Shown here piece by piece: positions 1-64,000 of a stretch of 64,000 nt of DNA. Source of the stretch: Pseudomonas sp. FP1742 (lineage in GTDB: Bacteria > Pseudomonadota > Gammaproteobacteria > Pseudomonadales > Pseudomonadaceae); NCBI RefSeq assembly GCF_030687145.1, contig NZ_CP117460.1:1612001-1676000 (forward strand). The letters run 5' to 3'. The notes under the pieces are model-generated. The model ran no database searches. It had not been told where the DNA came from and saw nothing but the letters and a program-made list of their open reading frames with translations. Both the position numbers and the translations under genes were made by a program. Within the stretch, counting starts at the first letter, position 1, and each line of letters begins with the position of its first letter.

Positions 1-1
1 T

Positions 2-853
2 GTGCAGCGTCTGGTGGACGAGTGCACCAACCGTCAGCAGACCATGCTGTTCTCCGCCACCACCGGCGGTTCGGGCCTGCGCGAGATGATCGCCAAGGTC
101 CTGAACAACCCCGAGCACTTGCAGCTCAACGCGGTCAGCCAGTTGAACGAAACCACCCGTCAGCAGATCATCACCGCTGACCACAACCAGCACAAAGAAC
201 AGATCGTGAACTGGCTGCTGGCCAACGAGACCTACCAGAAGGCCATCGTGTTCACCAACACCCGGGCCATGGCCGACCGTATCTACGGCCGCCTGGTGGC
301 GCAGGAATACAAAGCGTTCGTGCTGCACGGCGAGAAGGACCAGAAAGACCGCAAACTGGCCATCGACCGCCTGAAGCAGGGCGGGGTGAAAATCCTCGTC
401 GCCACCGACGTCGCTGCCCGTGGCCTGGACGTGGACGGCCTGGACCTGGTGATCAACTTCGACATGCCGCGCAGCGGCGACGAATACGTTCACCGCATCG
501 GTCGCACCGGCCGCGCCGGCAACGATGGCCTGGCCATCTCGCTGATCTGCCACGGCGACTGGAACCTGATGTCGAGCATCGAACGCTACCTCAAGCAGAG
601 CTTCGAGCGCCGCACCATCAAGGAAGTCAAAGGCACCTACGGCGGACCGAAAAAGGTCAAGGCCTCGGGCAAAGCCGTTGGCGTGAAGAAGAAAAAGGTC
701 GACGCCAAGGGCGACAAGAAGAAAACCGGCGCCAAGGCCCCAACCAAGCGCAAGATCGCCAACCGCCCGAAGACCGACGCCCTGTCGCTGGTCAGCAAGG
801 ACGGCATGGCGCCTTTGAAACGCCGCAAGCCGGAAGCGCCGGCGGCTGAATAA
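2..853 (+). CDS. DEAD/DEAH-box RNA helicase, C-terminal part (5' end outside window)
   Basis: ATP-dependent RNA helicase of the DEAD-box family, acting on structured RNA in the cytoplasm. The reading frame is open from the window edge, so the N-terminal RecA domain with the Walker A and DEAD motifs is missing. What remains begins just before motif III (SAT within MLFSATTGGSG) and carries the whole second RecA domain: the motif IV region (IVFTNT), motif V (VATDVAARGLDVDGLD) and motif VI (HRIGRTGRAG). The last ~75 residues are a Lys-rich basic tail, usual for RNA-binding extensions of SrmB/RhlE-type helicases. A strong terminator follows the stop. The family is certain; which paralogue it is cannot be told from this half. 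Confidence 0.95.
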   Translation: MQRLVDECTNRQQTMLFSATTGGSGLREMIAKVLNNPEHLQLNAVSQLNETTRQQIITADHNQHKEQIVNWLLANETYQKAIVFTNTRAMADRIYGRLVAQEYKAFVLHGEKDQKDRKLAIDRLKQGGVKILVATDVAARGLDVDGLDLVINFDMPRSGDEYVHRIGRTGRAGNDGLAISLICHGDWNLMSSIERYLKQSFERRTIKEVKGTYGGPKKVKASGKAVGVKKKKVDAKGDKKKTGAKAPTKRKIANRPKTDALSLVSKDGMAPLKRRKPEAPAAE

Positions 854-872
854 AGCGCCGTAGCGATCCAAT

Positions 873-902
873 AAAAACCCGGACAGTGTCCGGGTTTTTT
901 TT
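873..902 (+). terminator. Rho-independent terminator of the helicase gene
   Basis: A perfect 7-bp stem (cccggac / gtccggg, positions 878-884 and 888-894) with a 3-nt loop is followed by eight T. It sits 20 bases after the helicase stop. A-tract symmetry on the left side means it may also serve the opposing small gene at 922. Confidence 0.9.
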
Positions 903-921
903 CGTCAAAAGATCTTGCCGT

Positions 922-1200
922 CTAACCCCCGGCTTTGTTCTTCGCCGATTCCAACTCCTTCAAACGCTGATCGATCAACTGGCACTTGTCCGGCAAATCC
1001 TTGCTGGCCGTCTCCAGGTCCATCTTCTGCAACTCGTCATTGATCTCCTTGGCCTTGGCCGGATTCTGCTCAGTGATTTTGGCGACTTCCTTGGCCAGTT
1101 GTTCACGCTTGGCGGTGGCTTCCTCGGGAGGGCAGGCCCAAACGGGGAGGGCGCAGGCGAGGGTGGCGGCGAGGGTCAGTTTCAGCAGGATGGTTTTCAT
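922..1200 (-). CDS. Small exported protein with coiled-coil character, unknown function
   Basis: A 92-residue protein. I start it at the ATG at 1200 rather than further upstream, because that gives a clean signal peptide (MKTILLKLTLAATLACALPVWA, cleavage after AWA or VWA) with a GAGG ribosome-binding site about 10 bases before it. The mature part is charged and helical (Glu/Lys/Ala-rich, about 70 residues) and has only two Cys, one right after the cleavage site and one near the C-terminus (DKCQL), which may form a disulphide in the periplasm. No enzymatic motif is visible. It converges with the helicase gene across the terminator. Confidence 0.75.
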   Translation of the reverse strand: MKTILLKLTLAATLACALPVWACPPEEATAKREQLAKEVAKITEQNPAKAKEINDELQKMDLETASKDLPDKCQLIDQRLKELESAKNKAGG

Positions 1201-1325
1201 GAGCAGGGCCTCTTTTATCGATGTCACGGCGTTATTGAGTTGAGGGTTCCTCGCTCCAGAAAGTTCAGGCAATGAATCAAAACCCGCGAGCCAGAGCCTT
1301 CGCAAAAAACATCCTGAACGGCTTA

Positions 1326-1354
1326 TTGACGCCAGAATGATGGCAACTTAACAT
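1326..1354 (+). promoter_or_regulatory. Candidate sigma-70 promoter upstream of cdiA
   Basis: TTGACG (1326-1331), a 17-base spacer and TAACAT (1349-1354) give a good -35/-10 pair inside the otherwise gene-free 380-base stretch 1201-1580. It would leave a leader of about 220 bases before the cdiA start at 1581. This is sequence matching only; I saw nothing else of note in that gap. Confidence 0.4.
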
Positions 1355-1580
1355 CGCGCCATTACTTTGATATCACTTTGCCGTTTCGAGGGATCGAACA
1401 GACCATCCGCACGCTGATGCAATGGTCGTTTACGCCACGCTCTGGACCTTCTGACCCAGGCGCGCACCTCCCCCTTTATGACGTATTCGCTCTGCAAGCG
1501 CCCCATGTCTGCCGAGTCGGGACGGCTTTGTCTGTGATTTGCACATTCCATTCTTACCGTTCGCAACGAGATCTTTTGAC

Positions 1581-4500
1581 ATGGACGTTCGCCACTACGC
1601 CTTCCTCGCTGGCCAGCCCTCTGCTGCGGTAAAAAACCGCGAGCACTTCTGGGGCATGCCCAAGCGCGGGCTGGCGTTCCTGCTGGCCAACGTCATGTTC
1701 TGGCAGCCGATGTGGGCCCAGGCGGACGGGATTGTGGTGGCCACGCCCGGCACCAGTCTCGGGCAGGCCGGCAATGGCGTGCCGATCATCCAGATCGCCA
1801 CCCCCAACGGCACGGGTCTGTCGCATAACCAGTTCCACGATTACAACGTCGGCACCCAGGGCGTCATCCTCAACAACGTCGCCAATCAGACCGGCGCCAC
1901 GCAGTTGGGCGGGATCATTGTCGGCAACCCGAACCTGACCAGCGGGGTCGCGGCGCAAACCATCCTCAACGAAGTGGTCGGCGGCAGCCCCAGCCAGTTG
2001 CGCGGCTACACCGAAGTGGCGGGGCAGTCGGCGCGGGTCATCGTGGCCAACCCCTACGGCATCAGCTGCAACGGCTGCGGCTTCATCAACACCCCGCGCG
2101 TGACGTTGACCACCGGCAAACCGGTGCTGGACAACGGACGCCTCGATCGCTTCCAGGTCGATCAGGGCAGCGTCACCATCGACGGCGCCGGGCTGAACGC
2201 CAACAACGTCGACCGCTTCGAAATCATCACCCGCAGCGCGAAGATCAACGCCGAGATTCAGGCGAAGAACCTGACCATCGTTGCCGGTCGCAACGACGTC
2301 AACGCCGACAGCCTCAACGCCACTGCCCGTGCCGATGACGGCAGTGCCAAACCGCAACTGGCGATCGACTCCTCGGCCTTGGGCGGCATGTACGCCGGAG
2401 CGATCAAACTGGTGGGCACCGAGGCCGGGGTCGGGGTGAAACTCGATGGCAACCTGGCCGCCAGCGGTGGTGATATCCAGCTCGACGCCAACGGCCATCT
2501 CAGCCTGGCGCAAACCTCGGCCGCAGGCGCCGTCAATGTCAAAGCCGCCAGCCTCGATGCGCGTGGCCCGGTCTACGCCGGCACCGCCGTCAACGTGCAA
2601 ACCCAAGGCAACCTGACCAACCAGCAAACCCTCGCCGCCCGGGACAGCATCGCGCTGACGGCCAGTGGTGTATTGACCAACAACGGCATCATCGAAGCCG
2701 GGGTCAACGCCGATACCAGTCGTAATGCCAATGGCGATGTGAACCTGAATGCGCAGAACTTCACCAACACCGGCAAGAGCGTGGTGGCCAGCCGTAACCT
2801 GACGGTCAATACCGCGCAGACGTTGAATAACCAGGGCGGCACTTTAAGCGGGCAGAAAAAAACCAGCATCACTGCTACTACGCTGGATAACCAGAACAAG
2901 GGCCGAGTATTGGGCAGCGGCGCTCTGGAGCTGAAAGCCACGCAGGTCCTCAACACCCAGGGTGTCATTACCAGCAATGGCAACCTCACGGCCACTCTCG
3001 GCCACCTGAACAACCACGATGGTGAAGTTTCCAGCGCTGGCAACACCACCCTCACCGCCACAACGCTGGACAACAGTGACGGCCAGGTAACGGGTGACGT
3101 TGCCCTGAACATCGGCTTGATCGGAGCCCTGAATAACCAGAACGGCGTGTTGGGTTCCGGCCAGAGTGTGAGCATCAGCGCCGCCAGCCTGGATAACAGT
3201 CATGACGGCAGCTTGGTGAGCGATGGCAGTTTCACCGCACGCATCAATGGCCTGTTCGACAACCAGAACGGCGACCTGAGTGCCAAAGGCGTGGTCGACC
3301 TGCAAACCGGCAGCTTCGACAACCGCAATGGCAGCCTGACCGGCAAGGATCGCCTGACCCTGCGCAGCGATTCGCTGGATAACCGCACCGGCAAAGTACG
3401 CGCTGGCAAAGACCTGCAACTGACCGTCGGACAACTCGATAACCGCCAGCAAGGTCTGCTCAACAGCCAGGCCGCCATCAACTTCAATGGCACTCATCTG
3501 GATAACCGCGGCGGCTTGCTCAGCGCGGCGGGGGCGGTGCAACTGGAGGCGGCCAGCGTCGACAACAGCGGCGGTCGTATCTCCGGCACAACCGATCTGA
3601 CGGCCAAGGTTGCGCAATTCACCAACCAGGGCGGCGAGCTTGTCGCTCAAGGAACGTTGAGCCTCAATGGCAACGGACTCGATAACCGCAACGGCGGACT
3701 GGTAGGCGCGACAAAAGCGCTGAAACTCAATGTCGATGAGGTGGACAACCGCGGCGGCGAAATCTCTAGCACCGTTGATGTGGCCATTGAAGGCCAAAGC
3801 CTGAACAACAGTGACAACGGCAAGATTCTGGCTGGCACCGAGCTGGGCCTGAAAGTGGCGCAGATCATCAACCAGACCAAGGGGCTGTTGTTCGGCAAGG
3901 GCGCCACGACGGTGACGGGGCAGAGCCTGGACAACAGCGGTGGCAGCCTGGTCACTCAGCTTGGGCTGGATATCCGCCTCGACAACGCGCTAAGCAACAT
4001 CGAAGGCCTGATCAGCAGTGAAGGCACCCTGACGGTCAATGCGGCGAGCCTCGACAGCACCCGTGGCAGCGTGTCGAGCGCCGGCGCGTTGGCGCTGACG
4101 ACGACAGGAGTGCTGAACAATCAGGGCGGGTCGATCACCACCGACAGCGGCTTGACCCTCAACAGCCAAAGCCTGAATAACAGCCAGAACGGCCTGATCA
4201 GTGGCAAGAGCGCGACCGCCGTCACCACGGGTACGTTCGACAACACTCAGGGCGGTCAATTGATCAGCGGCGATACGCTCGACCTGACCGCGACCCAGGT
4301 CAGTAATGGCGTTGCCAGCCGAATCGCCAGCGATAAGGCCCTGACCGCCAGTGTCACCGGTTTCGATCAGCAGGGCGGTCAGCTGTTCAGCAAAACCGTC
4401 CTGAGCCTGGACTTGAATCACGGCCAACTGAACAACCAGAACGGGCTGATCAATGCACCGTTGCTGATGTTGAAAAATCTCAAGGACGTCAACAACCGGA

Positions 4501-7500
4501 ACGGTGAAATCTCCAGCGCCCAGGCCTTCACACTGGCCGCCCAGAATCTGGATAACAGTAACGGCAAGCTGATCAGTAATCAGGGTTTGACGCTGCACAT
4601 CGATCAACTGCTTGCCAGCATCAAGGGCCTGATTTCCGCACAGACCCTGGAGGTGCACAGCGCGCGCCTGGACAACACCGGCGGCTTGATCAGCAGTCAT
4701 GGCACCCTCGGCGTGACGGTGGACGGTCAGATCGTCAATCAGGATGGCACGTTCATCGCTGACGGTGATGTGCACCTTAGCGCCGACAGCCTGGACAACA
4801 CCCGTGGCCAGATCGCCGGTAAAACCGATGTCACGGCCAACGTTGCGACCCTGAACAATCAGGGCGGTCAGTTGATCGCAACCGGTGGGCTCACCCTGAC
4901 GGGGATCAACCTCGATAACCGGTTTGGCGGCCTTATCGGCGCAACCAACGGGCTGCAACTGAACGTCGAATCGGTCGATAACCGCGGTGGTGAGTTGTCG
5001 AGCAAGTCAGATGTCACCCTGATCGGCAACCGTCTGGACAACAGCGATGGCGGCCAGGTATTCGCTGAAGGCGCACTGTCCCTGACAGTCGAAAACATCA
5101 TCAACCGCGCCAAAGGTCTGCTCTCGGGCAAGGCCGACCTGACATTGACCGGACGCAATCTCGACAACAGTGGCGGCTCGCTGTTGAGTCAGAAAAACCT
5201 GAAGCTCGATCTCAAGGGTGATCTCAATAACAGCCAAGGCTTGCTCAGCGCTGAAGGCACACTCGGGGTCACGGCCGCGAGCTTGACCAACACCTTGGGC
5301 AGCGTTTCCGCGGCAGGGCCGCTGACGTTGACCACCACCGGCGCTGTGCTCAACCAGGGTGGCGAGATCGTCACGGATGCTGGCATCACACTCAAAAGTG
5401 CCAGCCTCGACAACCGCAATAACGGCAGCATCAGTGGCAAAGACGCGGTGATCGTCAATACCGGTGCGCTGGATAACAGCCACACCGGTCGCTTGAACAG
5501 CGGTGCCGGCTTGGACCTGACCACCGCTCAACTGACCAACCAGGATGGCGGCCGCATCGCCAGTGTCGGTGCCCTGACGGCCAGCGTCACCGGCCTGGAT
5601 CAGCAAGGCGGGCAACTGTTCAGCAACACATCCCTGACGCTGGATCTGAATCAGGGTCAGCTGAACAACCAGAATGGCCTGATCAGCGCGCCGTTGTTGA
5701 TGCTCAAAAACCTCACCGACGTTCATAACAACGGCGGCGAAATCTCCAGCGCCGAGGCTTTCACCATCGCTGCTCGCAGCCTGGACAACAGCAACGGCAA
5801 ACTGCTGAGCAATCAGCCCCTGACCCTGCGCATCGATCAGGCGCTGACCAACCTCAAAGGCCTGATCGCCGCCGCAGCACTCGACGTCAAAGCCGCCAGC
5901 CTGGACAACAGCGGCGGCACGCTGACCAGCCGCGCCAACCTCGACCTGAACCTCGACGGGCTGCTGACGAACCAGAACCAGGGGCTGATCAACGCCACCA
6001 CCGGTCTGACAGTCAACAGCAGCGGCCTCAACAATCAGAACGGTTCTTTGCTGGGCAGCGCCATCGCGATCGACTTCGGGGCGGCCACCGGCGACCTGAA
6101 CAACGGTGCCGGCCTGATCACCACCACGGGTTTGCTGAGCCTCAAGCACCTGCGTGACCTGAACAATCGGAGCGGCGAAATCTCCAGCAGCCAGAGCCTC
6201 GATCTGACGGCCCGCGCACTGGATAATAACAACAACGGCAAATTGATCAGCAATAACCTGCTGACGGTCAACGCCGACACGGTACTCAACCAGGGCGGTC
6301 TGATCTCCGGCTGGCAGGGCCTGAGCCTCACCAGCAACAGCCTGGACAACCGCAACAAAGGCACGCTGTCGAGCCATGACAGTGATGTGGCCGTCACCGT
6401 CAGCGGTGCCATTCTCAACAGCGGCGAAGGTGCGCTGGTCAGCCAGAAAACCCTGAGCGTCAACGCGTCGAGCCTGGACAACAGCAACGGTGGCATTCTG
6501 TCCAGCGGCGGCAATCAGACCCTGACCCTCAGCGGTCTGCTGAACAACGCCCAGGGCGGCTTGATCGACAGCGGCGCGACCCTGACCATGCAGGCGATGA
6601 CCCTAGGGAATGCCGGCGGCACCGTTAACGCAAAACAGGACCTCAGTTTCACCGGCACCGCACTGGATAACACCGGCGGCAATCTGATCGGCAACGGTGC
6701 CGTGACCCTCGACCTGCTCGGCGCCCTGACCAACACCAACGGCAAACTGGCCAGCGCCGGCCCACTGCTGGTGCAACGCGCCACGCAAATCAATAACCAG
6801 GGCGGTCAAATCGCCAGTCAAGACTTGATGACGCTGCTCACTGGTGGCCTGGACAACCGCAATCTCGGCACCATCGCGGCCAATGATCAACTGACCATCA
6901 CCACGGGCGGTACGCTGCAGAACAGCGCCGATGGCCAGATCTACAGCCAGAATGGCGACCTGCAAGTCCAGGCCGCCAGCCTCGTCAACGCCAAGGGCAC
7001 TCTGCAAAGCCAAGGGGCTTTGAACCTCACCATCGGCGGCGATATCGACAACCAGAGCGGCCGCATTGTGGCCAAGGACGGCGACCTGTCGATCAAGGCC
7101 GGCAACCTCGATAACCGCGGCGGCGTGCTCGCCAGTCTGCAAGCCGCGTTCACGGCCAACCTGACCGGTGTGCTGAAAAACGGCTATGACCTGAACAACA
7201 ACCGCCGCAGCGGCGTCACCCAGGCCCAACGCCTGAACCTGACGGCCCTGGCCGGCATCGATAACTACGGCGGGCGTATCGCTGCGCAAGGCGGCGACGC
7301 GACTGTCGTCACCGGCAACTTCGACAACCGCAATGGCGGCCTCTATGCCAAAGGTAAGGTCAGCGTCACCGGCAACAACTTTGACAACAGCGGCGACAAT
7401 GACGGCCAGATCGCCGGTGAACAGATTGATCTCAATCTCAGCGGCGCCCTGAACAACCGACTGGGCATCATCGAGAGCGACAGCACCCTGTCGATCAAGG

Positions 7501-10500
7501 CCGCCAGCCTCGACAACCAGACCGGCCAACTGCGCGCCCTCGGCGACAAAGGCAAAACCAACTTCCAGATCGGTGGCTTGTTCGACAACCGCAACGGCAC
7601 CCTGGAAAGCGCCAACACCGACCTGACCATGGCGGTGGGCGGCTTCCTCAACGGTGGTGGCAGTCTGCTGCACGTGGGCAACGGTACTTTCGACATTTCC
7701 ACCGCCAACGTCACCGGTGCCGGCGGCAGCATCGTCACCCGCGGCGGCCTGACCCTCAACGCCGACAGCTGGACCAACAGCAACGTCATCCAGGCCGGGC
7801 GCCTGAACGTCAACGTAAACAATTTCAGCCAGACGGCGAGCGGCCAACTGCTGGCCTCGGACAGCCTCGTCGGTACCGGTGGCAATTGGTACAACGATGG
7901 CCTGATTGCCAGTGATGGCAGCATGAAGCTGACCTTGGGCGGCAACTACGGTGGCAATGGCCGACTGAGCAGCCAGGGAAACATGAATCTGAGCGCCAGC
8001 CAGATCGACCTGGTGACCAACAGTAAAATCACCGGGGGGGCCAAAACCACCCTGTCCGCGGGCACCCTGAACAACTACGGACGTGTGAGCTCCGTGGGCG
8101 ATCTGGACGTTACGGCAACAAACCTGAACAACTTCGGGACTCTCGGTGGCAGCGAAAATGTGCGACTTAAGGCTGCCACTCTGTTGAACCAGAATGGCCT
8201 GATCTTCAGTGGCAAAGACATGGCGCTGAGGGCCAACACGTTCACCAACCGCTATGCCGATGTGTACAGCCTGGGCAGCATCAATCTCGCCAGGGATGAC
8301 AATGGCGGTCGCAGCCAGTCGTTTTCCAACATCTCGGCAACACTGGAAAGTGCTCAGGACATAACCCTGAACGTTGACCATATCGAGAACCGCAAGGATG
8401 TGTTCCAGGCTACTGGGGGATTGGTTTCGGGTTACATCGGGGTGCAGTGTTACAGCTGTGCAGCGTTCGCTCCATACATTGGTTATCGGGAAGACGGTTA
8501 CATGGTCTGGGTGGAAAACTATTCGTCTCAGATCGTTCAGGATTCTGCATCGGCCAGTATGACGGCCGGGAGAAACTTTCTGGCCAACGGAGGAGAGTTT
8601 CTCAATCAGGCGTCGACGGTTAGCGCCGGTGGCGACTTGACCCTGAACCTGCAGTCGTTCACCAACCGAGGCGCGTCTGTAGGCGATTACAGCGTGCGGC
8701 GTTCATTCAACTTACCCCACAACGCGAATCAGAATATGGCTTTCTGGGAGGCGGTGATGAACTACGACGCCGCCAATGATCCCGCTTACTACAATCAATA
8801 CCAGCGTCCCAGCTTGCATGCTTGGAGCGCTTCCAATGTCGAGTCCATGTTCACGATACTGTCGAAGTCCGGAGGTCGCGGGGATAATCCCTACACCTCC
8901 TTTGGCATAGTTCATGTTGATGAAGCTCCTAACAATCTTGCCCCAGCACACTACAGCGATGGGGTTCGCACCGCCGCTCCAGACGCGGTCAAAAACGCTC
9001 AATTTTTCGATGAGGTGATTACCTACCAGAGCCCGTCAACGTACGCGAATGCCGTGGTTCAGGCCGGCGGACAAGTGACCATCAATGCTACGCAGGACCT
9101 GACTAACAGCGTGGTGCGTGAAGGCGTGGCGCTGAACCCCAATGGTTCGCGTCTGGGTTCGACTCAGACCAATGGCAATACACCGACTGTCATTAACATC
9201 AATCAGCAACTGCCCCCCGACCTTGCGCAGCAGCAAGTGAACCCGGTGTCGCTGCCAGGCTTCAGCCTGCCGACCGACCAGAACGGCCTGTTCCGCCTTA
9301 GCGGCCAAGACAGCAGCACGCCAGTGGCCAGCGGTCCGCAGAGCTGGACCATGGGCGGCGGCAGCGTCAGCACCACCCAGCGTGAGCAAGCGGTGTCCAA
9401 CGTCCAGCCACGGAACATTCTACCGGTCAGCAACACTCAGGCCTCCGCCAGCAGCGTTGACCTGAAGCCCGTTGATTATGTGGCGTCGAACGTGGGCGTC
9501 GGCGCCAGCGCGATCAACGTCAGCACGCCGGCTGCCAATTCAACCGGCTCGACACTGCCCGGTCGTTCCACAGCCTTTACCGTCAATCGTGTCCAAGGGT
9601 TGCCGGCCAGCAGCGGCCAGTCCAAACCGCAGAAATACCTGATCGAAACCAACCCGGTACTCACCGACCTCAAGCAATTCATGAGCTCGGATTACCTGTT
9701 GTCGAACCTGGGTTACGACCCCGACCAAAGTGCCAAGCGTCTGGGCGATGGCCTTTATGAACAACGCCTGATCCAGCAAGCGGTAGTGGCGCGTACCGGT
9801 CAGCGATTTATCGATGGTCAGACCAGCGACGAAGGCTTGTTCAAATACCTGATGAACAATGCCGTCGCCAGCAAAACAGAGCTCAACCTGTCGTTGGGCG
9901 TCAGCCTGACCTCCGAACAAGTCGCCGCCCTGACCCATGACATCGTCTGGATGGAAAATGTCGTGGTGAACGGTGAGCAAGTACTGGTACCGGTGCTGTA
10001 TCTGGCCAATGCCAACAACCGTCTGGCACCCAACGGCGCGTTAATTCAGGGCTCGGACGTCACACTGATCGCCGGCAAGGACCTGAATAACTCCGGCACA
10101 TTGCGTGCGAGCAATAACCTGTCCGCCAATGCCGGCAACGATCTGGTTAACAGTGGTCTGGTGGAGGCTGGCAATCGCCTCGACCTGAAAGCCGGCAACA
10201 ACATAGTTAACAAGGCCGGCGGCATCATCGCTGGTCGTGACGTTACGCTCACCGCCACTCGGGGCGACGTGATCAACGAACGTACCGTCACCGGCGGCGA
10301 CAGCCGTAACGGTAACAGCCGATCCCACACCGATGTCGTCGACAGCGCCGCCCGGATCGAGGCAGCCAACACGCTGACGATCAACGCCGGGCGCGATTTC
10401 AATAACGTCGGCGGGGTCCTGAAAAGTGCTAATGACACCACGATCAACGCCGGTCGTGACGTCAACATTACCTCCGCCGAGCAGGTCGTCAGCCATGAAC

Positions 10501-13500
10501 GTGGCGTGAACCGCGAGCAGACCATCACCCAATATGGCTCAAGCGTTGATGTGGGGCAGAGCCTGAAGATCAATGCAGGTCGTGACATCACCGCTATCGC
10601 CAGCCAAATCGACGCCAAACGCGACATAAACATGAGCGCCGTCGGAGATCTGACACTGGCCTCGGCTGCGGATGAACAGCATTCCTTTAGTCAAAACAAA
10701 AAAATCACCAGCCGGGAAGACCATGTCAGGCAGGTGTCTACCACAGTCAATGCGGGGGGCAACATTACCCTCAGTGCGGGCAAGGATCTGGACCTGATTG
10801 CCAGCCGGGTGAGTGCGGGGGATGAGGCCTATGTCTACGCTGGTAATGACTTGAACCTGGAGACGGCTGCAAACACGGATTACTCCTATTACTCCAAGAC
10901 CAAGAAAGGTTCTATGGGCAAGAAGAGTTCGACGATGACCGCGAACGGAGGTGAAGAAGCGGTTTCCTCGGCCATACAGTCCAAAGGCAAAGCGACATTA
11001 GTGGCGTTGCATGACATCAATATCGAAGGATCGAAGGTTAACAGCGATGACGCCGAATTGAGGGTTATGGCAGGTAATGACGTTAATCTTACTGCGGCCC
11101 AGAACAGTGAGTTCAGCTCCTCGGCTAAATCGAAAACCGGTGGTTTCGGTTTCTCCAGCACCAGCAAAGCGAGCAGTGACTCGTCGAGCAGCACATGGCT
11201 GACAGGTTCGACGCTCGGTGGTGATACCACATTAATTCAGGCTGGACATGACCTGCTCATCTCCGCCAGCAACGTGGTATCGACCAATCAAACCACCCTG
11301 CAGGCTCGCAACGACGTACGTATTGAAAGTGACACGGAAAGCTTCAACGCAGACCATAGCCAATCGACCAAAAAATCTGGCCTGATGAGTTCGGGCGGCA
11401 TCGGTGTCACCCTCGGTTCCTCCAAGAATGCGTTCACGCAATCCACACATAGCGAGACTCAGAAAGGCAGTACGGTGGGGAGTGTGCTGGGGGATGTAAA
11501 TATCATCGCGGGTAAAAACCTGACGATACAGGCATCCGACGCCATTGCCGGTGGCGACATCAACCTGGCGGGACAAAACGTCAGCATCCTTGCCGCACAG
11601 AATCAGAGTTCCACCCAGCAGACTCAAGAGAGCAAGAAAAGTGGTTTGACACTGGCGTTGTCGGGCGTTGTGGGCGAAGCCGTCAATACAGCGTACCAAA
11701 CTGCACAAACGGCCAGACATGAAGATGACACACGCTTGGCAGCGCTTCAGGGGGTCAAAGCTGGGCTCTCGGGGTATCAAGCCTATCAGGCCGCACAAGC
11801 GCTTAACTCAGGGGCAGAGGCAGGCAGCTTTGTGGGAATTAGCCTGTCTCTCGGCACTCAAAAGTCCAGTTCAACACAGACTCAGGAACAAAGCGTCAGC
11901 CAAGGCAGTGGGCTTACAGCAGGCAACAATCTTCGCATCGTGGCAACGGGTAGCGGTAAAGCCGGTTTCGAGGATGGTGATATCACCATTCAAGGCAGCA
12001 AATTGCAGGCAGGCAATGACATGGTGATTGCGGCCAACCGAGACATCAATTTGCTTGCTGCCGCTAATACGCAAAAAGTCGATGGGTCAAACAAGAGTGG
12101 CGGAGGTGCAGTAGGTATTAGTCTCGGAGTGGGGTCAAGCGGTGCAGGTTTGAGTATTTTCGCCAGCGGTAACAAAGGTGCAGGCAAGGAAACCGGTAAC
12201 GGTACGACCTGGACTGAAACCACCCTTGATGCGGGCAACAACCTCAAGATCGGCAGCGGACGCGATACAAACCTGATCGGGGCGCAGGCCAATGCCCTGC
12301 AGGTGGTAGCCGATGTGGGCCGCAATCTGACCGTGACCAGTTTGCAGGATACGGACCGCTATGACTCCAAGCAAACCAATGTCAGCGGTGGAGCTAGCTT
12401 TACGTTCGGCTCCATGACCGCAAGCGGTTCCTTAAGCGTTAGCCAGGACAAAATAAAATCAAACTTTGACAGCGTTCAGGAACAGAGCGGCTTATTCGCC
12501 GGGAAGGGGGGCTATCAAATTAACGTCGGCGAGCACACTCAACTCAATGGCAGTGTGATCGCCAGTACCGCCACCACCGACAAGAACACATTGAGCACTG
12601 GGACTCTGGGATGGACCGATATCGGTAACAAGGCTGACTTCAGTAGCCAGCATCAAAGTGTCAGTGCCAGTAGCAACGGCAGTATGGGCGAACAGTTCAT
12701 AGGCAACATGGGTAGCATGTTGCTCGTAGGGGCGAACAACAGCGGTCACGATAGCAGCACTACCCATTCGGCAATTTCTGGGGGAGCGCTGGTTATTCGC
12801 GATAAGAATAATCAGCAGCAAGATGTTTCGACACTCAGTCGGGATGTTGAAAATGCCAATAACGCATTGAGCCCAATTTTCAATAAGGAGAAAGAGCAGC
12901 AACGCCTGCAACAAGCCCAACTGATCGGTGAGATTGGCAACCAGACGATGGATATCGTCCGGACTCAAGGGATGATTGAGGCGAGCAAAGCTGCTGTGGC
13001 AGAGCTGACGCCTGATCAGAGAAATATGCCAGGTGCCGACCCCAATGCTTCGTACGAAGATCGCCAGAAATACATAGCAGTGTTGCAGGCTACCAAAGCT
13101 TACCAAACGACGATGACCATCTATGGGACGGGTGGTAGTTTGCAGCAGGCGGCGCAAGCCGTAACTGCCGCCGTTCAAGGGTTGGCGGGCGGCAATATCG
13201 CCCAGGCATTGGTCGGGGCTTCCGCGCCCTATCTGGCTGAAACCATCAAACAAATGACCAAGGGCAACGAGGAAGCGCGAATTATGGCTCACGCTGTATT
13301 GGGCGCGCTAACCGCGAGTGTGCAGGGAGGCAATGCGGCGGCTGGTGCAGCGGGTGCAGCTCTTGCTGCGGGCAGTACCGAAGCCATTATGCTGGCGTTG
13401 TACGGCACTACAGATGTGAAGGAACTGAGTGAAAGTCAAAAGCAGACCATTTCCGCGTTAGTGACATTGGCCAGCGGTATTACCGGGGGCGTCATTGGTG

Positions 13501-14171
13501 GCAATAGCGCGTCCGCTATAGCTGCTGCTCAGGTCGGGAAAAATGCCGCCGAAAACAATGACATGTTTTCCTTTCCTCCTGGAACAGTGGCCTTTAGCCA
13601 AGCCGCAACGTCACTTGCTGAATATGGGGTTACTCATGGGTATTCAGAGCAAGAGATTGCCGATGCGCTGAAGGCTCAAAGGGAAGGGGTAGGATTTGAG
13701 GGACCAAGACCAGCCAACGCACTTATTCAGGCTTGGGTAGTAATGATTGCAGGCCCCCTGAGCGCAACAGAACTTTCGGCGGGCGTTGCAGCAATGGCTT
13801 TGGGCGCGGCTATTTCGGGAGGGGCGAACGCTAGCTACCAACTGACAACAGGGGAACCTTTCAGCTACACCGATGCTTTCATTGCTGCGGTTGTAGGTGG
13901 GTTGACACAGGGTAAAGGGTTTGTTGTGACACAAGGTGTAGGCTTGAGCGGCTCATATGCAGGAAGTGTGGTAAAAGGAGAGGATCCTACTTATTCATTA
14001 CTGGGGACTGCTGTGGGAACTACTGTAGGGTTTAAAGGCGGGCCGATTATATCTGAACAGCTAAAGCCGCTTGTGGGTAAAACTGCTGCTGATGTTTTTG
14101 GAAATATGGCAGGGTCAGGCATGTCAGAAGTAATAGGGGATAAGGTTAAGTCGTTGGGTGATAAAAAATGA
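1581..14171 (+). CDS. cdiA: CdiA-like two-partner-secretion exoprotein (contact-dependent inhibition toxin)
   Basis: Giant filamentous adhesin/toxin (4196 aa) of the TpsA/CdiA family, exported by a CdiB outer-membrane partner to deliver its C-terminal tip to neighbouring cells. The ATG at 1581 gives the usual pseudomonad extended signal (residues 1-48, ending WAQA). Next come the TPS haemagglutination domain (about 50-300, with NQFHDYN, VANPYGISCNGCGFINT), long FHA-1 repeats (about 310-2170), a non-repetitive region (about 2270-2800, receptor-binding and YP-like position), FHA-2 repeats (about 2820-3700), a pretoxin region and a VENN-like junction AENN (E3991-N3993). The last ~200 residues form the toxin tip. 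They are hydrophobic and Gly/Ala-rich with several membrane-length stretches, suggesting a pore-forming rather than nuclease toxin (inference). Base composition drops to AT-rich near the tip. Its stop overlaps the next gene. No cdiB lies next to it. Confidence 0.93.
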   Translation: MDVRHYAFLAGQPSAAVKNREHFWGMPKRGLAFLLANVMFWQPMWAQADGIVVATPGTSLGQAGNGVPIIQIATPNGTGLSHNQFHDYNVGTQGVILNNVANQTGATQLGGIIVGNPNLTSGVAAQTILNEVVGGSPSQLRGYTEVAGQSARVIVANPYGISCNGCGFINTPRVTLTTGKPVLDNGRLDRFQVDQGSVTIDGAGLNANNVDRFEIITRSAKINAEIQAKNLTIVAGRNDVNADSLNATARADDGSAKPQLAIDSSALGGMYAGAIKLVGTEAGVGVKLDGNLAASGGDIQLDANGHLSLAQTSAAGAVNVKAASLDARGPVYAGTAVNVQTQGNLTNQQTLAARDSIALTASGVLTNNGIIEAGVNADTSRNANGDVNLNAQNFTNTGKSVVASRNLTVNTAQTLNNQGGTLSGQKKTSITATTLDNQNKGRVLGSGALELKATQVLNTQGVITSNGNLTATLGHLNNHDGEVSSAGNTTLTATTLDNSDGQVTGDVALNIGLIGALNNQNGVLGSGQSVSISAASLDNSHDGSLVSDGSFTARINGLFDNQNGDLSAKGVVDLQTGSFDNRNGSLTGKDRLTLRSDSLDNRTGKVRAGKDLQLTVGQLDNRQQGLLNSQAAINFNGTHLDNRGGLLSAAGAVQLEAASVDNSGGRISGTTDLTAKVAQFTNQGGELVAQGTLSLNGNGLDNRNGGLVGATKALKLNVDEVDNRGGEISSTVDVAIEGQSLNNSDNGKILAGTELGLKVAQIINQTKGLLFGKGATTVTGQSLDNSGGSLVTQLGLDIRLDNALSNIEGLISSEGTLTVNAASLDSTRGSVSSAGALALTTTGVLNNQGGSITTDSGLTLNSQSLNNSQNGLISGKSATAVTTGTFDNTQGGQLISGDTLDLTATQVSNGVASRIASDKALTASVTGFDQQGGQLFSKTVLSLDLNHGQLNNQNGLINAPLLMLKNLKDVNNRNGEISSAQAFTLAAQNLDNSNGKLISNQGLTLHIDQLLASIKGLISAQTLEVHSARLDNTGGLISSHGTLGVTVDGQIVNQDGTFIADGDVHLSADSLDNTRGQIAGKTDVTANVATLNNQGGQLIATGGLTLTGINLDNRFGGLIGATNGLQLNVESVDNRGGELSSKSDVTLIGNRLDNSDGGQVFAEGALSLTVENIINRAKGLLSGKADLTLTGRNLDNSGGSLLSQKNLKLDLKGDLNNSQGLLSAEGTLGVTAASLTNTLGSVSAAGPLTLTTTGAVLNQGGEIVTDAGITLKSASLDNRNNGSISGKDAVIVNTGALDNSHTGRLNSGAGLDLTTAQLTNQDGGRIASVGALTASVTGLDQQGGQLFSNTSLTLDLNQGQLNNQNGLISAPLLMLKNLTDVHNNGGEISSAEAFTIAARSLDNSNGKLLSNQPLTLRIDQALTNLKGLIAAAALDVKAASLDNSGGTLTSRANLDLNLDGLLTNQNQGLINATTGLTVNSSGLNNQNGSLLGSAIAIDFGAATGDLNNGAGLITTTGLLSLKHLRDLNNRSGEISSSQSLDLTARALDNNNNGKLISNNLLTVNADTVLNQGGLISGWQGLSLTSNSLDNRNKGTLSSHDSDVAVTVSGAILNSGEGALVSQKTLSVNASSLDNSNGGILSSGGNQTLTLSGLLNNAQGGLIDSGATLTMQAMTLGNAGGTVNAKQDLSFTGTALDNTGGNLIGNGAVTLDLLGALTNTNGKLASAGPLLVQRATQINNQGGQIASQDLMTLLTGGLDNRNLGTIAANDQLTITTGGTLQNSADGQIYSQNGDLQVQAASLVNAKGTLQSQGALNLTIGGDIDNQSGRIVAKDGDLSIKAGNLDNRGGVLASLQAAFTANLTGVLKNGYDLNNNRRSGVTQAQRLNLTALAGIDNYGGRIAAQGGDATVVTGNFDNRNGGLYAKGKVSVTGNNFDNSGDNDGQIAGEQIDLNLSGALNNRLGIIESDSTLSIKAASLDNQTGQLRALGDKGKTNFQIGGLFDNRNGTLESANTDLTMAVGGFLNGGGSLLHVGNGTFDISTANVTGAGGSIVTRGGLTLNADSWTNSNVIQAGRLNVNVNNFSQTASGQLLASDSLVGTGGNWYNDGLIASDGSMKLTLGGNYGGNGRLSSQGNMNLSASQIDLVTNSKITGGAKTTLSAGTLNNYGRVSSVGDLDVTATNLNNFGTLGGSENVRLKAATLLNQNGLIFSGKDMALRANTFTNRYADVYSLGSINLARDDNGGRSQSFSNISATLESAQDITLNVDHIENRKDVFQATGGLVSGYIGVQCYSCAAFAPYIGYREDGYMVWVENYSSQIVQDSASASMTAGRNFLANGGEFLNQASTVSAGGDLTLNLQSFTNRGASVGDYSVRRSFNLPHNANQNMAFWEAVMNYDAANDPAYYNQYQRPSLHAWSASNVESMFTILSKSGGRGDNPYTSFGIVHVDEAPNNLAPAHYSDGVRTAAPDAVKNAQFFDEVITYQSPSTYANAVVQAGGQVTINATQDLTNSVVREGVALNPNGSRLGSTQTNGNTPTVININQQLPPDLAQQQVNPVSLPGFSLPTDQNGLFRLSGQDSSTPVASGPQSWTMGGGSVSTTQREQAVSNVQPRNILPVSNTQASASSVDLKPVDYVASNVGVGASAINVSTPAANSTGSTLPGRSTAFTVNRVQGLPASSGQSKPQKYLIETNPVLTDLKQFMSSDYLLSNLGYDPDQSAKRLGDGLYEQRLIQQAVVARTGQRFIDGQTSDEGLFKYLMNNAVASKTELNLSLGVSLTSEQVAALTHDIVWMENVVVNGEQVLVPVLYLANANNRLAPNGALIQGSDVTLIAGKDLNNSGTLRASNNLSANAGNDLVNSGLVEAGNRLDLKAGNNIVNKAGGIIAGRDVTLTATRGDVINERTVTGGDSRNGNSRSHTDVVDSAARIEAANTLTINAGRDFNNVGGVLKSANDTTINAGRDVNITSAEQVVSHERGVNREQTITQYGSSVDVGQSLKINAGRDITAIASQIDAKRDINMSAVGDLTLASAADEQHSFSQNKKITSREDHVRQVSTTVNAGGNITLSAGKDLDLIASRVSAGDEAYVYAGNDLNLETAANTDYSYYSKTKKGSMGKKSSTMTANGGEEAVSSAIQSKGKATLVALHDINIEGSKVNSDDAELRVMAGNDVNLTAAQNSEFSSSAKSKTGGFGFSSTSKASSDSSSSTWLTGSTLGGDTTLIQAGHDLLISASNVVSTNQTTLQARNDVRIESDTESFNADHSQSTKKSGLMSSGGIGVTLGSSKNAFTQSTHSETQKGSTVGSVLGDVNIIAGKNLTIQASDAIAGGDINLAGQNVSILAAQNQSSTQQTQESKKSGLTLALSGVVGEAVNTAYQTAQTARHEDDTRLAALQGVKAGLSGYQAYQAAQALNSGAEAGSFVGISLSLGTQKSSSTQTQEQSVSQGSGLTAGNNLRIVATGSGKAGFEDGDITIQGSKLQAGNDMVIAANRDINLLAAANTQKVDGSNKSGGGAVGISLGVGSSGAGLSIFASGNKGAGKETGNGTTWTETTLDAGNNLKIGSGRDTNLIGAQANALQVVADVGRNLTVTSLQDTDRYDSKQTNVSGGASFTFGSMTASGSLSVSQDKIKSNFDSVQEQSGLFAGKGGYQINVGEHTQLNGSVIASTATTDKNTLSTGTLGWTDIGNKADFSSQHQSVSASSNGSMGEQFIGNMGSMLLVGANNSGHDSSTTHSAISGGALVIRDKNNQQQDVSTLSRDVENANNALSPIFNKEKEQQRLQQAQLIGEIGNQTMDIVRTQGMIEASKAAVAELTPDQRNMPGADPNASYEDRQKYIAVLQATKAYQTTMTIYGTGGSLQQAAQAVTAAVQGLAGGNIAQALVGASAPYLAETIKQMTKGNEEARIMAHAVLGALTASVQGGNAAAGAAGAALAAGSTEAIMLALYGTTDVKELSESQKQTISALVTLASGITGGVIGGNSASAIAAAQVGKNAAENNDMFSFPPGTVAFSQAATSLAEYGVTHGYSEQEIADALKAQREGVGFEGPRPANALIQAWVVMIAGPLSATELSAGVAAMALGAAISGGANASYQLTTGEPFSYTDAFIAAVVGGLTQGKGFVVTQGVGLSGSYAGSVVKGEDPTYSLLGTAVGTTVGFKGGPIISEQLKPLVGKTAADVFGNMAGSGMSEVIGDKVKSLGDKK
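3560..6030 (+). repeat. Two tandem copies of a 1233-base (411-codon) unit inside cdiA FHA-1
   Basis: Matching landmarks recur exactly 1233 bases apart: ACCGAT at 3591 and 4824, CTCGATAACCG at 3678 and 4911, AACAACCAGAA at 4431 and 5664. Each 411-residue copy itself consists of many ~20-residue FHA beta-helix turns (LDNxxGxLxS...). The two copies have diverged moderately, so the duplication is not recent. Boundaries are approximate. Confidence 0.8.
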
Positions 14172-14422
14172 AGCCGAAGAAGGTTGGGGTGTATCTGTTT
14201 TTTATACTGGTTATATATGCTGTAGCGTTATTTTATGTGGTGGGGTTGTGTGGAGGGCTTATAGGGGCGACGATTAATTATTTAAAGCATGGTGTTTGGA
14301 TCTTTGGTGGGAATGATTTTCTGGTTTCGTTGAGGTTTGCTCTTGTTTACGGTGTATGGGGGGGCGCGGGTGTTTGGATTTTTTCAAAAATTGAAGAGGT
14401 TAAAAGGAAGCGGAAAGTCTAG
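14168..14422 (+). CDS. cdiI: Probable CdiI-type immunity protein, two-helix membrane protein
   Basis: An 84-residue protein whose ATG overlaps the cdiA stop (ATGA), the normal position of cdiI. It has two membrane-length hydrophobic segments (about residues 7-30 and 55-73), a short linker and a basic end (KRKRKV). That topology fits an inner-membrane immunity protein that blocks an ion-permeable or pore-forming toxin in its own cytoplasmic membrane, consistent with the hydrophobic tip of the upstream CdiA. The gene is clearly AT-richer than the cdiA body, as expected of an exchangeable toxin/immunity cassette. I do not recognise a named immunity family; the role rests on position, overlap and topology. 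Confidence 0.7.
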   Translation: MKPKKVGVYLFFILVIYAVALFYVVGLCGGLIGATINYLKHGVWIFGGNDFLVSLRFALVYGVWGGAGVWIFSKIEEVKRKRKV

Positions 14423-14546
14423 CATGGAAGCTAGCTAGAGCGAAAATCGGAGGAAATAGGCGGCGGATTTATTTGTTGCTGGTATAGATAAATAAGTACA
14501 TATCACGTTTTCTTGAGAGTAGAGGCGGTGTTCTTTCGATTCAAAT

Positions 14547-15894
14547 GTGGTCTGCCCCTGAGAAATCCCCGCTTTTTCCTACGAGAAATCAAGAAGTTGG
14601 GAATTGTAGAGACCTGCATGGGGCGGCAGCTTGTATTGCACCACACAAAAACAAGATCCCGAACCCATGCAGGCCATCCGATTCTTACACAGCGCGCTCG
14701 CTCAAGCACTTCCCACTGTCCATTCTCGTCGTCTGAAAACATTGATGTGTTGTGTCAGCGCATTACTCCAAGGACGTCGGCTCACTCTGACGGGGCTTGG
14801 TCGATTCATGTCAGGCAAGGCTTACCCCAAACACGCCATCAAACGAGTAGATCGGTTGCTGGGTAATCGGCATCTGCAAACCGAGCGCTCGCTGTTTTAC
14901 TGGGTCATGTTGCGAGCCTTGCTGGGGTCGCTGAGACATCCGTTGATCCTGGTCGATTGGTCGCCGATCGATGCGGCTGGAGAGTTCTTTTTGTTGCGCG
15001 CTGTCATTCCTTTGGCAGGACGTTCGTTCCCCATTTACGAGAGTGTTCATGAACGCGAGGGTTGTCCGAAATATCAAAAACGGTTGTTGCAAACCTTGGC
15101 CGAAATGCTCCCCAAAGACTGCGTTCCGATCCTTGTCGCTGATGCGGGTTTTCGCCGGCCATGGATCAAAGCCGTCGAGGCGAAAGGTTGGTATTACGTG
15201 GGGCGAGTGCGTAACCGGGACCTTTACCGCAACGACGCACACACTTGGCTGCCGGTTAAAAACCTCTACGCTCTGGCGTCGTCCTCACCGAAATCACTGG
15301 GTCAGATCGAGATGACCCAAAGCGCTCCGCACTTCATCCATTTGTACTGCGTCAGGCATTCGGCAAAGGGTCGTAAACACCAGCGTGTCACCGGTTCAAT
15401 CGCTAAAAAAAACTCAGCAGACAATCGGCTAATCGTGAACGAGAGCCTTGGTTATTGGCCAGCAACCTGCCGGAGGATCAATGGAATCCATCGAGAATCG
15501 TGGCCATTTACAAGCAGCGTATGCAGATAGAAGAAGGCTTCAGGGATGTAAAAAACGAGCACTTTGGAGTTGGCGTGGCTCGCCATCGGAGTCACTGCCC
15601 GCACCGAATCGAAGTGCTTTACTGATCTCAGCTTTGGCTAACTACATCATTTGTTTAACGGGGTTGCAGGCCCGTGAAGCGGGTCATGAACATCGCTTTC
15701 AAAGCAATAGCCTTAAACGCCGACGGGTGTTGTCGCTGTGGCGGCTGGGTTTGGAATACTGGCGTAGCGGACGCGGCTCGAACTCTCGAAAAACCTTGGA
15801 GAGACTTGAGCACGCATTGCGAGCCGAGGTACATCAACAGGCGCAGGCGCAGGCGCTGGGGTAGATTTGTGGGGATCCCTCAGGGTCTGTCCCC
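14547..15894 (+). mobile_element. Decayed IS4-family insertion sequence
   Basis: About 1.35 kb, bounded by imperfect inverted repeats: left end CCCCTGAGAAATCCCCGC at 14555-14572, right end (read on the other strand) ACCCTGAGGGATCCCCAC at 15886-15869. Matching positions extend outward to about 14547 and 15894. It contains one transposase gene broken by two frameshifts. No convincing target-site duplication was found. It lies exactly between the cdiI-like gene and a truncated toxin tail, so its insertion, or a deletion next to it, removed the front of that second toxin. Confidence 0.8.
14667..15864 (+). pseudogene. IS4-family transposase, two -1 frameshifts
   Basis: The coding sequence starts at MQAIRFLH (14667) and is spread over three frames. 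Frame 1 carries the first catalytic Asp (LILVDWSPID) and second Asp (LVADAGFRRP). It ends in an 8-A run at 15405-15412, where a -1 shift continues the protein as KKLSRQSANREREPWLLASNL. This middle frame holds the IS4 YREK signature, Y-(2)-R-(3)-E-(6)-K, in YKQRMQIEEGFRDVK (15509-15553). A T missing from the T-run at 15618-15620 then shifts to the third frame (LLISALANYIICLTG), which ends at 15864. Joined, it is a near-full-length transposase (~399 codons). Both lesions are in homopolymers, so assembly error is possible, but as written the enzyme cannot be made. Confidence 0.85.
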
Positions 15895-15896
15895 GT

Positions 15897-16019
15897 TTTC
15901 CGAATGATGGTACTTGGCATTGGGCAGGAAGCACTGGTGACGAAAGAGCGCCTCTTAATAAGGCCGATATTCCGCAAAGTGTGAAGGATGTATTAGGGAT
16001 AAAAGGTAAGTGGAGATAA
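15897..16019 (+). pseudogene. C-terminal remnant of an orphan CDI/polymorphic toxin
   Basis: Immediately inside the right IS end a frame of about 40 codons reads FPNDGTWHWAGSTGDERA then PLNKADIPQSVKDVLGIKGK, ending WR and stop at 16017-16019. The pattern (HW-GSTGD, PL, IPxxVK, short basic end) is what the last residues of many secreted polymorphic toxins look like, and it is directly followed by an Imm42-like immunity gene. There is no start codon or upstream body; the rest has been lost at the IS. I cannot assign a catalytic family from the tail. It is too short for routine gene callers. Confidence 0.65.
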
Positions 16020-16023
16020 TGAA

Positions 16024-16569
16024 GTGATTTTTGGTGATCCAATAAAGTTTGCCATCCTGATGAAGTACATCCCGCAGTGGAGTCAAGAAGGTAGTTATAA
16101 GAATGGGATGTTCCATTTTATTATTGACTCTGCAATCTTTCCTGATGTGGCAGGTGTTGCCACGTTAGGAGGTGATGTTCACTGCGTTAAGTCAGATAAT
16201 GCTCTAGTCAATCCAGTTGATGACTCGAAATTATTTCATATGGATGCCAAGAGCGCATTTCTGTACATGCTTGAGGGTATGTTGCCTGCGAAGCTGGGCG
16301 TTGAGGCTCATGAAGGTTTTGTTGAGGATTATAGGTTCCACGCATCCTCAAATAATCTAGAAGAGTTCGGGTGCTTTGTTTTTGCAGTAGGGTTCAAAAA
16401 TAAGATAAGAATACTGGGGGCTAATCTTAACTGTCTCTCTAGTGAGGGGGATGCAGTAACTGGTTTGGAATTGGTTAAGGTCTCTGAAGTGATAATTGAT
16501 AAAAAAGAGGCCTCTGAGATAATTTTTGATGTGGTTAAGGATTATGAGTCAAAGCGAGAAACTTGGTGA
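16024..16569 (+). CDS. Imm42-like immunity protein (orphan)
   Basis: A 181-residue soluble protein starting at a GTG five bases after the toxin-tail stop, with GGAG (16012-16015) as ribosome-binding site. The N-terminus MIFGDPIKFAILMKYIPQWS, with YKNG and a later ATLGGDV, resembles the immunity family 42 pattern (MIxGDPxxFAIWxxxVxxW...). Imm42 proteins bind and neutralise a cognate toxin in the cytoplasm. Its own toxin is truncated here, so it may now only protect against kin that still deliver the toxin, which is the usual meaning of orphan immunity genes behind cdiA loci. AT-rich compared with the chromosome. The family call is from memory of the pattern; the immunity role is well supported by position. 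Confidence 0.7.
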   Translation: MIFGDPIKFAILMKYIPQWSQEGSYKNGMFHFIIDSAIFPDVAGVATLGGDVHCVKSDNALVNPVDDSKLFHMDAKSAFLYMLEGMLPAKLGVEAHEGFVEDYRFHASSNNLEEFGCFVFAVGFKNKIRILGANLNCLSSEGDAVTGLELVKVSEVIIDKKEASEIIFDVVKDYESKRETW

Positions 16570-16651
16570 AGGGAAGGGGCATAATTATGGTCGGTATATT
16601 AAATCATATAATAAGTCTGGCCCTGAGAGTATCCATTTTTTTGAAGATTAA
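16544..16651 (+). other. Possible remnant ORF overlapping the end of the Imm42-like gene
   Basis: In a different frame an ATG at 16544 opens 35 codons, ending GHNYGRYIKSYNKSGPESIH FFED (stop 16649-16651). The text is not low-complexity and looks protein-like, reminiscent of toxin C-termini. It could be the tail of yet another rearranged cassette, or chance. No good ribosome-binding site is visible. Confidence 0.25.
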
Positions 16652-16726
16652 TTAAGTAGCTATGATTCACCGCTTTTCGTCCATATTTTTGTCAGTTCGT
16701 ACATGCGCTAAAAAAGACATTCATAC

Positions 16727-17287
16727 GTGAAGAGAACCACTTTGCTAACACTGACCCTGATTCTGGCATTACCAGGCTGCCATTCCAACGTCAGAGACTC
16801 TTCACCCAGCCTGCTGAAGGACGGTGTCCAGTTGCGTCAGAACACGGTGACAGTCGATGCGCAACACGCCAAAGTCATCATGAAAGCATCAGGTAACACT
16901 TCTCCGGTAGAGTTCGCGGTCAGACGCGCAGCGGATCCTGACCAGCGTATGGAGGTGCTTGGAACCGTGGTGGATTCAGGTCAGGGGAAGGTATTCGGCT
17001 GGATCGCCAAACTTAACGAAGTGGCTAACAGCGCGACTGTTAAACGTTTCCCACAGCTGGAAGTACAGGCCGATGCCGATCAGCCGTTCCACGTGTCGGG
17101 ATACTCAAAGGGTGGGGGAGTCGGGAATACTTATAGCTGCGGTCCGCTCAAAACCACTTTCACACCGGAAAGAAGCAAGGTCTATTTGGTGGAGTTCCAG
17201 TTTGTTGGTAGCCGCTGTGAGCAGCATATCTACGATATAACTCAGCCTCAGGAAGGCATTCTCGTGACGAGCATGCCTTCAGCGTAA
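16727..17287 (+). CDS. Lipoprotein of unknown function
   Basis: A 186-residue protein with a type II signal peptide: charged MKRT, hydrophobic core and lipobox LPGC with the lipidated Cys at residue 18. The residue after Cys is His, not Asp, so outer-membrane sorting is expected. The mature part is beta-rich without recognisable domain; two Cys (YSCGPL and SRCEQH) near the end could pair. I use the GTG at 16727; there is no earlier plausible start. It lies just behind the CDI cassettes, but nothing ties it to them functionally. A terminator follows. Confidence 0.75.
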   Translation: MKRTTLLTLTLILALPGCHSNVRDSSPSLLKDGVQLRQNTVTVDAQHAKVIMKASGNTSPVEFAVRRAADPDQRMEVLGTVVDSGQGKVFGWIAKLNEVANSATVKRFPQLEVQADADQPFHVSGYSKGGGVGNTYSCGPLKTTFTPERSKVYLVEFQFVGSRCEQHIYDITQPQEGILVTSMPSA

Positions 17288-17317
17288 GGCTCATTTATTT
17301 GTATTCACTATGTAAAT

Positions 17318-17344
17318 CGGGCAACCCATAGGTCGCCCGTTTTT
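17318..17344. terminator. Bidirectional terminator between convergent genes
   Basis: CGGGCAACC (17318-17326) pairs with GGTCGCCCG (17331-17339) with one A/C mismatch and a CATA loop, followed by five T. It serves the lipoprotein gene and, through flanking A residues, possibly the opposing gene that ends at 17348. Confidence 0.75.
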
Positions 17345-17347
17345 CAT

Positions 17348-17620
17348 TCACTCCGCAGCCTGCGCCCGCAACCGTCTACCAATCACATCCATCAAATCAC
17401 AACCATCACGCAACGGTATGGCCAGCAGTTTTGAAAAGTCGGAAAGCACCACCGTGTCGCAACCGATCTCGGCGCGAAAGGCGATGTTTTCCAGCACCTG
17501 AGTGACGGTGCGGATGCGGTAGTCGGCCATGGCTTGCAGGACGTCGAGTGGGGCTTGGGTGTCGATGAGCAGGGTGGCCGGGATCAGGTCGATTCCGGTG
17601 AGGGGCATGTATCTGTCCAT
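17348..17620 (-). CDS. Small pseudomonad hypothetical protein (DUF3077-like)
   Basis: A 90-residue soluble protein. The sequence LLIDTQAPLDVLQAMADYRI and the ending MDVIGRRLRAQAAE resemble short pseudomonad proteins of the DUF3077 type, but the match is from memory and weak. No signal peptide, no catalytic motif. The leader on the minus strand has a perfect 6-bp hairpin (CCGGTC / GACCGG, 17673-17678 and 17690-17695). It also has a CCTC that can pair with the GAGG in front of the gene, so translation may be structure-controlled. The 346-base gap upstream holds this leader and a REPIN. Confidence 0.6.
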   Translation of the reverse strand: MDRYMPLTGIDLIPATLLIDTQAPLDVLQAMADYRIRTVTQVLENIAFRAEIGCDTVVLSDFSKLLAIPLRDGCDLMDVIGRRLRAQAAE

Positions 17621-17813
17621 GGGTGGAGCCTCTTGTCATTGATGAGGACTCTCTGTGGTCGGGTTGCCAAATCCGGTCGCCTTTTGGGAGACCGGCGGAC
17701 TATAAGCTTCATCGTTCCAGCGGTGCAAGGTGCCTGATTCCGAGGTTGTTGTAGGGCGTTTGCCTGGCGGCAGTTGGGCAACCGGACGCGGCCTACAGAA
17801 CACCACGCAACCT

Positions 17814-17905
17814 TGTGGGAGCGAGCCTGCTCGCGAAAGCGGTGTATCAGTCGTCATCAATGTTGAATGTTAGTCAGTCATCGCGAGCAGGCTCGCTCCC
17901 ACAGG
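17814..17905. repeat. REPIN (inverted pair of REP sequences)
   Basis: TGTGGGAGCGAGCCTGCTCG at the left and its inverse CGAGCAGGCTCGCTCCCACA at the right, about 40 bases apart. It is a standard Pseudomonas REP doublet that folds into a long hairpin. It lies in the gap between two minus-strand genes. Confidence 0.9.
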
Positions 17906-17966
17906 GGATTTGTTGTGTTCACGGATGTTGTGTTCAACCCGAGCCAATGCCCGCGATGGCTGCGGT

Positions 17967-18701
17967 CTACCCCCCATGGCAGCAACTGGCCGCTGCCTTG
18001 TCCTCATACCGATCGTGATGCCTTACCCAATCCATGATCTCCTCTTCATTACGGCCCTTGGGCGTGAGGTCGAGGTAGTTGTAGGCGCCGACCAGCAAAT
18101 CCAGGCCGCGGGCATACGTTGAATAGGTATGAAAAATCTCCCCCGCTTCGTTGCGATAAAACACGCTGAGCCCTGGGAGTTCTTCCTCAACACCGTCAGT
18201 TTTTTCGTAGTTGTAAGTCGCTTTCCCGGCGGCGACGTCTTCGGCCCGGGCGCAGACACCAAAGTCGTAGTTGAAGTCGCAGCCTTCGGACGAGACCCAA
18301 TCGAATTTCCAGCCCATGCGCTGTTTGAACGGTTGGAATTCGGCGAACGGTGCGTGGGAGACCGCGACCACGGCGACGTCGTGGTGGGCCAGGTGTTGGT
18401 TGGCGCCGTCAATGTGGTCGGAGAGGAACGAGCAGCCTGGGCAGCCTTCGTCCCAGCCGGCGGCGAACATGAAGTGGTAGACGATCAACTGGCTGCGGCC
18501 GCCGAACAGGTCGGCCAGGCTCAGTTCGCCGTTGGGGCCCTGGAAGCGGTAGGGTTTGTCGATTTTCACCCAGGGCAGGGCGCGGCGTTCGGCGCTGAGT
18601 TTGTCTCGCTCCCGGGTGAAGGCTTTTTCGTGGGCCAGGTGTTGTTTGCGGGCGGCCAGCCATTCTTCTCGGGACACGACCGGATGAGTCTGAATGTTCA
18701 T
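17967..18701 (-). CDS. DUF899 family thioredoxin-like protein
   Basis: A 244-residue protein of the DUF899 family, which has a thioredoxin-like fold of uncertain substrate. Visible marks: the N-terminal VVSREEWLAARKQHLAHEKA, the redox-type CxxC in DEGCPGCSFLSDHIDGANQHL, the following HAPFAEFQPFKQRMGW, and the C-terminal LDLTPKGRNEEE then MDWVRHHDRY, all typical of the family. The end is Cys/His-rich (ASCCHGG). No signal peptide, so cytoplasmic. Full length for the family. The start ATG at 18701 has a GGAG-like site (caggagaaatcacc). It stands alone. Confidence 0.9.
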   Translation of the reverse strand: MNIQTHPVVSREEWLAARKQHLAHEKAFTRERDKLSAERRALPWVKIDKPYRFQGPNGELSLADLFGGRSQLIVYHFMFAAGWDEGCPGCSFLSDHIDGANQHLAHHDVAVVAVSHAPFAEFQPFKQRMGWKFDWVSSEGCDFNYDFGVCARAEDVAAGKATYNYEKTDGVEEELPGLSVFYRNEAGEIFHTYSTYARGLDLLVGAYNYLDLTPKGRNEEEIMDWVRHHDRYEDKAAASCCHGG

Positions 18702-18902
18702 GGTGATTTCTCCTGCTTGCTGTGGCGAAAGTCGATCCGCGCAGAGGGGTAAACCGTCTTACACAGCCTAGTCGTTTGGCCTGGGTTCAAATCGACAGGC
18801 CGCCGGTCGGTTGGGGGAAAGACCTCGGCTGAACGGCTGCACTCCCTGTCGGTCACAACCTATGAAGGCCATTTCACTCTCGGGCTTGGAGGTTGTATCA
18901 GG

Positions 18903-19295
18903 ATGACGACTTATAACTGGGATTTGATCGAACGCTTGCTGCATGAAGCGCAGAACGGCGCTGGCCACAGTTTCACCCCACGGCCCTATGCCGAGCAGTA
19001 TGCGGCCGAGAAAGCCGCTGCCGGTGAGGCGATTGAGAACCTGGATCACCTGAAAACGGTCGCGGGTGAGTATGAAAAGTTGCTGTTGCTACGGGGTTAT
19101 ATCGAGCCCCGCCCGGAGGACCAGAGCGGCAATGGCGCGAACTACATTTTGACGCCTCGGGGCTCGAGTTTGTTGAGCTTGATCGATAGCTGCATTCCGG
19201 GGAATGAACATCCACGGCAGGTGCTGGATGAGCAGGAAGATGCGCTGGAGGAGCTGACGTTTGATGAGGTGGCGTCGAAGGCGCAGATTGCCTGA
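18903..19295 (+). CDS. DUF2513-like small protein
   Basis: A 130-residue acidic, cytoplasmic protein. The opening TTYNWDLIERLLHEAQNG and the later YILTPRGSSLLSLI look like the DUF2513 family, whose members have a winged-helix-like shape and are often found near phages or regulators. Here there is no phage context. A ribosome-binding site (GGAGG, about 18888) precedes the ATG. The C-terminal 30 residues are Glu-rich. Function unknown; the family assignment is tentative. Confidence 0.65.
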   Translation: MTTYNWDLIERLLHEAQNGAGHSFTPRPYAEQYAAEKAAAGEAIENLDHLKTVAGEYEKLLLLRGYIEPRPEDQSGNGANYILTPRGSSLLSLIDSCIPGNEHPRQVLDEQEDALEELTFDEVASKAQIA

Positions 19296-19312
19296 AGATC
19301 GCGTTTACCCCC

Positions 19313-19402
19313 TGTGGGAGCGAGCTTGCTCGCGAATGCGGTTTAACATTCAAAATCTATGTCGACGGTCACACCGCATTCGCGAGCAAGCCCGCTCCCA
19401 CA
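19313..19402. repeat. REPIN
   Basis: TGTGGGAGCGAGCTTGCTCG and the inverse CGAGCAAGCCCGCTCCCACA about 50 bases later, between convergent genes. The two arms differ at one core position (gagctt against gggctt), showing drift. Confidence 0.9.
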
Positions 19403-19421
19403 TTGGATGGTGGTGGTCTGT

Positions 19422-20291
19422 TTAATCCTGCCGCGCCGCTTTCAGGCATTTCAAATCAGTGAAATCCTTGCGCATGTCTTCAATCTTTTGCAGCAACCGT
19501 TGACGCTGAAACGGCGTGCTCTCGGCCATCAAGTCCACCAGCAACGCCCGAGCCTGGGCTTCGGTGTTGGCGTAGGCTTCACGGTAAGCGGGGGTCCATA
19601 AACTCTCGCGATCAACCAGAAGCGTTTCGATTTGCTGTGGGAATTGCGGACTCTGACGTTGTGCAACCGCTGCGCTGAATTGCTGTTGCCAATGAACGCG
19701 GTTGGCAATCCATTGTGTGTTCTGATCCCCCAGGGCGTTCGACCAGGCCATCACCCGTTGCTGTTGGGTTGGGCTGAGCGGTCCGAGCCAGGCATTCAGG
19801 CGTTTTTCCATGCGCTTGCTTCGCTCTTTGATCTGTTGCTCGAGCGGTGGCTTGAGGTAGTCCTCCTGGCGTTTGCGTTGGTCCTTGGCGAAAGCGTCGT
19901 TCATTTCCGCGACTTGCTTGTCATCCAGCCCTTGCAACAGTTCGATGGCCGATGGGGTGATTTCCCGGGCGGTTTCGGCGATGGCTTGTTTGGCTTCCTG
20001 GGTGCGGGCTTGCAGCGCGGCGTCGGTGATCTGGTTGGTCTCGATCATGGTCTGTAAACGATTCAGCCAGTCGAGGTAGCCGGGTAGTTGCGTGGTGCAG
20101 TGCCAGCGCAGGTGTTCTTTGAGCCGCTCGTTCAACCAGTCTTTTTGCTGGTGGTTCATGTCCAGGTAGTCGCTGAGCGTCCAGGGAATGATCACATCGA
20201 GGTTGCGGTAAGCCAGGCCCACGCGGGTGCATGCGGCGACGGTGAGGCTGAGCGTGAGGATGACGGTGATCTGTTTCAACCAATGCGACAT
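19422..20291 (-). CDS. DUF6279 family lipoprotein
   Basis: A 289-residue lipoprotein: signal peptide with lipobox TVAAC (Cys21), then a long all-helical, Gln/Arg/Glu-rich body with motifs usual for DUF6279 (YRNLDVIIPWTLSDYLDMN near the front, LSPTQQQRVMAW in the middle, FQRQRLLQKIEDMRKDF at the end). Thr follows the Cys, so it should go to the outer membrane, facing the periplasm. The role of the family is unknown. Complete length. It is followed at its 3' side by a REPIN and preceded by another minus-strand gene 77 bases away, so the two may be co-transcribed. Confidence 0.85.
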   Translation of the reverse strand: MSHWLKQITVILTLSLTVAACTRVGLAYRNLDVIIPWTLSDYLDMNHQQKDWLNERLKEHLRWHCTTQLPGYLDWLNRLQTMIETNQITDAALQARTQEAKQAIAETAREITPSAIELLQGLDDKQVAEMNDAFAKDQRKRQEDYLKPPLEQQIKERSKRMEKRLNAWLGPLSPTQQQRVMAWSNALGDQNTQWIANRVHWQQQFSAAVAQRQSPQFPQQIETLLVDRESLWTPAYREAYANTEAQARALLVDLMAESTPFQRQRLLQKIEDMRKDFTDLKCLKAARQD

Positions 20292-20368
20292 GGCAAGCCC
20301 TTGCGAAGACCTGGTTTTTTATTGGGTTCTTTAATGTGAACGCAGGACGAGCCCGGCAGTTCAGCCGA

Positions 20369-21085
20369 TTAATAGAAGGCGCGTGCGGCCTTGAGGGTGA
20401 CCAGGCCGTCACACTCGCTATTGTGGCCGGAATAGGCGGAGCAATCGCTGCCGCTCAGGCTTGAGTCACTGTAGATCAAGTCCAGGTCGATACCCATGAA
20501 CGGCCGGGACAATTTCACCGACCAGTCGGTAAAACTGCCTACATATCCACCGTCGACGGACACCGGCGTATTGAGTTGATGGGTGGTGTATTTCAGGCTG
20601 ATCCCGATGCCGAACGGCTGATTGCCACTGAGGTCGGCGAACAGGGTGCTGTTCTGTTTGTCCGGGTCGTTGCTGAAGGCTGCGCCGAAACGGCTATCCA
20701 GCAGGGTCAGGCCACCGAAAAGCTCCTGGCTGTCGAGGGTATCCACTTTGGGGTAGCTGTAATGGATCATGCCCACTTCGTAGCCGAGGGATTGATCGAA
20801 GGGCTGTTTAAAGCCCATGTAGGAATCGATCTCAAGGTTGCTCGAAGGGCTCAGTCCCATGCTGGGGGACCATTGGCCCACATAGAAGCCGCTGTCGTGG
20901 CTCAGGTCGAGGCCACCGTGGAACGAGCCGGTCGTCGAGGGTTTGACCAACCCTTGGGCCATGCTCCGGCTGGGGGTGGTGGCGAGTTTGAGATCGAAAT
21001 CGCCTAATTCGCGCTGGAAGACTTGCGCATCGGTACCCGAGCACCACAACAGGCTGGCGAGCAGGAAAAGAGAGGGCTTGAGCAT
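20369..21085 (-). CDS. TorF-family putative outer-membrane porin
   Basis: A 238-residue exported beta-barrel protein. Signal peptide residues 1-20 (MLKPSLFLLASLLWCSGTDA). The mature part alternates as short beta strands (GGLDLSHDSGFYVGQWSPS, LEIDSYMGFKQ, GYEVGMIHYSYP) and ends in an aromatic residue (AARAFY), as outer-membrane barrels do. The pattern matches the TIGR02001/TorF family of small putative porins; substrate unknown. GGAG is placed 7 bases before the ATG. One late Cys pair (GSDCSAYSGHNSECDG) lies in a probable external loop. Confidence 0.8.
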   Translation of the reverse strand: MLKPSLFLLASLLWCSGTDAQVFQRELGDFDLKLATTPSRSMAQGLVKPSTTGSFHGGLDLSHDSGFYVGQWSPSMGLSPSSNLEIDSYMGFKQPFDQSLGYEVGMIHYSYPKVDTLDSQELFGGLTLLDSRFGAAFSNDPDKQNSTLFADLSGNQPFGIGISLKYTTHQLNTPVSVDGGYVGSFTDWSVKLSRPFMGIDLDLIYSDSSLSGSDCSAYSGHNSECDGLVTLKAARAFY

Positions 21086-21293
21086 GCGTCACTCCATGAA
21101 CAGCGAGGAGCAGGTCCTGAAAACCTGCTGAAACGCTTGATCCAGACACGTGCAAGCATACCGGCGAATGTTCGGCATCGAGGGCCGTTCGTCGATTTTT
21201 GAAATATTGATTTGTTTGATGGGGTATTGCTGAAGGGTTCCAGTCCAAGCGCTTCGAAGCTCAAAGCGCTTAGGGACCAGTTAACGCGGGGTA

Positions 21294-21482
21294 TTACTTT
21301 TTGCCGAGCGTGATTTGCTTGGACGGGCCGAACGTCTGGCCGCTGACGCCTTTGGCAATTTGCTGGATCTCGCCGCCGGACTTGAGGAACGCAGCGATCT
21401 GATTGTTGATCGATTCGCTGGTTTCAACGGCTGGAGCTGGCTTTGCTTTGCTGTTGGATGCTTTTACACGCATGGCGGCCAT
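21294..21482 (-). CDS. Small basic protein with a SutA-like FLxxGG motif
   Basis: A 62-residue basic protein. I start it at the ATG at 21482 (ACAGG just upstream) rather than the longer frame from 21563, whose extra residues look non-coding. The N-terminus is Lys/Ala/Pro-rich and disordered; the core INNQIAAFLKSGGEIQQIAKG recalls the C-terminal helix-turn of the RNA-polymerase-binding regulator SutA (EFLARGGKVQEI). That similarity is short, so a role in transcription is only a guess. It is divergent from the CvfB gene across a 351-base gap in which I see only AT-rich promoter-like sequence. Confidence 0.6.
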   Translation of the reverse strand: MAAMRVKASNSKAKPAPAVETSESINNQIAAFLKSGGEIQQIAKGVSGQTFGPSKQITLGKK

Positions 21483-21833
21483 TAACCTGTAGAAATTAAC
21501 TTGGCCAGGCATCGTACAGGAAATACTTGACAATTGCTTGGTAAATATCCTCCCGAAATACACACGGCAGGCATGCGAATAATCGCAAGTTATTATTTGG
21601 AATAGTCCCCTAAGCTGCTGTTTTAACTAAAAACCTCACTCAAGAAATAGCGTTTTTGGGATGGGCTGACCAAGGTGTGAACCACTCGAACGGTCTGACG
21701 AGCGGCCAGCCGCATCCGGCAAACCCCAGGAAAATTAAGGTCTCCCACGGATTTTCTCGCGCCACCGGGCCGACCGCCGAACGCCGCCCGCAAAACCGGG
21801 TAGAATGCCGCCCACGCAATGAGGGTATTGGAC

Positions 21834-22670
21834 ATGGCTTTAGTCGGGCGCTACAACAGTTTGCAAGTGGTTAAACATACTAACTTCGGTTTATATCTGG
21901 ACGGTGGCGCGGACGGCGAAATCCTTCTGCCTAATCGTTATATTCCCAAAGATATTCCCAGCGAAGATGAAGACTGGCTCAACGTTTTTATTTATCTGGA
22001 CAGCGATGACAAACTTATCGCTACAACCGAAAAGCCGAAAGTTCAGGTCGGTGAATTCGCCAGTTTGAAAGTCGTTGAAGTCAACAGCATCGGCGTGTTC
22101 CTGGATTGGGGTTTGCCGAAGGACCTGCTACTGCCGTATTCCGAAGAGAAACGCCAGATGACGGCCGGCGAGTATGTCGTGGTGCACGTCTACCTCGACA
22201 AACACACCCGGCGCATCACCGCGACGGCGCGTCTGGACCGTTACCTGGACAAGACCCCGGCCAACTACACCCCTGGCCAGGAAGTTGATTTGCTGGTGGC
22301 CGAAGCGACCGATATGGGCTTCAAGGCAATCATCAACAACAAGCACTGGGGTCTGATCCACAAGAACGAAATCTTCAAGTTCATGCGCGCCGGTAAAGAA
22401 GAGAAGGGCTTTATCAAAGAAGTCCGCGCCGACGGCAAGATCAGCCTGAGCCTGCAACCGGTAGGCGAAGAAGCCGCCACCAGTTTGAACTCGAAGATTC
22501 TCGCCAAGTTGCGCGACAACAACGGCACCCTGCCGGTCAGCGACAAGAGCGATCCGACGCTGATCAGCAGTATGTTCGGCGTCAGCAAGGGCAACTTCAA
22601 AAAGGCCATCGGCGCCTTGTACAAGAACGGCCAGATCGTCATTCACGCTGATCGTATCGAACTCAGCTGA
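21834..22670 (+). CDS. CvfB-type S1-domain RNA-binding protein
   Basis: A 278-residue cytoplasmic protein of the CvfB/YitL family. It has three S1-like OB-fold modules in order: residues about 5-60 (GRYNSLQVVKHTNFGLYLD), about 70-130 (SLKVVEVNSIGVFLDWGLP) and about 145-210 (MGFKAIINNKHWGLIHKNE). A winged-helix end follows (ISSMFGVSKGNFKKAIGALYK). Known members bind RNA and affect virulence or growth genes post-transcriptionally. Start at 21834 because GAGGG lies 9-13 bases upstream; an in-frame ATG at 21819 lacks one. Family certain; targets unknown. Confidence 0.92.
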   Translation: MALVGRYNSLQVVKHTNFGLYLDGGADGEILLPNRYIPKDIPSEDEDWLNVFIYLDSDDKLIATTEKPKVQVGEFASLKVVEVNSIGVFLDWGLPKDLLLPYSEEKRQMTAGEYVVVHVYLDKHTRRITATARLDRYLDKTPANYTPGQEVDLLVAEATDMGFKAIINNKHWGLIHKNEIFKFMRAGKEEKGFIKEVRADGKISLSLQPVGEEAATSLNSKILAKLRDNNGTLPVSDKSDPTLISSMFGVSKGNFKKAIGALYKNGQIVIHADRIELS

Positions 22671-22760
22671 CCTGCACCGGCCCCGGTAGGCGCTACCGCA
22701 GGTTGTGATCAAAAAAGGATCCAGCCTACGGTAGCCTTCTGCGCAGCATTCACCCATCTC

Positions 22761-22927
22761 TTTGTATACATAACACTCTGCACCGTTTGTAGGCGCGGAC
22801 GCCCTGTTCGTGGGCGTTATCACCCCCTACACGTCTTGGAAGCTTTGCTCTGAACAGGGCTTAAAGCCAGGTTTGTCACACCTTTTGATCGTATGGCACG
22901 CATTCTGCGTGGCAACTCGTATACAAA
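22761..22927. promoter_or_regulatory. Two inverted TTTGTATAC sites around a permease promoter
   Basis: TTTGTATAC at 22761-22769 and its exact inverse GTATACAAA at 22919-22927. GTATAC-centred palindromes are typical operators for GntR/FadR-type regulators. The second copy falls where transcription from the sigma-54-like promoter would begin. Inferred only. Confidence 0.35.
22894..22908 (+). promoter_or_regulatory. Candidate sigma-54 (RpoN) promoter for the NCS1 permease
   Basis: TGGCACG-CATTC-TGC: the -24 element is a perfect TGGCACG and the invariant GG (22895-22896) and GC (22907-22908) are exactly 10 bases apart. It lies about 97 bases before the permease ATG, in a 334-base gap. Nitrogen-control genes for pyrimidine, hydantoin or allantoin uptake are commonly RpoN-dependent, which fits. 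Confidence 0.55.
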
Positions 22928-23004
22928 CCATGCAGGCTCCCGTACGCAGTGTGGTCGCCGCATCAATCCCGGGGGCCGCGCCTGTACTTTCGAGGAGCCC
23001 CGCG

Positions 23005-24450
23005 ATGCCCGAACAATTGCCCAATGGCTACAGCCCGCGCCTGTATAACCAGGACCTGGGGCCACTGCCGCAGAAATGGAATTGGTACAACATCTTCGCC
23101 TTCTGGATGAGCGACGTGCACAGCGTTGGCGGCTATGTGTTCGCCGCCAGCCTGTTTGCGCTGGGGTTGGCGAGTTGGCAGGTGTTGATTGCCTTGCTCG
23201 GCGGGATTTGCATCGTGCAGTTGATCGCCAACCTGGTGGCCAAGCCGAGTCAGCAAGCCGCGGTGCCTTACCCGGTGATCTGCCGACTGGCGTTCGGGGT
23301 GTTCGGGGCGAATATTCCTGCGGTTATCCGCGGTTTGATCGCGGTGGCCTGGTACGGGATTCAGACGTACCTGGCGTCCAGTGCACTCATCATCGTGGTG
23401 CTGCGGTTTTTTCCTGCGATGGCGGCCTACGCCGAACCGCACTTTGCCGGTTTGTCCTACCTCGGTTGGTTCGGTTTCCTCAGCCTGTGGTTCGTCCAGG
23501 CGCTGGTGTTCTGGACTGGCATGGAATCGATCCGCCGCTTCATCGACTGGGCCGGCCCCGTGGTGTATGGCGTGATGTTCCTGCTCGCCGGCTGGATCGT
23601 CTGGCAGGCCGGCTGGAGCAACATCAGCTTCACTCTCGCGGAAAAGTCACTGTCTGGCTGGGAAGCCTTCGGCCAGGTGATCGTGGCAACGGCGTTGGTG
23701 GTGTCGTACTTTTCCGGTCCGACCCTGAACTTCGGCGATTTCAGTCGCTACTGCCGCAGCATGAACGACGTGCGTCGCGGCAATTTCTGGGGGCTGCCGG
23801 TAAACTTTCTGGCGTTCTCGCTGGTGACCGTGGTGATCGTTTCCGGCACCTTGCCGGTGTTTGGTGAAATGCTTCACGACCCGATCGCCACCGTGGCGCG
23901 CATCGACAACAGTGTGGCGGTACTGCTCGGCGCCTTTGCCTTCGTTACCGCGACCGTCGGCATCAACATCGTCGCCAATTTCGTTTCCCCGGCATTCGAC
24001 TTCGCCAACGTCGCCCCAAGCAAAATCAGTTGGCGTGCGGGTGGCATGATCGCCGCCATGGCGTCGATCTTCATCACCCCGTGGAACCTCTTCAACAACC
24101 CCGAAGTGATTCACTACACCCTCGACGTGCTGGCGGCGTTCATTGGCCCGCTGTTCGGGATTCTGCTGGTGGATTACTACCTGATCAAAAAGCAGCAGAT
24201 CGATGTCGCTGCGCTGTTCAACGACAACCCGAGCGGGCGTTATTACTACAGCGGCGGGATCAACTGGACGGCGGTCAAGGCGTTGATTCCTGCCACCCTG
24301 ATGGGCGTTGCGATCACTTTCATCCCAGTGTTACAGCCGATGGCCAACTTCGCCTGGTTCACCGGTTGCTTCCTCGGCGGTGTCCTGTACTTCGCACTGG
24401 CCAGGCGCGAGCAGGCACAGCAATCGGCGGCGCTGGTTATCGCGGGATGA
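23005..24450 (+). CDS. NCS1-family nucleobase/allantoin-type cation symporter
   Basis: Inner-membrane permease (481 aa, about 12 helices) importing a nucleobase or related nitrogen source (uracil, allantoin, hydantoin class) with a cation. Family marks: N-terminal SPRLYNQDLGPLPQKWNWYNIFAFWMSDVHS, the helix-1 W-MSDVHS, YGIQTYLAS in helix 4-5, NFGDFSRYCRS in the middle and NIVANFVSPAFDFANVAPSK later. Start chosen at 23005 because CGAGGAG sits 8 bases upstream; the in-frame extension to 22810 is leader. A sigma-54-like promoter and GTATAC operators precede it, a terminator follows. No catabolic gene is adjacent, so the substrate stays open. Confidence 0.88.
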   Translation: MPEQLPNGYSPRLYNQDLGPLPQKWNWYNIFAFWMSDVHSVGGYVFAASLFALGLASWQVLIALLGGICIVQLIANLVAKPSQQAAVPYPVICRLAFGVFGANIPAVIRGLIAVAWYGIQTYLASSALIIVVLRFFPAMAAYAEPHFAGLSYLGWFGFLSLWFVQALVFWTGMESIRRFIDWAGPVVYGVMFLLAGWIVWQAGWSNISFTLAEKSLSGWEAFGQVIVATALVVSYFSGPTLNFGDFSRYCRSMNDVRRGNFWGLPVNFLAFSLVTVVIVSGTLPVFGEMLHDPIATVARIDNSVAVLLGAFAFVTATVGINIVANFVSPAFDFANVAPSKISWRAGGMIAAMASIFITPWNLFNNPEVIHYTLDVLAAFIGPLFGILLVDYYLIKKQQIDVAALFNDNPSGRYYYSGGINWTAVKALIPATLMGVAITFIPVLQPMANFAWFTGCFLGGVLYFALARREQAQQSAALVIAG

Positions 24451-24527
24451 CGCAAGCGGCGATTTAAAGGTCTTTTGCAGGCACCTTTTTCTGTCCATCC
24501 GGTTAATAATCGACAGCATAATTTTTC

Positions 24528-24570
24528 GCCCCGGCGCCCTCTGTTCAGCAGGAGGGCCGGGGCTTTGCTT
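24528..24570 (+). terminator. GC-rich hairpin terminator after the permease
   Basis: GCCCCGGcgCCCTC (24528-24541) pairs with GAGGGCCGGGGC (24552-24563), loop about 10 bases, followed by a T-rich run (TTTGCTTTT). It ends the permease transcript, or could attenuate the EamA gene whose GTG is about 45 bases on. Confidence 0.7.
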
Positions 24571-24615
24571 TTACTGTCGAGTCACTGCCATGAATTGTGT
24601 TATCGAGGTGTTCCG

Positions 24616-25548
24616 GTGAGCGCCACCCGGCGTAGTGCCGATGGGTTTGCCCTGCAAGTGATGGTCGGGCTGTGCCTGATCTGGGGTGTGCAGCAGGTGA
24701 TGATCAAATGGGCCGCGCCCGACATCGCACCGGTCATGCAGGCGGCGGGGCGCTCAGGTATTTCCGCGTTGCTCGTAGGATTGTTGATTTGCTGGAAGGG
24801 CGGTTGGGATCAGGTCGGCGCTACCTGGCGCGGTGGCTTGCTGGCCGGCGCGTTGTTTGGCCTGGAGTTCTTCTTCATTGCCGAAGGCCTGCAACTGACC
24901 ACGGCGGCGCACATGTCGGTGTTTCTCTACACCGCGCCGATCTTTACCGCGTTGGGTGTGCACTGGCTGCTGCCGAGTGAGCGTTTAAGACCGGTGCAGT
25001 GGCTGGGGATTTTTCTGGCGTTCATTGGCATCGCCATTGCGTTTGCCGGTGGTGTGTCCTGGGACAACCTTGACCACCGCATGTTGCTGGGCGATGCCTT
25101 GGGCGTGCTGGCCGGCGCGTCGTGGGGCGCGACCACTGTGGTGGTACGCGCCTCGCGTCTGTCGGAAGCGCCGGTGACCCTGACGCTGTTTTATCAACTG
25201 ATCGTCGGCTTCGTCGGTCTGCTGCTGATCGCGATCCTCAGCGGTCAGGTCACCCATGTCAGCCTGACCACGGTGGCGGTGGCCAGCGTGCTGTTTCAGG
25301 GGCTGGTGGTGTCATTCTTCAGTTACCTGACCTGGTTCTGGCTGCTGCGCCGTTATCTGGCGGCGAACCTGGCGGTGTTTTCGTTCATGACGCCGTTGTT
25401 CGGCGTCACGTTCGGCGTGGTGCTGCTGGGGGAAGAGCTGAGCCTGAACTTTGTGATCGGCGCGGTACTGGTTTTGCTCGGGATCACTTTTGTGAGCGCA
25501 GAGCAGTGGGTGCGCCGTCGTTTGCGCAAAGCACTTGGGCAACCCTGA
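24616..25548 (+). CDS. EamA/DMT-family transporter
   Basis: A 310-residue inner-membrane exporter of the drug/metabolite transporter superfamily, with two EamA repeats of five helices each (about residues 15-145 and 155-295). Typical marks: LIWGVQQVMIKWAAPDIAPV at the first helix and the late ANLAVFSFMTPLFGVTFGVV then GEELSLNFVIGA. The substrate (amino acid or metabolite) cannot be told. Start is the GTG at 24616, with CGAGG 8 bases before it; the longer frame from 24475 runs through the upstream terminator hairpin and is not credible. Its last 65 bases overlap the end of the convergent MFS gene. Confidence 0.85.
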   Translation: MSATRRSADGFALQVMVGLCLIWGVQQVMIKWAAPDIAPVMQAAGRSGISALLVGLLICWKGGWDQVGATWRGGLLAGALFGLEFFFIAEGLQLTTAAHMSVFLYTAPIFTALGVHWLLPSERLRPVQWLGIFLAFIGIAIAFAGGVSWDNLDHRMLLGDALGVLAGASWGATTVVVRASRLSEAPVTLTLFYQLIVGFVGLLLIAILSGQVTHVSLTTVAVASVLFQGLVVSFFSYLTWFWLLRRYLAANLAVFSFMTPLFGVTFGVVLLGEELSLNFVIGAVLVLLGITFVSAEQWVRRRLRKALGQP

Positions 25549-26674
25549 CCGGGCGCAGCAGCAAACCTGCGGCAATGATAAAACCGCCGCCGGCGATCAC
25601 CAGCGCGGGTTGCAAGCCACCGCTGAAATGGCTGCTCAACGCGGCTAGCAATGGCCCGCTGAGCTGACCCACGGCGAAGCACGCGGTCAGCAGCCCGGCG
25701 TTACGCTGGGTGGCGTGGGGCGCCAGTTCCCGGGAGCGCTGCATCACCAGTTGCATGCAGGCCAGGAACGGCCCACCGCACAAAATCACCCCCAGCGCCA
25801 GCCCGGCACCGCTGCCCAATAGGCAAGCAAATACGCCGGCGGCCTGTAGCCATAGCGTCGCCATCAGCCAATGACGAGTTGCGTTCGGGTTGTGCCGACG
25901 CAGGCTTACCAACACAACCCCGGTTGCCGCCGCCAGGCCAAAGCACGGCCAGAACAGATCGGCTTGCCATTGCCCGTGGAACTGCGCGCTGGCCATTTGC
26001 GAGAGGAAAGTGGCCGGGATGATGTAGCCCAAACCGTACAAACCGTAGATCACCGGTAAACGTCCGACGCCTTGGGTACCCGGCGTGGCGACAGGCGATG
26101 TCAGCGTTGAAGGGGCGGCCGGCTGCGGCAGGAACGGCAGAATCCCCAGCAGCATCACCAGCCCGACAGCGGCATACACCAGCCACAAGGTTGCGGACGT
26201 CTGCCCCAGCAGGTTCGAGCCTAAGGCCAACAACCCTGTCAGAAAAATCCCCAGACCCGGTCCGGCAAATACCAGCGCGCCGAGCCGTGGACGACCGGCC
26301 GCCGCTGCCAGTGGTTGGCTCAATGCGGTAATCATCACCAGCACCCAGGCGCTGGCCACGCCCGTGCCGAAGCGCAGCGCCAGATGCGACCAGAACCCGG
26401 TGGCCCAGAACGAGGCCAGGGTCAGCAGCACACACAACCACAAACCGCCGAGCAACCGCCCGCGAACCTGATCGGGGCGACGGGCGAACATCGCATCCAC
26501 CGCGCCGACGAAGTAACCAAGGTAGTTGGCGGCGGCAATCAGACCGGCGGCGGTCAGGTCGATCTGACCCTCGCTGAGCAAGTGCGGCAGTTGTGGGGTG
26601 AGGGCGAAACGCCCGATGCCCATGGCCATCATCAGGGCGACAAAGCTGGCGGTTAAGCGAATCAGCGGGGACAT
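25484..26674 (-). CDS. YbfB/YjiJ-family MFS transporter
   Basis: A 396-residue, roughly 12-helix inner-membrane transporter. The start IRLTASFVALMMAMGIGRFA then TPQLPHLL, and YLGYFVGA in helix 2, are the signature of the YbfB/YjiJ MFS branch; VIYGLYGLGYIIPATFLSQ opens the second half. Substrate unknown. A LysR gene is divergent 104 bases away and is the likely regulator. The 3' end overlaps the convergent EamA gene by 65 bases, so the two transcripts are antisense there. Confidence 0.88.
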   Translation of the reverse strand: MSPLIRLTASFVALMMAMGIGRFALTPQLPHLLSEGQIDLTAAGLIAAANYLGYFVGAVDAMFARRPDQVRGRLLGGLWLCVLLTLASFWATGFWSHLALRFGTGVASAWVLVMITALSQPLAAAAGRPRLGALVFAGPGLGIFLTGLLALGSNLLGQTSATLWLVYAAVGLVMLLGILPFLPQPAAPSTLTSPVATPGTQGVGRLPVIYGLYGLGYIIPATFLSQMASAQFHGQWQADLFWPCFGLAAATGVVLVSLRRHNPNATRHWLMATLWLQAAGVFACLLGSGAGLALGVILCGGPFLACMQLVMQRSRELAPHATQRNAGLLTACFAVGQLSGPLLAALSSHFSGGLQPALVIAGGGFIIAAGLLLRPVRVAQVLCANDGAPTALRSQK

Positions 26675-26778
26675 GGTCTGAGTTCCGTTGCGAGGATCAA
26701 TGACCGTCAGGCTAAGACTGATTGACTTTCTTTAAAAATGAATAATAGTGAGAAACTTGTTCTGATTTGGAGAATGGC

Positions 26779-27672
26779 GTGGAATTCAGCCAATTGCGGA
26801 TTTTCCAGGCAGTGGCGGAGGAGGGCTCCATCACCCGAGCCGCTGAACGCCTGCATCGCGTGCCCTCCAACCTGTCGACCCGGCTCAAACAGCTCGAAGA
26901 GCAACTCGGTGTCGAACTGTTCGTGCGTGAGCGTCAGCGTTTGCAGTTGTCGCCTGCGGGAAAAGTCCTGTTGGACTACACGGCCAAGCTGTTCGCCTTG
27001 CACGACGAAGCCCACGCGGCAGTGCAGGGCGGGCAACCGGCCGGGGATTTCGTACTGGGCACGATGTACAGCACCGCTGCGATTCACCTGCCAGAGCTGT
27101 TGGCGCGTTATCACCGCCGCTACCCGGCGGTGAACCTGCAAGTGCAGTCGGGGCCCAGCGGCGAATTGCTCGAAGGCCTGCTCACCGGGCGCCTCGATGC
27201 GGCGCTGGTGGACGGTCCGCTGGAACTGGCCGGGCTCGACGGCGTGCCGTTGTGCGACGAACGACTGGTGCTGATCAGCGAGGCCGATCATCCGCCGGTA
27301 CACAGCGCGCTGGATGTCGAAGGGCGTGCGGTGTTCACGTTCCGCCAGGGTTGTTCCTACCGGATGCGCCTGGAAGCCTGGTTCGCCCATGATCACGCGG
27401 CCATGGGCCGGGCCATGGAGATCGAGTCTTATCCCGGGATGCTCGCTTGCGTGATTGCCGGCTCCGGCGTGGCGCTGATGTCGGAGTCGATGCTCGCCAG
27501 CCTCCCGGGACGCGAAAGCGTGGCGGTGCATCCGTTGGCCGAGCCGTTCGCCAGCGCAACCACCTGGCTGATGTGGCGCAAAGGCATGGTCGGCGCCAAT
27601 CTGAATGCGTGGATCGAGCAACAGCAGGCGGTGTATCCGTCGACAGCGGTCCAGGCCCAGGCAATTGCTTGA
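26779..27672 (+). CDS. LysR-family transcriptional regulator (divergent from MFS gene)
   Basis: A 297-residue LysR regulator: N-terminal winged helix-turn-helix (FSQLRIFQAVAEEGSITRAA, ERLHRVPSNLSTRLKQLEEQ) and a periplasmic-binding-like effector domain from about residue 90. I start it at the GTG at 26779 (VEFSQLR), with GGAG at 26769-26772; a TTG at 26767 would overlap that site. Arrangement head-to-head with the YbfB-type exporter suggests control of that gene and of itself. The serine in VPSNLS replaces the more common QPAVS type motif but is seen in this subgroup. Inducer unknown. Confidence 0.9.
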   Translation: MEFSQLRIFQAVAEEGSITRAAERLHRVPSNLSTRLKQLEEQLGVELFVRERQRLQLSPAGKVLLDYTAKLFALHDEAHAAVQGGQPAGDFVLGTMYSTAAIHLPELLARYHRRYPAVNLQVQSGPSGELLEGLLTGRLDAALVDGPLELAGLDGVPLCDERLVLISEADHPPVHSALDVEGRAVFTFRQGCSYRMRLEAWFAHDHAAMGRAMEIESYPGMLACVIAGSGVALMSESMLASLPGRESVAVHPLAEPFASATTWLMWRKGMVGANLNAWIEQQQAVYPSTAVQAQAIA

Positions 27673-27683
27673 ACCATCGTCCA

Positions 27684-27697
27684 AGGATTTGGATCAA
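27684..27697 (+). promoter_or_regulatory. Possible ANR/FNR box upstream of the PA1414-family gene
   Basis: AGGAT-TTGG-ATCAA against the consensus TTGAT-N4-ATCAA: the right half is perfect, the left matches three of five, and the spacing is right. It lies about 120 bases before the small gene. In P. aeruginosa the PA1414 locus is an oxygen-responsive, ANR-dependent locus (recalled), which is why I looked here. Confidence 0.4.
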
Positions 27698-27812
27698 TTC
27701 AGTAACAGATCATTGCGATCTTGGACGAGCATTACGTAGGACTTCGGACTATTATCAGTGCGAAGGGGCTACAGAACTTCGGCCGCTCGGCACGACCCTG
27801 AAGGGGGGCATC

Positions 27813-27941
27813 ATGAAAGAGAAAATCCAAAACTGGCTGCATGACCTGGGTGTCGCACTCGGTTTGATTGAACCGCCTCTGCAACCCGTGCCTATTCGCA
27901 CTGACGACGAACAACGTCGCCGCCAGCAGCGCCGCCGGTAA
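27813..27941 (+). CDS. PA1414-family small protein
   Basis: A 42-residue protein: amphipathic helix KIQNWLHDLGVALGLIE, a Pro-rich middle (PPLQPVPIR) and an Arg/Gln-rich end. A very strong ribosome-binding site (AAGGGGGG) precedes the ATG. The sequence and its place near the gbu cluster match PA1414 of P. aeruginosa, a locus induced at low oxygen and, as I recall, the source of the small RNA SicX. A possible ANR box lies upstream, and the ~115 bases between box and ATG are long enough for a leader RNA. Function of the peptide itself is unknown. Confidence 0.8.
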   Translation: MKEKIQNWLHDLGVALGLIEPPLQPVPIRTDDEQRRRQQRRR

Positions 27942-27957
27942 ACGCAACGCAGCCTTT

Positions 27958-27984
27958 GTAGCAGCAGCCCGCGGCAGCTGCTAC
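27958..27984. repeat. GTAGCAGC inverted repeat after the PA1414-family gene
   Basis: GTAGCAGC (27958-27965) and GCTGCTAC (27977-27984) form a perfect 8-bp stem. There is no T-run, so it looks like a common pseudomonad intergenic palindrome rather than a standard terminator. Confidence 0.6.
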
Positions 27985-28000
27985 AGGGGTTCGTGTGAAC

Positions 28001-28252
28001 TCAATACCGCCCGATTTCAATCAAAAACCGGATCAAGTCATTCGCCGTCCTGGCGGTCTTGAGCATCCGGTCTTCTTCGGCGGTAAACGCCGTTAATCCC
28101 AGTTGATCCTCCAGACGGAAGATCAGCTCTTCGATATCCTCTTTATCCAATCCCAATTGCGTCAGGCTGGTGTTGTCGTCGAAATCATTCTGATTTTCCA
28201 GCAAACGGCTGATGAGGCGATGCACGGCGGCACGAACGGCAGCTCTTTTCAT
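28001..28252 (-). CDS. ACP-like small helical protein without the attachment serine
   Basis: An 83-residue acidic helical protein. The segment LTQLGLDKEDIEELIFRLEDQLGL (residues 30-53) lines up with the helix-II region of acyl carrier proteins (LGADSLDxVELVxxLEExFG), and total length and helix spacing also fit. The serine that carries phosphopantetheine is Lys here (LGLDKEDIEEL), so it cannot be a functional carrier. Start at 28252 (AAGGA upstream) rather than 28324. It lies 50 bases after the MBL-fold gene on the same strand and may share its transcript. No partner synthase is nearby. Confidence 0.65.
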   Translation of the reverse strand: MKRAAVRAAVHRLISRLLENQNDFDDNTSLTQLGLDKEDIEELIFRLEDQLGLTAFTAEEDRMLKTARTANDLIRFLIEIGRY

Positions 28253-28302
28253 GAGATCCTTCTTCGACAGTGTTATGTCCTTGAGGCTGAGTACAGCAGG
28301 CT

Positions 28303-29028
28303 TCAGGCGTGTCGGCGCTGCCACTCGTCAATCATCGTGCGCAGATATTCCCCGGAAAAACTCCCGAAATGCCCGCCGTGTACCGTGCGGATCGGCATCG
28401 CGCGCAAGCGTTGCAGGCTGCGTGCGTAGTCGTCGAGGTTGGAGTGGTAGGCATCTTCGATCAGCGGCCCGTCGTAGATGATGTCACCGCTGAACAGGGT
28501 TTCGGTCGCTGCTTCGTACAGGCTGATGCCACCGGGTGAATGACCCGGCGTGTGCAGCACCTGCAGGACCCTGTTGCCGAGGTCGAGCACGTCGCCGTCT
28601 TCGACAAAACCGGTGGCCGGTGCGGCTTTGACCCGGTATTCGGCATAGCACAACGGGCAGTCAGGGTGCGCCTCGAACATGTCGTCACCGACGAAAGCCT
28701 TGCTCAGGGTGTTGTCGCCGTCGGGCTCGGCGAGGATCTGTGCTTCGGCCGGATGCACCAGCCGTTCCGGGAATTCGTGATGGCCGGCGATGTGGTCGAA
28801 ATGACAATGACTGGCCACCGCCACCAGCGGTCGTTCGGTGAGCCACGGCAATTGTTCGCGCAGGCTGACCAGCCCGGAACCGCTGTCCAGCAGCAAGTCC
28901 TTGTCGCGGCCCTGGATATGCCAGAGGTTGCAGCGGTAAAAGGGCCGAATGTATGGCTCGTGAATCAGGCGGATGCCGTCGCTGAGCTGTTTGACCTCGA
29001 ACCACTGATCGCGGGTGACAATCTTCAT
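28303..29028 (-). CDS. Metallo-beta-lactamase-fold hydrolase
   Basis: A 241-residue metal-dependent hydrolase. The zinc-binding HCHFDH motif (residues 74-79) is intact, followed by the later His in HTPGHSPGG, the Asp in LFSGDIIYDG and the His in VHGGHFGSF, giving a complete MBL metal site. Start at 29028 (MKIVTRDQWFEV) with AGGAA upstream; an earlier in-frame ATG runs through the symporter terminator. It follows the gbu transport genes on the same strand but is separated by that terminator. The substrate (thioester, lactone or glyoxalase II type) is not evident. Confidence 0.88.
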   Translation of the reverse strand: MKIVTRDQWFEVKQLSDGIRLIHEPYIRPFYRCNLWHIQGRDKDLLLDSGSGLVSLREQLPWLTERPLVAVASHCHFDHIAGHHEFPERLVHPAEAQILAEPDGDNTLSKAFVGDDMFEAHPDCPLCYAEYRVKAAPATGFVEDGDVLDLGNRVLQVLHTPGHSPGGISLYEAATETLFSGDIIYDGPLIEDAYHSNLDDYARSLQRLRAMPIRTVHGGHFGSFSGEYLRTMIDEWQRRHA

Positions 29029-29047
29029 GGGCAGATTCCTGAAGGCG

Positions 29048-29081
29048 AAAAAAACGGGTGTGGCAACCGACGCCACACCCG
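29048..29081 (-). terminator. Terminator of the sodium:solute symporter gene
   Basis: CGGGTGTGGC (29055-29064) pairs perfectly with GCCACACCCG (29072-29081), loop 7 bases; on the minus strand the stem is followed by a run of seven T (29054-29048). It lies 32 bases after the symporter stop. Confidence 0.9.
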
Positions 29082-29112
29082 TCGAAGAAAGCATCAAGTC
29101 TTTATAGATATC

Positions 29113-30492
29113 TTAGACAGCGCTCGCCACCACCGCCGGACGACGGGACAGCAGGCTGACCACCACGAAACTCACCAGGCCCACGCCGAGGCTGTAGTAG
29201 ATCGGGGTGTTGGCGTCCATACCGTCCTTGATCATGAACAACAGCGCGGTGGCAAAGCCCAGGCCCATGCTGGCGATGGCGCCGGCGGTGGTTGCGCGTT
29301 TCCAGAAGATTGCACCGATCAGCGGAATCAGCATGCCGCCTACCAACAGGTTGTAAGCCAGGGTCAGGGCGCTGATCACGTCGTTGACCACCAGCGCGAT
29401 ACCCAGCACCAAGAAACCAGTCAGCAAGGTGAACAGACGGTTGATCCCCAGGCTCGACTGCTTACCGCCGCGCAGTTTCGGCAGCAGGTCTTCGGTCAGG
29501 GTGGTGGACGCGGCGAGCAGGCCGGCGCTGGCGGTGGACATCATGGCGGCCAGGGCCGCAGCGATCACCAGACCACGAATACCGTCCGGCAGCGACAGTT
29601 TGACGATGGCGGCGAAGGCGTTGTTGACGTTGTCCAGATTCGGGATCAGCACGTGAGCCGCCATGCCGATCAGGGCGCAGGCCAGGCCGTAGAGGATGCA
29701 GTAGATACCCGCGAAGGTCCCGGCGTATTGCGCGACTTTGGCGGTCTTGACGGTGAACACCCGTTGCCAGATGTCCTGACCGATCAGGATGCCGAAGAAG
29801 TAGATCATGAAGTAGGTGATGATGGTGTCCCAACCGATGGTGGTGAAGCTGAAGGCGGCTGCCGGCAGTTTCATCACCAACTCATCCCAGCCGCCGACGC
29901 GGTACAGGCAGATCGGCAGCAGGATGAACATCAGGCCGACGGTCTTGATCACGAACTGGACGATGTCGGTCAGGGTCAGCGACCACATGCCGCCGATGGC
30001 CGAGTAGACCACCACCACGCCACCGCCGAGCAGTACCGAAATCCAGAACGGCAGGCCGAACAGCACTTGCAGCACGGTGCCGATCGCCAGGATCGAGGTC
30101 ACGCCGATCATCAGCGCGTACGCCAGCATGATCGCCGCGCTCGCGGAGCGGGCCATCGGGTTGTAGCGTTTTTCCAGCACCTGGGTGACGGTGAAGATTT
30201 TCAGCTTCAGCAGCGGTTTGGCCAGGAACAGGTTCAGCGCGACGATCCCGCAACCCAGTGCGGCGCACAGCCAGAAACCGGAAATGCCGTGGACGTAGCC
30301 CAGGCGTACGGTGCCGACGGTGGACGCGCCGCCCAGCACGGTCGCGGCCATGGTGCCCATGTACAGGGTCGGGCCGAGGTTACGACCGGCGACCAGGTAG
30401 TCTTCGTTGGTCTTGGCCTTGCGCATGCCGAAGTAGCCGAGCACCAGCATCGCGGCGGCGTATATGAGAACGACGAATAAATCCAAAGCCAT
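29113..30492 (-). CDS. Sodium:solute symporter (SSS family) of the guanidinobutyrate cluster
   Basis: A 459-residue inner-membrane Na+-coupled importer, about 13 helices. Family marks: the start LFVVLIYAAAMLVLGYFGMRK, the early NEDYLVAGRNLG, FWLCAALG, YSAIGGMWSLTLTDIVQF and the late MMSTASAGLLAASTTLTEDL. In P. aeruginosa the same kind of gene (PA1418) sits beside a transporter, gbuA and gbuR, so import of 4-guanidinobutyrate or a related guanidino compound is likely. It is 182 bases downstream of the NCS1 gene, with a REPIN between, so it may belong to the same or a weaker coupled transcript. Ends in a strong terminator. Confidence 0.88.
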   Translation of the reverse strand: MALDLFVVLIYAAAMLVLGYFGMRKAKTNEDYLVAGRNLGPTLYMGTMAATVLGGASTVGTVRLGYVHGISGFWLCAALGCGIVALNLFLAKPLLKLKIFTVTQVLEKRYNPMARSASAAIMLAYALMIGVTSILAIGTVLQVLFGLPFWISVLLGGGVVVVYSAIGGMWSLTLTDIVQFVIKTVGLMFILLPICLYRVGGWDELVMKLPAAAFSFTTIGWDTIITYFMIYFFGILIGQDIWQRVFTVKTAKVAQYAGTFAGIYCILYGLACALIGMAAHVLIPNLDNVNNAFAAIVKLSLPDGIRGLVIAAALAAMMSTASAGLLAASTTLTEDLLPKLRGGKQSSLGINRLFTLLTGFLVLGIALVVNDVISALTLAYNLLVGGMLIPLIGAIFWKRATTAGAIASMGLGFATALLFMIKDGMDANTPIYYSLGVGLVSFVVVSLLSRRPAVVASAV

Positions 30493-30558
30493 GATGGCGT
30501 CTCCGATTGTCTTTTTTATGGTGAGGCGAAAATCAATCCCTGTGAGAGCATCAATTCC

Positions 30559-30649
30559 TGTGGGAGCGTGGCTTGCCCGCGATGGGGGGTGCCACGGTCT
30601 GTCAGGCAGACCGCGTCATCGTTCTTCGCGGGCAAGCCACGCTCCCACA
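30559..30649. repeat. REPIN (TGGCTTGCCCGCG variant)
   Basis: TGTGGGAGCGTGGCTTGCCCG and the inverse CGGGCAAGCCACGCTCCCACA, about 50 bases apart. This is a different core from the GAGC-type REPINs in the window. It sits between two genes of the gbu transport operon and could act as an mRNA stabiliser or processing site. Confidence 0.9.
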
Positions 30650-30674
30650 GGTAATGCGTTGACCACAGGTTGAA

Positions 30675-32186
30675 TCAGGCGGCTTGTCGCATCGCCGGTT
30701 TACCGAGCGCATCCGTGCCCTTGCTGCGTGCATCGTTGGGGCCGAACACCGTGGCCGGCTCCGGGAACAGGCTCAGCAGCGACAGATACACCAGCGACGC
30801 CAGGCCGAGGGTCACCGGCAGGCTGATGTCGATCCCGCCGGCCAGATTGCCCAGCGGCCCGACAAACTGCCCCGGCAGGTTCACGAAGCACAAACCCACC
30901 GCCGCACTCGGGATCCAGGCCCCCAGGCCGCGCCAGTTCCAGCCGTGGGTGAACCAGTAGCGGCCACCTTTTTCGCCACGGGTGAACACTTGCAGGTCAT
31001 CCGGGCAGTAGAAGCCGCGACGCACCAGCAGGCCGATGATCATGATCACCATCCATGGCGTGGTGCAGGTGATGATCAGCACGGCAAAGGTCGACACGCT
31101 CTGCACCAGGTTCGCCGCAAAGCGCCCGATGAAGATGAAGGCGATCGACATCACACCGATCAGCAGCGTGGCCTTGACCCGCGACAGCACTCGTGGGAAC
31201 ACGCTGGACATGTCCAGCCCGGTGCCGTACAGCGAGGTGGTGCCGGTGGACATGCCGCCGATCACCGCAATCAGGCACACCGGCAGGAAGAACCAGCTCG
31301 GCGACACCGCCAGCAGGCCGCCGACGTAGTTGTTGGCCGCGATGTAGTCCGGTGCCTTGATCGCCACGATGGTGGCGGTGGCCAGGCCGAACAGGAACGG
31401 GATGAAGGTGGCGATCTGCGAGATCACCACGGCAGCCATGATCCGGCGCTTGGAGGTGTCACGCGGGATGTAGCGCGACCAGTCGCCGAGGAACGCCCCA
31501 AAGGAAATCGGGTTACTCATCGCCACCAGCGCAGCGCCGATGAAGGCCGCCCAGAAACCCGGTTGACCGAGGCTGACACTGCCGGCGTAGTTCACATCGA
31601 AAGGACCGGCGAAGGCGAAGACGCCCAGCAGGAACAACAGGCTGGCGCTCCACACGGCGATCTTGTTGACCCACAGCAGGAAGCGGAAGCCGTAGATGCA
31701 CACCGTCAGCACCAGGATCGCGAACAGGCCGTAGGCCAGGCCCAGGGTCAGGTCGGTTTCCGGCAGGCCGATCAGGCGTTTGGCGCCACCGATCAACGCA
31801 TCACCCGAGCTCCATACCGAGAGCGAGAAGAAGGCGATGGCGGTCAGCAGCGACAAAAACGAACCGACGATCCGCCCGTGCACGCCGAAGTGCGCACCGG
31901 ACGACACGGCGTTGTTGGTGCCATTGAGCGGCCCGAACAGGCCCATCGGCGCGAGGATCAGCGAGCCCAGCAACACGCCCAGCACAATCGCCCAGACGCC
32001 CGCCTGAAAAGACAGGCCGAACAGTACCGGGAAACTGCCGAGCACGGCGGTGGCGAAGGTGTTGGAACCGCCGAAGATCATCCGGAACAAGTCCGTCGGG
32101 CCTGCGGTGCGTTCGTTGTCCGGGATCTGCTCGACCCCGTAGGTTTCAATTTGCGTAAGGCTTTGGTCTTTGTTGTTGTTATTCAT
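30675..32186 (-). CDS. NCS1-family cytosine-permease-like transporter
   Basis: A 503-residue, 12-helix permease: soluble start IETYGVEQIPDNERTAGPTD, then FRMIFGGSNTFATAVLGSFPV, PLNGTNNAVSSGAHFGVHGR, SNPISFGAFLGDWSRYIP, and GGMSTGTTSLYGTGLDMSS, all characteristic of the CodB/NCS1 branch. It corresponds to PA1419 beside gbuA, so the natural cargo may be a guanidino compound rather than a nucleobase (inference from synteny). The first codons read AATAACAACAACAAA, an A-rich Crc/Hfq-type target covering the start. It lies 54 bases after the NTF2-like gene, so it is in the gbuA operon. Confidence 0.88.
   Translation of the reverse strand: MNNNNKDQSLTQIETYGVEQIPDNERTAGPTDLFRMIFGGSNTFATAVLGSFPVLFGLSFQAGVWAIVLGVLLGSLILAPMGLFGPLNGTNNAVSSGAHFGVHGRIVGSFLSLLTAIAFFSLSVWSSGDALIGGAKRLIGLPETDLTLGLAYGLFAILVLTVCIYGFRFLLWVNKIAVWSASLLFLLGVFAFAGPFDVNYAGSVSLGQPGFWAAFIGAALVAMSNPISFGAFLGDWSRYIPRDTSKRRIMAAVVISQIATFIPFLFGLATATIVAIKAPDYIAANNYVGGLLAVSPSWFFLPVCLIAVIGGMSTGTTSLYGTGLDMSSVFPRVLSRVKATLLIGVMSIAFIFIGRFAANLVQSVSTFAVLIITCTTPWMVIMIIGLLVRRGFYCPDDLQVFTRGEKGGRYWFTHGWNWRGLGAWIPSAAVGLCFVNLPGQFVGPLGNLAGGIDISLPVTLGLASLVYLSLLSLFPEPATVFGPNDARSKGTDALGKPAMRQAA
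32169..32183 (-). promoter_or_regulatory. Candidate Crc/Hfq catabolite-activity motif at a start codon
   Basis: Directly after the ATG the mRNA reads AATAACAACAACAAA, a run of AAN triplets like those bound by Hfq-Crc to block translation during carbon catabolite repression in Pseudomonas. It would silence the permease while preferred carbon is present. Sequence match only. Confidence 0.45.
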
Positions 32187-32240
32187 GATCTGCTCCGATC
32201 ATAAAGGCGCGCTCATCGTGCGTGAGCGTCACCTGTTTGG

Positions 32241-32663
32241 CTAAGGGGGTGGCAGCCCTTCCGGCATAGCGGACAAATGTTCGTGGCAGGCCAGCCATAG
32301 GCCTTGTTGTTCTTGGCCAGACGCCTGTTTCTTGAAAACAATCGTCTCGCGCTCCTGGCTGAAGTGTTGCTCCCCTTGCATGCGCAGCTCGGTGGCCACG
32401 TCATGGATGAAAATCGCCACGTCACCCTGCAGGCTGACGAAGGCGTTGCTCGAGGTGCACGACAGCACCTCGAAGCCGTCCTCGGCACGCCAGTTGTCCC
32501 ACAACGCCTGGTAGGCATCGCGCGACAGCAGGGGTTGCTCGAGGGTGTAGAACACGAAGCTGGCATCGGCACTGAATGCGCCGAAGTAAGCTTCGCGATC
32601 GTTACGGGCAAAGGCCGACACCAGCTCGGCGGCGGCGTTGAGTACCTGATCACGTTCGTTCAT
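32241..32663 (-). CDS. NTF2-like (SnoaL/DUF4440-type) protein
   Basis: A 140-residue cytoplasmic protein of the NTF2-like cone fold: VLNAAAELVSAFARNDREAY, FGAFSADASFVFYTLEQPLL, later FVSLQGDVAIFIHDV and a Gln/Glu-rich end. Family members are small enzymes or ligand-binding proteins; no clear catalytic Asp/His pair is visible. It lies 9 bases after gbuA and matches the position of the hypothetical gene PA1420, so it probably supports guanidinobutyrate use, for instance as an accessory binding or protective protein. Function unproven. Confidence 0.82.
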   Translation of the reverse strand: MNERDQVLNAAAELVSAFARNDREAYFGAFSADASFVFYTLEQPLLSRDAYQALWDNWRAEDGFEVLSCTSSNAFVSLQGDVAIFIHDVATELRMQGEQHFSQERETIVFKKQASGQEQQGLWLACHEHLSAMPEGLPPP

Positions 32664-32672
32664 GACCGATCC

Positions 32673-33623
32673 TCAGCGATGGACCACGCCTGGCAGTACG
32701 CAGAGCATTTCGTACAGCAGGTTGGCGCCCAACAGCGAGGTGTTGCCGGTGGTGTCGTACGCTGGCGAGACTTCTACCAAATCGCAGCCGACCAGGTCGA
32801 GGCCTTGGCAGCCGCGCACGATTTCAATCGCCTGAATGGTCGTCAGACCGCCGATTTCCGGGGTACCGGTGCCAGGTGCCCAGGCCGGGTCGATACCGTC
32901 GATATCGAAACTCAAGTACACCGGACCGTCGCCGACTTTCTCGCGCACTTCGGCCATCAGTGGCGCCAGGGATTTGTGCCAGCATTCTTCGGCCTGAACC
33001 ACGCGGAAGCCCTGATTGCGGCTCCAGTTGAAGTCATCAGCGGTGTAACCCTGAGCCCGCAGGCCAATTTGCACTACGCGGTCGCAATCCAGAAGACCTT
33101 CTTCCACAGCGCGACGGAAGGTGGTGCCGTGGGCGATTTTCTCGCCGAACATGTGATCGTTCACATCCGCGTGAGCGTCGATGTGCACCAGGCCGACCTT
33201 GCCGTGCTTTTTATGGATGGCACGCAGGATCGGCAGGGTGATGGTGTGGTCGCCGCCCAGCGTCAGGGGGATCACATCGTGTTCGAGGATGTTGTCGTAG
33301 GCCTCTTCGATGATCCGCACGGCGTCCAGCAGGTTGAAGGTGTTGATCGCCACGTCACCGATGTCGGCAACCGACAGCGAGTCGAACGGCGCGGCGCCGG
33401 TGGCCATGTTGTACGGGCGGATCATCACGGATTCAGCGCGGATTTCACGCGGCCCGAAACGGGTGCCGGGGCGCAGGGACGTGCCGATGTCCAGCGGGAT
33501 GCCGATAAAGGCAGCGTCGAGGCCGGCAGCGGAGGGCAAATGGGGGAGTCGCAGCATGGTGGCGATGCCGCCGAAGCGCGGCATTTCATTGCCGCCCAGT
33601 GGTTGGTGAAGAATCTTGTCCAC
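32673..33623 (-). CDS. gbuA: Guanidinobutyrase (ureohydrolase family)
   Basis: A 316-residue binuclear-manganese ureohydrolase that splits a guanidino compound to urea and the amine. Metal-binding sites are intact: GGDHT (His126), DAHADV (Asp149, His151, Asp153) and SFDIDGIDP. Length is right for the agmatinase/guanidinobutyrase branch. The neighbours (NTF2-like, NCS1, symporter downstream; divergent LysR upstream) follow the P. aeruginosa PA1418-PA1422 order, where this gene is gbuA, converting 4-guanidinobutyrate to 4-aminobutyrate. Agmatinase or guanidinopropionase cannot be excluded by sequence alone. GTG start at 33623 with GAGG about 10 bases upstream. First gene of its operon. Confidence 0.85.
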   Translation of the reverse strand: MDKILHQPLGGNEMPRFGGIATMLRLPHLPSAAGLDAAFIGIPLDIGTSLRPGTRFGPREIRAESVMIRPYNMATGAAPFDSLSVADIGDVAINTFNLLDAVRIIEEAYDNILEHDVIPLTLGGDHTITLPILRAIHKKHGKVGLVHIDAHADVNDHMFGEKIAHGTTFRRAVEEGLLDCDRVVQIGLRAQGYTADDFNWSRNQGFRVVQAEECWHKSLAPLMAEVREKVGDGPVYLSFDIDGIDPAWAPGTGTPEIGGLTTIQAIEIVRGCQGLDLVGCDLVEVSPAYDTTGNTSLLGANLLYEMLCVLPGVVHR

Positions 33624-33744
33624 GGGTAAGGCCTCATCGTCGTTGTTTTATTTATGCCGGTAAGCCGCTCGGGGAGAGACGGGCACCGCTGTGGGCCGAT
33701 TCTGCGAAATGCAGTGGCCAGGAAGAATCGCTACGGGCAAATAC

Positions 33745-33768
33745 TTAGTTCAGATTTTTCTAAACTAA
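33745..33768. promoter_or_regulatory. Candidate GbuR operator (LysR-type inverted repeat)
   Basis: TTAGTT (33745-33750) and AACTAA (33763-33768) are exact inverses with 12 bases between, containing a T-N11-A (33750 to 33762) core. It is in the 366-base gap between divergent gbuA and gbuR, about 120 bases before the gbuA start. The rest of the gap holds a REPIN. Confidence 0.5.
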
Positions 33769-33846
33769 TGGCGATGACGGCGATAGACTTCCGCCATGTA
33801 CAGAATCGCTGATGCCTGTCATTCAGAGGCTGAACACCACAACCCA

Positions 33847-33936
33847 TGTGGGAGCGGGCTTGCTCGCGAAGGCGTCGTGTCAGTCGGAATCAATGTTGCC
33901 TGACACACAGCTTTCGCGAGCAAGCCCGCTCCCACA
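33847..33936. repeat. REPIN between the operator and gbuR
   Basis: TGTGGGAGCGGGCTTGCTCG and the inverse CGAGCAAGCCCGCTCCCACA, about 50 bases apart. It lies between the putative GbuR operator and the gbuR start, so a gbuR transcript from the shared region would carry the hairpin in its leader. Confidence 0.9.
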
Positions 33937-33989
33937 AGGATTGTGTTTCAACAGAAGCACCGTGCGTATCCTTGTAACAGGAGTGCCCC

Positions 33990-34883
33990 ATGGCCAACGC
34001 TTTACCCGACCTGAAACTATTGCGCATCTTCGTCAGCGTGGTCCGCCATCAGGGGTTCGCCAACGCCCAGCACGAGCTCAATCTCTCGACGTCGGCCATC
34101 AGCACTTATATGAGCCAGCTCGAAGCGGCCCTCGGCCTGGTGCTGTGCCATCGCGGTCGCGGTGGTTTCAGCCTGACCAGCAAGGGTGAGCTGTTCCATC
34201 AGGAAACCCTGCGTCTGTTGGCCGAACTCGAAGGTTTCGAACAATACGCCGCCGCCCTCAAAGGCGAATTGCGCGGTACTTTGAACCTGGGGGTGATCGA
34301 CTCCACCGTCAGCGACAAGGCCTTGCCGTTCGCCGAAGCCATCGGTGCCTACAGCCAGGAACACCCGGCGGTGCATTTGCACCTGTCGGTCATGAGCCCC
34401 TACGAACTGCAACTCGGCGTGCAGGACAACCGCCTCGACCTGGCCATCGGTGCCTTTTCCACGCGTATGAGCGGTCTGGTCTACATGCCGCTCTACCGCG
34501 AACAGCACTGGCTGTATTGCAGCAGCCGTCATCCGCTGTTCACCGAGCGGCGCATCCCCGAGCAAGTCATCACCCAGCAACGCATGGTCGGTCGCGGCTA
34601 CTGGAGCCAGGCCGAACTGGCGCGTCACGGTTTCAAGCACAGCGCGGCGACCGTGGAAAGTATGGAGGCCCAACTGATTCTGGTGCTGTCCGGTGCCTAT
34701 ATCGGGTACCTGCCGGAGCACTACGCCCAGGCCTGGGTCGACAAGGGGGATTTGCGCGTGCTGCTGCCGGCGACGTTCGGTTATCAGGCGCCGTTTTCGA
34801 TGATCGTGCGCCGTGGCCGCAGCCGCGAACCGCTGATCCAGACCTTCCGCGATTTGCTCAAAGCACAGCTCAATCAGGCTTAA
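33990..34883 (+). CDS. gbuR: LysR-family regulator of the guanidinobutyrase operon
   Basis: A 297-residue LysR regulator: helix-turn-helix at about residues 8-65 (LRIFVSVVRHQGFANAQHEL, LNLSTSAISTYMSQLEAALG), linker helix to about 90, then the effector-binding domain. Divergent from gbuA, as gbuR is in P. aeruginosa, where it activates gbuA in response to 4-guanidinobutyrate. AGGAG lies 7 bases before the ATG. Only four bases separate its stop from the next gene, so the tRNA-modifying enzyme may be translated from the same message. Confidence 0.85.
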   Translation: MANALPDLKLLRIFVSVVRHQGFANAQHELNLSTSAISTYMSQLEAALGLVLCHRGRGGFSLTSKGELFHQETLRLLAELEGFEQYAAALKGELRGTLNLGVIDSTVSDKALPFAEAIGAYSQEHPAVHLHLSVMSPYELQLGVQDNRLDLAIGAFSTRMSGLVYMPLYREQHWLYCSSRHPLFTERRIPEQVITQQRMVGRGYWSQAELARHGFKHSAATVESMEAQLILVLSGAYIGYLPEHYAQAWVDKGDLRVLLPATFGYQAPFSMIVRRGRSREPLIQTFRDLLKAQLNQA

Positions 34884-34887
34884 GAAA

Positions 34888-35484
34888 ATGTCCAGAATCC
34901 AGTGCCCGCGCTGCATGCGTCCGCAAACTCATTGCCTATGCCCGCTGATCCCGAGCCTCGACAGCCGCACGCGGGTGTTGCTGTTGCAGCATCCGAGTGA
35001 AGTGAACCATGCACTGAACACCGCGCGGCTGGCGGCGTTGGGGCTCAAGAATGCCGAGTTGATCGTGGGCGAGGTGTTCGAGGATTTGCCGGCGTTGTTG
35101 AATCGGCCGGGCTATCAGGCGCGGCTGTTGTTTCCCGGCGAGGAGGCGCAACCGTTGCAGGCCTACACCGCGAGTGATAAGCCGCTGCTGCTGGTGGTTC
35201 CGGACGGTACCTGGCGCAAGGCGCGCAAGATGTTGCACCTCAATCCATTGCTGGCGGCGTTGCCCAGAGTGACCCTGGCCGAGGGCGGGGTGTCGCGTTA
35301 TCGCTTGCGCAAAGCGCCGGGGCCGGGGGCGTTGTCGACGGTGGAGGCGATTGTGCAGGCGTTGCAGACTCTTGAAGCGCCGACCACTTTCGAACCGTTA
35401 TTGAAACCGTTCGAGGCGTTGATCGAGGGGCAGATTGCAGCGATGGGGGAGGAGGTTTTTCAGCGTAATCATGGGCCGAAATAG
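34888..35484 (+). CDS. DTW-domain tRNA-uridine aminocarboxypropyltransferase
   Basis: A 198-residue protein of the DTW family, which includes the E. coli tRNA acp3U synthase TapT (YfiP) that transfers the 3-amino-3-carboxypropyl group from S-adenosylmethionine to U47. Marks: N-terminal Cys cluster CPRCMRPQTHCLC, LLLQHPSEVNHALNTARL, LFPGEEA, and the signature VPDGTWRKARKM; SRYRLRKAPGPGALSTVEA near the end. All are intact. The start is four bases after gbuR with no strong ribosome-binding site of its own, suggesting translational coupling. Functionally unrelated to gbuR. Confidence 0.88.
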   Translation: MSRIQCPRCMRPQTHCLCPLIPSLDSRTRVLLLQHPSEVNHALNTARLAALGLKNAELIVGEVFEDLPALLNRPGYQARLLFPGEEAQPLQAYTASDKPLLLVVPDGTWRKARKMLHLNPLLAALPRVTLAEGGVSRYRLRKAPGPGALSTVEAIVQALQTLEAPTTFEPLLKPFEALIEGQIAAMGEEVFQRNHGPK

Positions 35485-35501
35485 TCGTTGTTTGTGCCGG
35501 C

Positions 35502-35592
35502 CTCTTCGCGAGCAAGCCCGCTCCCACATTAGACCGAGTTTCCTCAGGAGAAAAGCGATCAAATGTGGGAGCGGGCTTGCTCGCGAAAGCGG
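35502..35592. repeat. REP pair in the reverse (tail-to-tail) arrangement
   Basis: CGCGAGCAAGCCCGCTCCCACA comes first and TGTGGGAGCGGGCTTGCTCG second, about 35 bases apart, the opposite order to the other REPINs here. It lies between the convergent DTW and lapC genes. Confidence 0.85.
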
Positions 35593-35622
35593 TAGATCAA
35601 TCACAGATAATCCCAACAAAGA

Positions 35623-36990
35623 CTACCGCTCGCGCATCGCCTCGGTCCGTGCCTTCAACACCGGTTTAAGCAGATAATCCAGCACACTTTTCTCCCCGGT
35701 AATAATGTCCACCGTCGCCACCATCCCCGGAATGATCAGCAGCGGTTTCACATCCCCACCCAAGTGATTCTTGTCGGTCCTGACCTGAATCAGATAGAAG
35801 CTGTTGCCCTTGTCATCGGTAATGGTGTCCGCCCCGATCAACTCAAGCCTGGCACTCAACCCGCCATAAATCGTGTAGTCATAAGCGCTGAACTTGACCA
35901 TGGCTTTCTGGCCCGGATGCAGGAACGCCACGTCTTGAGGCCGCACCTTGGCTTCGATCAGCAGGTTGTCTTCCAGGGGAACGATTTCCACCATGTCGCT
36001 GCCCGGCTGGACCACGCCACCGATGGTATTGACCTTCAGCACTTTGATGATGCCGTGAACCGGTGACACCACGGTGGTGCGCGTCACCCGGTCGTCGATG
36101 GCAATGCTCGTGGCGGTGATTTTCGACAGGTCGGTGCGTTTCTCGTTCAGCTCTTTCGCCGCGTCCGAGCGGAAGGATTGTTCGGACTCGTCGATCTTGC
36201 TTTTGATCTCATTGATCGCCGATTCCGCCCGGGGAATCGCCAGGGTCGTGGCATTCAGCGAGCCGCGGATTTCCACCGCGCTGCGTTTGAGCCGCAGGAT
36301 CTCCACCGGTGACACCGCCCCGGTGCCCACCAGCGGCGCCGACATGTTCATCTCTTGTTGCAGCAGCGCCAGGCTGGAACTGAACTGCCCCTGTTTGGAA
36401 CGGAATTCCGCCAGCTCCTGGGTTTTTTGCCGAAGTTGTTCAGTCAGCGTGCGTTGTTCGCTGGCCAGTCGGCGCTGGCGTTGTTCATACAGCGAGCGTT
36501 CGTCCTCGGCCACTTGCGGCGCCTTGGCGATGACTTCCGGGGACAGCTTGAACGGTCGGCCTTCCGCTTCGGCGGACAATCGTTCGACCTGCGCGATCAA
36601 GGCATAGCGATCCGCTTCGCTTTCGCCCTTGTTCGACAGGAATCGCGTGTCATCCAGGCGCAGCAAGGTGTCGCCCTTGTTCACCATTTGCCCTTCGCGC
36701 ACGAAAATCTCGGTGACGATGCCGCCTTCCAGGTTCTGGATCACCTGTATCTTGCTCGATGGAATCGCCTTGCCTTCGCCCATGGTGACTTCCTGCAACA
36801 CGGCGAATTTGGCCCAGACCAGCGCGGTGATCAGCAGCGCCGCCGCCAGCCACACGGTGATCCGCGACCAGCGCGGCGAATCCTGCAACGAGGCGCCGGC
36901 GGTTTCCGGCATGAATTCGCTTTCGGCACTTTTGCTGAAACTGCCGAAGTAGCTTCGGTCTTGCGGTGTGTCGGATGATGAACGGGCCAT
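35623..36990 (-). CDS. lapC: HlyD-family membrane-fusion protein of the Lap type I secretion system
   Basis: A 455-residue periplasmic adaptor bridging the inner-membrane ABC transporter and the outer-membrane channel. One transmembrane segment near residues 43-63 (VWLAAALLITALVWAKFAVL), lipoyl-like half motif (NLEGGIVTEIFVREGQMVNKGDTLLRL), a long coiled-coil arm (about 105-290), second lipoyl half (VTRTTVVSPVHGIIKVLKVN) and the HlyD C-terminal beta-barrel (GGDVKPLLIIPGMVATVDII). Full length. It is the last gene of lapE-lapB-lapC, 9 bases after lapB. Together they export the repeat adhesin encoded divergently. Confidence 0.9.
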   Translation of the reverse strand: MARSSSDTPQDRSYFGSFSKSAESEFMPETAGASLQDSPRWSRITVWLAAALLITALVWAKFAVLQEVTMGEGKAIPSSKIQVIQNLEGGIVTEIFVREGQMVNKGDTLLRLDDTRFLSNKGESEADRYALIAQVERLSAEAEGRPFKLSPEVIAKAPQVAEDERSLYEQRQRRLASEQRTLTEQLRQKTQELAEFRSKQGQFSSSLALLQQEMNMSAPLVGTGAVSPVEILRLKRSAVEIRGSLNATTLAIPRAESAINEIKSKIDESEQSFRSDAAKELNEKRTDLSKITATSIAIDDRVTRTTVVSPVHGIIKVLKVNTIGGVVQPGSDMVEIVPLEDNLLIEAKVRPQDVAFLHPGQKAMVKFSAYDYTIYGGLSARLELIGADTITDDKGNSFYLIQVRTDKNHLGGDVKPLLIIPGMVATVDIITGEKSVLDYLLKPVLKARTEAMRER

Positions 36991-36999
36991 GGGTCGCTC

Positions 37000-39159
37000 C
37001 TAAACCGTCGCAGAGCCGACACGGCCCTTGCGCAATGCATCGATGACCGCTTCTTTCGGGCCGTCGGCGACGATCCGCCCGTTGTCCAGCACCACCAGCC
37101 GATCCACCAGGCTGAGCATCGAGGTGCGGTGGGTAACCAGCAGCACGGTTTTGCCCTGGACCCAGCCGTGGAGTTTCTGCCGCAGGATGTCTTCGCTGCT
37201 GTTGTCCATGGCGCTGGTGGGTTCGTCGAGCAACATGATCGGCGGATCGAGCAGCAACGCACGCGCCAGCAACACCGCCTGGCGCTGACCGCCCGACAGC
37301 AACTGTCCGCGCTCGCCCACTGGCCGATCAAAACCTTGTGGATGCTGGCGCGCGAGTTCGGTGACACCGGTCAGCTCAGCGACTTCAAGCATCCGGGCGT
37401 CGCTGATGTAGCGTGCGCCGAGGGTCAGGTTGTCGCGCAGGCTGCCGGCCAGCAACGGCAGGTCGTGGGCCACGTAGCCGATCTGTTGACGCAGGTCGGC
37501 GACGTCCAGTTGCCGCAGGTCCAGGCCATCGAGCAGCAACTGGCCTTCTTCCGGTGCGTAGAAACCCATCACCAGCCGCGCCAGCGTGCTTTTGCCCGAA
37601 CCGCTGCGACCGATGATGCCGATCCGCTCGCCGGGCTTCATGCTGAAGCTGACGTTGGCCAGGGCCGGCGCGTTCTGGCCGTTGTAGTGGAACGTCACGC
37701 CGCTGACGTCCAGGGCGCCTTGCAGTTGCGTGCGCTCCAGCGGCCGCTGCTTGGCATCGCGCTCTTGCGGCAGCGACATCAGCGAATCGGTGCTTTTCAT
37801 GGTCAGTTGCGCTTGCTGGTAGCGGGTGATCAGCCCGGCGATCTGCCCCAGCGGCGCGAGCACGCGACTGCCGAGCATGTAGCTCGCCACCAGCGCACCG
37901 ACGCTGAGATTGCCGGCGATGATGCTGTAGACCCCGGCGACGATGGTCGCCATGCCGGAGAATTGCTGAATGAACAGCGTGCCGTTGGTGGCCAGCGCCG
38001 AGAGGTTGCGCGCGTGGCTGTCGAGGCGGGTGAGGGCGCCGTGGGTGCTTTCCCATTTGTGCTGGCGCTCGCTTTCAGCGCTGCACGCCTTGAGGGTTTC
38101 CAGACCACCGAGGGTTTCGATCAGCAGGGCCTGGCGTTCGGCGCCGAGGCTCAGACTTTTCTGCACGGTGTCGCGCAGGCGTGCCTGGATCACCATGGCG
38201 AAAAGGATCGTGATGGGGAAGGCCAGCAGCGGAATCACCACCAGCCAGCCGCCGAGCAGGCCGATGACTACCAGCATCAGCACGGCGAAGGGCATGTCGA
38301 TCAGGCTGGTCAGCGTGACGGCGGTGAGAAACTCCCGCAGGCCCTGGAAATCATGAATGCTCTGGGCGAAACCACCGATGGTTGCGGGTCGCGCTTTCAT
38401 CGCCATGCCGGTGATGCGTTCGAACAGGGTCGCCGAAAGAATCACGTCGGTTTTCTTCCCGGCGGTGTCCAGCAAGTGCGCACGAACCACCCGCAGCACC
38501 AGTTCGAAACCGGTGCCGATCAGCAAGCCGATCGACAGCACCCACAAGGTTGAAGTGGCCTGGTTCGGCACCACCCGGTCGTAGGTCTGCATCACGAACA
38601 ACGGCACCATCAGGCCCAGCAGGTTGATCAGGAAACTCGCCAGAATCGCATCGCTGTACAGCCATTTCGACAGCTTCAGCGTGTCGCGAAACCACGCCTC
38701 GACCCGCGGCACCAGCGGTGCGCGCAAGTCTTCAAGTTCATGCCGTGGCCGGGCGAACAAGGCCTGGCCGCTGTAGTTGGCGGCCAGCTCGTCCGTGCTC
38801 ACCCATTGTTCTCCGCCGTCGGCTTCGCTGGGCAGAATCAGCGCCTGACCATCGTCGCCCCAACGGCGCAAGACCGCGCAGCGGCCATGGTTGAGGATCA
38901 GCATCACTGGCAGGTTGAGCGCGGAAATATCCGCCAGCTCACGGCGCAGTACCCGCGCCTGCAAACTGGCCCGGGCCGCTGCGCGCGGCAGCAGGTCCAG
39001 GCTCAAGCGTTGGTGTGCCATTGGCAGCCCGGCACTCAGGCTGGCGCGACTGACCGTCGCGCCGTGGAGCTTGCAGAGAATCAACAGGCCGTCCAGAAGC
39101 GGATCATCGAAGCTCAGACGCGGATCGACACCCGTGTTGCCGGTTTCCATGCTGGTCAC
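37000..39159 (-). CDS. lapB: Type I secretion ABC transporter (permease/ATPase)
   Basis: A 719-residue inner-membrane exporter. Residues about 18-150 are a C39-peptidase-like domain without the Gln/Cys/His catalytic set (a docking module, not a protease). Six transmembrane helices follow (about 165-445), then the nucleotide-binding domain with Walker A GRSGSGKST, signature LSGGQRQAVLLARALL and Walker B IMLLDEPTSAMD. This architecture is that of LapB/RtxB-type adhesin exporters. GTG start at 39159 (GGAG 8 bases upstream) rather than the ATG three codons later. It is 26 bases after lapE. Confidence 0.92.
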   Translation of the reverse strand: MTSMETGNTGVDPRLSFDDPLLDGLLILCKLHGATVSRASLSAGLPMAHQRLSLDLLPRAAARASLQARVLRRELADISALNLPVMLILNHGRCAVLRRWGDDGQALILPSEADGGEQWVSTDELAANYSGQALFARPRHELEDLRAPLVPRVEAWFRDTLKLSKWLYSDAILASFLINLLGLMVPLFVMQTYDRVVPNQATSTLWVLSIGLLIGTGFELVLRVVRAHLLDTAGKKTDVILSATLFERITGMAMKARPATIGGFAQSIHDFQGLREFLTAVTLTSLIDMPFAVLMLVVIGLLGGWLVVIPLLAFPITILFAMVIQARLRDTVQKSLSLGAERQALLIETLGGLETLKACSAESERQHKWESTHGALTRLDSHARNLSALATNGTLFIQQFSGMATIVAGVYSIIAGNLSVGALVASYMLGSRVLAPLGQIAGLITRYQQAQLTMKSTDSLMSLPQERDAKQRPLERTQLQGALDVSGVTFHYNGQNAPALANVSFSMKPGERIGIIGRSGSGKSTLARLVMGFYAPEEGQLLLDGLDLRQLDVADLRQQIGYVAHDLPLLAGSLRDNLTLGARYISDARMLEVAELTGVTELARQHPQGFDRPVGERGQLLSGGQRQAVLLARALLLDPPIMLLDEPTSAMDNSSEDILRQKLHGWVQGKTVLLVTHRTSMLSLVDRLVVLDNGRIVADGPKEAVIDALRKGRVGSATV

Positions 39160-39185
39160 ATTGATCGCTCCTACACGGCGTTACT

Positions 39186-40544
39186 TCATTTAAGTTCAGG
39201 CAAGCGCGCTTCGTTTTTCACTTCGGTGGCGGCAATCGCATCGGCGGGCAGCACCACCCGTTGTTTGCTCAGCAACTGGCCCATGTTCGCCAGTACGCGG
39301 TACATCGAGAACTCCTCGGTGTAGCGCACTTCGGTATAGCGGCGGTTGGCGTTGTAGAGCTCGTTTTCACTGTCGAGCAAGTCGAGCAGAGTCCGTTGGC
39401 CGAGACCGAACTGATCCTGATACGCCGCCCGCACACGGGTGGTGGTTTCGGCGTACTCGCGGGCGGTCGGGGTTTGCTTCTTGGCGTTTTGCATGGCGTT
39501 CCAGGCCAGGTGGATGTTCTCGTTGAGCTGGCGCAGAGCGTTGTTGCGGATGTCCATCGCCTGGTTGATCTGGTGCGCATCGGAGGCCAGCCGGGCCTTG
39601 TCGCTGCCGCCACGGAACAGGTTGTAGTTCATCACCACGCCCACTCGCCATTCGTTGTCGTGGCCTTGATCGCCCTGCACATTGTTGTTGGCGCCCACTG
39701 CCGCTTCGGCGTCGAAGCGTGGGTAGAACGGCGACTTGGCGACTTCGTACTGGCTCTCGGCCGATTGCACGTCGGCCTGGGCGGATTTCAGGTACGGGTT
39801 GTTTTCCATCATGCTCTGCTGGGCTTCCGGCAGGGTGGCGGGCAATTCGCCGCGGGTTGACGGCGGCACTTCAAGTTCATCGGGCATGCGCCCCACGACG
39901 CTGTAGAAATTCGCCTCGGCATCCGCCAGATCGACTTCAGCAGTGTCGAGGTTGTTTTGCGCCAGTGCCCGGCGAGCGGTGGACTGGTCTGAGTCGGCGT
40001 TGCTGCCGACCCCACGCTGGGTCCGCAGGCTGATCTGATCATTGACCCGCATGTGCGCTTGCAGGTTGTTCCTGGCCAGGGTCACCAGCTCGCGGCGCTT
40101 GAGCACTTCGAGGTACACCTCGATGGTACGCAGGGCCAGGTCCTGGGCGGTGCCCTGTGCGTAATACGCCCGGGAGTTGACCACGCCTTTGGTGCGCGCC
40201 ACCTCGTTGGAGGTGTTGAAACCGTCGAACAGCATTTGCCGCAGACGCAGCTCTGACTGGGTGTAGGTGAGGATTTCGGTATTGTGATTGCCGCGCGAGC
40301 GGGTGGTGGTGTTATCGCTGTAGCCGCGCCCGTAGGCGGCGTTCAAATCCACCGATGGATAAAAGCCCCCTTTGGCGACTTTAACCTGCTCGTCGGCCGA
40401 GAGCCGGGCATCAACCCGCGACGCCAGTTCCGGGTGGGTCGCAATGGTGCTCTGGATCGCCTCGGTCAATGACATCGCCTGCGCCTGAGATGTGCAGGCC
40501 ATGGCCAGCAGAATCGCGCTGCAGAGGGGGGTTAAAACGCGCAT
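39186..40544 (-). CDS. lapE: TolC-family outer-membrane channel of the Lap secretion system
   Basis: A 452-residue outer-membrane efflux protein: signal peptide 1-23 (MRVLTPLCSAILLAMACTSQ then AQA), two OEP repeats of about 200 residues each built of long helices and barrel strands (LTEAIQSTIATHPEL near the front, the typical FGLGQRTLLDLLDSENELYN near the end). The start at 40544 has GGGAGA upstream and gives a proper signal; the longer frame to 40769 runs into the regulatory region. First gene of the lapE-B-C operon, whose promoter region is shared with the adhesin gene. Confidence 0.92.
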   Translation of the reverse strand: MRVLTPLCSAILLAMACTSQAQAMSLTEAIQSTIATHPELASRVDARLSADEQVKVAKGGFYPSVDLNAAYGRGYSDNTTTRSRGNHNTEILTYTQSELRLRQMLFDGFNTSNEVARTKGVVNSRAYYAQGTAQDLALRTIEVYLEVLKRRELVTLARNNLQAHMRVNDQISLRTQRGVGSNADSDQSTARRALAQNNLDTAEVDLADAEANFYSVVGRMPDELEVPPSTRGELPATLPEAQQSMMENNPYLKSAQADVQSAESQYEVAKSPFYPRFDAEAAVGANNNVQGDQGHDNEWRVGVVMNYNLFRGGSDKARLASDAHQINQAMDIRNNALRQLNENIHLAWNAMQNAKKQTPTAREYAETTTRVRAAYQDQFGLGQRTLLDLLDSENELYNANRRYTEVRYTEEFSMYRVLANMGQLLSKQRVVLPADAIAATEVKNEARLPELK

Positions 40545-40636
40545 GGGTGCATCTCCCTGATTCCTGATGGTGTGTAGCGGTCGCCAAATATTTGACGTTA
40601 TTTTTAGGTAAAACCGTTTCATGCTTGTAACAACAG

Positions 40637-40704
40637 AGCTAAGAACATCCTGAAGCGTAGCTAAGAAAAATTTTTCATAAGGGTTATGCCAAAAAAAACT
40701 TATG
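40637..40704. promoter_or_regulatory. Repeats in the lapE/adhesin intergenic region
   Basis: The 589-base divergent gap (40545-41133) contains a direct repeat AGCTAAGAA at 40637 and 40659, exactly 22 bases (two helical turns) apart. It also has an inverted repeat CATAAG / CTTATG at 40676-40681 and 40699-40704 flanking an A-tract. Such spacing suits cooperative binding of a regulator controlling both operons; the protein is unknown (FleQ or AmrZ are natural candidates). The rest of the gap is AT-rich near lapE and shows no gene. Confidence 0.4.
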
Positions 40705-41133
40705 CGCCCTGCAAAATCCAGCACATTGTTCAATGCGAAAGCCTTTGTTTTATGAGCTTTCGGAAGCATTAACAGGGTTTAGGAAAGTTCCATTCACTTT
40801 TCGACACAGGGCGAAGAAGTGCTGGAGGGGAGGAAGGCGAGACGGTTTAGAGGCGACATTTTTTTGTCACTCCAGTGATTCAGAACCGTTACGCATCGTT
40901 TGCAGGCGGGCTGTTTTGGAAGTGGATCCCGATGCCATTGATTGCAGAGGGTTTTATCCCGATCCCCGAACAGCCCCTCGCAAACGACACGCTTGGCAAG
41001 GGTGTCGGGAAGCAGCGGTTTACCTCAGGTAAACGCTTTCCGGCAGGCGGGCCGCCAGGCAACCTGCCTGAACCATGAGCACATTCTTCGCGCAAACAGG
41101 ATGCCGACAGCAGTTGGCAGCGGAGGAATGCAC

Positions 41134-44100
41134 ATGGCAACGCTCATCGGTATCGTCAGTAAGGTCATCGGTCAGGTGTACGCAGTGGCGGGTGATGGCA
41201 CCCGCCGCAATCTGGTCGAGGGCGATCGGCTGTTTGCCGGTGAGCAACTGGTTACCGGGGCCGAAGGCGCGGTGGCGGTTCATTTGCAAAGCGGTCAGGA
41301 GCTGACCCTGGGGCGTGACAGCAGCCTGCAAATGACCGCCCAATTACTGGCGCATCAAGTGCCGCATGTGGAAACCACCGATGCGGTGACGCCGAGTCAG
41401 GCGCAACTGACCGATGTCGAACAACTGCAAAAAGCCATTGCCGCCGGTGCCGACCCGACCCAGACCGCTGAGGCCACCGCCGCCGGGCCGGGCACAACGG
41501 GCGCGCCCGGTGGCGCCTTGGGGGGTGGCCACAGTTTTGTGCTGTTGGAGGAAGTGGGCGGGCGGGTCGACCCCACAATTGGTTTCCCCACCGCGGGCTT
41601 CAACGGCATTCCCGAATTCCCCCTGGAGCGCCGGGATGCTGCGCCGGACAACGGCAATAACGGCATCGTTACGCCGTTTGCCGCGAACGTGCCGAACAAC
41701 CCGGTTACCCTCACCGGCCTGTCGGTGGCGGGAGGTGAACTGACCCTCAATGAAGCCAACCTGGCGGACGGGTCGGCCAGCAACCCGGGGGCGCTGACTC
41801 AGCACAGCACGTTCACAGTGTCTGCGCCCGACGGGTTGACCAGCCTGAGCATCGGCGGGATCAGCGTGATCAGTGGCGGGGTGCCCATCGGTTTTCCGCA
41901 GTCGATCACCACTCAACTGGGCAACACCCTGACGATCACCGGCTACAACCCGGCCACTGGCGTGGTCAGTTACAGCTACACCCTGGTCGGCAATGAAACC
42001 CACTCCGCCGGTGACGGCACCAACAACCTCAGCGAACAGTTCACCGTAGTCGCAAGCGACCGCAACGGCGATACCGCCACCGGTTCGCTGGACGTCAATA
42101 TCACCGACGATGTGCCCAGGGCCATCGACGACAGCAACGCCCATACCGCATCGGAAACCCTGCCAACCCTGACCGGCAGCGTGCTGCCCAACGACATCCA
42201 GGGCGCCGACCGCATTGCCACCGGCCCCGACAGCGGGCCGATCATCGGCGGCACCTTCACCGGGACGTTCGGCACCTTGGTGTTGAACGCCAACGGCACC
42301 TACACCTACACCCTGAATACCAGCGACGCCGATTTCAAAGCCTTGCACGGTGGCGGCAACGGCACCGAAAATTTCGTCTACACCCTCACCGATGCCGATG
42401 GCGATACCAGCACCGCGACGCTGGTGCTGAACATCCATAACAACGACGACACGGTGACTCTCGATGGCCTGAACACCGAGGGCGGCGAGCTGACCGTCAA
42501 CGAGAAAAACCTTAGCGACGGCAGCAACCCTGATGCATCGGCCCTGACCCAAAGCGGCACGTTCACCATTACTGCGCTGGATGGCGTGCAAACCCTCAGC
42601 GTCGGCGGAATCAATGTGGTGGTTGGCGGTGTATCGGCGGGTTTCCCGCAATCAATCGTCACGCCGCTGGGCAGTACGCTGACCATTACCGGCTACGACA
42701 GCACGACCGGCGTGGTCAGCTACAGCTACACCCTGGTGGATAACGAAACCCATCCGAATGCCAACGGCGCCAACAGTCTCTCCGAACAGTTTGCGGTCAC
42801 CGTGGTGGACGACAACGGCACCACCGCCAATGGCAGCCTCGATGTGAACATCGTCGATGACTTGCCTCAGGCCGTAGATGACAGCAACGCCCATACCGCA
42901 TCGGAAACTTTGCTGACCCTGACCGGCAGCGTGCTGCCTAACGATATCCAGGGCGCCGACCGCATTGCCACCGGCCCCGACAGCGGGCCGATCATCGGCG
43001 GTACTTTCACCGGGACTTACGGCACTTTGGTGTTGAACGCCAACGGCACCTACACCTACACCCTGAACACCAGCGATGCCGATTTCAACGCCTTGCACGG
43101 TGGTGGCAACGGCACCGAGAACTTCGTCTACACCCTCACCGATGCCGATGGCGATACCAGTACCGCAACGCTGGTGCTGAACATCCATAACAACGATGAC
43201 CCGGTGACCCTCGATGGCCTGAACGTCAACGGCGGCGAACTCACCGTTTATGAAAAAAACCTCAGCGACGGCACCAGCCCCAACACCGCGGCCCTGACCC
43301 AGAGCGGCACCTTCACCGTCACCGCGCTCGATGGTTTGCAAACCCTGACCGTGGGTGGCATTGCGGTGGTCACCGATGGCGTGGCCGCAGGCTTCCCGCA
43401 ATCGATCGTCACACCGCTGGGCAGTACGCTGACCATCACCGGCTACGACAGCGCGACCGGCGTGGTCAGCTACAGCTACACCCTGGTGGATAACGAAACC
43501 CACCCGAACGCCAACGGCACCAACAGCATCACTGAGAACCTCAACGTCATCGCCACTGACGTCGACGGCAGCACGGCGTTGGGCCAGATCAACGTCAACA
43601 TCGTCGATGACTTGCCCACCGCCAACCCGGACCACGCCTCAGTGGCCGAGGGCGCGACGGTCTCGGGCAACGTGCTGGGCAACGACATCGGCGGCGCCGA
43701 CGGACCAGCCCTCGGCGGCGCGGTGGTCGGCGTGCGCGCCGGCAGCGACACCTCGACTTCGGCCATCGGTGGCTTGAACACGCAAATCAACGGCACCTAT
43801 GGCTACCTGACCCTGGATGCCAACGGCGATGCGGTCTATCACAGCAATCCAAATGCCGTGAACGGCCCTGGCGCGACCGACGTGTTCACCTACACCGTGC
43901 GTGATGCCGACGGCGATGAAAGCACCACCACCATTACCATCGACGTAGCCAACTGCACCCTCGTAGCGACCATCGATACGGATGTGACGGTTAATGAAAA
44001 AGCGCTGGATCTGACCAAGGACGGGCAGGATCTGGCGGCAGGTACCGTCATCGGCAGCGAGCCTGGCAACACCGGTGAAACCGCCTCCGGCACGCTGGTG

Positions 44101-47100
44101 GGGGCGGTCACCGGTACCAGCGACACCATCACGTACAGCCTGGTCGGCAGCGCCACCGGGACTTATGGGCAAATCCTGCTCAACCCCGACGGCAGCTACA
44201 CCTACACCCTGACCTCGCCTCCGACGACTACACCTCACGCCAACGATGGCGCGAACACCCTCAGCGAAAGTTTCACCTATCAGGCCACCGACTCCCTGGG
44301 CAACAGCGTCACCAGCACCATTGTGATCAACATCGTCGACGACGTGCCAACCGCCCACGCCGATGCCGTCTCGGTGGCGGAGGGCGGCACGGTCAGCGGG
44401 AATGTCTTGGGCAATGATGTGCTCGGTGCTGACGGCCCGGCCTTGGGTGGCGCGGTGGTTGGCGTGCGCGCCGGCAGCGACACCTCGACTTCGGCCATTG
44501 GCGGCTTGAACACGCAAATCAACGGTGCTTACGGCTATCTCACCCTGGATGCCAACGGCAACGCCTTGTACCACAGCAACCCGAATTCGGTCAGCGAACC
44601 GGGGGCCACGGATGTGTTCACTTACACCGTGCGCGATGGCGACGGCGATGAAAGCACCACGACCATCACCATCGACATCTCCAACTGTTCGCTCGTGGTG
44701 GCCCCCGATAACGACGTGACCGTTTACGAAAAAGCGTTGGATCTGACCAAGGACGGACAGGACCTGGCGGCGGGGACTGTCATCGGCAGCGAGCCTGATA
44801 ACACCGGTGAAACTGCCTCGGGCACGTTGGTCGGTTCAATCACTGGCGCCACCGGTGCAATCACTTACGCTCTGGTCGGCAGCGCCACCGGCACTTACGG
44901 GCAAATCCTGCTCAACCCGGACGGTTCCTACACCTACACCCTGACCTCGGCACCCACCACCACGCCGCACGCCAACGACGGACCGAACACCCTGAGCGAG
45001 AGTTTCACCTACCAGGCCACCGACTCTGTGGGCAACAGCGTCACCAGCACCATCGTGATCAACATTGTCGATGATGTGCCGACGGCCCATTGCGATTCGG
45101 TTTCGGTGGTGGAGGGCGCCACGGTCAGCGGCAATGTGCTGCACAACGATGTGCTCGGCGCTGACGGCCCTGCCTTGGGTGGGGCAGTGGTCGGCGTGCG
45201 TGCTGGCAGCGACACCTCGACCTCGGCCATCGGTGGCTTGAATACGCAAATCAATGGCACCTACGGCTACCTGACCCTGGATGCCAATGGCAACGCCGTG
45301 TACCACAGCAACCCGAATTCAGTCGGCGAAGCGGGCGCCACGGATGTGTTCACCTACACCGTGCGCGATGCCGACGGCGATGAAAGCACCACCACGATCA
45401 CCGTTGACGTGTCCAACAACTGCCTCGTAGCGGCCACCGATACCGATGTAACCGTCTATGAAAAGGCGTTGGATCTGACCCAGGATGGGCAGGACCTGGC
45501 GGCGGGCAGCGTCACCGGCAGCGAGCCCGGCAACACCGGTGAAACCGGCTCCGGCACGTTGGCAGGCTCGGTCACTGGCGCCACTGGCGCGATCACCTAC
45601 ACCCTGGTCGGCAGCGCCACCGGCACCTACGGGCAGATCCTGCTCAATGCCGATGGTTCCTACACGTACACCCTGACCTCGGCGCCGAAAACTTCGCCGA
45701 ACGCCAACGATGGCGCGAACACCTTGAATGAAAGCTTCACCTACAAAGCCACCGATGCGCTGGGCAACAGCACCACCGGCACCCTTGTGGTCAGCATCGT
45801 CGATGACGTGCCTCACGCCGTCGCCTCGGACCGTTCGGTGCCGGCCGTGCAGATCGACTCCAACCTGATGCTGGTGATCGATGTATCCGGCAGCATGGAC
45901 GACCCCTCCGGCGTATCGGGCCTGTCGCGGCTGGACCTGGCCAAGCAGGCGATCAGCGCGCTGCTCGACAAGTACGACAATCTGGGTGATGTGAAGGTGC
46001 AGATCGTCACCTTCAGCAGCAGCGCCACCGACCAGACGTCGATCTGGGTCGATGTGGCGACCGCCAAGTCGATCATCGCTACGCTGACGGCAGGTGGCGG
46101 CACCAACTACGACGCGGCCGTGGCGACCATGGAGAGCGCGTTCGATACCTCGGGCAAACTCACCGGGGCGCAGAACGTCGGCTACTTCTTCTCCGATGGC
46201 AAACCCAATGAAGGCGACATCGGCACCGCGGACGAGATCGCGCTCAAAGCCTTCCTCGACGCCAATGGCATCAAGAACTACGCCATCGGCCTGGGCAGCG
46301 GCGTCAATAACGCCAGCCTCGATCCGGTGGCCTATGACGGCAGCACGCACACCGACACCAACGCCGTGGTGGTGACCGACCTCAACCAACTCAACTCAGT
46401 ACTTTCGGGCACCGTGCAAGGTGCGCCGGTCACCGGTTCGCTGCTGGGCGAGGGCGGTACGTTCGGCGCTGATGGCGGGTTCATCAAAACCCTCACGGTC
46501 GACGGCACCACCTATACCTACGACCCGAAAGCCAACAGCAATCAGGGTTCGCTGAACTTCAGCGGTGGCGCCAACCACGGCACCTTCAACACCGTCGACA
46601 ACACCCTGAGCATCGCCACCAACAACAGCGGCACGCTGCTGGTGAACCTCGACACCGGCGAGTACACCTACACCTCGCAGAAAACCACGGCCGTGCAGAT
46701 CACCGAAAACATCGGCTTCACCGCCAGCGACAACGACGGCGATCTCACCAGTTCGACCCTGACAGTCAACGTGATTCCGAATTCGCCACCGGTGGCGGTC
46801 GATGATCACATCATCACCAACGTGCTGTCGGGCAGCATTGTGGTGCCGGGCGAGCTGCTATTGGCCAACGACACCGATCCCAACGGTGATGCGCTCACGG
46901 CATCGCCGACTACCTTCAACACGGGTTGGACGGCCAAGGGGGCGGACTTTACCGGCACCAATACGAGCTTCAGTTTTACCGGCAATAACGTCCAGGCCGT
47001 GACCATCGCCCGCAGTGCATTCGTCGCCAACGCTGCCGCCATGACCGCCATGCTGGTGGTCAGCGGGGCATTGGGGTCGGTCAGCACCAACAATACCAAC

Positions 47101-48273
47101 GATGAGGACCGCATCACCGTCAACCTCAAACAGGGCGAAACCCTCAACCTGGACCACAACCTGGCGGCCGGCCACATCACCATGGAGTACTCGGTCAATG
47201 GCGGCGCTTACATGGCTCTCGCCGATGGCCAGACCATCACCGCCACGGCGGACGGCACGTACCAGATCCACATCACCAACATAGACGACGGGGGACCTGG
47301 CAACAGCGGGAAGGGGGCGGAAAACTATCAACTGACCATGACCGTCAACTACGCCGGAGCCCAAGACTCCACGCCGGACTTCCACGGCACCTACACCGCC
47401 AGCGACAACCACGGCGGCAGCGACAGCGCGGCAGTCAACATCACCTACCAGGACGGCCACACCCTGACCGGCACCTCGGGCGATGACGTGTTGATCGCAG
47501 GCACCGGCAACAACGTCATCAACGCTGGCGACGGCAACGACGTGCTCACCGCAGGCTCAGGCAATAACGAGATGCATGGCGGCGCCGGCAACGATCTGCT
47601 GTTCAGCGGGCCGGGCAACGATTGGCTCGACGGCGGCACCGGCAACGACACCACCAGCTACGCCCATGCCACCGCCGGCGTCACTGTCGACCTCAGCCTG
47701 CTCACCGCGCAAAACACTGTTGGCGCAGGCACCGACACCCTGACCGGCATCGAAAACCTCACGGGCTCGAACTTCAACGACAGCCTCACGGGCGACAACA
47801 ACGGCAACATCATCAACGGCGGTCTGGGTAACGATGTGCTCAACGGCGGGGGCGGCGACGACTTCCTGATCGGCGGCCTGGGCGACAACACCCTCACTGG
47901 CGGCAGCGGTGCCGACACCTTCCAGTGGCTCAAAGGCAACAGCGGCCACGACGTCATCACCGACTTCACCCCGGGCACCGACAAACTCGACCTGTCGCAA
48001 CTGCTGCAAGGCGAGAACGGCACCGCGGCATCGCTGGATGACTACCTGCACTTCAAAGTCACCGGCAGCGGCGCGACCCTGGTCACCAGCATCGACGTCA
48101 GCGCCATGGCCGGCGCCACGCCGAACCAGACCATCGACCTGGCGGGGGTGAATTTGGCCAGTCACTACGGCGTCACGCCGGGGGCGGGTGGGGTGATTGC
48201 CGGCGGAGCGGACACTGCGACCATCATCAATGGCATGTTGAATGACCATTCGTTGAAGGTGGATACGGTGTGA
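41134..48273 (+). CDS. lapA: LapA/MapA-type giant repeat adhesin with retention module
   Basis: A 2379-residue type I secreted surface adhesin for biofilm attachment. N-terminal retention module (residues 1-100, IGIVSKVIGQVYAVAGDG then LVEGDRLFAGEQL) plugs the outer-membrane pore. TAAG at 115-118 is the expected LapG cleavage site. Then come 250-residue repeats (2.5 copies), 244-residue repeats (3 copies), a vWFA domain (about 1569-1760, MIDAS DVSGS at 1583-1587), RTX repeats (about 2110-2265, GGxGND type) and a C-terminal secretion signal. The start at 41134 has GGAGGA upstream. It is shorter than the ~5200-residue LapA of Pf0-1, so it may be the LapA or the MapA orthologue. Secretion genes are divergent; lapD and lapG lie downstream. 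Terminator at the end. Confidence 0.9.
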   Translation: MATLIGIVSKVIGQVYAVAGDGTRRNLVEGDRLFAGEQLVTGAEGAVAVHLQSGQELTLGRDSSLQMTAQLLAHQVPHVETTDAVTPSQAQLTDVEQLQKAIAAGADPTQTAEATAAGPGTTGAPGGALGGGHSFVLLEEVGGRVDPTIGFPTAGFNGIPEFPLERRDAAPDNGNNGIVTPFAANVPNNPVTLTGLSVAGGELTLNEANLADGSASNPGALTQHSTFTVSAPDGLTSLSIGGISVISGGVPIGFPQSITTQLGNTLTITGYNPATGVVSYSYTLVGNETHSAGDGTNNLSEQFTVVASDRNGDTATGSLDVNITDDVPRAIDDSNAHTASETLPTLTGSVLPNDIQGADRIATGPDSGPIIGGTFTGTFGTLVLNANGTYTYTLNTSDADFKALHGGGNGTENFVYTLTDADGDTSTATLVLNIHNNDDTVTLDGLNTEGGELTVNEKNLSDGSNPDASALTQSGTFTITALDGVQTLSVGGINVVVGGVSAGFPQSIVTPLGSTLTITGYDSTTGVVSYSYTLVDNETHPNANGANSLSEQFAVTVVDDNGTTANGSLDVNIVDDLPQAVDDSNAHTASETLLTLTGSVLPNDIQGADRIATGPDSGPIIGGTFTGTYGTLVLNANGTYTYTLNTSDADFNALHGGGNGTENFVYTLTDADGDTSTATLVLNIHNNDDPVTLDGLNVNGGELTVYEKNLSDGTSPNTAALTQSGTFTVTALDGLQTLTVGGIAVVTDGVAAGFPQSIVTPLGSTLTITGYDSATGVVSYSYTLVDNETHPNANGTNSITENLNVIATDVDGSTALGQINVNIVDDLPTANPDHASVAEGATVSGNVLGNDIGGADGPALGGAVVGVRAGSDTSTSAIGGLNTQINGTYGYLTLDANGDAVYHSNPNAVNGPGATDVFTYTVRDADGDESTTTITIDVANCTLVATIDTDVTVNEKALDLTKDGQDLAAGTVIGSEPGNTGETASGTLVGAVTGTSDTITYSLVGSATGTYGQILLNPDGSYTYTLTSPPTTTPHANDGANTLSESFTYQATDSLGNSVTSTIVINIVDDVPTAHADAVSVAEGGTVSGNVLGNDVLGADGPALGGAVVGVRAGSDTSTSAIGGLNTQINGAYGYLTLDANGNALYHSNPNSVSEPGATDVFTYTVRDGDGDESTTTITIDISNCSLVVAPDNDVTVYEKALDLTKDGQDLAAGTVIGSEPDNTGETASGTLVGSITGATGAITYALVGSATGTYGQILLNPDGSYTYTLTSAPTTTPHANDGPNTLSESFTYQATDSVGNSVTSTIVINIVDDVPTAHCDSVSVVEGATVSGNVLHNDVLGADGPALGGAVVGVRAGSDTSTSAIGGLNTQINGTYGYLTLDANGNAVYHSNPNSVGEAGATDVFTYTVRDADGDESTTTITVDVSNNCLVAATDTDVTVYEKALDLTQDGQDLAAGSVTGSEPGNTGETGSGTLAGSVTGATGAITYTLVGSATGTYGQILLNADGSYTYTLTSAPKTSPNANDGANTLNESFTYKATDALGNSTTGTLVVSIVDDVPHAVASDRSVPAVQIDSNLMLVIDVSGSMDDPSGVSGLSRLDLAKQAISALLDKYDNLGDVKVQIVTFSSSATDQTSIWVDVATAKSIIATLTAGGGTNYDAAVATMESAFDTSGKLTGAQNVGYFFSDGKPNEGDIGTADEIALKAFLDANGIKNYAIGLGSGVNNASLDPVAYDGSTHTDTNAVVVTDLNQLNSVLSGTVQGAPVTGSLLGEGGTFGADGGFIKTLTVDGTTYTYDPKANSNQGSLNFSGGANHGTFNTVDNTLSIATNNSGTLLVNLDTGEYTYTSQKTTAVQITENIGFTASDNDGDLTSSTLTVNVIPNSPPVAVDDHIITNVLSGSIVVPGELLLANDTDPNGDALTASPTTFNTGWTAKGADFTGTNTSFSFTGNNVQAVTIARSAFVANAAAMTAMLVVSGALGSVSTNNTNDEDRITVNLKQGETLNLDHNLAAGHITMEYSVNGGAYMALADGQTITATADGTYQIHITNIDDGGPGNSGKGAENYQLTMTVNYAGAQDSTPDFHGTYTASDNHGGSDSAAVNITYQDGHTLTGTSGDDVLIAGTGNNVINAGDGNDVLTAGSGNNEMHGGAGNDLLFSGPGNDWLDGGTGNDTTSYAHATAGVTVDLSLLTAQNTVGAGTDTLTGIENLTGSNFNDSLTGDNNGNIINGGLGNDVLNGGGGDDFLIGGLGDNTLTGGSGADTFQWLKGNSGHDVITDFTPGTDKLDLSQLLQGENGTAASLDDYLHFKVTGSGATLVTSIDVSAMAGATPNQTIDLAGVNLASHYGVTPGAGGVIAGGADTATIINGMLNDHSLKVDTV
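41703..43620 (+). repeat. Adhesin repeat family A, 750-base period, 2.5 copies
   Basis: Landmarks recur 750 bases apart: GTGCTGCC(C/T)AACGA at 42181 and 42931; GTGAC(T/C)CTCGATGGCCTGAAC at 42453 and 43203; the first unit begins near 41703. Each 250-residue unit is a pair of VCBS/cadherin-like beta domains ending in aspartate-rich linkers (VDDLP, HNNDD). The copies are nearly identical over long stretches. Confidence 0.9.
43624..45820 (+). repeat. Adhesin repeat family B, 732-base period, 3 copies
   Basis: GT(C)(A/T)(G/C)CGG(G/C)AA landmarks at 43660, 44392 and 45124 are each 732 bases apart (244 codons). The units share SAIGGLNTQING, GYLTLDANG and YTVRDADGDESTTTIT, and differ from family A. 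The small divergence between copies suggests recent amplification or gene conversion. Confidence 0.9.
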
Positions 48274-48287
48274 TCTGAAACGACAAA

Positions 48288-48327
48288 ACCCGCCATTCCC
48301 GGTGAAAAGGGATGGCGGGTTTTTTTG
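48288..48327 (+). terminator. Terminator of the adhesin gene
   Basis: ACCCGCCATtCCC (about 48288-48300) pairs with GGGATGGCGGGT (48309-48320) with one bulged T, followed by seven T. It lies 15 bases after the adhesin stop. Confidence 0.88.
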
Positions 48328-48372
48328 TTGTTTGAGGATTTATCTACCGGTCCTGTGCCCGGATACACCTCA

Positions 48373-48505
48373 TGTGGCGAGGGGGCTTGCCCCTGTTGGG
48401 CTGCGAAGCAGACCCAAAACCTGCAGTCACCGTCTGTCTGGCAAACCGCATGCACAGGTTCTACGACTGCTGCGCAGCCGAACGGGGGCAAGCCCCCTCG
48501 CCACA
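48373..48505. repeat. REPIN of the TGGCGAGGGGGCTTGCCCC type
   Basis: TGTGGCGAGGGGGCTTGCCCC at the left and the inverse GGGGGCAAGCCCCCTCGCCACA at the right, with further inverted sequence (GCTGCGAAGCAG / CTGCGCAGC) inside. It is a second REP class, found here only in the lap region (also 54902). Confidence 0.85.
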
Positions 48506-48515
48506 GGGGATCAGG

Positions 48516-48884
48516 TCATAGGGCCGGGTCGGCCTTCAGCTCCAGGCTATCCAGCGCCCGACTCACCGCCAGCTCCCCGAACATGATGAGCTGCGCGACG
48601 CCCAGTATCGTATTGCGCTGCGGCCCCTCCAGAAACCCGGCGCAGTCACTGGCGATCACCTTGGCCGAGGCAAAGGATTCGCAGGCGTTGGCCAGCAGTT
48701 CTTCGATGTTGATGTCCGGGGCGACGGTGTAAATCGTGCTCGGTTTGCGCGGGGGCTTGGGGTCGGACGGTTTGAGGTAGTAATCGAGGGCGCGCTCGGC
48801 GGCTTCGTTGAGTTTTTTGGAGTCCGGGGTTTCGTAGGGGGAAACGTCGTCGGTTTCAGGGGGATTGGGTGTGGCTTTGAACAT
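48516..48884 (-). CDS. DUF6124 family protein
   Basis: A 122-residue cytoplasmic protein. The opening MFKATPNPPETDDVSPYETP, SKKLNEAAERALDYYL and the C-terminal half (ELLANACESFASAKVIASDC, LGVAQLIMFGELAVSRALD) are the DUF6124 pattern, a family restricted to pseudomonads and of unknown function; the C-terminal helices resemble DUF3077. The start is supported by AAGGAG 7 bases upstream. Its 5' leader is unusual: a terminator-like hairpin about 150 bases upstream and a hairpin loop complementary to the ribosome-binding site, so expression is probably under RNA control. Confidence 0.85.
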   Translation of the reverse strand: MFKATPNPPETDDVSPYETPDSKKLNEAAERALDYYLKPSDPKPPRKPSTIYTVAPDINIEELLANACESFASAKVIASDCAGFLEGPQRNTILGVAQLIMFGELAVSRALDSLELKADPAL

Positions 48885-48990
48885 TGTGATGCTCCTTGAT
48901 TAGTGGAGCCGCCACGGTTCGCTGCGAAACGAAGGGAGGTGGCAGCTGTACGCAGGTTCGCAGACCGGGAATCAAGGAACCCGGCAGACC
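48885..48990 (-). promoter_or_regulatory. Leader hairpin whose loop is complementary to the DUF6124 ribosome-binding site
   Basis: On the minus strand CCGGG (48984-48980) and CCCGG (48969-48965) form a stem presenting the 10-base loop TTCCTTGATT (48979-48970). The ribosome-binding region AATCAAGGAG (48901-48892) pairs with the whole loop: nine Watson-Crick pairs and one G-U. Pairing would form a pseudoknot and hide the AAGGAG. About 70 bases separate the partners, and another hairpin (GCCAC / GTGGC) fills the space. Confidence 0.55.
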
Positions 48991-49035
48991 CTAAGATCTC
49001 CCGCGCACAGCCGCCATAACGCCATCCAGTAGACG

Positions 49036-49068
49036 AAAAAAGCGCCAACTGAAAGGGAACGGTGGCGC
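49036..49068 (-). terminator. Minus-strand terminator/attenuator upstream of the DUF6124 gene
   Basis: Read on the minus strand: GCGCCA (49068-49063), 15-base loop, TGGCGC (49047-49042), then six T. It lies 258 bases after the 889-residue gene and 152 bases before the DUF6124 start, so it either ends that transcript, attenuates DUF6124 or ends a small RNA. Confidence 0.6.
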
Positions 49069-49206
49069 AATGCGCCTTGATTGACCCGGGCTGCGAAACC
49101 CGATCGCTGATTCGTCAGCGACCCGGAAACAATAGAGCCCGCCCCCAAAAGCACACAAGCCGGCGGATTCTGGCGCAGTCGTAGGCAACGGCGCAAGGAT
49201 GTGTAG

Positions 49207-49262
49207 CCTGAGTGAGTGTCTGGAGATGTCTTTTAAACATCACTGTTTATTTCTCACTCAGG
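49207..49262. repeat. Perfect 10-bp inverted repeat with inner stem
   Basis: CCTGAGTGAG (49207-49216) and CTCACTCAGG (49253-49262) are exact inverses 36 bases apart; inside, GATGT / ACATC form a second stem around TTTTAA. It is part of the 441-base gene-free stretch 48885-49325, which also holds the terminator and leader listed separately. Confidence 0.65.
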
Positions 49263-49325
49263 TTTGGAAAGGCGGGGGGCGGGAACCCCTTGCTTCTTAG
49301 CGCAAGATTCACCGCCAGTTAAAAT

Positions 49326-51995
49326 TTATTTACGACGCATGTTGAAGTAATCGAAAGCTATTAAATCCATTATGGGTGTCGTGATTTCTATGCCCCAGAT
49401 GTAATTGTTGTAGGGGGTGGAGTATGTAACGAACTGCGCGTTGAAGTTGTTGGAAAGATACATGTGATTGAGCGTGTTGCCTGCTTTATCTAGGAAGTAA
49501 ACCGAGATGTTGTTGTGTTGGGCGAATCGGCACCAGAAACTGACATAGGAATAGCCCCAGTTGAATCTGATACGCATATGTTGCGCCGTGCCGCTAGCCT
49601 GCCAATGCATCTCCAGAATCTGCCCATAACATTGACCCGGCAATTGAGGGTAAGGGCCAGTCACGACATTTGCTAACGGTGTTATTCCCAAATACCCGTT
49701 CCCCGCCGGAAAAGTAATGGTCATGCTGTCTAGTGAGATACTTCCGCCGGGTGCTATGACTTGTGTAGGGCGGTGATCGAAGTTTTCCGACAATATCGGC
49801 TGTTTATTCCTGATGACATATTTTATGGACGTTGGGAATGTGATCGTTATGGGCTTTTGCCCCTTGACGTTGGCTTTGACTTCTACATGGAGGGTTGAAC
49901 CATCCTGCAGCAGTAACAGTTGCGCACGTGACAGTGTTCTGGTGAATCCATTTATCTCTTCCTCAAGTGTCAAGGAACCTTCTGTCACTACGGGAATAAC
50001 AAGGGGGCTTCCATTGTTTCCGGTTCCTATGACCTTTATGTCGATAAGATAATTTCCACCCCGAAGCGGCCATGAAGTTTTAGTGATGGTGGTATCACCG
50101 TCGAATTCATTGATATCCAAGGTCCGCGCACTATCAGCCTGATCGATGATGGGAGCTCCCAATCGAACATCACCGTCGACAATCGGCTTAATTTTCAGCG
50201 CCAGGGGTAACGATTCCCCAACTGATTTTCCGTCGCGAATCAACGTCCAATACAATTTTATTTCGCTATTCATGCGGGCCAAAAGAAATTCGGAGCTGAG
50301 TTTTAAATTGGCCCGTTTGTTGTCATTGATTCGCTGCTCAGAAAAGGGTTCGTCACCCGGCAGGGGACTCGCGTCTATAAATTGCGCTTTATCATTTGTC
50401 TTGGCAGTCGGATATTCGATTCGAACGGTAATTCCGTTCGGTACTTCCAGTAAATCGATGACCATGGTAGCCGGCGGTACGGGGAATGGCGGCCGCAATT
50501 CTTCAATCGCTTCCTCTCCAAACATTAACTGAAGTAGTTCCGAAAAGACCTCCATCTCCCCCGGATTTTTTATTGTGCATTGCACCGTCAAAGGCGTATC
50601 GGCATAAGGGGCGATGTACTTGTCTGACACCTCAAATATGATTGGCTGTGTCGGATCCTCGATAATGAGTTTGAAAATGAACAGGGCCTTGATCCCGTCT
50701 TTATCGGTAGTTTGCCAGTGAAGGGTAACGTTGGCGCCCTTTTTCAACGGCCAATAGTCAGCAACTTTTACCCTGGCCCTGCCAGTGTCGACCGGTAGTT
50801 TGTCGTCTACCAGCGGCTCAACTATAGCCAGACCCAGAGGCAAGGACTTGCCCCTGAAAGTGGCGTCGGCGGGTTTCGAAAGCTGGGTGTTGCCCCCTTT
50901 GGTCAATGTGTAGGACGCCCGTGCCGATCCCCTGATGAGATTACGTACCCACTCGTTTAGAACAGGGATTTTCACAGATCTGGTCGCGGCAGTCAGCGTC
51001 ACACGGAACGTGTGGCTGGCGGGATCGCCACCACTGGTGAGCGCTTCCAGGGTCAGTGCGATCTCATCATCTTGTGCAAATACACCGGTGACCAGTATCA
51101 CCATGGGATCGCCCATGAGCAGATCGTGATCTACCACATTGTCGGGATCGGCCTGTTCGAAAATCGGTGCGGTCAGCAGCACTATCCCGGGCTTGAAAAC
51201 CAGGATCAGCGAATCCGACCAGCCGCTCGAATTCTCCACGACATCGAACACCTCCCAGCGTACGATCACCGTAGAGGTGAGCGGCAGCTTGGCGAGCATT
51301 TCAGGTGTCAATTCAAAGATCACGTCACCCAACGCAGTGACGGTGGACTCAAGGAGCAGCGATCCAAAGGCAAGTACGACCACATCACCGATTCTCTGGT
51401 TGTAATACGCCAGCACGGTCACGAACATGCCTTCATCGACCACGGTTTTATCAATGACGGATTCCGAAGCAACGGGCAGCTTGAGGCCCTGGTTGAAGGG
51501 TTTACCGCCGTCTGTGTCCGGTTCACCCGGTGCCGGGTGTTTATAAAACAGCGGCACAGGTGTCGATTGTTCGGTGCCGTTTCCACTCACGCGCTTAACG
51601 TCGAACCAGAATTGCTTGTTCTCCGATAGCAGCGGCGCAAACCTGGCTTCCATGTCTTTGGCGGAAATATAGAAAGGAATGTTTTTCGCGTTGCCTTCGG
51701 CATCGAAGTGGGCTTCGGTGACGGAAAATTCAGCGACGGGAGCGTTTTTTGTTTCGATGTAAACCGTGATGTAGTCGCCGATGGCCATGTTCAGATAGGC
51801 CAGGATGTAAACCAGCAAACCGTCTCGGTCGCCGTGCACCATGTTGATGTTGATCCCCAGGGCACCGTCTTTCTGTGGCTTGTAGCCTGGCGGGAAGGGC
51901 GGCTCTACGGCCAGCAAGCCGATGCCGCGATCGGGCGGGAATACAACGACTTGTCCATTGGAGGCGAGGTCAGCGTTTGTCAGGGGGCTGTTCAT
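49326..51995 (-). CDS. 889-residue leaderless beta-rich protein, unknown function
   Basis: A large protein with no signal peptide and no transmembrane segment. Residues about 30-740 form several Ig-like beta modules of about 150-170 residues, each with the same theme (DYITVYIETKN, GDVVVLAFGSL, DEIALTLEALT, ANVTLHWQTTD, NGITVRIEYP). The last ~140 residues differ (from SENFDHRPTQVIAPGGSISL) and look like a jelly-roll/carbohydrate-binding tip (MRIRFNWGYSYVSFWCRFAQ). Similar multi-module hypothetical proteins are frequent in the P. fluorescens group. A good ribosome-binding site (AAGGAAGG) precedes the ATG. It sits between the adhesin and lapD, but its codon use and AT-richer text differ from the lap genes, so it may be an insertion. 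Confidence 0.7.
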   Translation of the reverse strand: MNSPLTNADLASNGQVVVFPPDRGIGLLAVEPPFPPGYKPQKDGALGININMVHGDRDGLLVYILAYLNMAIGDYITVYIETKNAPVAEFSVTEAHFDAEGNAKNIPFYISAKDMEARFAPLLSENKQFWFDVKRVSGNGTEQSTPVPLFYKHPAPGEPDTDGGKPFNQGLKLPVASESVIDKTVVDEGMFVTVLAYYNQRIGDVVVLAFGSLLLESTVTALGDVIFELTPEMLAKLPLTSTVIVRWEVFDVVENSSGWSDSLILVFKPGIVLLTAPIFEQADPDNVVDHDLLMGDPMVILVTGVFAQDDEIALTLEALTSGGDPASHTFRVTLTAATRSVKIPVLNEWVRNLIRGSARASYTLTKGGNTQLSKPADATFRGKSLPLGLAIVEPLVDDKLPVDTGRARVKVADYWPLKKGANVTLHWQTTDKDGIKALFIFKLIIEDPTQPIIFEVSDKYIAPYADTPLTVQCTIKNPGEMEVFSELLQLMFGEEAIEELRPPFPVPPATMVIDLLEVPNGITVRIEYPTAKTNDKAQFIDASPLPGDEPFSEQRINDNKRANLKLSSEFLLARMNSEIKLYWTLIRDGKSVGESLPLALKIKPIVDGDVRLGAPIIDQADSARTLDINEFDGDTTITKTSWPLRGGNYLIDIKVIGTGNNGSPLVIPVVTEGSLTLEEEINGFTRTLSRAQLLLLQDGSTLHVEVKANVKGQKPITITFPTSIKYVIRNKQPILSENFDHRPTQVIAPGGSISLDSMTITFPAGNGYLGITPLANVVTGPYPQLPGQCYGQILEMHWQASGTAQHMRIRFNWGYSYVSFWCRFAQHNNISVYFLDKAGNTLNHMYLSNNFNAQFVTYSTPYNNYIWGIEITTPIMDLIAFDYFNMRRK

Positions 51996-52134
51996 GAATA
52001 CGTACCTTCCTTAGAGGCGCCCGGCTTCCCGATTGGGCGGCACCGATACGGAAGGATTAGATAATCGGCGTGAGTGTTTGCCTACTGTCAGATCTGACAG
52101 GTGTACACGGATTTTAGACGAGTGGTCATACCCC

Positions 52135-54075
52135 TCACATAGGCTCCGGCGGCCCGATCAACCGCCCCATCACCCCAAACAACCCCAACTCCCGAATCAC
52201 CTCCAGTTCCCCTTTGGTCTCGACCATTTCCGCAATCAACGGCAGATCAATGCTGTTGGTCGCCCGGTATATCGCATCGATAAACAACCGCTTGTCACTC
52301 TGCTCATCGATACCCCGAATGTACGCCCCATCGATTTTCAAGTACGCCAACCCCAGCTGCGTCAGGTTGCCGATCTGGCTGAAGCTGCCGCCGAAATGCT
52401 GTAAACCGATGCGGTAACCGGTGTTGAGCAGGCTATGGCTCAGGCGTTGCAGTTCTTCGGGGGGCGGCAGTTGGCGTTCGTCGATTTCCAGGGTCAGCAG
52501 CGGCGCCAGTTCCGGCAGTGATTCGAGTATGTCGCAGATCAGTTTCAGCTGGGTCTGATCGCGCAGGGTGCTGCCGGACAGGCTCAGCGCGAGCGGCCAG
52601 CGGTTGGCGGCGAGGTATTCGAGGGAGGCTTCGAGCATCGCCAGATCGAACCGCGCCGACCAGCCGAGGCGTTCGATCCACGGCAGGAAATGCCCGGCGG
52701 CAATGGCCTCGCCTTGCGGATCGAGCAGGCGCGCGAGGACTTTGTGGTGCAGCACCTGGCTGGTGTCGGCGCATTGCACCACCGGTTGGAAATACAACTG
52801 CATCTTGCCTTCGCTCAGCGCGTTGTCGATCCAGTTGCGCCAGTCATGTTGGGAGTGGTTCGGCGCAGTATCGGTGTGGGCCAGATATGTCCACGGCCGC
52901 TCGGGGTGTTGCTGCGCCTGGGCCAGCGCTTGATCGAGGCGCAGCAGGACTTCGCTGGCCGGTTCGCCCGGGTGATAGGCGACCACGCCCAGATGCGCCA
53001 CGGGCATGCAGTCGCTGGCGCCGGTCAGGCGCAGGTTTTCCAGGGTGGCGCTGATTTCCGAGGCGAGGCGGGCCGCGCCGGTACTGTCCAGGCCCGGTGT
53101 CAGCAGGCTGAATTCGCCGCCACGATTGCGTGCCGCCAGCCAGGTACGCCGCTCCGGCAGTTGCGTCAGGCGCTTGAGCAACTCGCCGACGGCGCTGATC
53201 AGGGCATCGGTGCGCTGGCCACCCAGGCGTTGATTGAGACCGATCAGGTCGTTGATCCGCAGCATCAGCAAATGACCGTCGCGGCTTTGCTCGGAATCCA
53301 GTAATTGGTCGGCCAGTTGTTCATCCAGCAAGCGCCGGTTGGCCAGGCCCGTGAGGGTGTCCTGATAGGATTCGGAGCGCAGTTTTTCGCTGCGCGCGGC
53401 CTCTTCGGCGAACAGCGCTTTGAGTTTTTCGACCATCTGGTTCATGGCCAGCACCACGCGTTTGAGCTCCGGCGTGCGCGGCAGTTTCGGTAAACTGCGG
53501 AACTCGCGTTTGCTGATGGCTTCCGCCTGTTTGACCATGTTGTCGAGCGGCCGCAGCTGCCGGCGCAACAGCCAGCCACCGAACACGGCGCTGAGCAATC
53601 CGCAAATCAGCAGCCAGATCAGGCTGCCGAGGGAGCTGTCCCAGAGTTTGGCCAGGGCGAACTGCGGGTTGCTCAGCACTTCGACCCGTGCCGTCTGGTC
53701 CCAGCCACGGGTGACCAGCGCATCGCCGCCTTGTGGGCGCAGGTTCACCAGGCTGACGAACCAGCCGGGAACACCCTCGATTTGCGCTGGTACGCTGCGC
53801 TCCACCAGCACTTGTTCGGTCTCGATGTTGATGACCCGGATGCTGCTGAAATAGCCGCTGTCGAAAATAGAACTGACCATCAATTCGATCATTGCCGGGT
53901 CGTCGATCTGTGCGGTCAACGACAGGCCCAGCGCCGTGGCGGCATCCTGGGCGTGGGAGCGCAACTGGCTGAGCATCTGTTCCCGAGAGCTTTCCAGGCT
54001 GACAAAAAAACTGCCGCTGAAGGCCACCAGCAAGAACAGGCAAATGGCCAGAAACAACTGTTTGCGCAGTGACAT
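52135..54075 (-). CDS. lapD: c-di-GMP receptor LapD
   Basis: A 646-residue inner-membrane receptor. Transmembrane helix 1 (residues 6-26), periplasmic LapG-binding output domain (about 27-150), helix 2 (about 151-170), HAMP (about 171-225), degenerate GGDEF (RGGEF at 318-322, no active site) and degenerate EAL (KVLAR at 445-449 in place of EALAR). The enzyme activity is lost but c-di-GMP binding is kept in this family. With c-di-GMP bound, the periplasmic domain sequesters the protease LapG so the adhesin stays on the surface. It is 22 bases after lapG in the same operon. Confidence 0.93.
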   Translation of the reverse strand: MSLRKQLFLAICLFLLVAFSGSFFVSLESSREQMLSQLRSHAQDAATALGLSLTAQIDDPAMIELMVSSIFDSGYFSSIRVINIETEQVLVERSVPAQIEGVPGWFVSLVNLRPQGGDALVTRGWDQTARVEVLSNPQFALAKLWDSSLGSLIWLLICGLLSAVFGGWLLRRQLRPLDNMVKQAEAISKREFRSLPKLPRTPELKRVVLAMNQMVEKLKALFAEEAARSEKLRSESYQDTLTGLANRRLLDEQLADQLLDSEQSRDGHLLMLRINDLIGLNQRLGGQRTDALISAVGELLKRLTQLPERRTWLAARNRGGEFSLLTPGLDSTGAARLASEISATLENLRLTGASDCMPVAHLGVVAYHPGEPASEVLLRLDQALAQAQQHPERPWTYLAHTDTAPNHSQHDWRNWIDNALSEGKMQLYFQPVVQCADTSQVLHHKVLARLLDPQGEAIAAGHFLPWIERLGWSARFDLAMLEASLEYLAANRWPLALSLSGSTLRDQTQLKLICDILESLPELAPLLTLEIDERQLPPPEELQRLSHSLLNTGYRIGLQHFGGSFSQIGNLTQLGLAYLKIDGAYIRGIDEQSDKRLFIDAIYRATNSIDLPLIAEMVETKGELEVIRELGLFGVMGRLIGPPEPM

Positions 54076-54097
54076 AAAACGCTCCTTGCTGTGGCGG

Positions 54098-54805
54098 CTA
54101 GCCTTCGCCCACGGCGAACCCTTCGATTTGCATCTTTTTCAATACGTCTTGCCAGCGCGACAGTTTTTTCGAGTCGCTGCTGCGTTTACCGCCATTGGCC
54201 CCCGGCAGGTACAGGCCTTCGGCGTTGAAGGCGTACACCGGCAGCAAGTCTTTGCGTTGGGAGGCGGGGCGGATCTCGTCGATCAGGTTGTCCAGCACCA
54301 GCGGATCGGCCGTGGGGCTGCTGTAGAAGGTCAACACCATGTGTGCCTGATTCCGGGCCAGGGCCTTGACGTAGGTGATACGCAGTTTCTCGCTGGGAAT
54401 CCCGAGGTGACGCAGGCTGAAATATTTCGCCAGGGCGTAGTCTTCGCAGTCGCCCGCGGCTTTGATCAAGGATTCCACGGGCGTGGCCCAGTAATCGGTC
54501 TGATGCCAGATGCGCGTGTCATCCTGAAAACTCAGTTGCTGATTGAAGAAGTGATTGACCGCGTTCAGCTGTTCGCGCTCAGGCTGGTTGCGTTCGCTTT
54601 GCAGCATTTGGCTCCAGGCCTCGATCCGCCCCCGGGCCGGACCAAGGGGACCGTAGCGTTTTTCGGCCGTTTGCAGAATCTGCGCAAAATCCCAGTCGGC
54701 CCAGACACTGCCCAACCCGGCCAGCAGAAAACTCGCCAGCAGCAGCCATCCGCCGAACCGAAGTCGGAGCGTTGACCATCCTGGACTACGCGGACTGCGG
54801 GGCAT
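54098..54805 (-). CDS. lapG: Periplasmic cysteine protease LapG
   Basis: A 235-residue calcium-dependent transglutaminase-like protease. Signal/anchor segment about residues 16-36, then the family core. The catalytic triad is visible: Cys120 in AAGDCEDYALAKY, His155 in NQAHMVL and Asp172 in VLDNL. Acidic residues of GDCED are the calcium site. It cleaves the LapA-type retention module after TAAG when LapD is not bound, releasing the adhesin; the TAAG site is present in the adhesin upstream in this window. First gene of lapG-lapD. Confidence 0.93.
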   Translation of the reverse strand: MPRSPRSPGWSTLRLRFGGWLLLASFLLAGLGSVWADWDFAQILQTAEKRYGPLGPARGRIEAWSQMLQSERNQPEREQLNAVNHFFNQQLSFQDDTRIWHQTDYWATPVESLIKAAGDCEDYALAKYFSLRHLGIPSEKLRITYVKALARNQAHMVLTFYSSPTADPLVLDNLIDEIRPASQRKDLLPVYAFNAEGLYLPGANGGKRSSDSKKLSRWQDVLKKMQIEGFAVGEG

Positions 54806-54901
54806 GTCTGGCTGCTCGGGTGCAGATGCCTGAAGTCTAGGTGGTGTTTACGGCGAGGGAGGGCAGGTCGTCGGACGAAAGGATGTCGGCGGGTTGTTTC
54901 C

Positions 54902-55034
54902 TGTGGCGAGGGGGCTTGCCCCCGTTGGGTTGCGAAGCAGCCCCAAAACCTGCAACCCACCTTCTCCTGACACACCGCATTGATCGGATTGGCGACTGCT
55001 TCGCAGCCGAACGCAGCCTCGCCGGGGCTCGACA
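54902..55034. repeat. Degenerate REPIN of the TGGCGAGGGGGCTTGCCCC type
   Basis: The left arm TGTGGCGAGGGGGCTTGCCCC is intact; the right arm is replaced by a related but different repeat (AACGCAGCCTCGCCGGGGCTCGACAGCTGCTACGG). Internal GCGAAGCAG / CTGCTTCGC arms remain. It looks like one REP overwritten by another intergenic repeat, upstream of lapG. Confidence 0.7.
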
Positions 55035-55047
55035 GCTGCTACGGGGA

Positions 55048-55449
55048 TCAGGGTTTATGCAGGGTTTTCTGTTTGAGGATGTAGATCGTCACCAGCACCG
55101 CGCTGGTCAGCATGAACCCGCGCGCCCACGGCAGGGGCACCAGGTAGCAGGAGAGGAGAATGCTCGTCCACATCAACCCGATGGTGTAGACCTTGCCCTT
55201 GAGCGGAATACCGTTGCCGTCCAGATAGTCGCGAATCCACGGGCCAAGCCGTGGATGTTCAACCAGCCAGTGATAGAAACGCGGCGAGCTGCGGGCAAAG
55301 CAGGCTGCCGCCAACAGCAGGAACGGTGTAGTGGGCAGCACCGGCAGGAAAATCCCGATCACCCCCAGCACTACGCTCAGCCAGCCGATGGCCAGCAGCA
55401 CGTAGCGCAACATCAGGGGGCGGTGGCCTATGGGGTTGTCCATAGGCAA
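55048..55449 (-). CDS. YbaN/DUF454 family inner-membrane protein
   Basis: A 133-residue protein with an N-terminal hairpin of two helices (LMLRYVLLAIGWLSVVLGVI, LPVLPTTPFLLLAAACFARS) and one or two more near the C-terminus. The GxxLPVLPTTPFLLLAAxCFARSSPRFYxWLxxH signature of the YbaN (DUF454) family is clear. Role unknown. It follows the YecA-type gene by 4 bases, so the pair is an operon, separate from lapG by a repeat region. Confidence 0.9.
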   Translation of the reverse strand: MPMDNPIGHRPLMLRYVLLAIGWLSVVLGVIGIFLPVLPTTPFLLLAAACFARSSPRFYHWLVEHPRLGPWIRDYLDGNGIPLKGKVYTIGLMWTSILLSCYLVPLPWARGFMLTSAVLVTIYILKQKTLHKP

Positions 55450-55453
55450 AGCC

Positions 55454-56041
55454 TTAGTGGTGACGTGGCTTGAGGATCGCCGGTTTTTCGTCTGGCGCGT
55501 TGCACAGCAAGTACAGCGCGGTCAGGGCTTCCGGGATCTGCACGATCATGTCGTCCATCAGGTTGGCGTCGGCCGCGATGTCGGAGAACTCAGGCTGTTC
55601 GTCGAACAGACCCGAACCGACCATGATCGGCAGCAGCATTTCGCTGACTTCGTCTTCGGCGGTTTCGAACCAGGCCGCTTCGCGCAGGAACACGCCTTCC
55701 ATGAAACCGATGCACCAGCCGCGCAGGTCGGAATCGTCCGGGTCATCGCCCAGGTCGAGGTCGCATGGCAGCTCGAACTCTTCGTCGGACGCCAGTTGGC
55801 GGGCGATGTGAGCCTTGAGCAGCACCAGGGTGGATTCGATCGCTTCACGCTCGGTGTCGTCGGCGTAATGCGGCTCTTCGGCGAAGAGCGCGTCGATCCA
55901 TTCGCGGTCGGGAACGCTTTCGGAACAGATCGACAGCGCGGTGAGGTAGCCGTGGGCGGCCACATAGTCCAGCGCCTCGTCATGCAGCTCGTCGGCGTCG
56001 AGGAAGACTTGCAGGCGGGTTAGTTGCTCAGCGAAGGACAT
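55454..56041 (-). CDS. YecA/YgfB family (UPF0149) protein
   Basis: A 195-residue acidic, all-helical cytoplasmic protein. I start it at the ATG at 56041 (MSFAEQLTRLQVFLDA). The marks ALDYVAAHGYLTALSIC, DLRGWCIGFMEGVFLRE and MLLPIMVGSGLF match the YecA/YgfB (UPF0149) fold. The SEC-C zinc motif often found at the end of YecA is absent; the tail is short (KPAILKPRHH). Function unknown. It is 4 bases from the YbaN-type gene. Confidence 0.88.
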   Translation of the reverse strand: MSFAEQLTRLQVFLDADELHDEALDYVAAHGYLTALSICSESVPDREWIDALFAEEPHYADDTEREAIESTLVLLKAHIARQLASDEEFELPCDLDLGDDPDDSDLRGWCIGFMEGVFLREAAWFETAEDEVSEMLLPIMVGSGLFDEQPEFSDIAADANLMDDMIVQIPEALTALYLLCNAPDEKPAILKPRHH

Positions 56042-56163
56042 TAAAGGGCTACCTTGGGGAATATACGATGCGGGAATTCTAGGCCTTCTTGAGCGCACAG
56101 GCCAGCCGCGCGGCATATTTGCCCTGTTGTGATGGAATCTGTGGCTGGGGCAATAGAAAACCC

Positions 56164-56253
56164 TGTGGGAGCGGGCTTGCTCGCGAAAGCGGTGTGCCAG
56201 GCAGCATTAATGTCGACTGACACACCGCTTTCGCGGGCAAGCCCGCTCCCACA
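56164..56253. repeat. REPIN upstream of recQ
   Basis: TGTGGGAGCGGGCTTGCTCG and the inverse CGGGCAAGCCCGCTCCCACA about 50 bases apart. It lies in the 422-base divergent gap between the YecA-type gene and recQ; apart from recQ promoter sequence I see nothing else there. Confidence 0.9.
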
Positions 56254-56463
56254 GGGGGCCGCTGTGTATTGGCTTTCGTATGTCTTCTCAGTGGCGCCCT
56301 TTGCAGGGGAGGGCTCGGGTATACTCGCGCGTTTTGTGATGCCCTGCTGGCGTCACGGCTGAAATATGCAGCGTCATGCAATGCGCACTTACGATTTGTC
56401 TGTGCAGCTTTCGTGGTTCTGAACCAGCCTTGCAGGGATGTTTCGGTGATTTTTGGAGTTTTT

Positions 56464-58590
56464 ATGCTCGAACAGGCTCAACGCGTCCTCAAGGACATCT
56501 TCGGCTACGACAGTTTCCGTGGCCGTCAGGGTGCAATCATTGAGCGCGTGGCCAGTGGCGGCGATGCCCTGGTGCTGATGCCTACCGGGGGCGGCAAGTC
56601 GCTGTGCTTCCAGGTACCGGCGCTGCTGCGCGAGGGCCTGGCGGTGGTGGTGTCACCGTTGATCGCGTTGATGGACGATCAGGTCGCCACCCTAGAAGAA
56701 CTGGGGGTCGCCGCGGCATCGTTGAACTCCACTCTCAGCGCCGAGCAGCAGCGTGATCTTGCTGCACGGATCAAGCGCGGCGAGGTGAAAATGCTCTATC
56801 TCGCGCCTGAACGCCTGGTTCAGCCGCGCATGCTGGCCTTCCTGCAAAGCCTCGAAATCGCTCTGTTCGCCATTGACGAAGCGCACTGCGTGTCCCAATG
56901 GGGCCACGACTTCCGTCGCGAATACCTGCAACTGGGCCAGTTGGCGGAATTGTTCCCCAACGTCCCGCGCATTGCCCTGACCGCCACCGCTGACAAGCGT
57001 ACCCGGGAAGAAATCGTCGATCGCCTGCATTTGCAGGATGCCGAGCGTTTCCTGTCGAGTTTCGACCGTCCCAACATTTTTTATCGCATCGTGCCCAAGG
57101 AACAGCCGCGCAAGCAGTTGCTGGCGTTCCTCGCCGAACGGCGCAGCGATGCCGGCATCGTCTACTGCCTGTCGCGCAAAAAGGTCGACGAAGTGGCGGT
57201 GTTCCTCAGTGAGCAAGGCTTCCCGGCGCTGCCGTACCACGCCGGTCTGGCCAACGAAACCCGGGCGCATCACCAGAAGCGCTTCCTCAATGAGGAAGGC
57301 CTGATCATGGTCGCCACCGTGGCGTTCGGCATGGGCATCGACAAGCCCAACGTGCGTTTTGTGGCTCACCTCGATTTGCCCAAATCCCTCGAGGCCTACT
57401 ATCAGGAAACCGGTCGCGGTGGTCGTGACGGTCTGCCGGCGGACGCCTGGATGGCGTACGGCCTGCAAGACGTGGTGATGCTCAAGCAGATGTTGCAAAA
57501 CTCCGAAGGCGACGAGCGCCACAAGCGTCTGGAGCAGCACAAGCTCGACGCCATGCTCTCGCTCTGCGAAGAAACCCGCTGCCGCCGCCAGACCCTGCTG
57601 GCGTACTTCGACGAAGACATGCCCGAGCCTTGCGGCCACTGTGACAACTGCGTCGATGGCGTGCAGACCTGGGACGCCACCGAGCCGGCCCGCCAGGCAC
57701 TGTCGGCGATCTATCGCACCGGTCAGCGATACGGCGTCGGCCATCTGGTGGACGTGTTGCTGGGCAAGGACAACGAAAAGATCCGCAGCTTCGGCCATCA
57801 GCATCTGTCGGTATACGGCGTGGGCAAAGCGCTGGGCGAAAGTGAATGGCGCTCCCTGTTCCGACAACTGGTGGCCCGCGGTCTGGCGGACATCGACCTC
57901 GAAGGCTACGGCGGGCTGCGCCTGAGCGATACCTGCCGGCCGCTGCTCAAGGGCGAAGTGACCCTGGAACTGCGCCGCGACCTCAAGCCGCAAACCGCCG
58001 CCAAAAGCAGCAAGAGCCAGGCGAGCCAACTGGTCCGCTTCGAGGAGCGCGAACAGTGGGAGGCCTTGCGTGCCTTGCGCCGCAAACTGGCCGAAGAACA
58101 TGGTGTGCCGCCGTACGTCATCTTCCCCGACTCGACGCTGCTGGAAATGCTCCGCAGCCAGCCGACCTCGCTGGCGGAAATGGCCACGGTCAGCGGTGTC
58201 GGCGCCCGCAAACTGGAACGTTACGGCGAGGCCTTCCTCGAAGTGCTCGGCGGCCAGGTCGAGGCGCCGAAAGTGGTGGCCGATGTGCGCCACGAGCTGA
58301 TCACGCTGGCCCGGGCCGGCATGACACCGTTGCAGATCGCCGGTCAGCTGCAATGCTCGGAAAAGAACGTCTACACGATGCTTGCCGAGGCCATCGGCAA
58401 GCAGCAGTTGTCGCTGGAACAGGCGCTGGACCTGCCCGAAGAGTTGATGGGCGAAGTCCAGGACGCCTTCCTCGACGGCGAAGGCGAACTGCCGCCGGTG
58501 GCGGAGATTGCCGCATTGTTCGCAGGTCGGGTGCCGGAAGGCGTTTTGTATTGCGTTCGTGCCGCGTTGCAGTCGGAATTCGAAATCTGA
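56464..58590 (+). CDS. recQ: ATP-dependent DNA helicase RecQ
   Basis: A 708-residue 3'-5' DNA helicase for recombination repair. Walker [16 protein letters not shown] (about 40-54), DEAH box [18 protein letters not shown], motif IV-VI region ending [10 protein letters not shown], zinc-binding Cys set ([21 protein letters not shown]), winged-helix RQC domain, and a C-terminal HRDC domain (about 525-600), then a helix-turn-helix-like extension ([20 protein letters not shown]) seen in pseudomonad RecQ. Start at 56464 ([19 protein letters not shown]) with TTGGAG upstream; the frame from 56269 is leader. The recQ-marR-fimV-like order matches P. aeruginosa PA3344-PA3340 (recalled). Confidence 0.97.
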
Positions 58591-58708
58591 ATAACCTGCG
58601 CGCAGATGTAACGATTCAGTACAGAGCAAACCTTGCCTATAGCCAAAGGTCATGCTTAGCTGACTAATAATTAGTTTTTCTCTATTTCAGTCTAACCATG
58701 AGTGTTTT

Positions 58709-59143
58709 ATGCCGTTAACCGATCAACACCGCTTTGGCATGCAACTGGCCCAGATGTCTCGGGGTTGGCGTGCCGAACTGGACCGCCGACTGGCTGGCCT
58801 GGGGCTGTCCCAGGCGCGCTGGCTGGTGCTGCTGCACCTGGCGCGTTTCGATGATGCTCCCACCCAGCGTGAACTGGCGCAAAGCGTCGGCGTCGAAGGG
58901 CCTACCCTGGCTCGGTTGCTCGACAGCCTGGAGAGTCAGGGCCTGGTGCAACGCCAATCGGTGCTGGAAGACCGTCGGGCGAAAAAAATCGTCCTTTGCG
59001 CCCCCGCCCGGCCCCTGATCGAACAGATTGAAACCATTGCCACGCAACTGCGCCACGAATTGTTCGAAGGCGTCGATGAGGCGGATTTGAAGGTCTGCAT
59101 GCGTGTCCACGGGCACATCCTGGCCAACCTGGAAAAATCTTGA
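58709..59143 (+). CDS. MarR-family transcriptional regulator
   Basis: A 144-residue winged-helix dimeric regulator: LGLSQARWLVLLHLARFDDA, TQRELAQSVGVEGPTLARLL and the wing VQRQSVLEDRRAKKIVLCAP are the MarR marks. Residue pattern DRRAKK is the usual wing tip contacting DNA. It is 118 bases after recQ and 128 before the FimV-like gene, in the order of PA3341. Target and ligand unknown. Confidence 0.92.
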   Translation: MPLTDQHRFGMQLAQMSRGWRAELDRRLAGLGLSQARWLVLLHLARFDDAPTQRELAQSVGVEGPTLARLLDSLESQGLVQRQSVLEDRRAKKIVLCAPARPLIEQIETIATQLRHELFEGVDEADLKVCMRVHGHILANLEKS

Positions 59144-59271
59144 GGCACAACCACGCGCCGGACTTTTGAGATACCCCGTTGGGCGGACTATAAAGAACTA
59201 CTAGGCAATATCGTGTTCGTACCGGATGTGCGAATGCATACAGGTTGGTTCTGGTTATCTAAGGGATGCTC

Positions 59272-61083
59272 ATGCTCGAGAGTTGGCACGTTGTATTGCG
59301 GTGTTGCACCCGGCTGCTGCTGGTCGGTGGTGCCGTCACTTACTCGGCATTGGCCCCTGCGCTAGGCTTGGGTGAGATCACCCAGCATTCGGCGTTGAAT
59401 CAGCCATTCAGCGCCGATATCGCCCTGCTGGATGTCGGTGGTCTGGGGGAGGGCGAACTGTCGGTCAGCCTGGCGACGGCGGAGGAGTTCAGCCGCGCCG
59501 GTGTCGAGCGGGTGTTCTTCCTCAATAACCTGAAGTTCACACCGATCCTGCGGGGCAACCGCAGCTTGATCCGGGTGACTTCCAGTAAACCGGTCAAGGA
59601 ACCCTTCCTGAATTTTCTGGTGCAGCTCAATCAGCCCAATGGGCGTTTGCTGCGCGAGTACACCGTGCTGATTGATCCGCCGGGTTCTCCGGGGATTGTT
59701 CCCGCCAGTGACGCCCCCGCACCTGAGCCTCTGGCATCTGCGTTCCCGTCCGTCGAACCGGCTGTTGCACCGCCATCTGCGGTGAAGAGTTCGGCACCCA
59801 AGCCTGATGTCGATAAACCAGCCGCCGCGCCGGCGAGTGATCCTGTTGCCGAACAATTGGCCACCAGCGTGCTGCAAAACCAGCAGCTGCAAAAGACCAT
59901 CGATGAACTCAATGCGAAGCTGCAGGCGCAGGACGAGCAGATCGCCGGTCAGAAAAAACAGGTGACGGCGCTGCAAACTCAACTATCGGAACTCAAACAG
60001 GCGTCGGCATCAGCGATGCCGGTCGCACCTCAGGTGACGGCGCCGGTCCCGGTGGTTGCCGAGGCGCCCGAAACAATCCATTGGCCGCTGATCGCCGGGT
60101 TGCTGGCGCTGGTGGCCTTGTTGGTGCTCGCAGTGTTCATTCGCCGTCAACGCCAGCAGGTTCAGACCTTGCCCGAGCCGTTACCCGTCCTGCCGTCGCG
60201 CGACGAGACGGTGCTCAACCGCACGCCGGAACCGGTCAGGCCGACACCCCAGGTGCAATCGGTAACCGGATTGGCCCCGGAGCCTCCCGCAGATGACGTG
60301 CTGGAAGGGGTTGGTATCTACCTGGCGTATGGCCGTTTGTCCGAAGCGGCCGGTCTGTTGCGAGATGCATTGCTCAAGGAACCCCAGCGCACCGATCTGT
60401 CCGTACAGCTGCTGGAGGTTCTTGGCAAACAGGGTGATGTGCAAGCGTATGACGCGCAGGAAAGCAGCCTGCGTGACGCCGGGTTTGACGCACAGCAACT
60501 CCAGGACATCCGCGCCCGCCATCCGAAACTGGTCGACGCCGCACCGGTGGTCGCCACCATGGCGGCGACTCCACCCACGGTTGCAGCACCTGAAGCTACG
60601 TCGAGCGATGAGTTCCAGTTGAACCTGGATGACCTGTCGATGGATGCGAATTGGGACCTGATCAGCCCCTTCGAAAACTCACCGCCCAGCGCCAAACCGT
60701 CGAATCAGCCATTGCCGTCGGACGACCCCGGATTCACCTCGAACCTGCATGTGTTGCCCGATGTCTTCGAAATACCCGACGAGCCGACGCTGGACGAGCC
60801 CGAGCTTGAATGGGTCGCCGAACCTGACTCGCAATCGCTGGACGACAGCTTTCTCAACGAATTCAGCGATCCCGGCCAGCCGCTGGAGCTTGAACCGCTG
60901 GATGCTGAGTTGATGGATCTTGAACCGGCCGGGCCGAGCAGCGCGGATAAACTCGAACAGGCCCAGACCTGCATCGACGACGGCGACCTGGACAGTGCCA
61001 TCGAGCTGCTTAACGAGTTGCTCAAGGAAGGCGACGAACCGCTGAAGGAAACAGCCCGGACGCTGTTGGCGGGTATTCGCTGA
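59272..61083 (+). CDS. FimV-family protein without LysM domain
   Basis: A 603-residue single-pass protein. Signal peptide, then the FimV N-terminal domain (LGLGEITQHSALNQPFSADI, about 30-145), a Pro/Ala/Glu-rich stretch, a coiled coil (about 195-245), one transmembrane helix (about 265-287, WPLIAGLLALVALLVLAVFI), then a cytoplasmic acidic region and the C-terminal FimV helical end (ADKLEQAQTCIDDGDLDSAI, 35 residues from the end). The LysM peptidoglycan-binding module of true FimV/HubP is not seen. FimV-type proteins organise polar structures and type IV pili; this is a shorter paralogue (like PA3340). I start at the second ATG (59272), six bases after AAGGG; the first is one base after it. 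Confidence 0.85.
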   Translation: MLESWHVVLRCCTRLLLVGGAVTYSALAPALGLGEITQHSALNQPFSADIALLDVGGLGEGELSVSLATAEEFSRAGVERVFFLNNLKFTPILRGNRSLIRVTSSKPVKEPFLNFLVQLNQPNGRLLREYTVLIDPPGSPGIVPASDAPAPEPLASAFPSVEPAVAPPSAVKSSAPKPDVDKPAAAPASDPVAEQLATSVLQNQQLQKTIDELNAKLQAQDEQIAGQKKQVTALQTQLSELKQASASAMPVAPQVTAPVPVVAEAPETIHWPLIAGLLALVALLVLAVFIRRQRQQVQTLPEPLPVLPSRDETVLNRTPEPVRPTPQVQSVTGLAPEPPADDVLEGVGIYLAYGRLSEAAGLLRDALLKEPQRTDLSVQLLEVLGKQGDVQAYDAQESSLRDAGFDAQQLQDIRARHPKLVDAAPVVATMAATPPTVAAPEATSSDEFQLNLDDLSMDANWDLISPFENSPPSAKPSNQPLPSDDPGFTSNLHVLPDVFEIPDEPTLDEPELEWVAEPDSQSLDDSFLNEFSDPGQPLELEPLDAELMDLEPAGPSSADKLEQAQTCIDDGDLDSAIELLNELLKEGDEPLKETARTLLAGIR

Positions 61084-61150
61084 AGATCAAAGAGTCGCAG
61101 CTTTTGCGGCTATTATGGCGACGCCCCCAGACTCAAGAGTTTTGCCAATC

Positions 61151-61438
61151 ATGACCGCACGCAAACCGGAAATTGTCATCACCTACTGCACGCAATGCCA
61201 GTGGCTGTTGCGTGCCGCCTGGCTGGCCCAGGAGCTGCTCAGCACCTTTGGCGATGACCTGGGCAAAGTGTCCCTGGTGCCCGGCACCGGTGGGGTGTTT
61301 CACATTTTCTGCGACGATGTGCAGATCTGGGAGCGCAAGGCCGACGGTGGTTTCCCCGAGGCCAAGGTGCTCAAGCAGCGGGTCCGTGATCAGATCGATC
61401 CGGACCGCGACCTGGGACACAACGATCGCACTCAGTGA
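61151..61438 (+). CDS. SelT/SelW/SelH-type redox protein (CxxC)
   Basis: A 95-residue thioredoxin-fold protein: ITYCTQCQWLLRAAWLAQEL carries the CxxC (CTQC) in place of the selenocysteine of animal SelW, and GVFHIFCDDVQIWERKADGG and FPEAKVLKQRVRD complete the family pattern. Probably a small cytoplasmic redox protein; partner unknown. The ATG at 61151 is chosen over 61115 since the family starts close to the CxxC. Its end overlaps the convergent EamA gene by 7 bases. Confidence 0.9.
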   Translation: MTARKPEIVITYCTQCQWLLRAAWLAQELLSTFGDDLGKVSLVPGTGGVFHIFCDDVQIWERKADGGFPEAKVLKQRVRDQIDPDRDLGHNDRTQ

Positions 61439-62325
61439 GACGGGGCTTGTGCGGCAACGGTCTTTTTGCTTGAACTGCCAGACAGCCTGCTGGAGACCAC
61501 GATGGCGACGATGATCAGCCCGCCGCCGATCAGCATGCGCAGGGTCGGGTTTTCATCGAACAGCAGCCAGGCCGCGGTGATCCCGTAAACCGGCTCCATT
61601 GCGAACACCACTGACGCGGTCCGGGCCTTGATCACCGCCAGGCTGGCGACGAACAGGCTGTGGGCGACGCCGGTGCAGAACACCCCGAGCAGGCCGATCC
61701 ACAGCCAGTCGAGGGCGCGCACTTCGCTCAACTGCGGCGCCGCCACCGGCAGCAGGCAGATCGCAACCACCACGTTCTGACACAGCGCTGCCTGCACCGG
61801 CGGGATTCGCCCGGAACTGGCGCGGTTGGTCAGGGACAACAGGGCGAACAGCAAGCCTGAGGCCACCGCCCACAGCAGGCCGGTGGTGGCGCCGCTGGCC
61901 AGATCGAAATCCGGCGTGACCAGTACCAATCCGATGCTGACCAGCACCACCAGCAGAATTTCATTGGCGCGGATGCGCTCGCGGAAGATCAGCCCTTCAA
62001 GGATCACGGTAAACGCCGGGAAACTGGCGAAGCCCAAGGTCGCGATCGCCACCCCGGCCACCTTCACCGCGATGAAAAAACTCACCCAGTGCCCGGTCAG
62101 CAGCAAGCCGCTGAGCAACAGGCGATGCCAGTCCACGGCGTCCAGTGTCTGCCAGCGGGCATGGCTGGCGAACCGGGCGAAAAACGCCAGGGCGAGCACG
62201 GCGAACGCGGCACGACCGAACACGATGATCGCCGGCGAGGCGGCGGCGAGTTTGCCGAACACGCCGGTCAGGCCAAACATCAGTGCACCGATATGCAGAG
62301 CGCCAAGGGCGGTACGGGGAGTCAT
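61432..62325 (-). CDS. EamA-family transporter
   Basis: A 297-residue ten-helix exporter with two EamA repeats (ALHIGALMFGLTGVFGKLAA at the start; ARTASVVFAMEPVYGITAAW in the second repeat, near FCTGVAHSLFVASLAVIKAR). Start at 62325 with AAGGA upstream; the frame continuing to 62778 runs into the AraC gene region and is not credible. It is 100 bases after the AraC-type gene on the same strand, which probably regulates it. Substrate unknown. Confidence 0.9.
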   Translation of the reverse strand: MTPRTALGALHIGALMFGLTGVFGKLAAASPAIIVFGRAAFAVLALAFFARFASHARWQTLDAVDWHRLLLSGLLLTGHWVSFFIAVKVAGVAIATLGFASFPAFTVILEGLIFRERIRANEILLVVLVSIGLVLVTPDFDLASGATTGLLWAVASGLLFALLSLTNRASSGRIPPVQAALCQNVVVAICLLPVAAPQLSEVRALDWLWIGLLGVFCTGVAHSLFVASLAVIKARTASVVFAMEPVYGITAAWLLFDENPTLRMLIGGGLIIVAIVVSSRLSGSSSKKTVAAQAPSH

Positions 62326-62425
62326 TGCGATCCTTAACGACAATCGAACAAATATGTGGGAGCAGCCTTCGACAGCGCCTACACAATGAACGATGTTGTT
62401 GCGAGTGTCTGTCGCCAGACTCGCG

Positions 62426-63184
62426 TCATTTGTCGCCAGCCTCGCGGCGCAATGTACCGGGGGAGGCACCGAACTCGCGCAGCACCGCCGCGGCGAACGC
62501 GCTTTGCGAGCTGTAACCGACCCGACAGGCGATCTCGCCAATGGGCAGCGTCGAATCGCGCAACAGGCCCACGGCGATGTGCAGTCGGCGACTGCGGATG
62601 TAATCCATCGGTGTTTGCCCGCATTCGGCCACGAACCGCGCGTGCAACCGAGCGCTGGACAGGCCGGCAATGCGCGCCAGGTCGGCGACTTGCAGTGGAT
62701 AGGCGGCGTATTGATCGATGTGTGCATTGAGCGCGGCATACGGCAGGCGCCGACCGCCGACACTGTCGGGCCTGGCATTGTTGAGGCTGGCCAGCAACAG
62801 CACGGCGCCTTGCTGGGCGATCAGCGGATCACTGATCGGGCTGCCCGCCAGCCAGCTCACCAGTTGGCTTTGCCCGGCGTCCAGCGACAGGCGCCCGGCA
62901 TTGTCGAGCAGGCGACGGCTGGCTTCGGCGTGATCGCCCAGTGACTCAGACACCCATTGATCGCTCGGCACATCCAGCACCAGGCAACGACTGCCACGGG
63001 CACTGTCGCAGGCATGATGCGCGCCGGACGGCACCACCACGAAACTCTGCTGCACCACCTGACTGCCACGCCCCTCGACCTCGAAGTCCAGCGCGCCCGA
63101 CAGCCCGAACACCAGTTGCGCGTGGTCGTGGCTGTGGACGATCAGGTCGTGGGTGTACTGGCGCAGTGTGAGGATCGGTCTCAT
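62426..63184 (-). CDS. AraC-family transcriptional regulator
   Basis: A 252-residue regulator: N-terminal cupin-like effector domain (about 1-90, HSHDHAQLVFGLSGALDFEV) and two helix-turn-helices at the C-terminus (VADLARIAGLSSARLHARFV and IGEIACRVGYSSQSAFAAAV), ending FGASPGTLRREAGDK, the AraC/XylS signature. It sits upstream of and in the same direction as the EamA exporter, which it likely controls; other regulators of this type respond to toxic metabolites. Divergent from the phosphoesterase gene. Confidence 0.92.
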   Translation of the reverse strand: MRPILTLRQYTHDLIVHSHDHAQLVFGLSGALDFEVEGRGSQVVQQSFVVVPSGAHHACDSARGSRCLVLDVPSDQWVSESLGDHAEASRRLLDNAGRLSLDAGQSQLVSWLAGSPISDPLIAQQGAVLLLASLNNARPDSVGGRRLPYAALNAHIDQYAAYPLQVADLARIAGLSSARLHARFVAECGQTPMDYIRSRRLHIAVGLLRDSTLPIGEIACRVGYSSQSAFAAAVLREFGASPGTLRREAGDK

Positions 63185-63333
63185 CGCAGGTCTCGGGGCG
63201 ATGTTGATGAGTGAAGTCGCCAGTCTACACCGAGGCCCCGGGTTCGCGCGTTGTCACAGGACTGACTTGCGATTGTCATGGGCAATTAACCCGACCGGCG
63301 CAAGCTTGCCAAAACTTGTCCAGAGGGTTGCCC

Positions 63334-64000
63334 ATGACCAGCGCCGAGCTCGCCAAACCCAGCCGTAAGCAACGTGTGCGGACCTTATGGATTTCCGACG
63401 TGCATCTGGGCACCCGGGACTGCCAGGCCGAACACTTGTCGCAGTTTCTCAAGGGCTATCACGCCGACAAAATTTACCTGGTCGGTGACATCATCGACGG
63501 CTGGAAGCTGCGCAGCGGCATGTATTGGCCCCAGGCCCACACCAATGTGATTCGTCGCCTGCTGACCATGAGCAAGCGCGGCACAGAAGTGATCTATGTC
63601 ACCGGCAATCATGACGAATTCCTGCGCCGTTATTCAAAACTGATGCTGGGCAATATCCAGCTGGTGGACGAAGCCGTGCACGTGACCGCCGATGGTCGTC
63701 ATCTGCTGGTGATTCACGGCGATCAGTTCGACGTTATCACTCGCTACCACCGCTGGCTGGCCTTCCTCGGCGATTCGGCCTACGAGTTCACGCTGACCCT
63801 CAACCGCTGGCTCAACCATTGGCGGGCCCGTTACGGCTACGGCTACTGGTCGTTGTCGGCGTACCTCAAGCACAAGGTCAAGACTGCTGTCAGTTTCATC
63901 AGCGATTTTGAAGAAGCCATCGCTCACGAATGCGTTAAGCGCGAGTTGCATGGCGTGGTGTGCGGGCACATTCACCATGCCGAGATTCGCAAGGTGGGTG
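63334..64000 (+). CDS. LpxH-like UDP-2,3-diacylglucosamine diphosphatase (3' end outside window)
   Basis: N-terminal 222 residues of a calcineurin-like metallophosphoesterase. All metal-binding motifs are present: SDVHLGT (residues about 21-27), VGDIIDGW, TGNHDE, VIHGDQFD and CGHIHH near the edge. The spacing is that of the LpxH group, which hydrolyses UDP-2,3-diacylglucosamine in lipid A synthesis, but many pseudomonads carry a second such enzyme, so this may be a paralogue. ATG at 63334 with CAGAGGG about 7 bases upstream. The frame is open to 64000. Confidence 0.9.
   Translation, partial: MTSAELAKPSRKQRVRTLWISDVHLGTRDCQAEHLSQFLKGYHADKIYLVGDIIDGWKLRSGMYWPQAHTNVIRRLLTMSKRGTEVIYVTGNHDEFLRRYSKLMLGNIQLVDEAVHVTADGRHLLVIHGDQFDVITRYHRWLAFLGDSAYEFTLTLNRWLNHWRARYGYGYWSLSAYLKHKVKTAVSFISDFEEAIAHECVKRELHGVVCGHIHHAEIRKVG

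Follow-up and report, generated by a model that had tools for sequence, protein, structure and literature searches.

The minus strand of the window (the 64,000-nucleotide stretch of the Pseudomonas sp. FP1742 genome analysed here) carries a structured leader in front of a gene for a 122 aa protein of the DUF6124 family (48516..48884; PF19619, 74.2 bits against a cut-off of 27), and the question raised by this locus is what kind of RNA the leader is and how it might act on the gene that follows. An earlier note had taken it for a cis-acting switch, consisting of a pseudoknot and an attenuator, and for a member of a new regulatory RNA class.

Identity and layout of the leader

The stem-loop on which that proposal rested was confirmed: the stem CCGGG/CCCGG spans 48984-48965 and presents the loop TTCCTTGATT at 48979-48970, all ten bases of which pair (one G-U) with AATCAAGGAG at 48901-48892. 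This partner, separated from the loop by 68 bases, is the DUF6124 ribosome-binding site. When the 50-nt leader was dinucleotide-shuffled, pairing over all 10 nt turned up in 41 of 20,000 trials; with the loop shuffled instead, in 20 of 20,000. Chance pairing in a single copy is unlikely but not impossible, and we hold the contact to be settled because of the covariation across copies described below rather than these shuffles. The leader matched two Rfam covariance models: C4 antisense RNA (RF01695) over its full length (1-87) at 48935..49021, with 82.2 bits against a gathering threshold of 45, and upstream of it c4-a1b1 (RF03163) at 49083..49135, with 54.7 bits against 46.7. These matches rule out a new RNA class, and the leader instead belongs to an established RNA family whose role on the chromosome has been strongly expanded.

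The elements follow the order a1, b1, C4, a2, b2/ribosome-binding site, gene, as they do in phage P1, whose record annotates a1, b1, C4 (77 nt), a2, b2 and icd. A first leader hairpin (TCGCTGA-CGAA-TCAGCGA, 49104..49121), recognised in the sequence, in the folds and as the first stem of the RF03163 model, is followed by a second (49102-49087) whose loop holds a1 (TTCGCAG, 49091..49097), and then by b1 (AATCAAGG, 49075..49082). The mature C4, its ends placed by analogy with the P1 RNA, is predicted to comprise 78 nt (49015-48938) and to adopt the three-stem C4 fold (-46.8 kcal/mol, z -5.64), with agreement between minimum-energy and centroid structures. In this fold the a' segment CTGCGAA (48957..48963) lies between stem 3 and stem 1; it is perfectly complementary both to a1 and to a2 (TTCGCAG, 48922..48928), which sits in a small hairpin (48933-48918) directly 3′ of C4. 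The loop described above (48970..48979) is b', and it complements b1 as well as b2 (48892..48901), so that a' and b' together match a2 and b2 at the ribosome-binding site and a1 and b1 upstream. Sequence signs of the kind associated with excision recur in the C4 set of this genome: of the 34 copies, 30 have ATGG close to the 5′ end and 28 have CCACC close to the 3′ end.

The likeness to the immI operon of P1 and P7 (c4-icd-ant) thus lies in the family score, the three-stem fold, and the order and spacing of the elements: from the start of a1b1 to the start of C4 there are 114 nucleotides in the window and 120 in P1, and from the end of the C4 model to the start codon 50 nt and 47 nt. The differences are that the window genome has 34 chromosomal copies, and that C4 is followed here by DUF6124, with no antirepressor in this copy, where immI has icd and the antirepressor ant. 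Kinship of DUF6124 with P1 Icd was rejected, hhalign giving a probability of 0.2 percent.

We infer a promoter at 49158-49129, directly before a1b1. The candidate site (TTGTGT, 18 nt, TATTGT; 49129..49158, minus strand) is placed as the annotated P1c4 promoter of phage P1 is placed relative to a1b1; a consensus promoter scan returned none at these positions. Across the 31 paralogues with a1b1 the -10-like columns read T in 26, A in 31 and last T in 26, and the best spacer was 17 in 22 copies and 18 in eight, a distribution biased by choosing the -35 as the best among several spacers. By eye, many paralogues in the same genome also have a longer common stretch upstream, GCCTACG...CGCCAGAATCCGCCGGCTTGTG, seen for example at window positions 49155-49225 (minus strand); the promoter and its upstream sequence look as if they had been duplicated together with the cassette.

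Two further features of the earlier description are present in the sequence and do not belong to the conserved system. The terminator-like hairpin (49036..49068) is formed by GCGCCA (49068-49063) and TGGCGC (49047-49042), with six T running to 49036, and it competes with GGCGCATTGCGCC (49076-49064). A run of at least five T within 60 nt before C4 occurs in just 5 of 34 paralogues, which rules out a conserved attenuator and makes the terminator optional. Together with a1b1 this hairpin matches the two hairpins and terminator-like hairpin of IsrK from the Salmonella Gifsy-1 prophage (RF01394). The isrK model, though, scored 37.7 bits in the window and 35.1 bits in P1, below its gathering threshold of 50, and this, with the scarcity of the T-run, sets the window leader apart from that family. 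The perfect 10-bp inverted repeat (49262-49253 and 49216-49207) lies upstream of the inferred promoter; perfect repeats of at least 10 within 150 nt upstream were found in 3 of 34 paralogues and 2 of 170 shuffles, so a conserved inverted repeat is ruled out. The repeat itself (49207-49262, minus strand) folds strongly (z -5.73) between the promoter and a gene of 889 aa, and is possibly the 3′ end of that gene's transcript, though it lacks a T-run. The 889-aa open reading frame (49326-51995, minus strand) had no Pfam or PHROG match, and its last 300 aa have a close relative in one other of 119 Pseudomonas genomes and weaker ones in 47 more.

Covariation of loops and targets

The earlier note had asked for a check of covariation between loop and ribosome-binding site, and the two co-vary strongly across cassettes. 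Three collections were compared: the 34 C4 RNAs of the window genome, 60 cassettes from the genus, which are not a random sample because they are the best-scoring C4 of each genome, and cassettes at the orthologous site of the window copy. Since the 889-aa gene gave one relative with a close match (74 percent), that route to orthologues was dropped and the conserved adhesin reading frame on the other side of the cassette (40942-48273) was used as the anchor. The adhesin was found in 138 of 249 genomes; among the 30 best matches examined, which include the window genome, 15 had a C4 over gathering beside it.

In the window genome, cognate b'-b2 duplexes had a mean energy of -13.85 kcal/mol against -8.13 kcal/mol for non-cognate pairs, and none of 20,000 permutations was as low; these matrices include the C4 copies at 4181804 and 2114157, both without an assigned gene. 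The a'-a2, b'-b1 and a'-a1 pairings likewise beat all permutations in the 34 own and 60 genus cassettes. At the orthologous site a'-a2 was weaker (41 of 10,000 permutations as good), and the other three pairings beat all permutations.

To avoid circularity, a second test took as its only anchors the loop CC and the Shine-Dalgarno GGA, and counted pairing at the five flanking positions. It took in 85 of 109 cassettes, leaving out 24 without the anchor or an assigned gene; locus L133 was also set aside, its adhesin lying outside the top 30. Cognate combinations paired at 4.32 of the five positions on average and non-cognate combinations at 2.24; the highest value among 20,000 permutations was 2.75. 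Pairing was complete in 58 of the 85 and mismatched in 27, and the individual positions paired in 75, 73, 75, 78 and 66 cassettes. All four Watson-Crick pairs are present at the third to fifth positions; for the first and second positions the pairs listed are T-A, A-T and G-C, without C-G. For the 13 of 15 orthologous-site cassettes that could be anchored, the means were 4.00 and 2.19 (permutation maximum 3.85), with six fully paired.

The result was reproduced in two further genomes of the genus, each represented by its 30 best-scoring C4, of 42 matches in one and of 36 in the other. One gave 3.32 against 2.29 (19 of 30 cassettes anchored), near the permutation maximum of 3.26, and the other 4.04 against 2.01 (23 of 30); in neither did any of 20,000 permutations score as high. 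The cognate a2+b2 target was the top match for 19 of 34 RNAs in the window genome, and for 19 of 30 and 24 of 30 in the two replicate genomes. The b1 and a1 targets were less specific, ranking first for 7 and 9 of 34. The specificity of C4 is therefore substantial but partial. Selection for private codes was considered and rejected, as collisions within genomes (5/496, 2/406 and 12/351) were not clearly rarer than between them (12/928, 23/864 and 9/783).

The orthologous-site cassettes carry several different codes, mostly matching their own gene; in one copy (L175) the DUF6124 gene goes out of frame and the code is mismatched. When, conversely, 84,980 species genomes were searched with nothing but the target code of the window, 33 loci came back, all from Pseudomonas except one, which lies in a Corynebacterium MAG. 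At all 32 Pseudomonas loci CCTTGATT was found in the loop of an upstream C4, in 26 as TTCCTTGATT and in six with TACC or TGCC, and the adhesin was present in the flank examined (up to 8 kb) at 2 of the 33. One code is thus found at several sites, with different DUF6124 proteins.

The cassette family in the genome and the genus

In the window genome (6,669,235 bases in one contig) 34 C4 RNAs exceed the threshold, and an a1b1 match precedes 31 of these; DUF6124 has 30 matches, of which 26 are near full length. The recurrence of the leader that the earlier note had predicted was borne out in this genome: 22 of the 26 near-full-length DUF6124 genes and all three full-length DUF3077 genes sit downstream of a C4. 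The other four near-full-length DUF6124 genes have no C4 upstream, two of them having an a1b1-like leader and two neither. A short open reading frame precedes DUF3077 in two of its three full-length cases, as icd precedes ant in P1. By local HMM or phmmer assignment, the genes that follow the 34 C4 RNAs are 22 DUF6124, one DUF3077, one Bro-N antirepressor-like gene, six members of three small families (3, 2 and 1) with no Pfam match over cut-off, one member of a family of about 52 aa, and three unassigned.

C4 was matched at E 0.001 in 110 of 119 sampled Pseudomonas genomes, 109 over the cut-off, and DUF6124 in 95 of 119, with up to 43 matches in a single genome. Counts of the two were correlated across these genomes (Spearman 0.886, with C4 counted among the matches listed, at most 33 per genome), and none of the 119 had DUF6124 without C4. 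Eleven had at least 10 C4 and at most three DUF6124, which indicates that C4 serves other genes too. Full searches of two of the 119 yielded 41 and 35 C4 over threshold. Across the phylum C4 was present in 62 of 398 genomes, among the matches listed (at most 10 per genome).

Among the 60 genus cassettes (L072-L131) the commonest gene after C4 encodes the family of about 52 aa (MHALNPSKIRAAAHRAMALAALHANSSL...; 21 of 60), whose member in the window genome had no Pfam match; the rest comprise 18 DUF6124, seven Bro-N, six DUF3077, four of another family and four unassigned. The Bro-N antirepressor-like genes stand behind C4 at L080, L082-L084, L086, L087 and L090, and in the window genome behind the copy at G000:C1:6415346-6415433 (plus strand, 38.8 bits). 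These copies are perhaps a link to the phage ancestor.

At 17656-17705 (minus strand) the window has a second a1b1-like leader, which scores 28.9 bits, short of the gathering threshold, and has no C4 match; a small gene starting MDRYMPLTGIDLIPATLLIDTQAPLDVL follows it directly. Three other a1b1 matches in the genome, at 614084, 876921 and 879026, are also without C4. Such leaders may be orphan targets. Control in trans by the 34 C4 RNAs was considered for six C4-less genes (four with an a1b1-like leader and two with neither) and set aside, as their best matches fell within the range of non-cognate pairs.

Mode of action and possible roles

We consider it likely, from the sequence and its comparison across copies, that the leader transcript is cleaved to release C4, which then represses the DUF6124 gene of its cassette at the level of translation. 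Transcription from the promoter directly before a1b1 would give a single RNA carrying a1, b1, C4, a2, b2 and the DUF6124 gene, from which C4, once folded into its predicted three stems, would be excised, most probably by RNase P, as in P1, where C4 blocks translation and is cut by that enzyme (PMC5320573). The a' segment would then pair with a2, and b' with b2, at the ribosome-binding site of the DUF6124 mRNA, a pairing supported by the covariation, and translation would thereby be blocked. The many different a'/b' codes among the copies suggest that the main target of each C4 is the gene in its own cassette, and that cross-talk occurs to some extent. Synthesis of DUF6124 protein would require C4 to be scarce relative to the mRNA, and a1 and b1 may catch C4 or favour early termination. 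More tentatively still, a phage immunity RNA may have been turned by pseudomonads into a genome-wide set of self-silencing small-protein genes with diverse antisense codes (34, 35 and 41 over-threshold copies in three genomes). Such a set would amount to a dispersed repertoire of effectors, each gene being freed once the C4 that belongs to it is lost or titrated, for instance under stress or phage attack.

In type I toxin-antitoxin systems an antisense RNA holds down the translation of a small protein. The C4 cassette would share this arrangement, with the difference that C4 runs in the same direction as its target and would be cut from the target's own leader. It is possible, if rather doubtful, that DUF6124 acts as a harmful protein or a dormancy protein, which an unstable C4 keeps in check until transcription stops, as under phage attack; such a role for the protein is compatible with excision and repression by C4. 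An antisense RNA adjoining a small protein gene in many dispersed copies would be expected of such a guard, and P1 Icd, encoded at the equivalent place, inhibits cell division (PMC8198154). Against it, the DUF6124 protein appears soluble (pI 4.5, GRAVY -0.27), has no PADLOC match and is unlike Icd. The gene of the window had no PHROG or NCBIfam match either, and comparison with solved structures gave a single match, at E 0.94.

The switch in cis proposed earlier, in which the C4 fold is kept in the mRNA and its loop forms a pseudoknot or kissing contact with its own ribosome-binding site, perhaps in response to a signal, is retained in part: a structured RNA that pairs with the ribosome-binding site stands, while the attenuator is not conserved and excision as an antisense RNA is the likelier alternative to the pseudoknot. 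Loop and site do lie on one transcript, a short distance apart, and co-vary, and covariation by itself cannot separate cis from trans. The b2 site is moreover placed by the fold of the window copy inside a small hairpin, and GCTCC...GGAG recurs in 11 of the 34 cassettes of the window genome, 11 of the 15 at the orthologous site and 33 of the 60 from the genus, so that the contact of C4 with b2 may be loop to loop. A single contact in cis, on the other hand, needs no covariation of the loop with b1, nor of a' with a1 and a2, and it is because b' and a' match these additional sites, as annotated in P1, that we think the switch in cis improbable; the C4 of P1, too, is described in PMC5320573 as an excised RNA that acts on targets.

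Two readings seem much less credible. That the C4 RNAs chiefly work in trans against phages, incoming or resident, by targeting their antirepressor mRNAs, with DUF6124 secondary, would follow the superimmunity role of C4 in P1 and P7, an idea also raised for Acinetobacter baumannii in PMC5320573, and would fit the Bro-N antirepressor-like genes that come after C4 in 1 of the 34 own cassettes and 7 of the 60 genus ones. It is very improbable: the a2+b2 code of the window, the one code searched, had no exact match in viral contigs. Carriage of DUF6124 by phages or plasmids was rejected: 72,556 plasmid records gave no match, and 50,697 phage records gave one, at a record edge; DUF3077 had no match in phage records. 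Least credible of all is a decaying prophage relic without present function, for although C4 is best known from phages, and L175 and the two own C4 without an assigned gene would fit decay, most copies across the genus have kept up compensatory change, and DUF6124 genes remain intact and have multiplied.

A comparable system is that of A. baumannii AB5075, whose Group 1 C4-like sRNAs, in the available text of PMC5320573, form a likewise large chromosomal set of 21 RNAs with the C4 fold and a variable a' loop, apparently processed at a GGW site. That text does not identify their target genes; the Pseudomonas copies, in contrast, mostly precede a gene with a matching ribosome-binding site. It cites PMC2864571 for C4 in Pseudomonadales, and both C4 and c4-a1b1 are listed in that paper. 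The literature searched, which excluded supplementary files and most subscription papers, showed no visible link of C4 to DUF6124 or DUF3077, although one may exist elsewhere; it left DUF6124 unnamed and named DUF3077 once. What is new here, within that literature, is the chromosomal set of C4 RNAs before DUF6124 genes.

The association provides a handle on the DUF6124 and DUF3077 families, points to possible targets of chromosomal C4 RNAs, which the available part of PMC5320573 leaves open for Acinetobacter, and offers about a hundred natural loop/target pairs for tests of antisense specificity. If our reading is true, DUF6124 and DUF3077 genes would normally be silenced by the linked C4, and ordinary knock-out screens could therefore miss them.

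Two C4-less loci of the window genome adjoin other RNA features. At L067 (G000:C1:2287500-2290000) a DUF6124/DUF3077-like gene (2288432-2288617, minus strand) adjoins a PrrF RNA on the same strand (160.4 bits). At L071 (G000:C1:5250774-5250902) several microRNA-family matches below gathering fall in one stretch directly 3′ of a DUF6124 gene, and probably mark a long imperfect inverted repeat.
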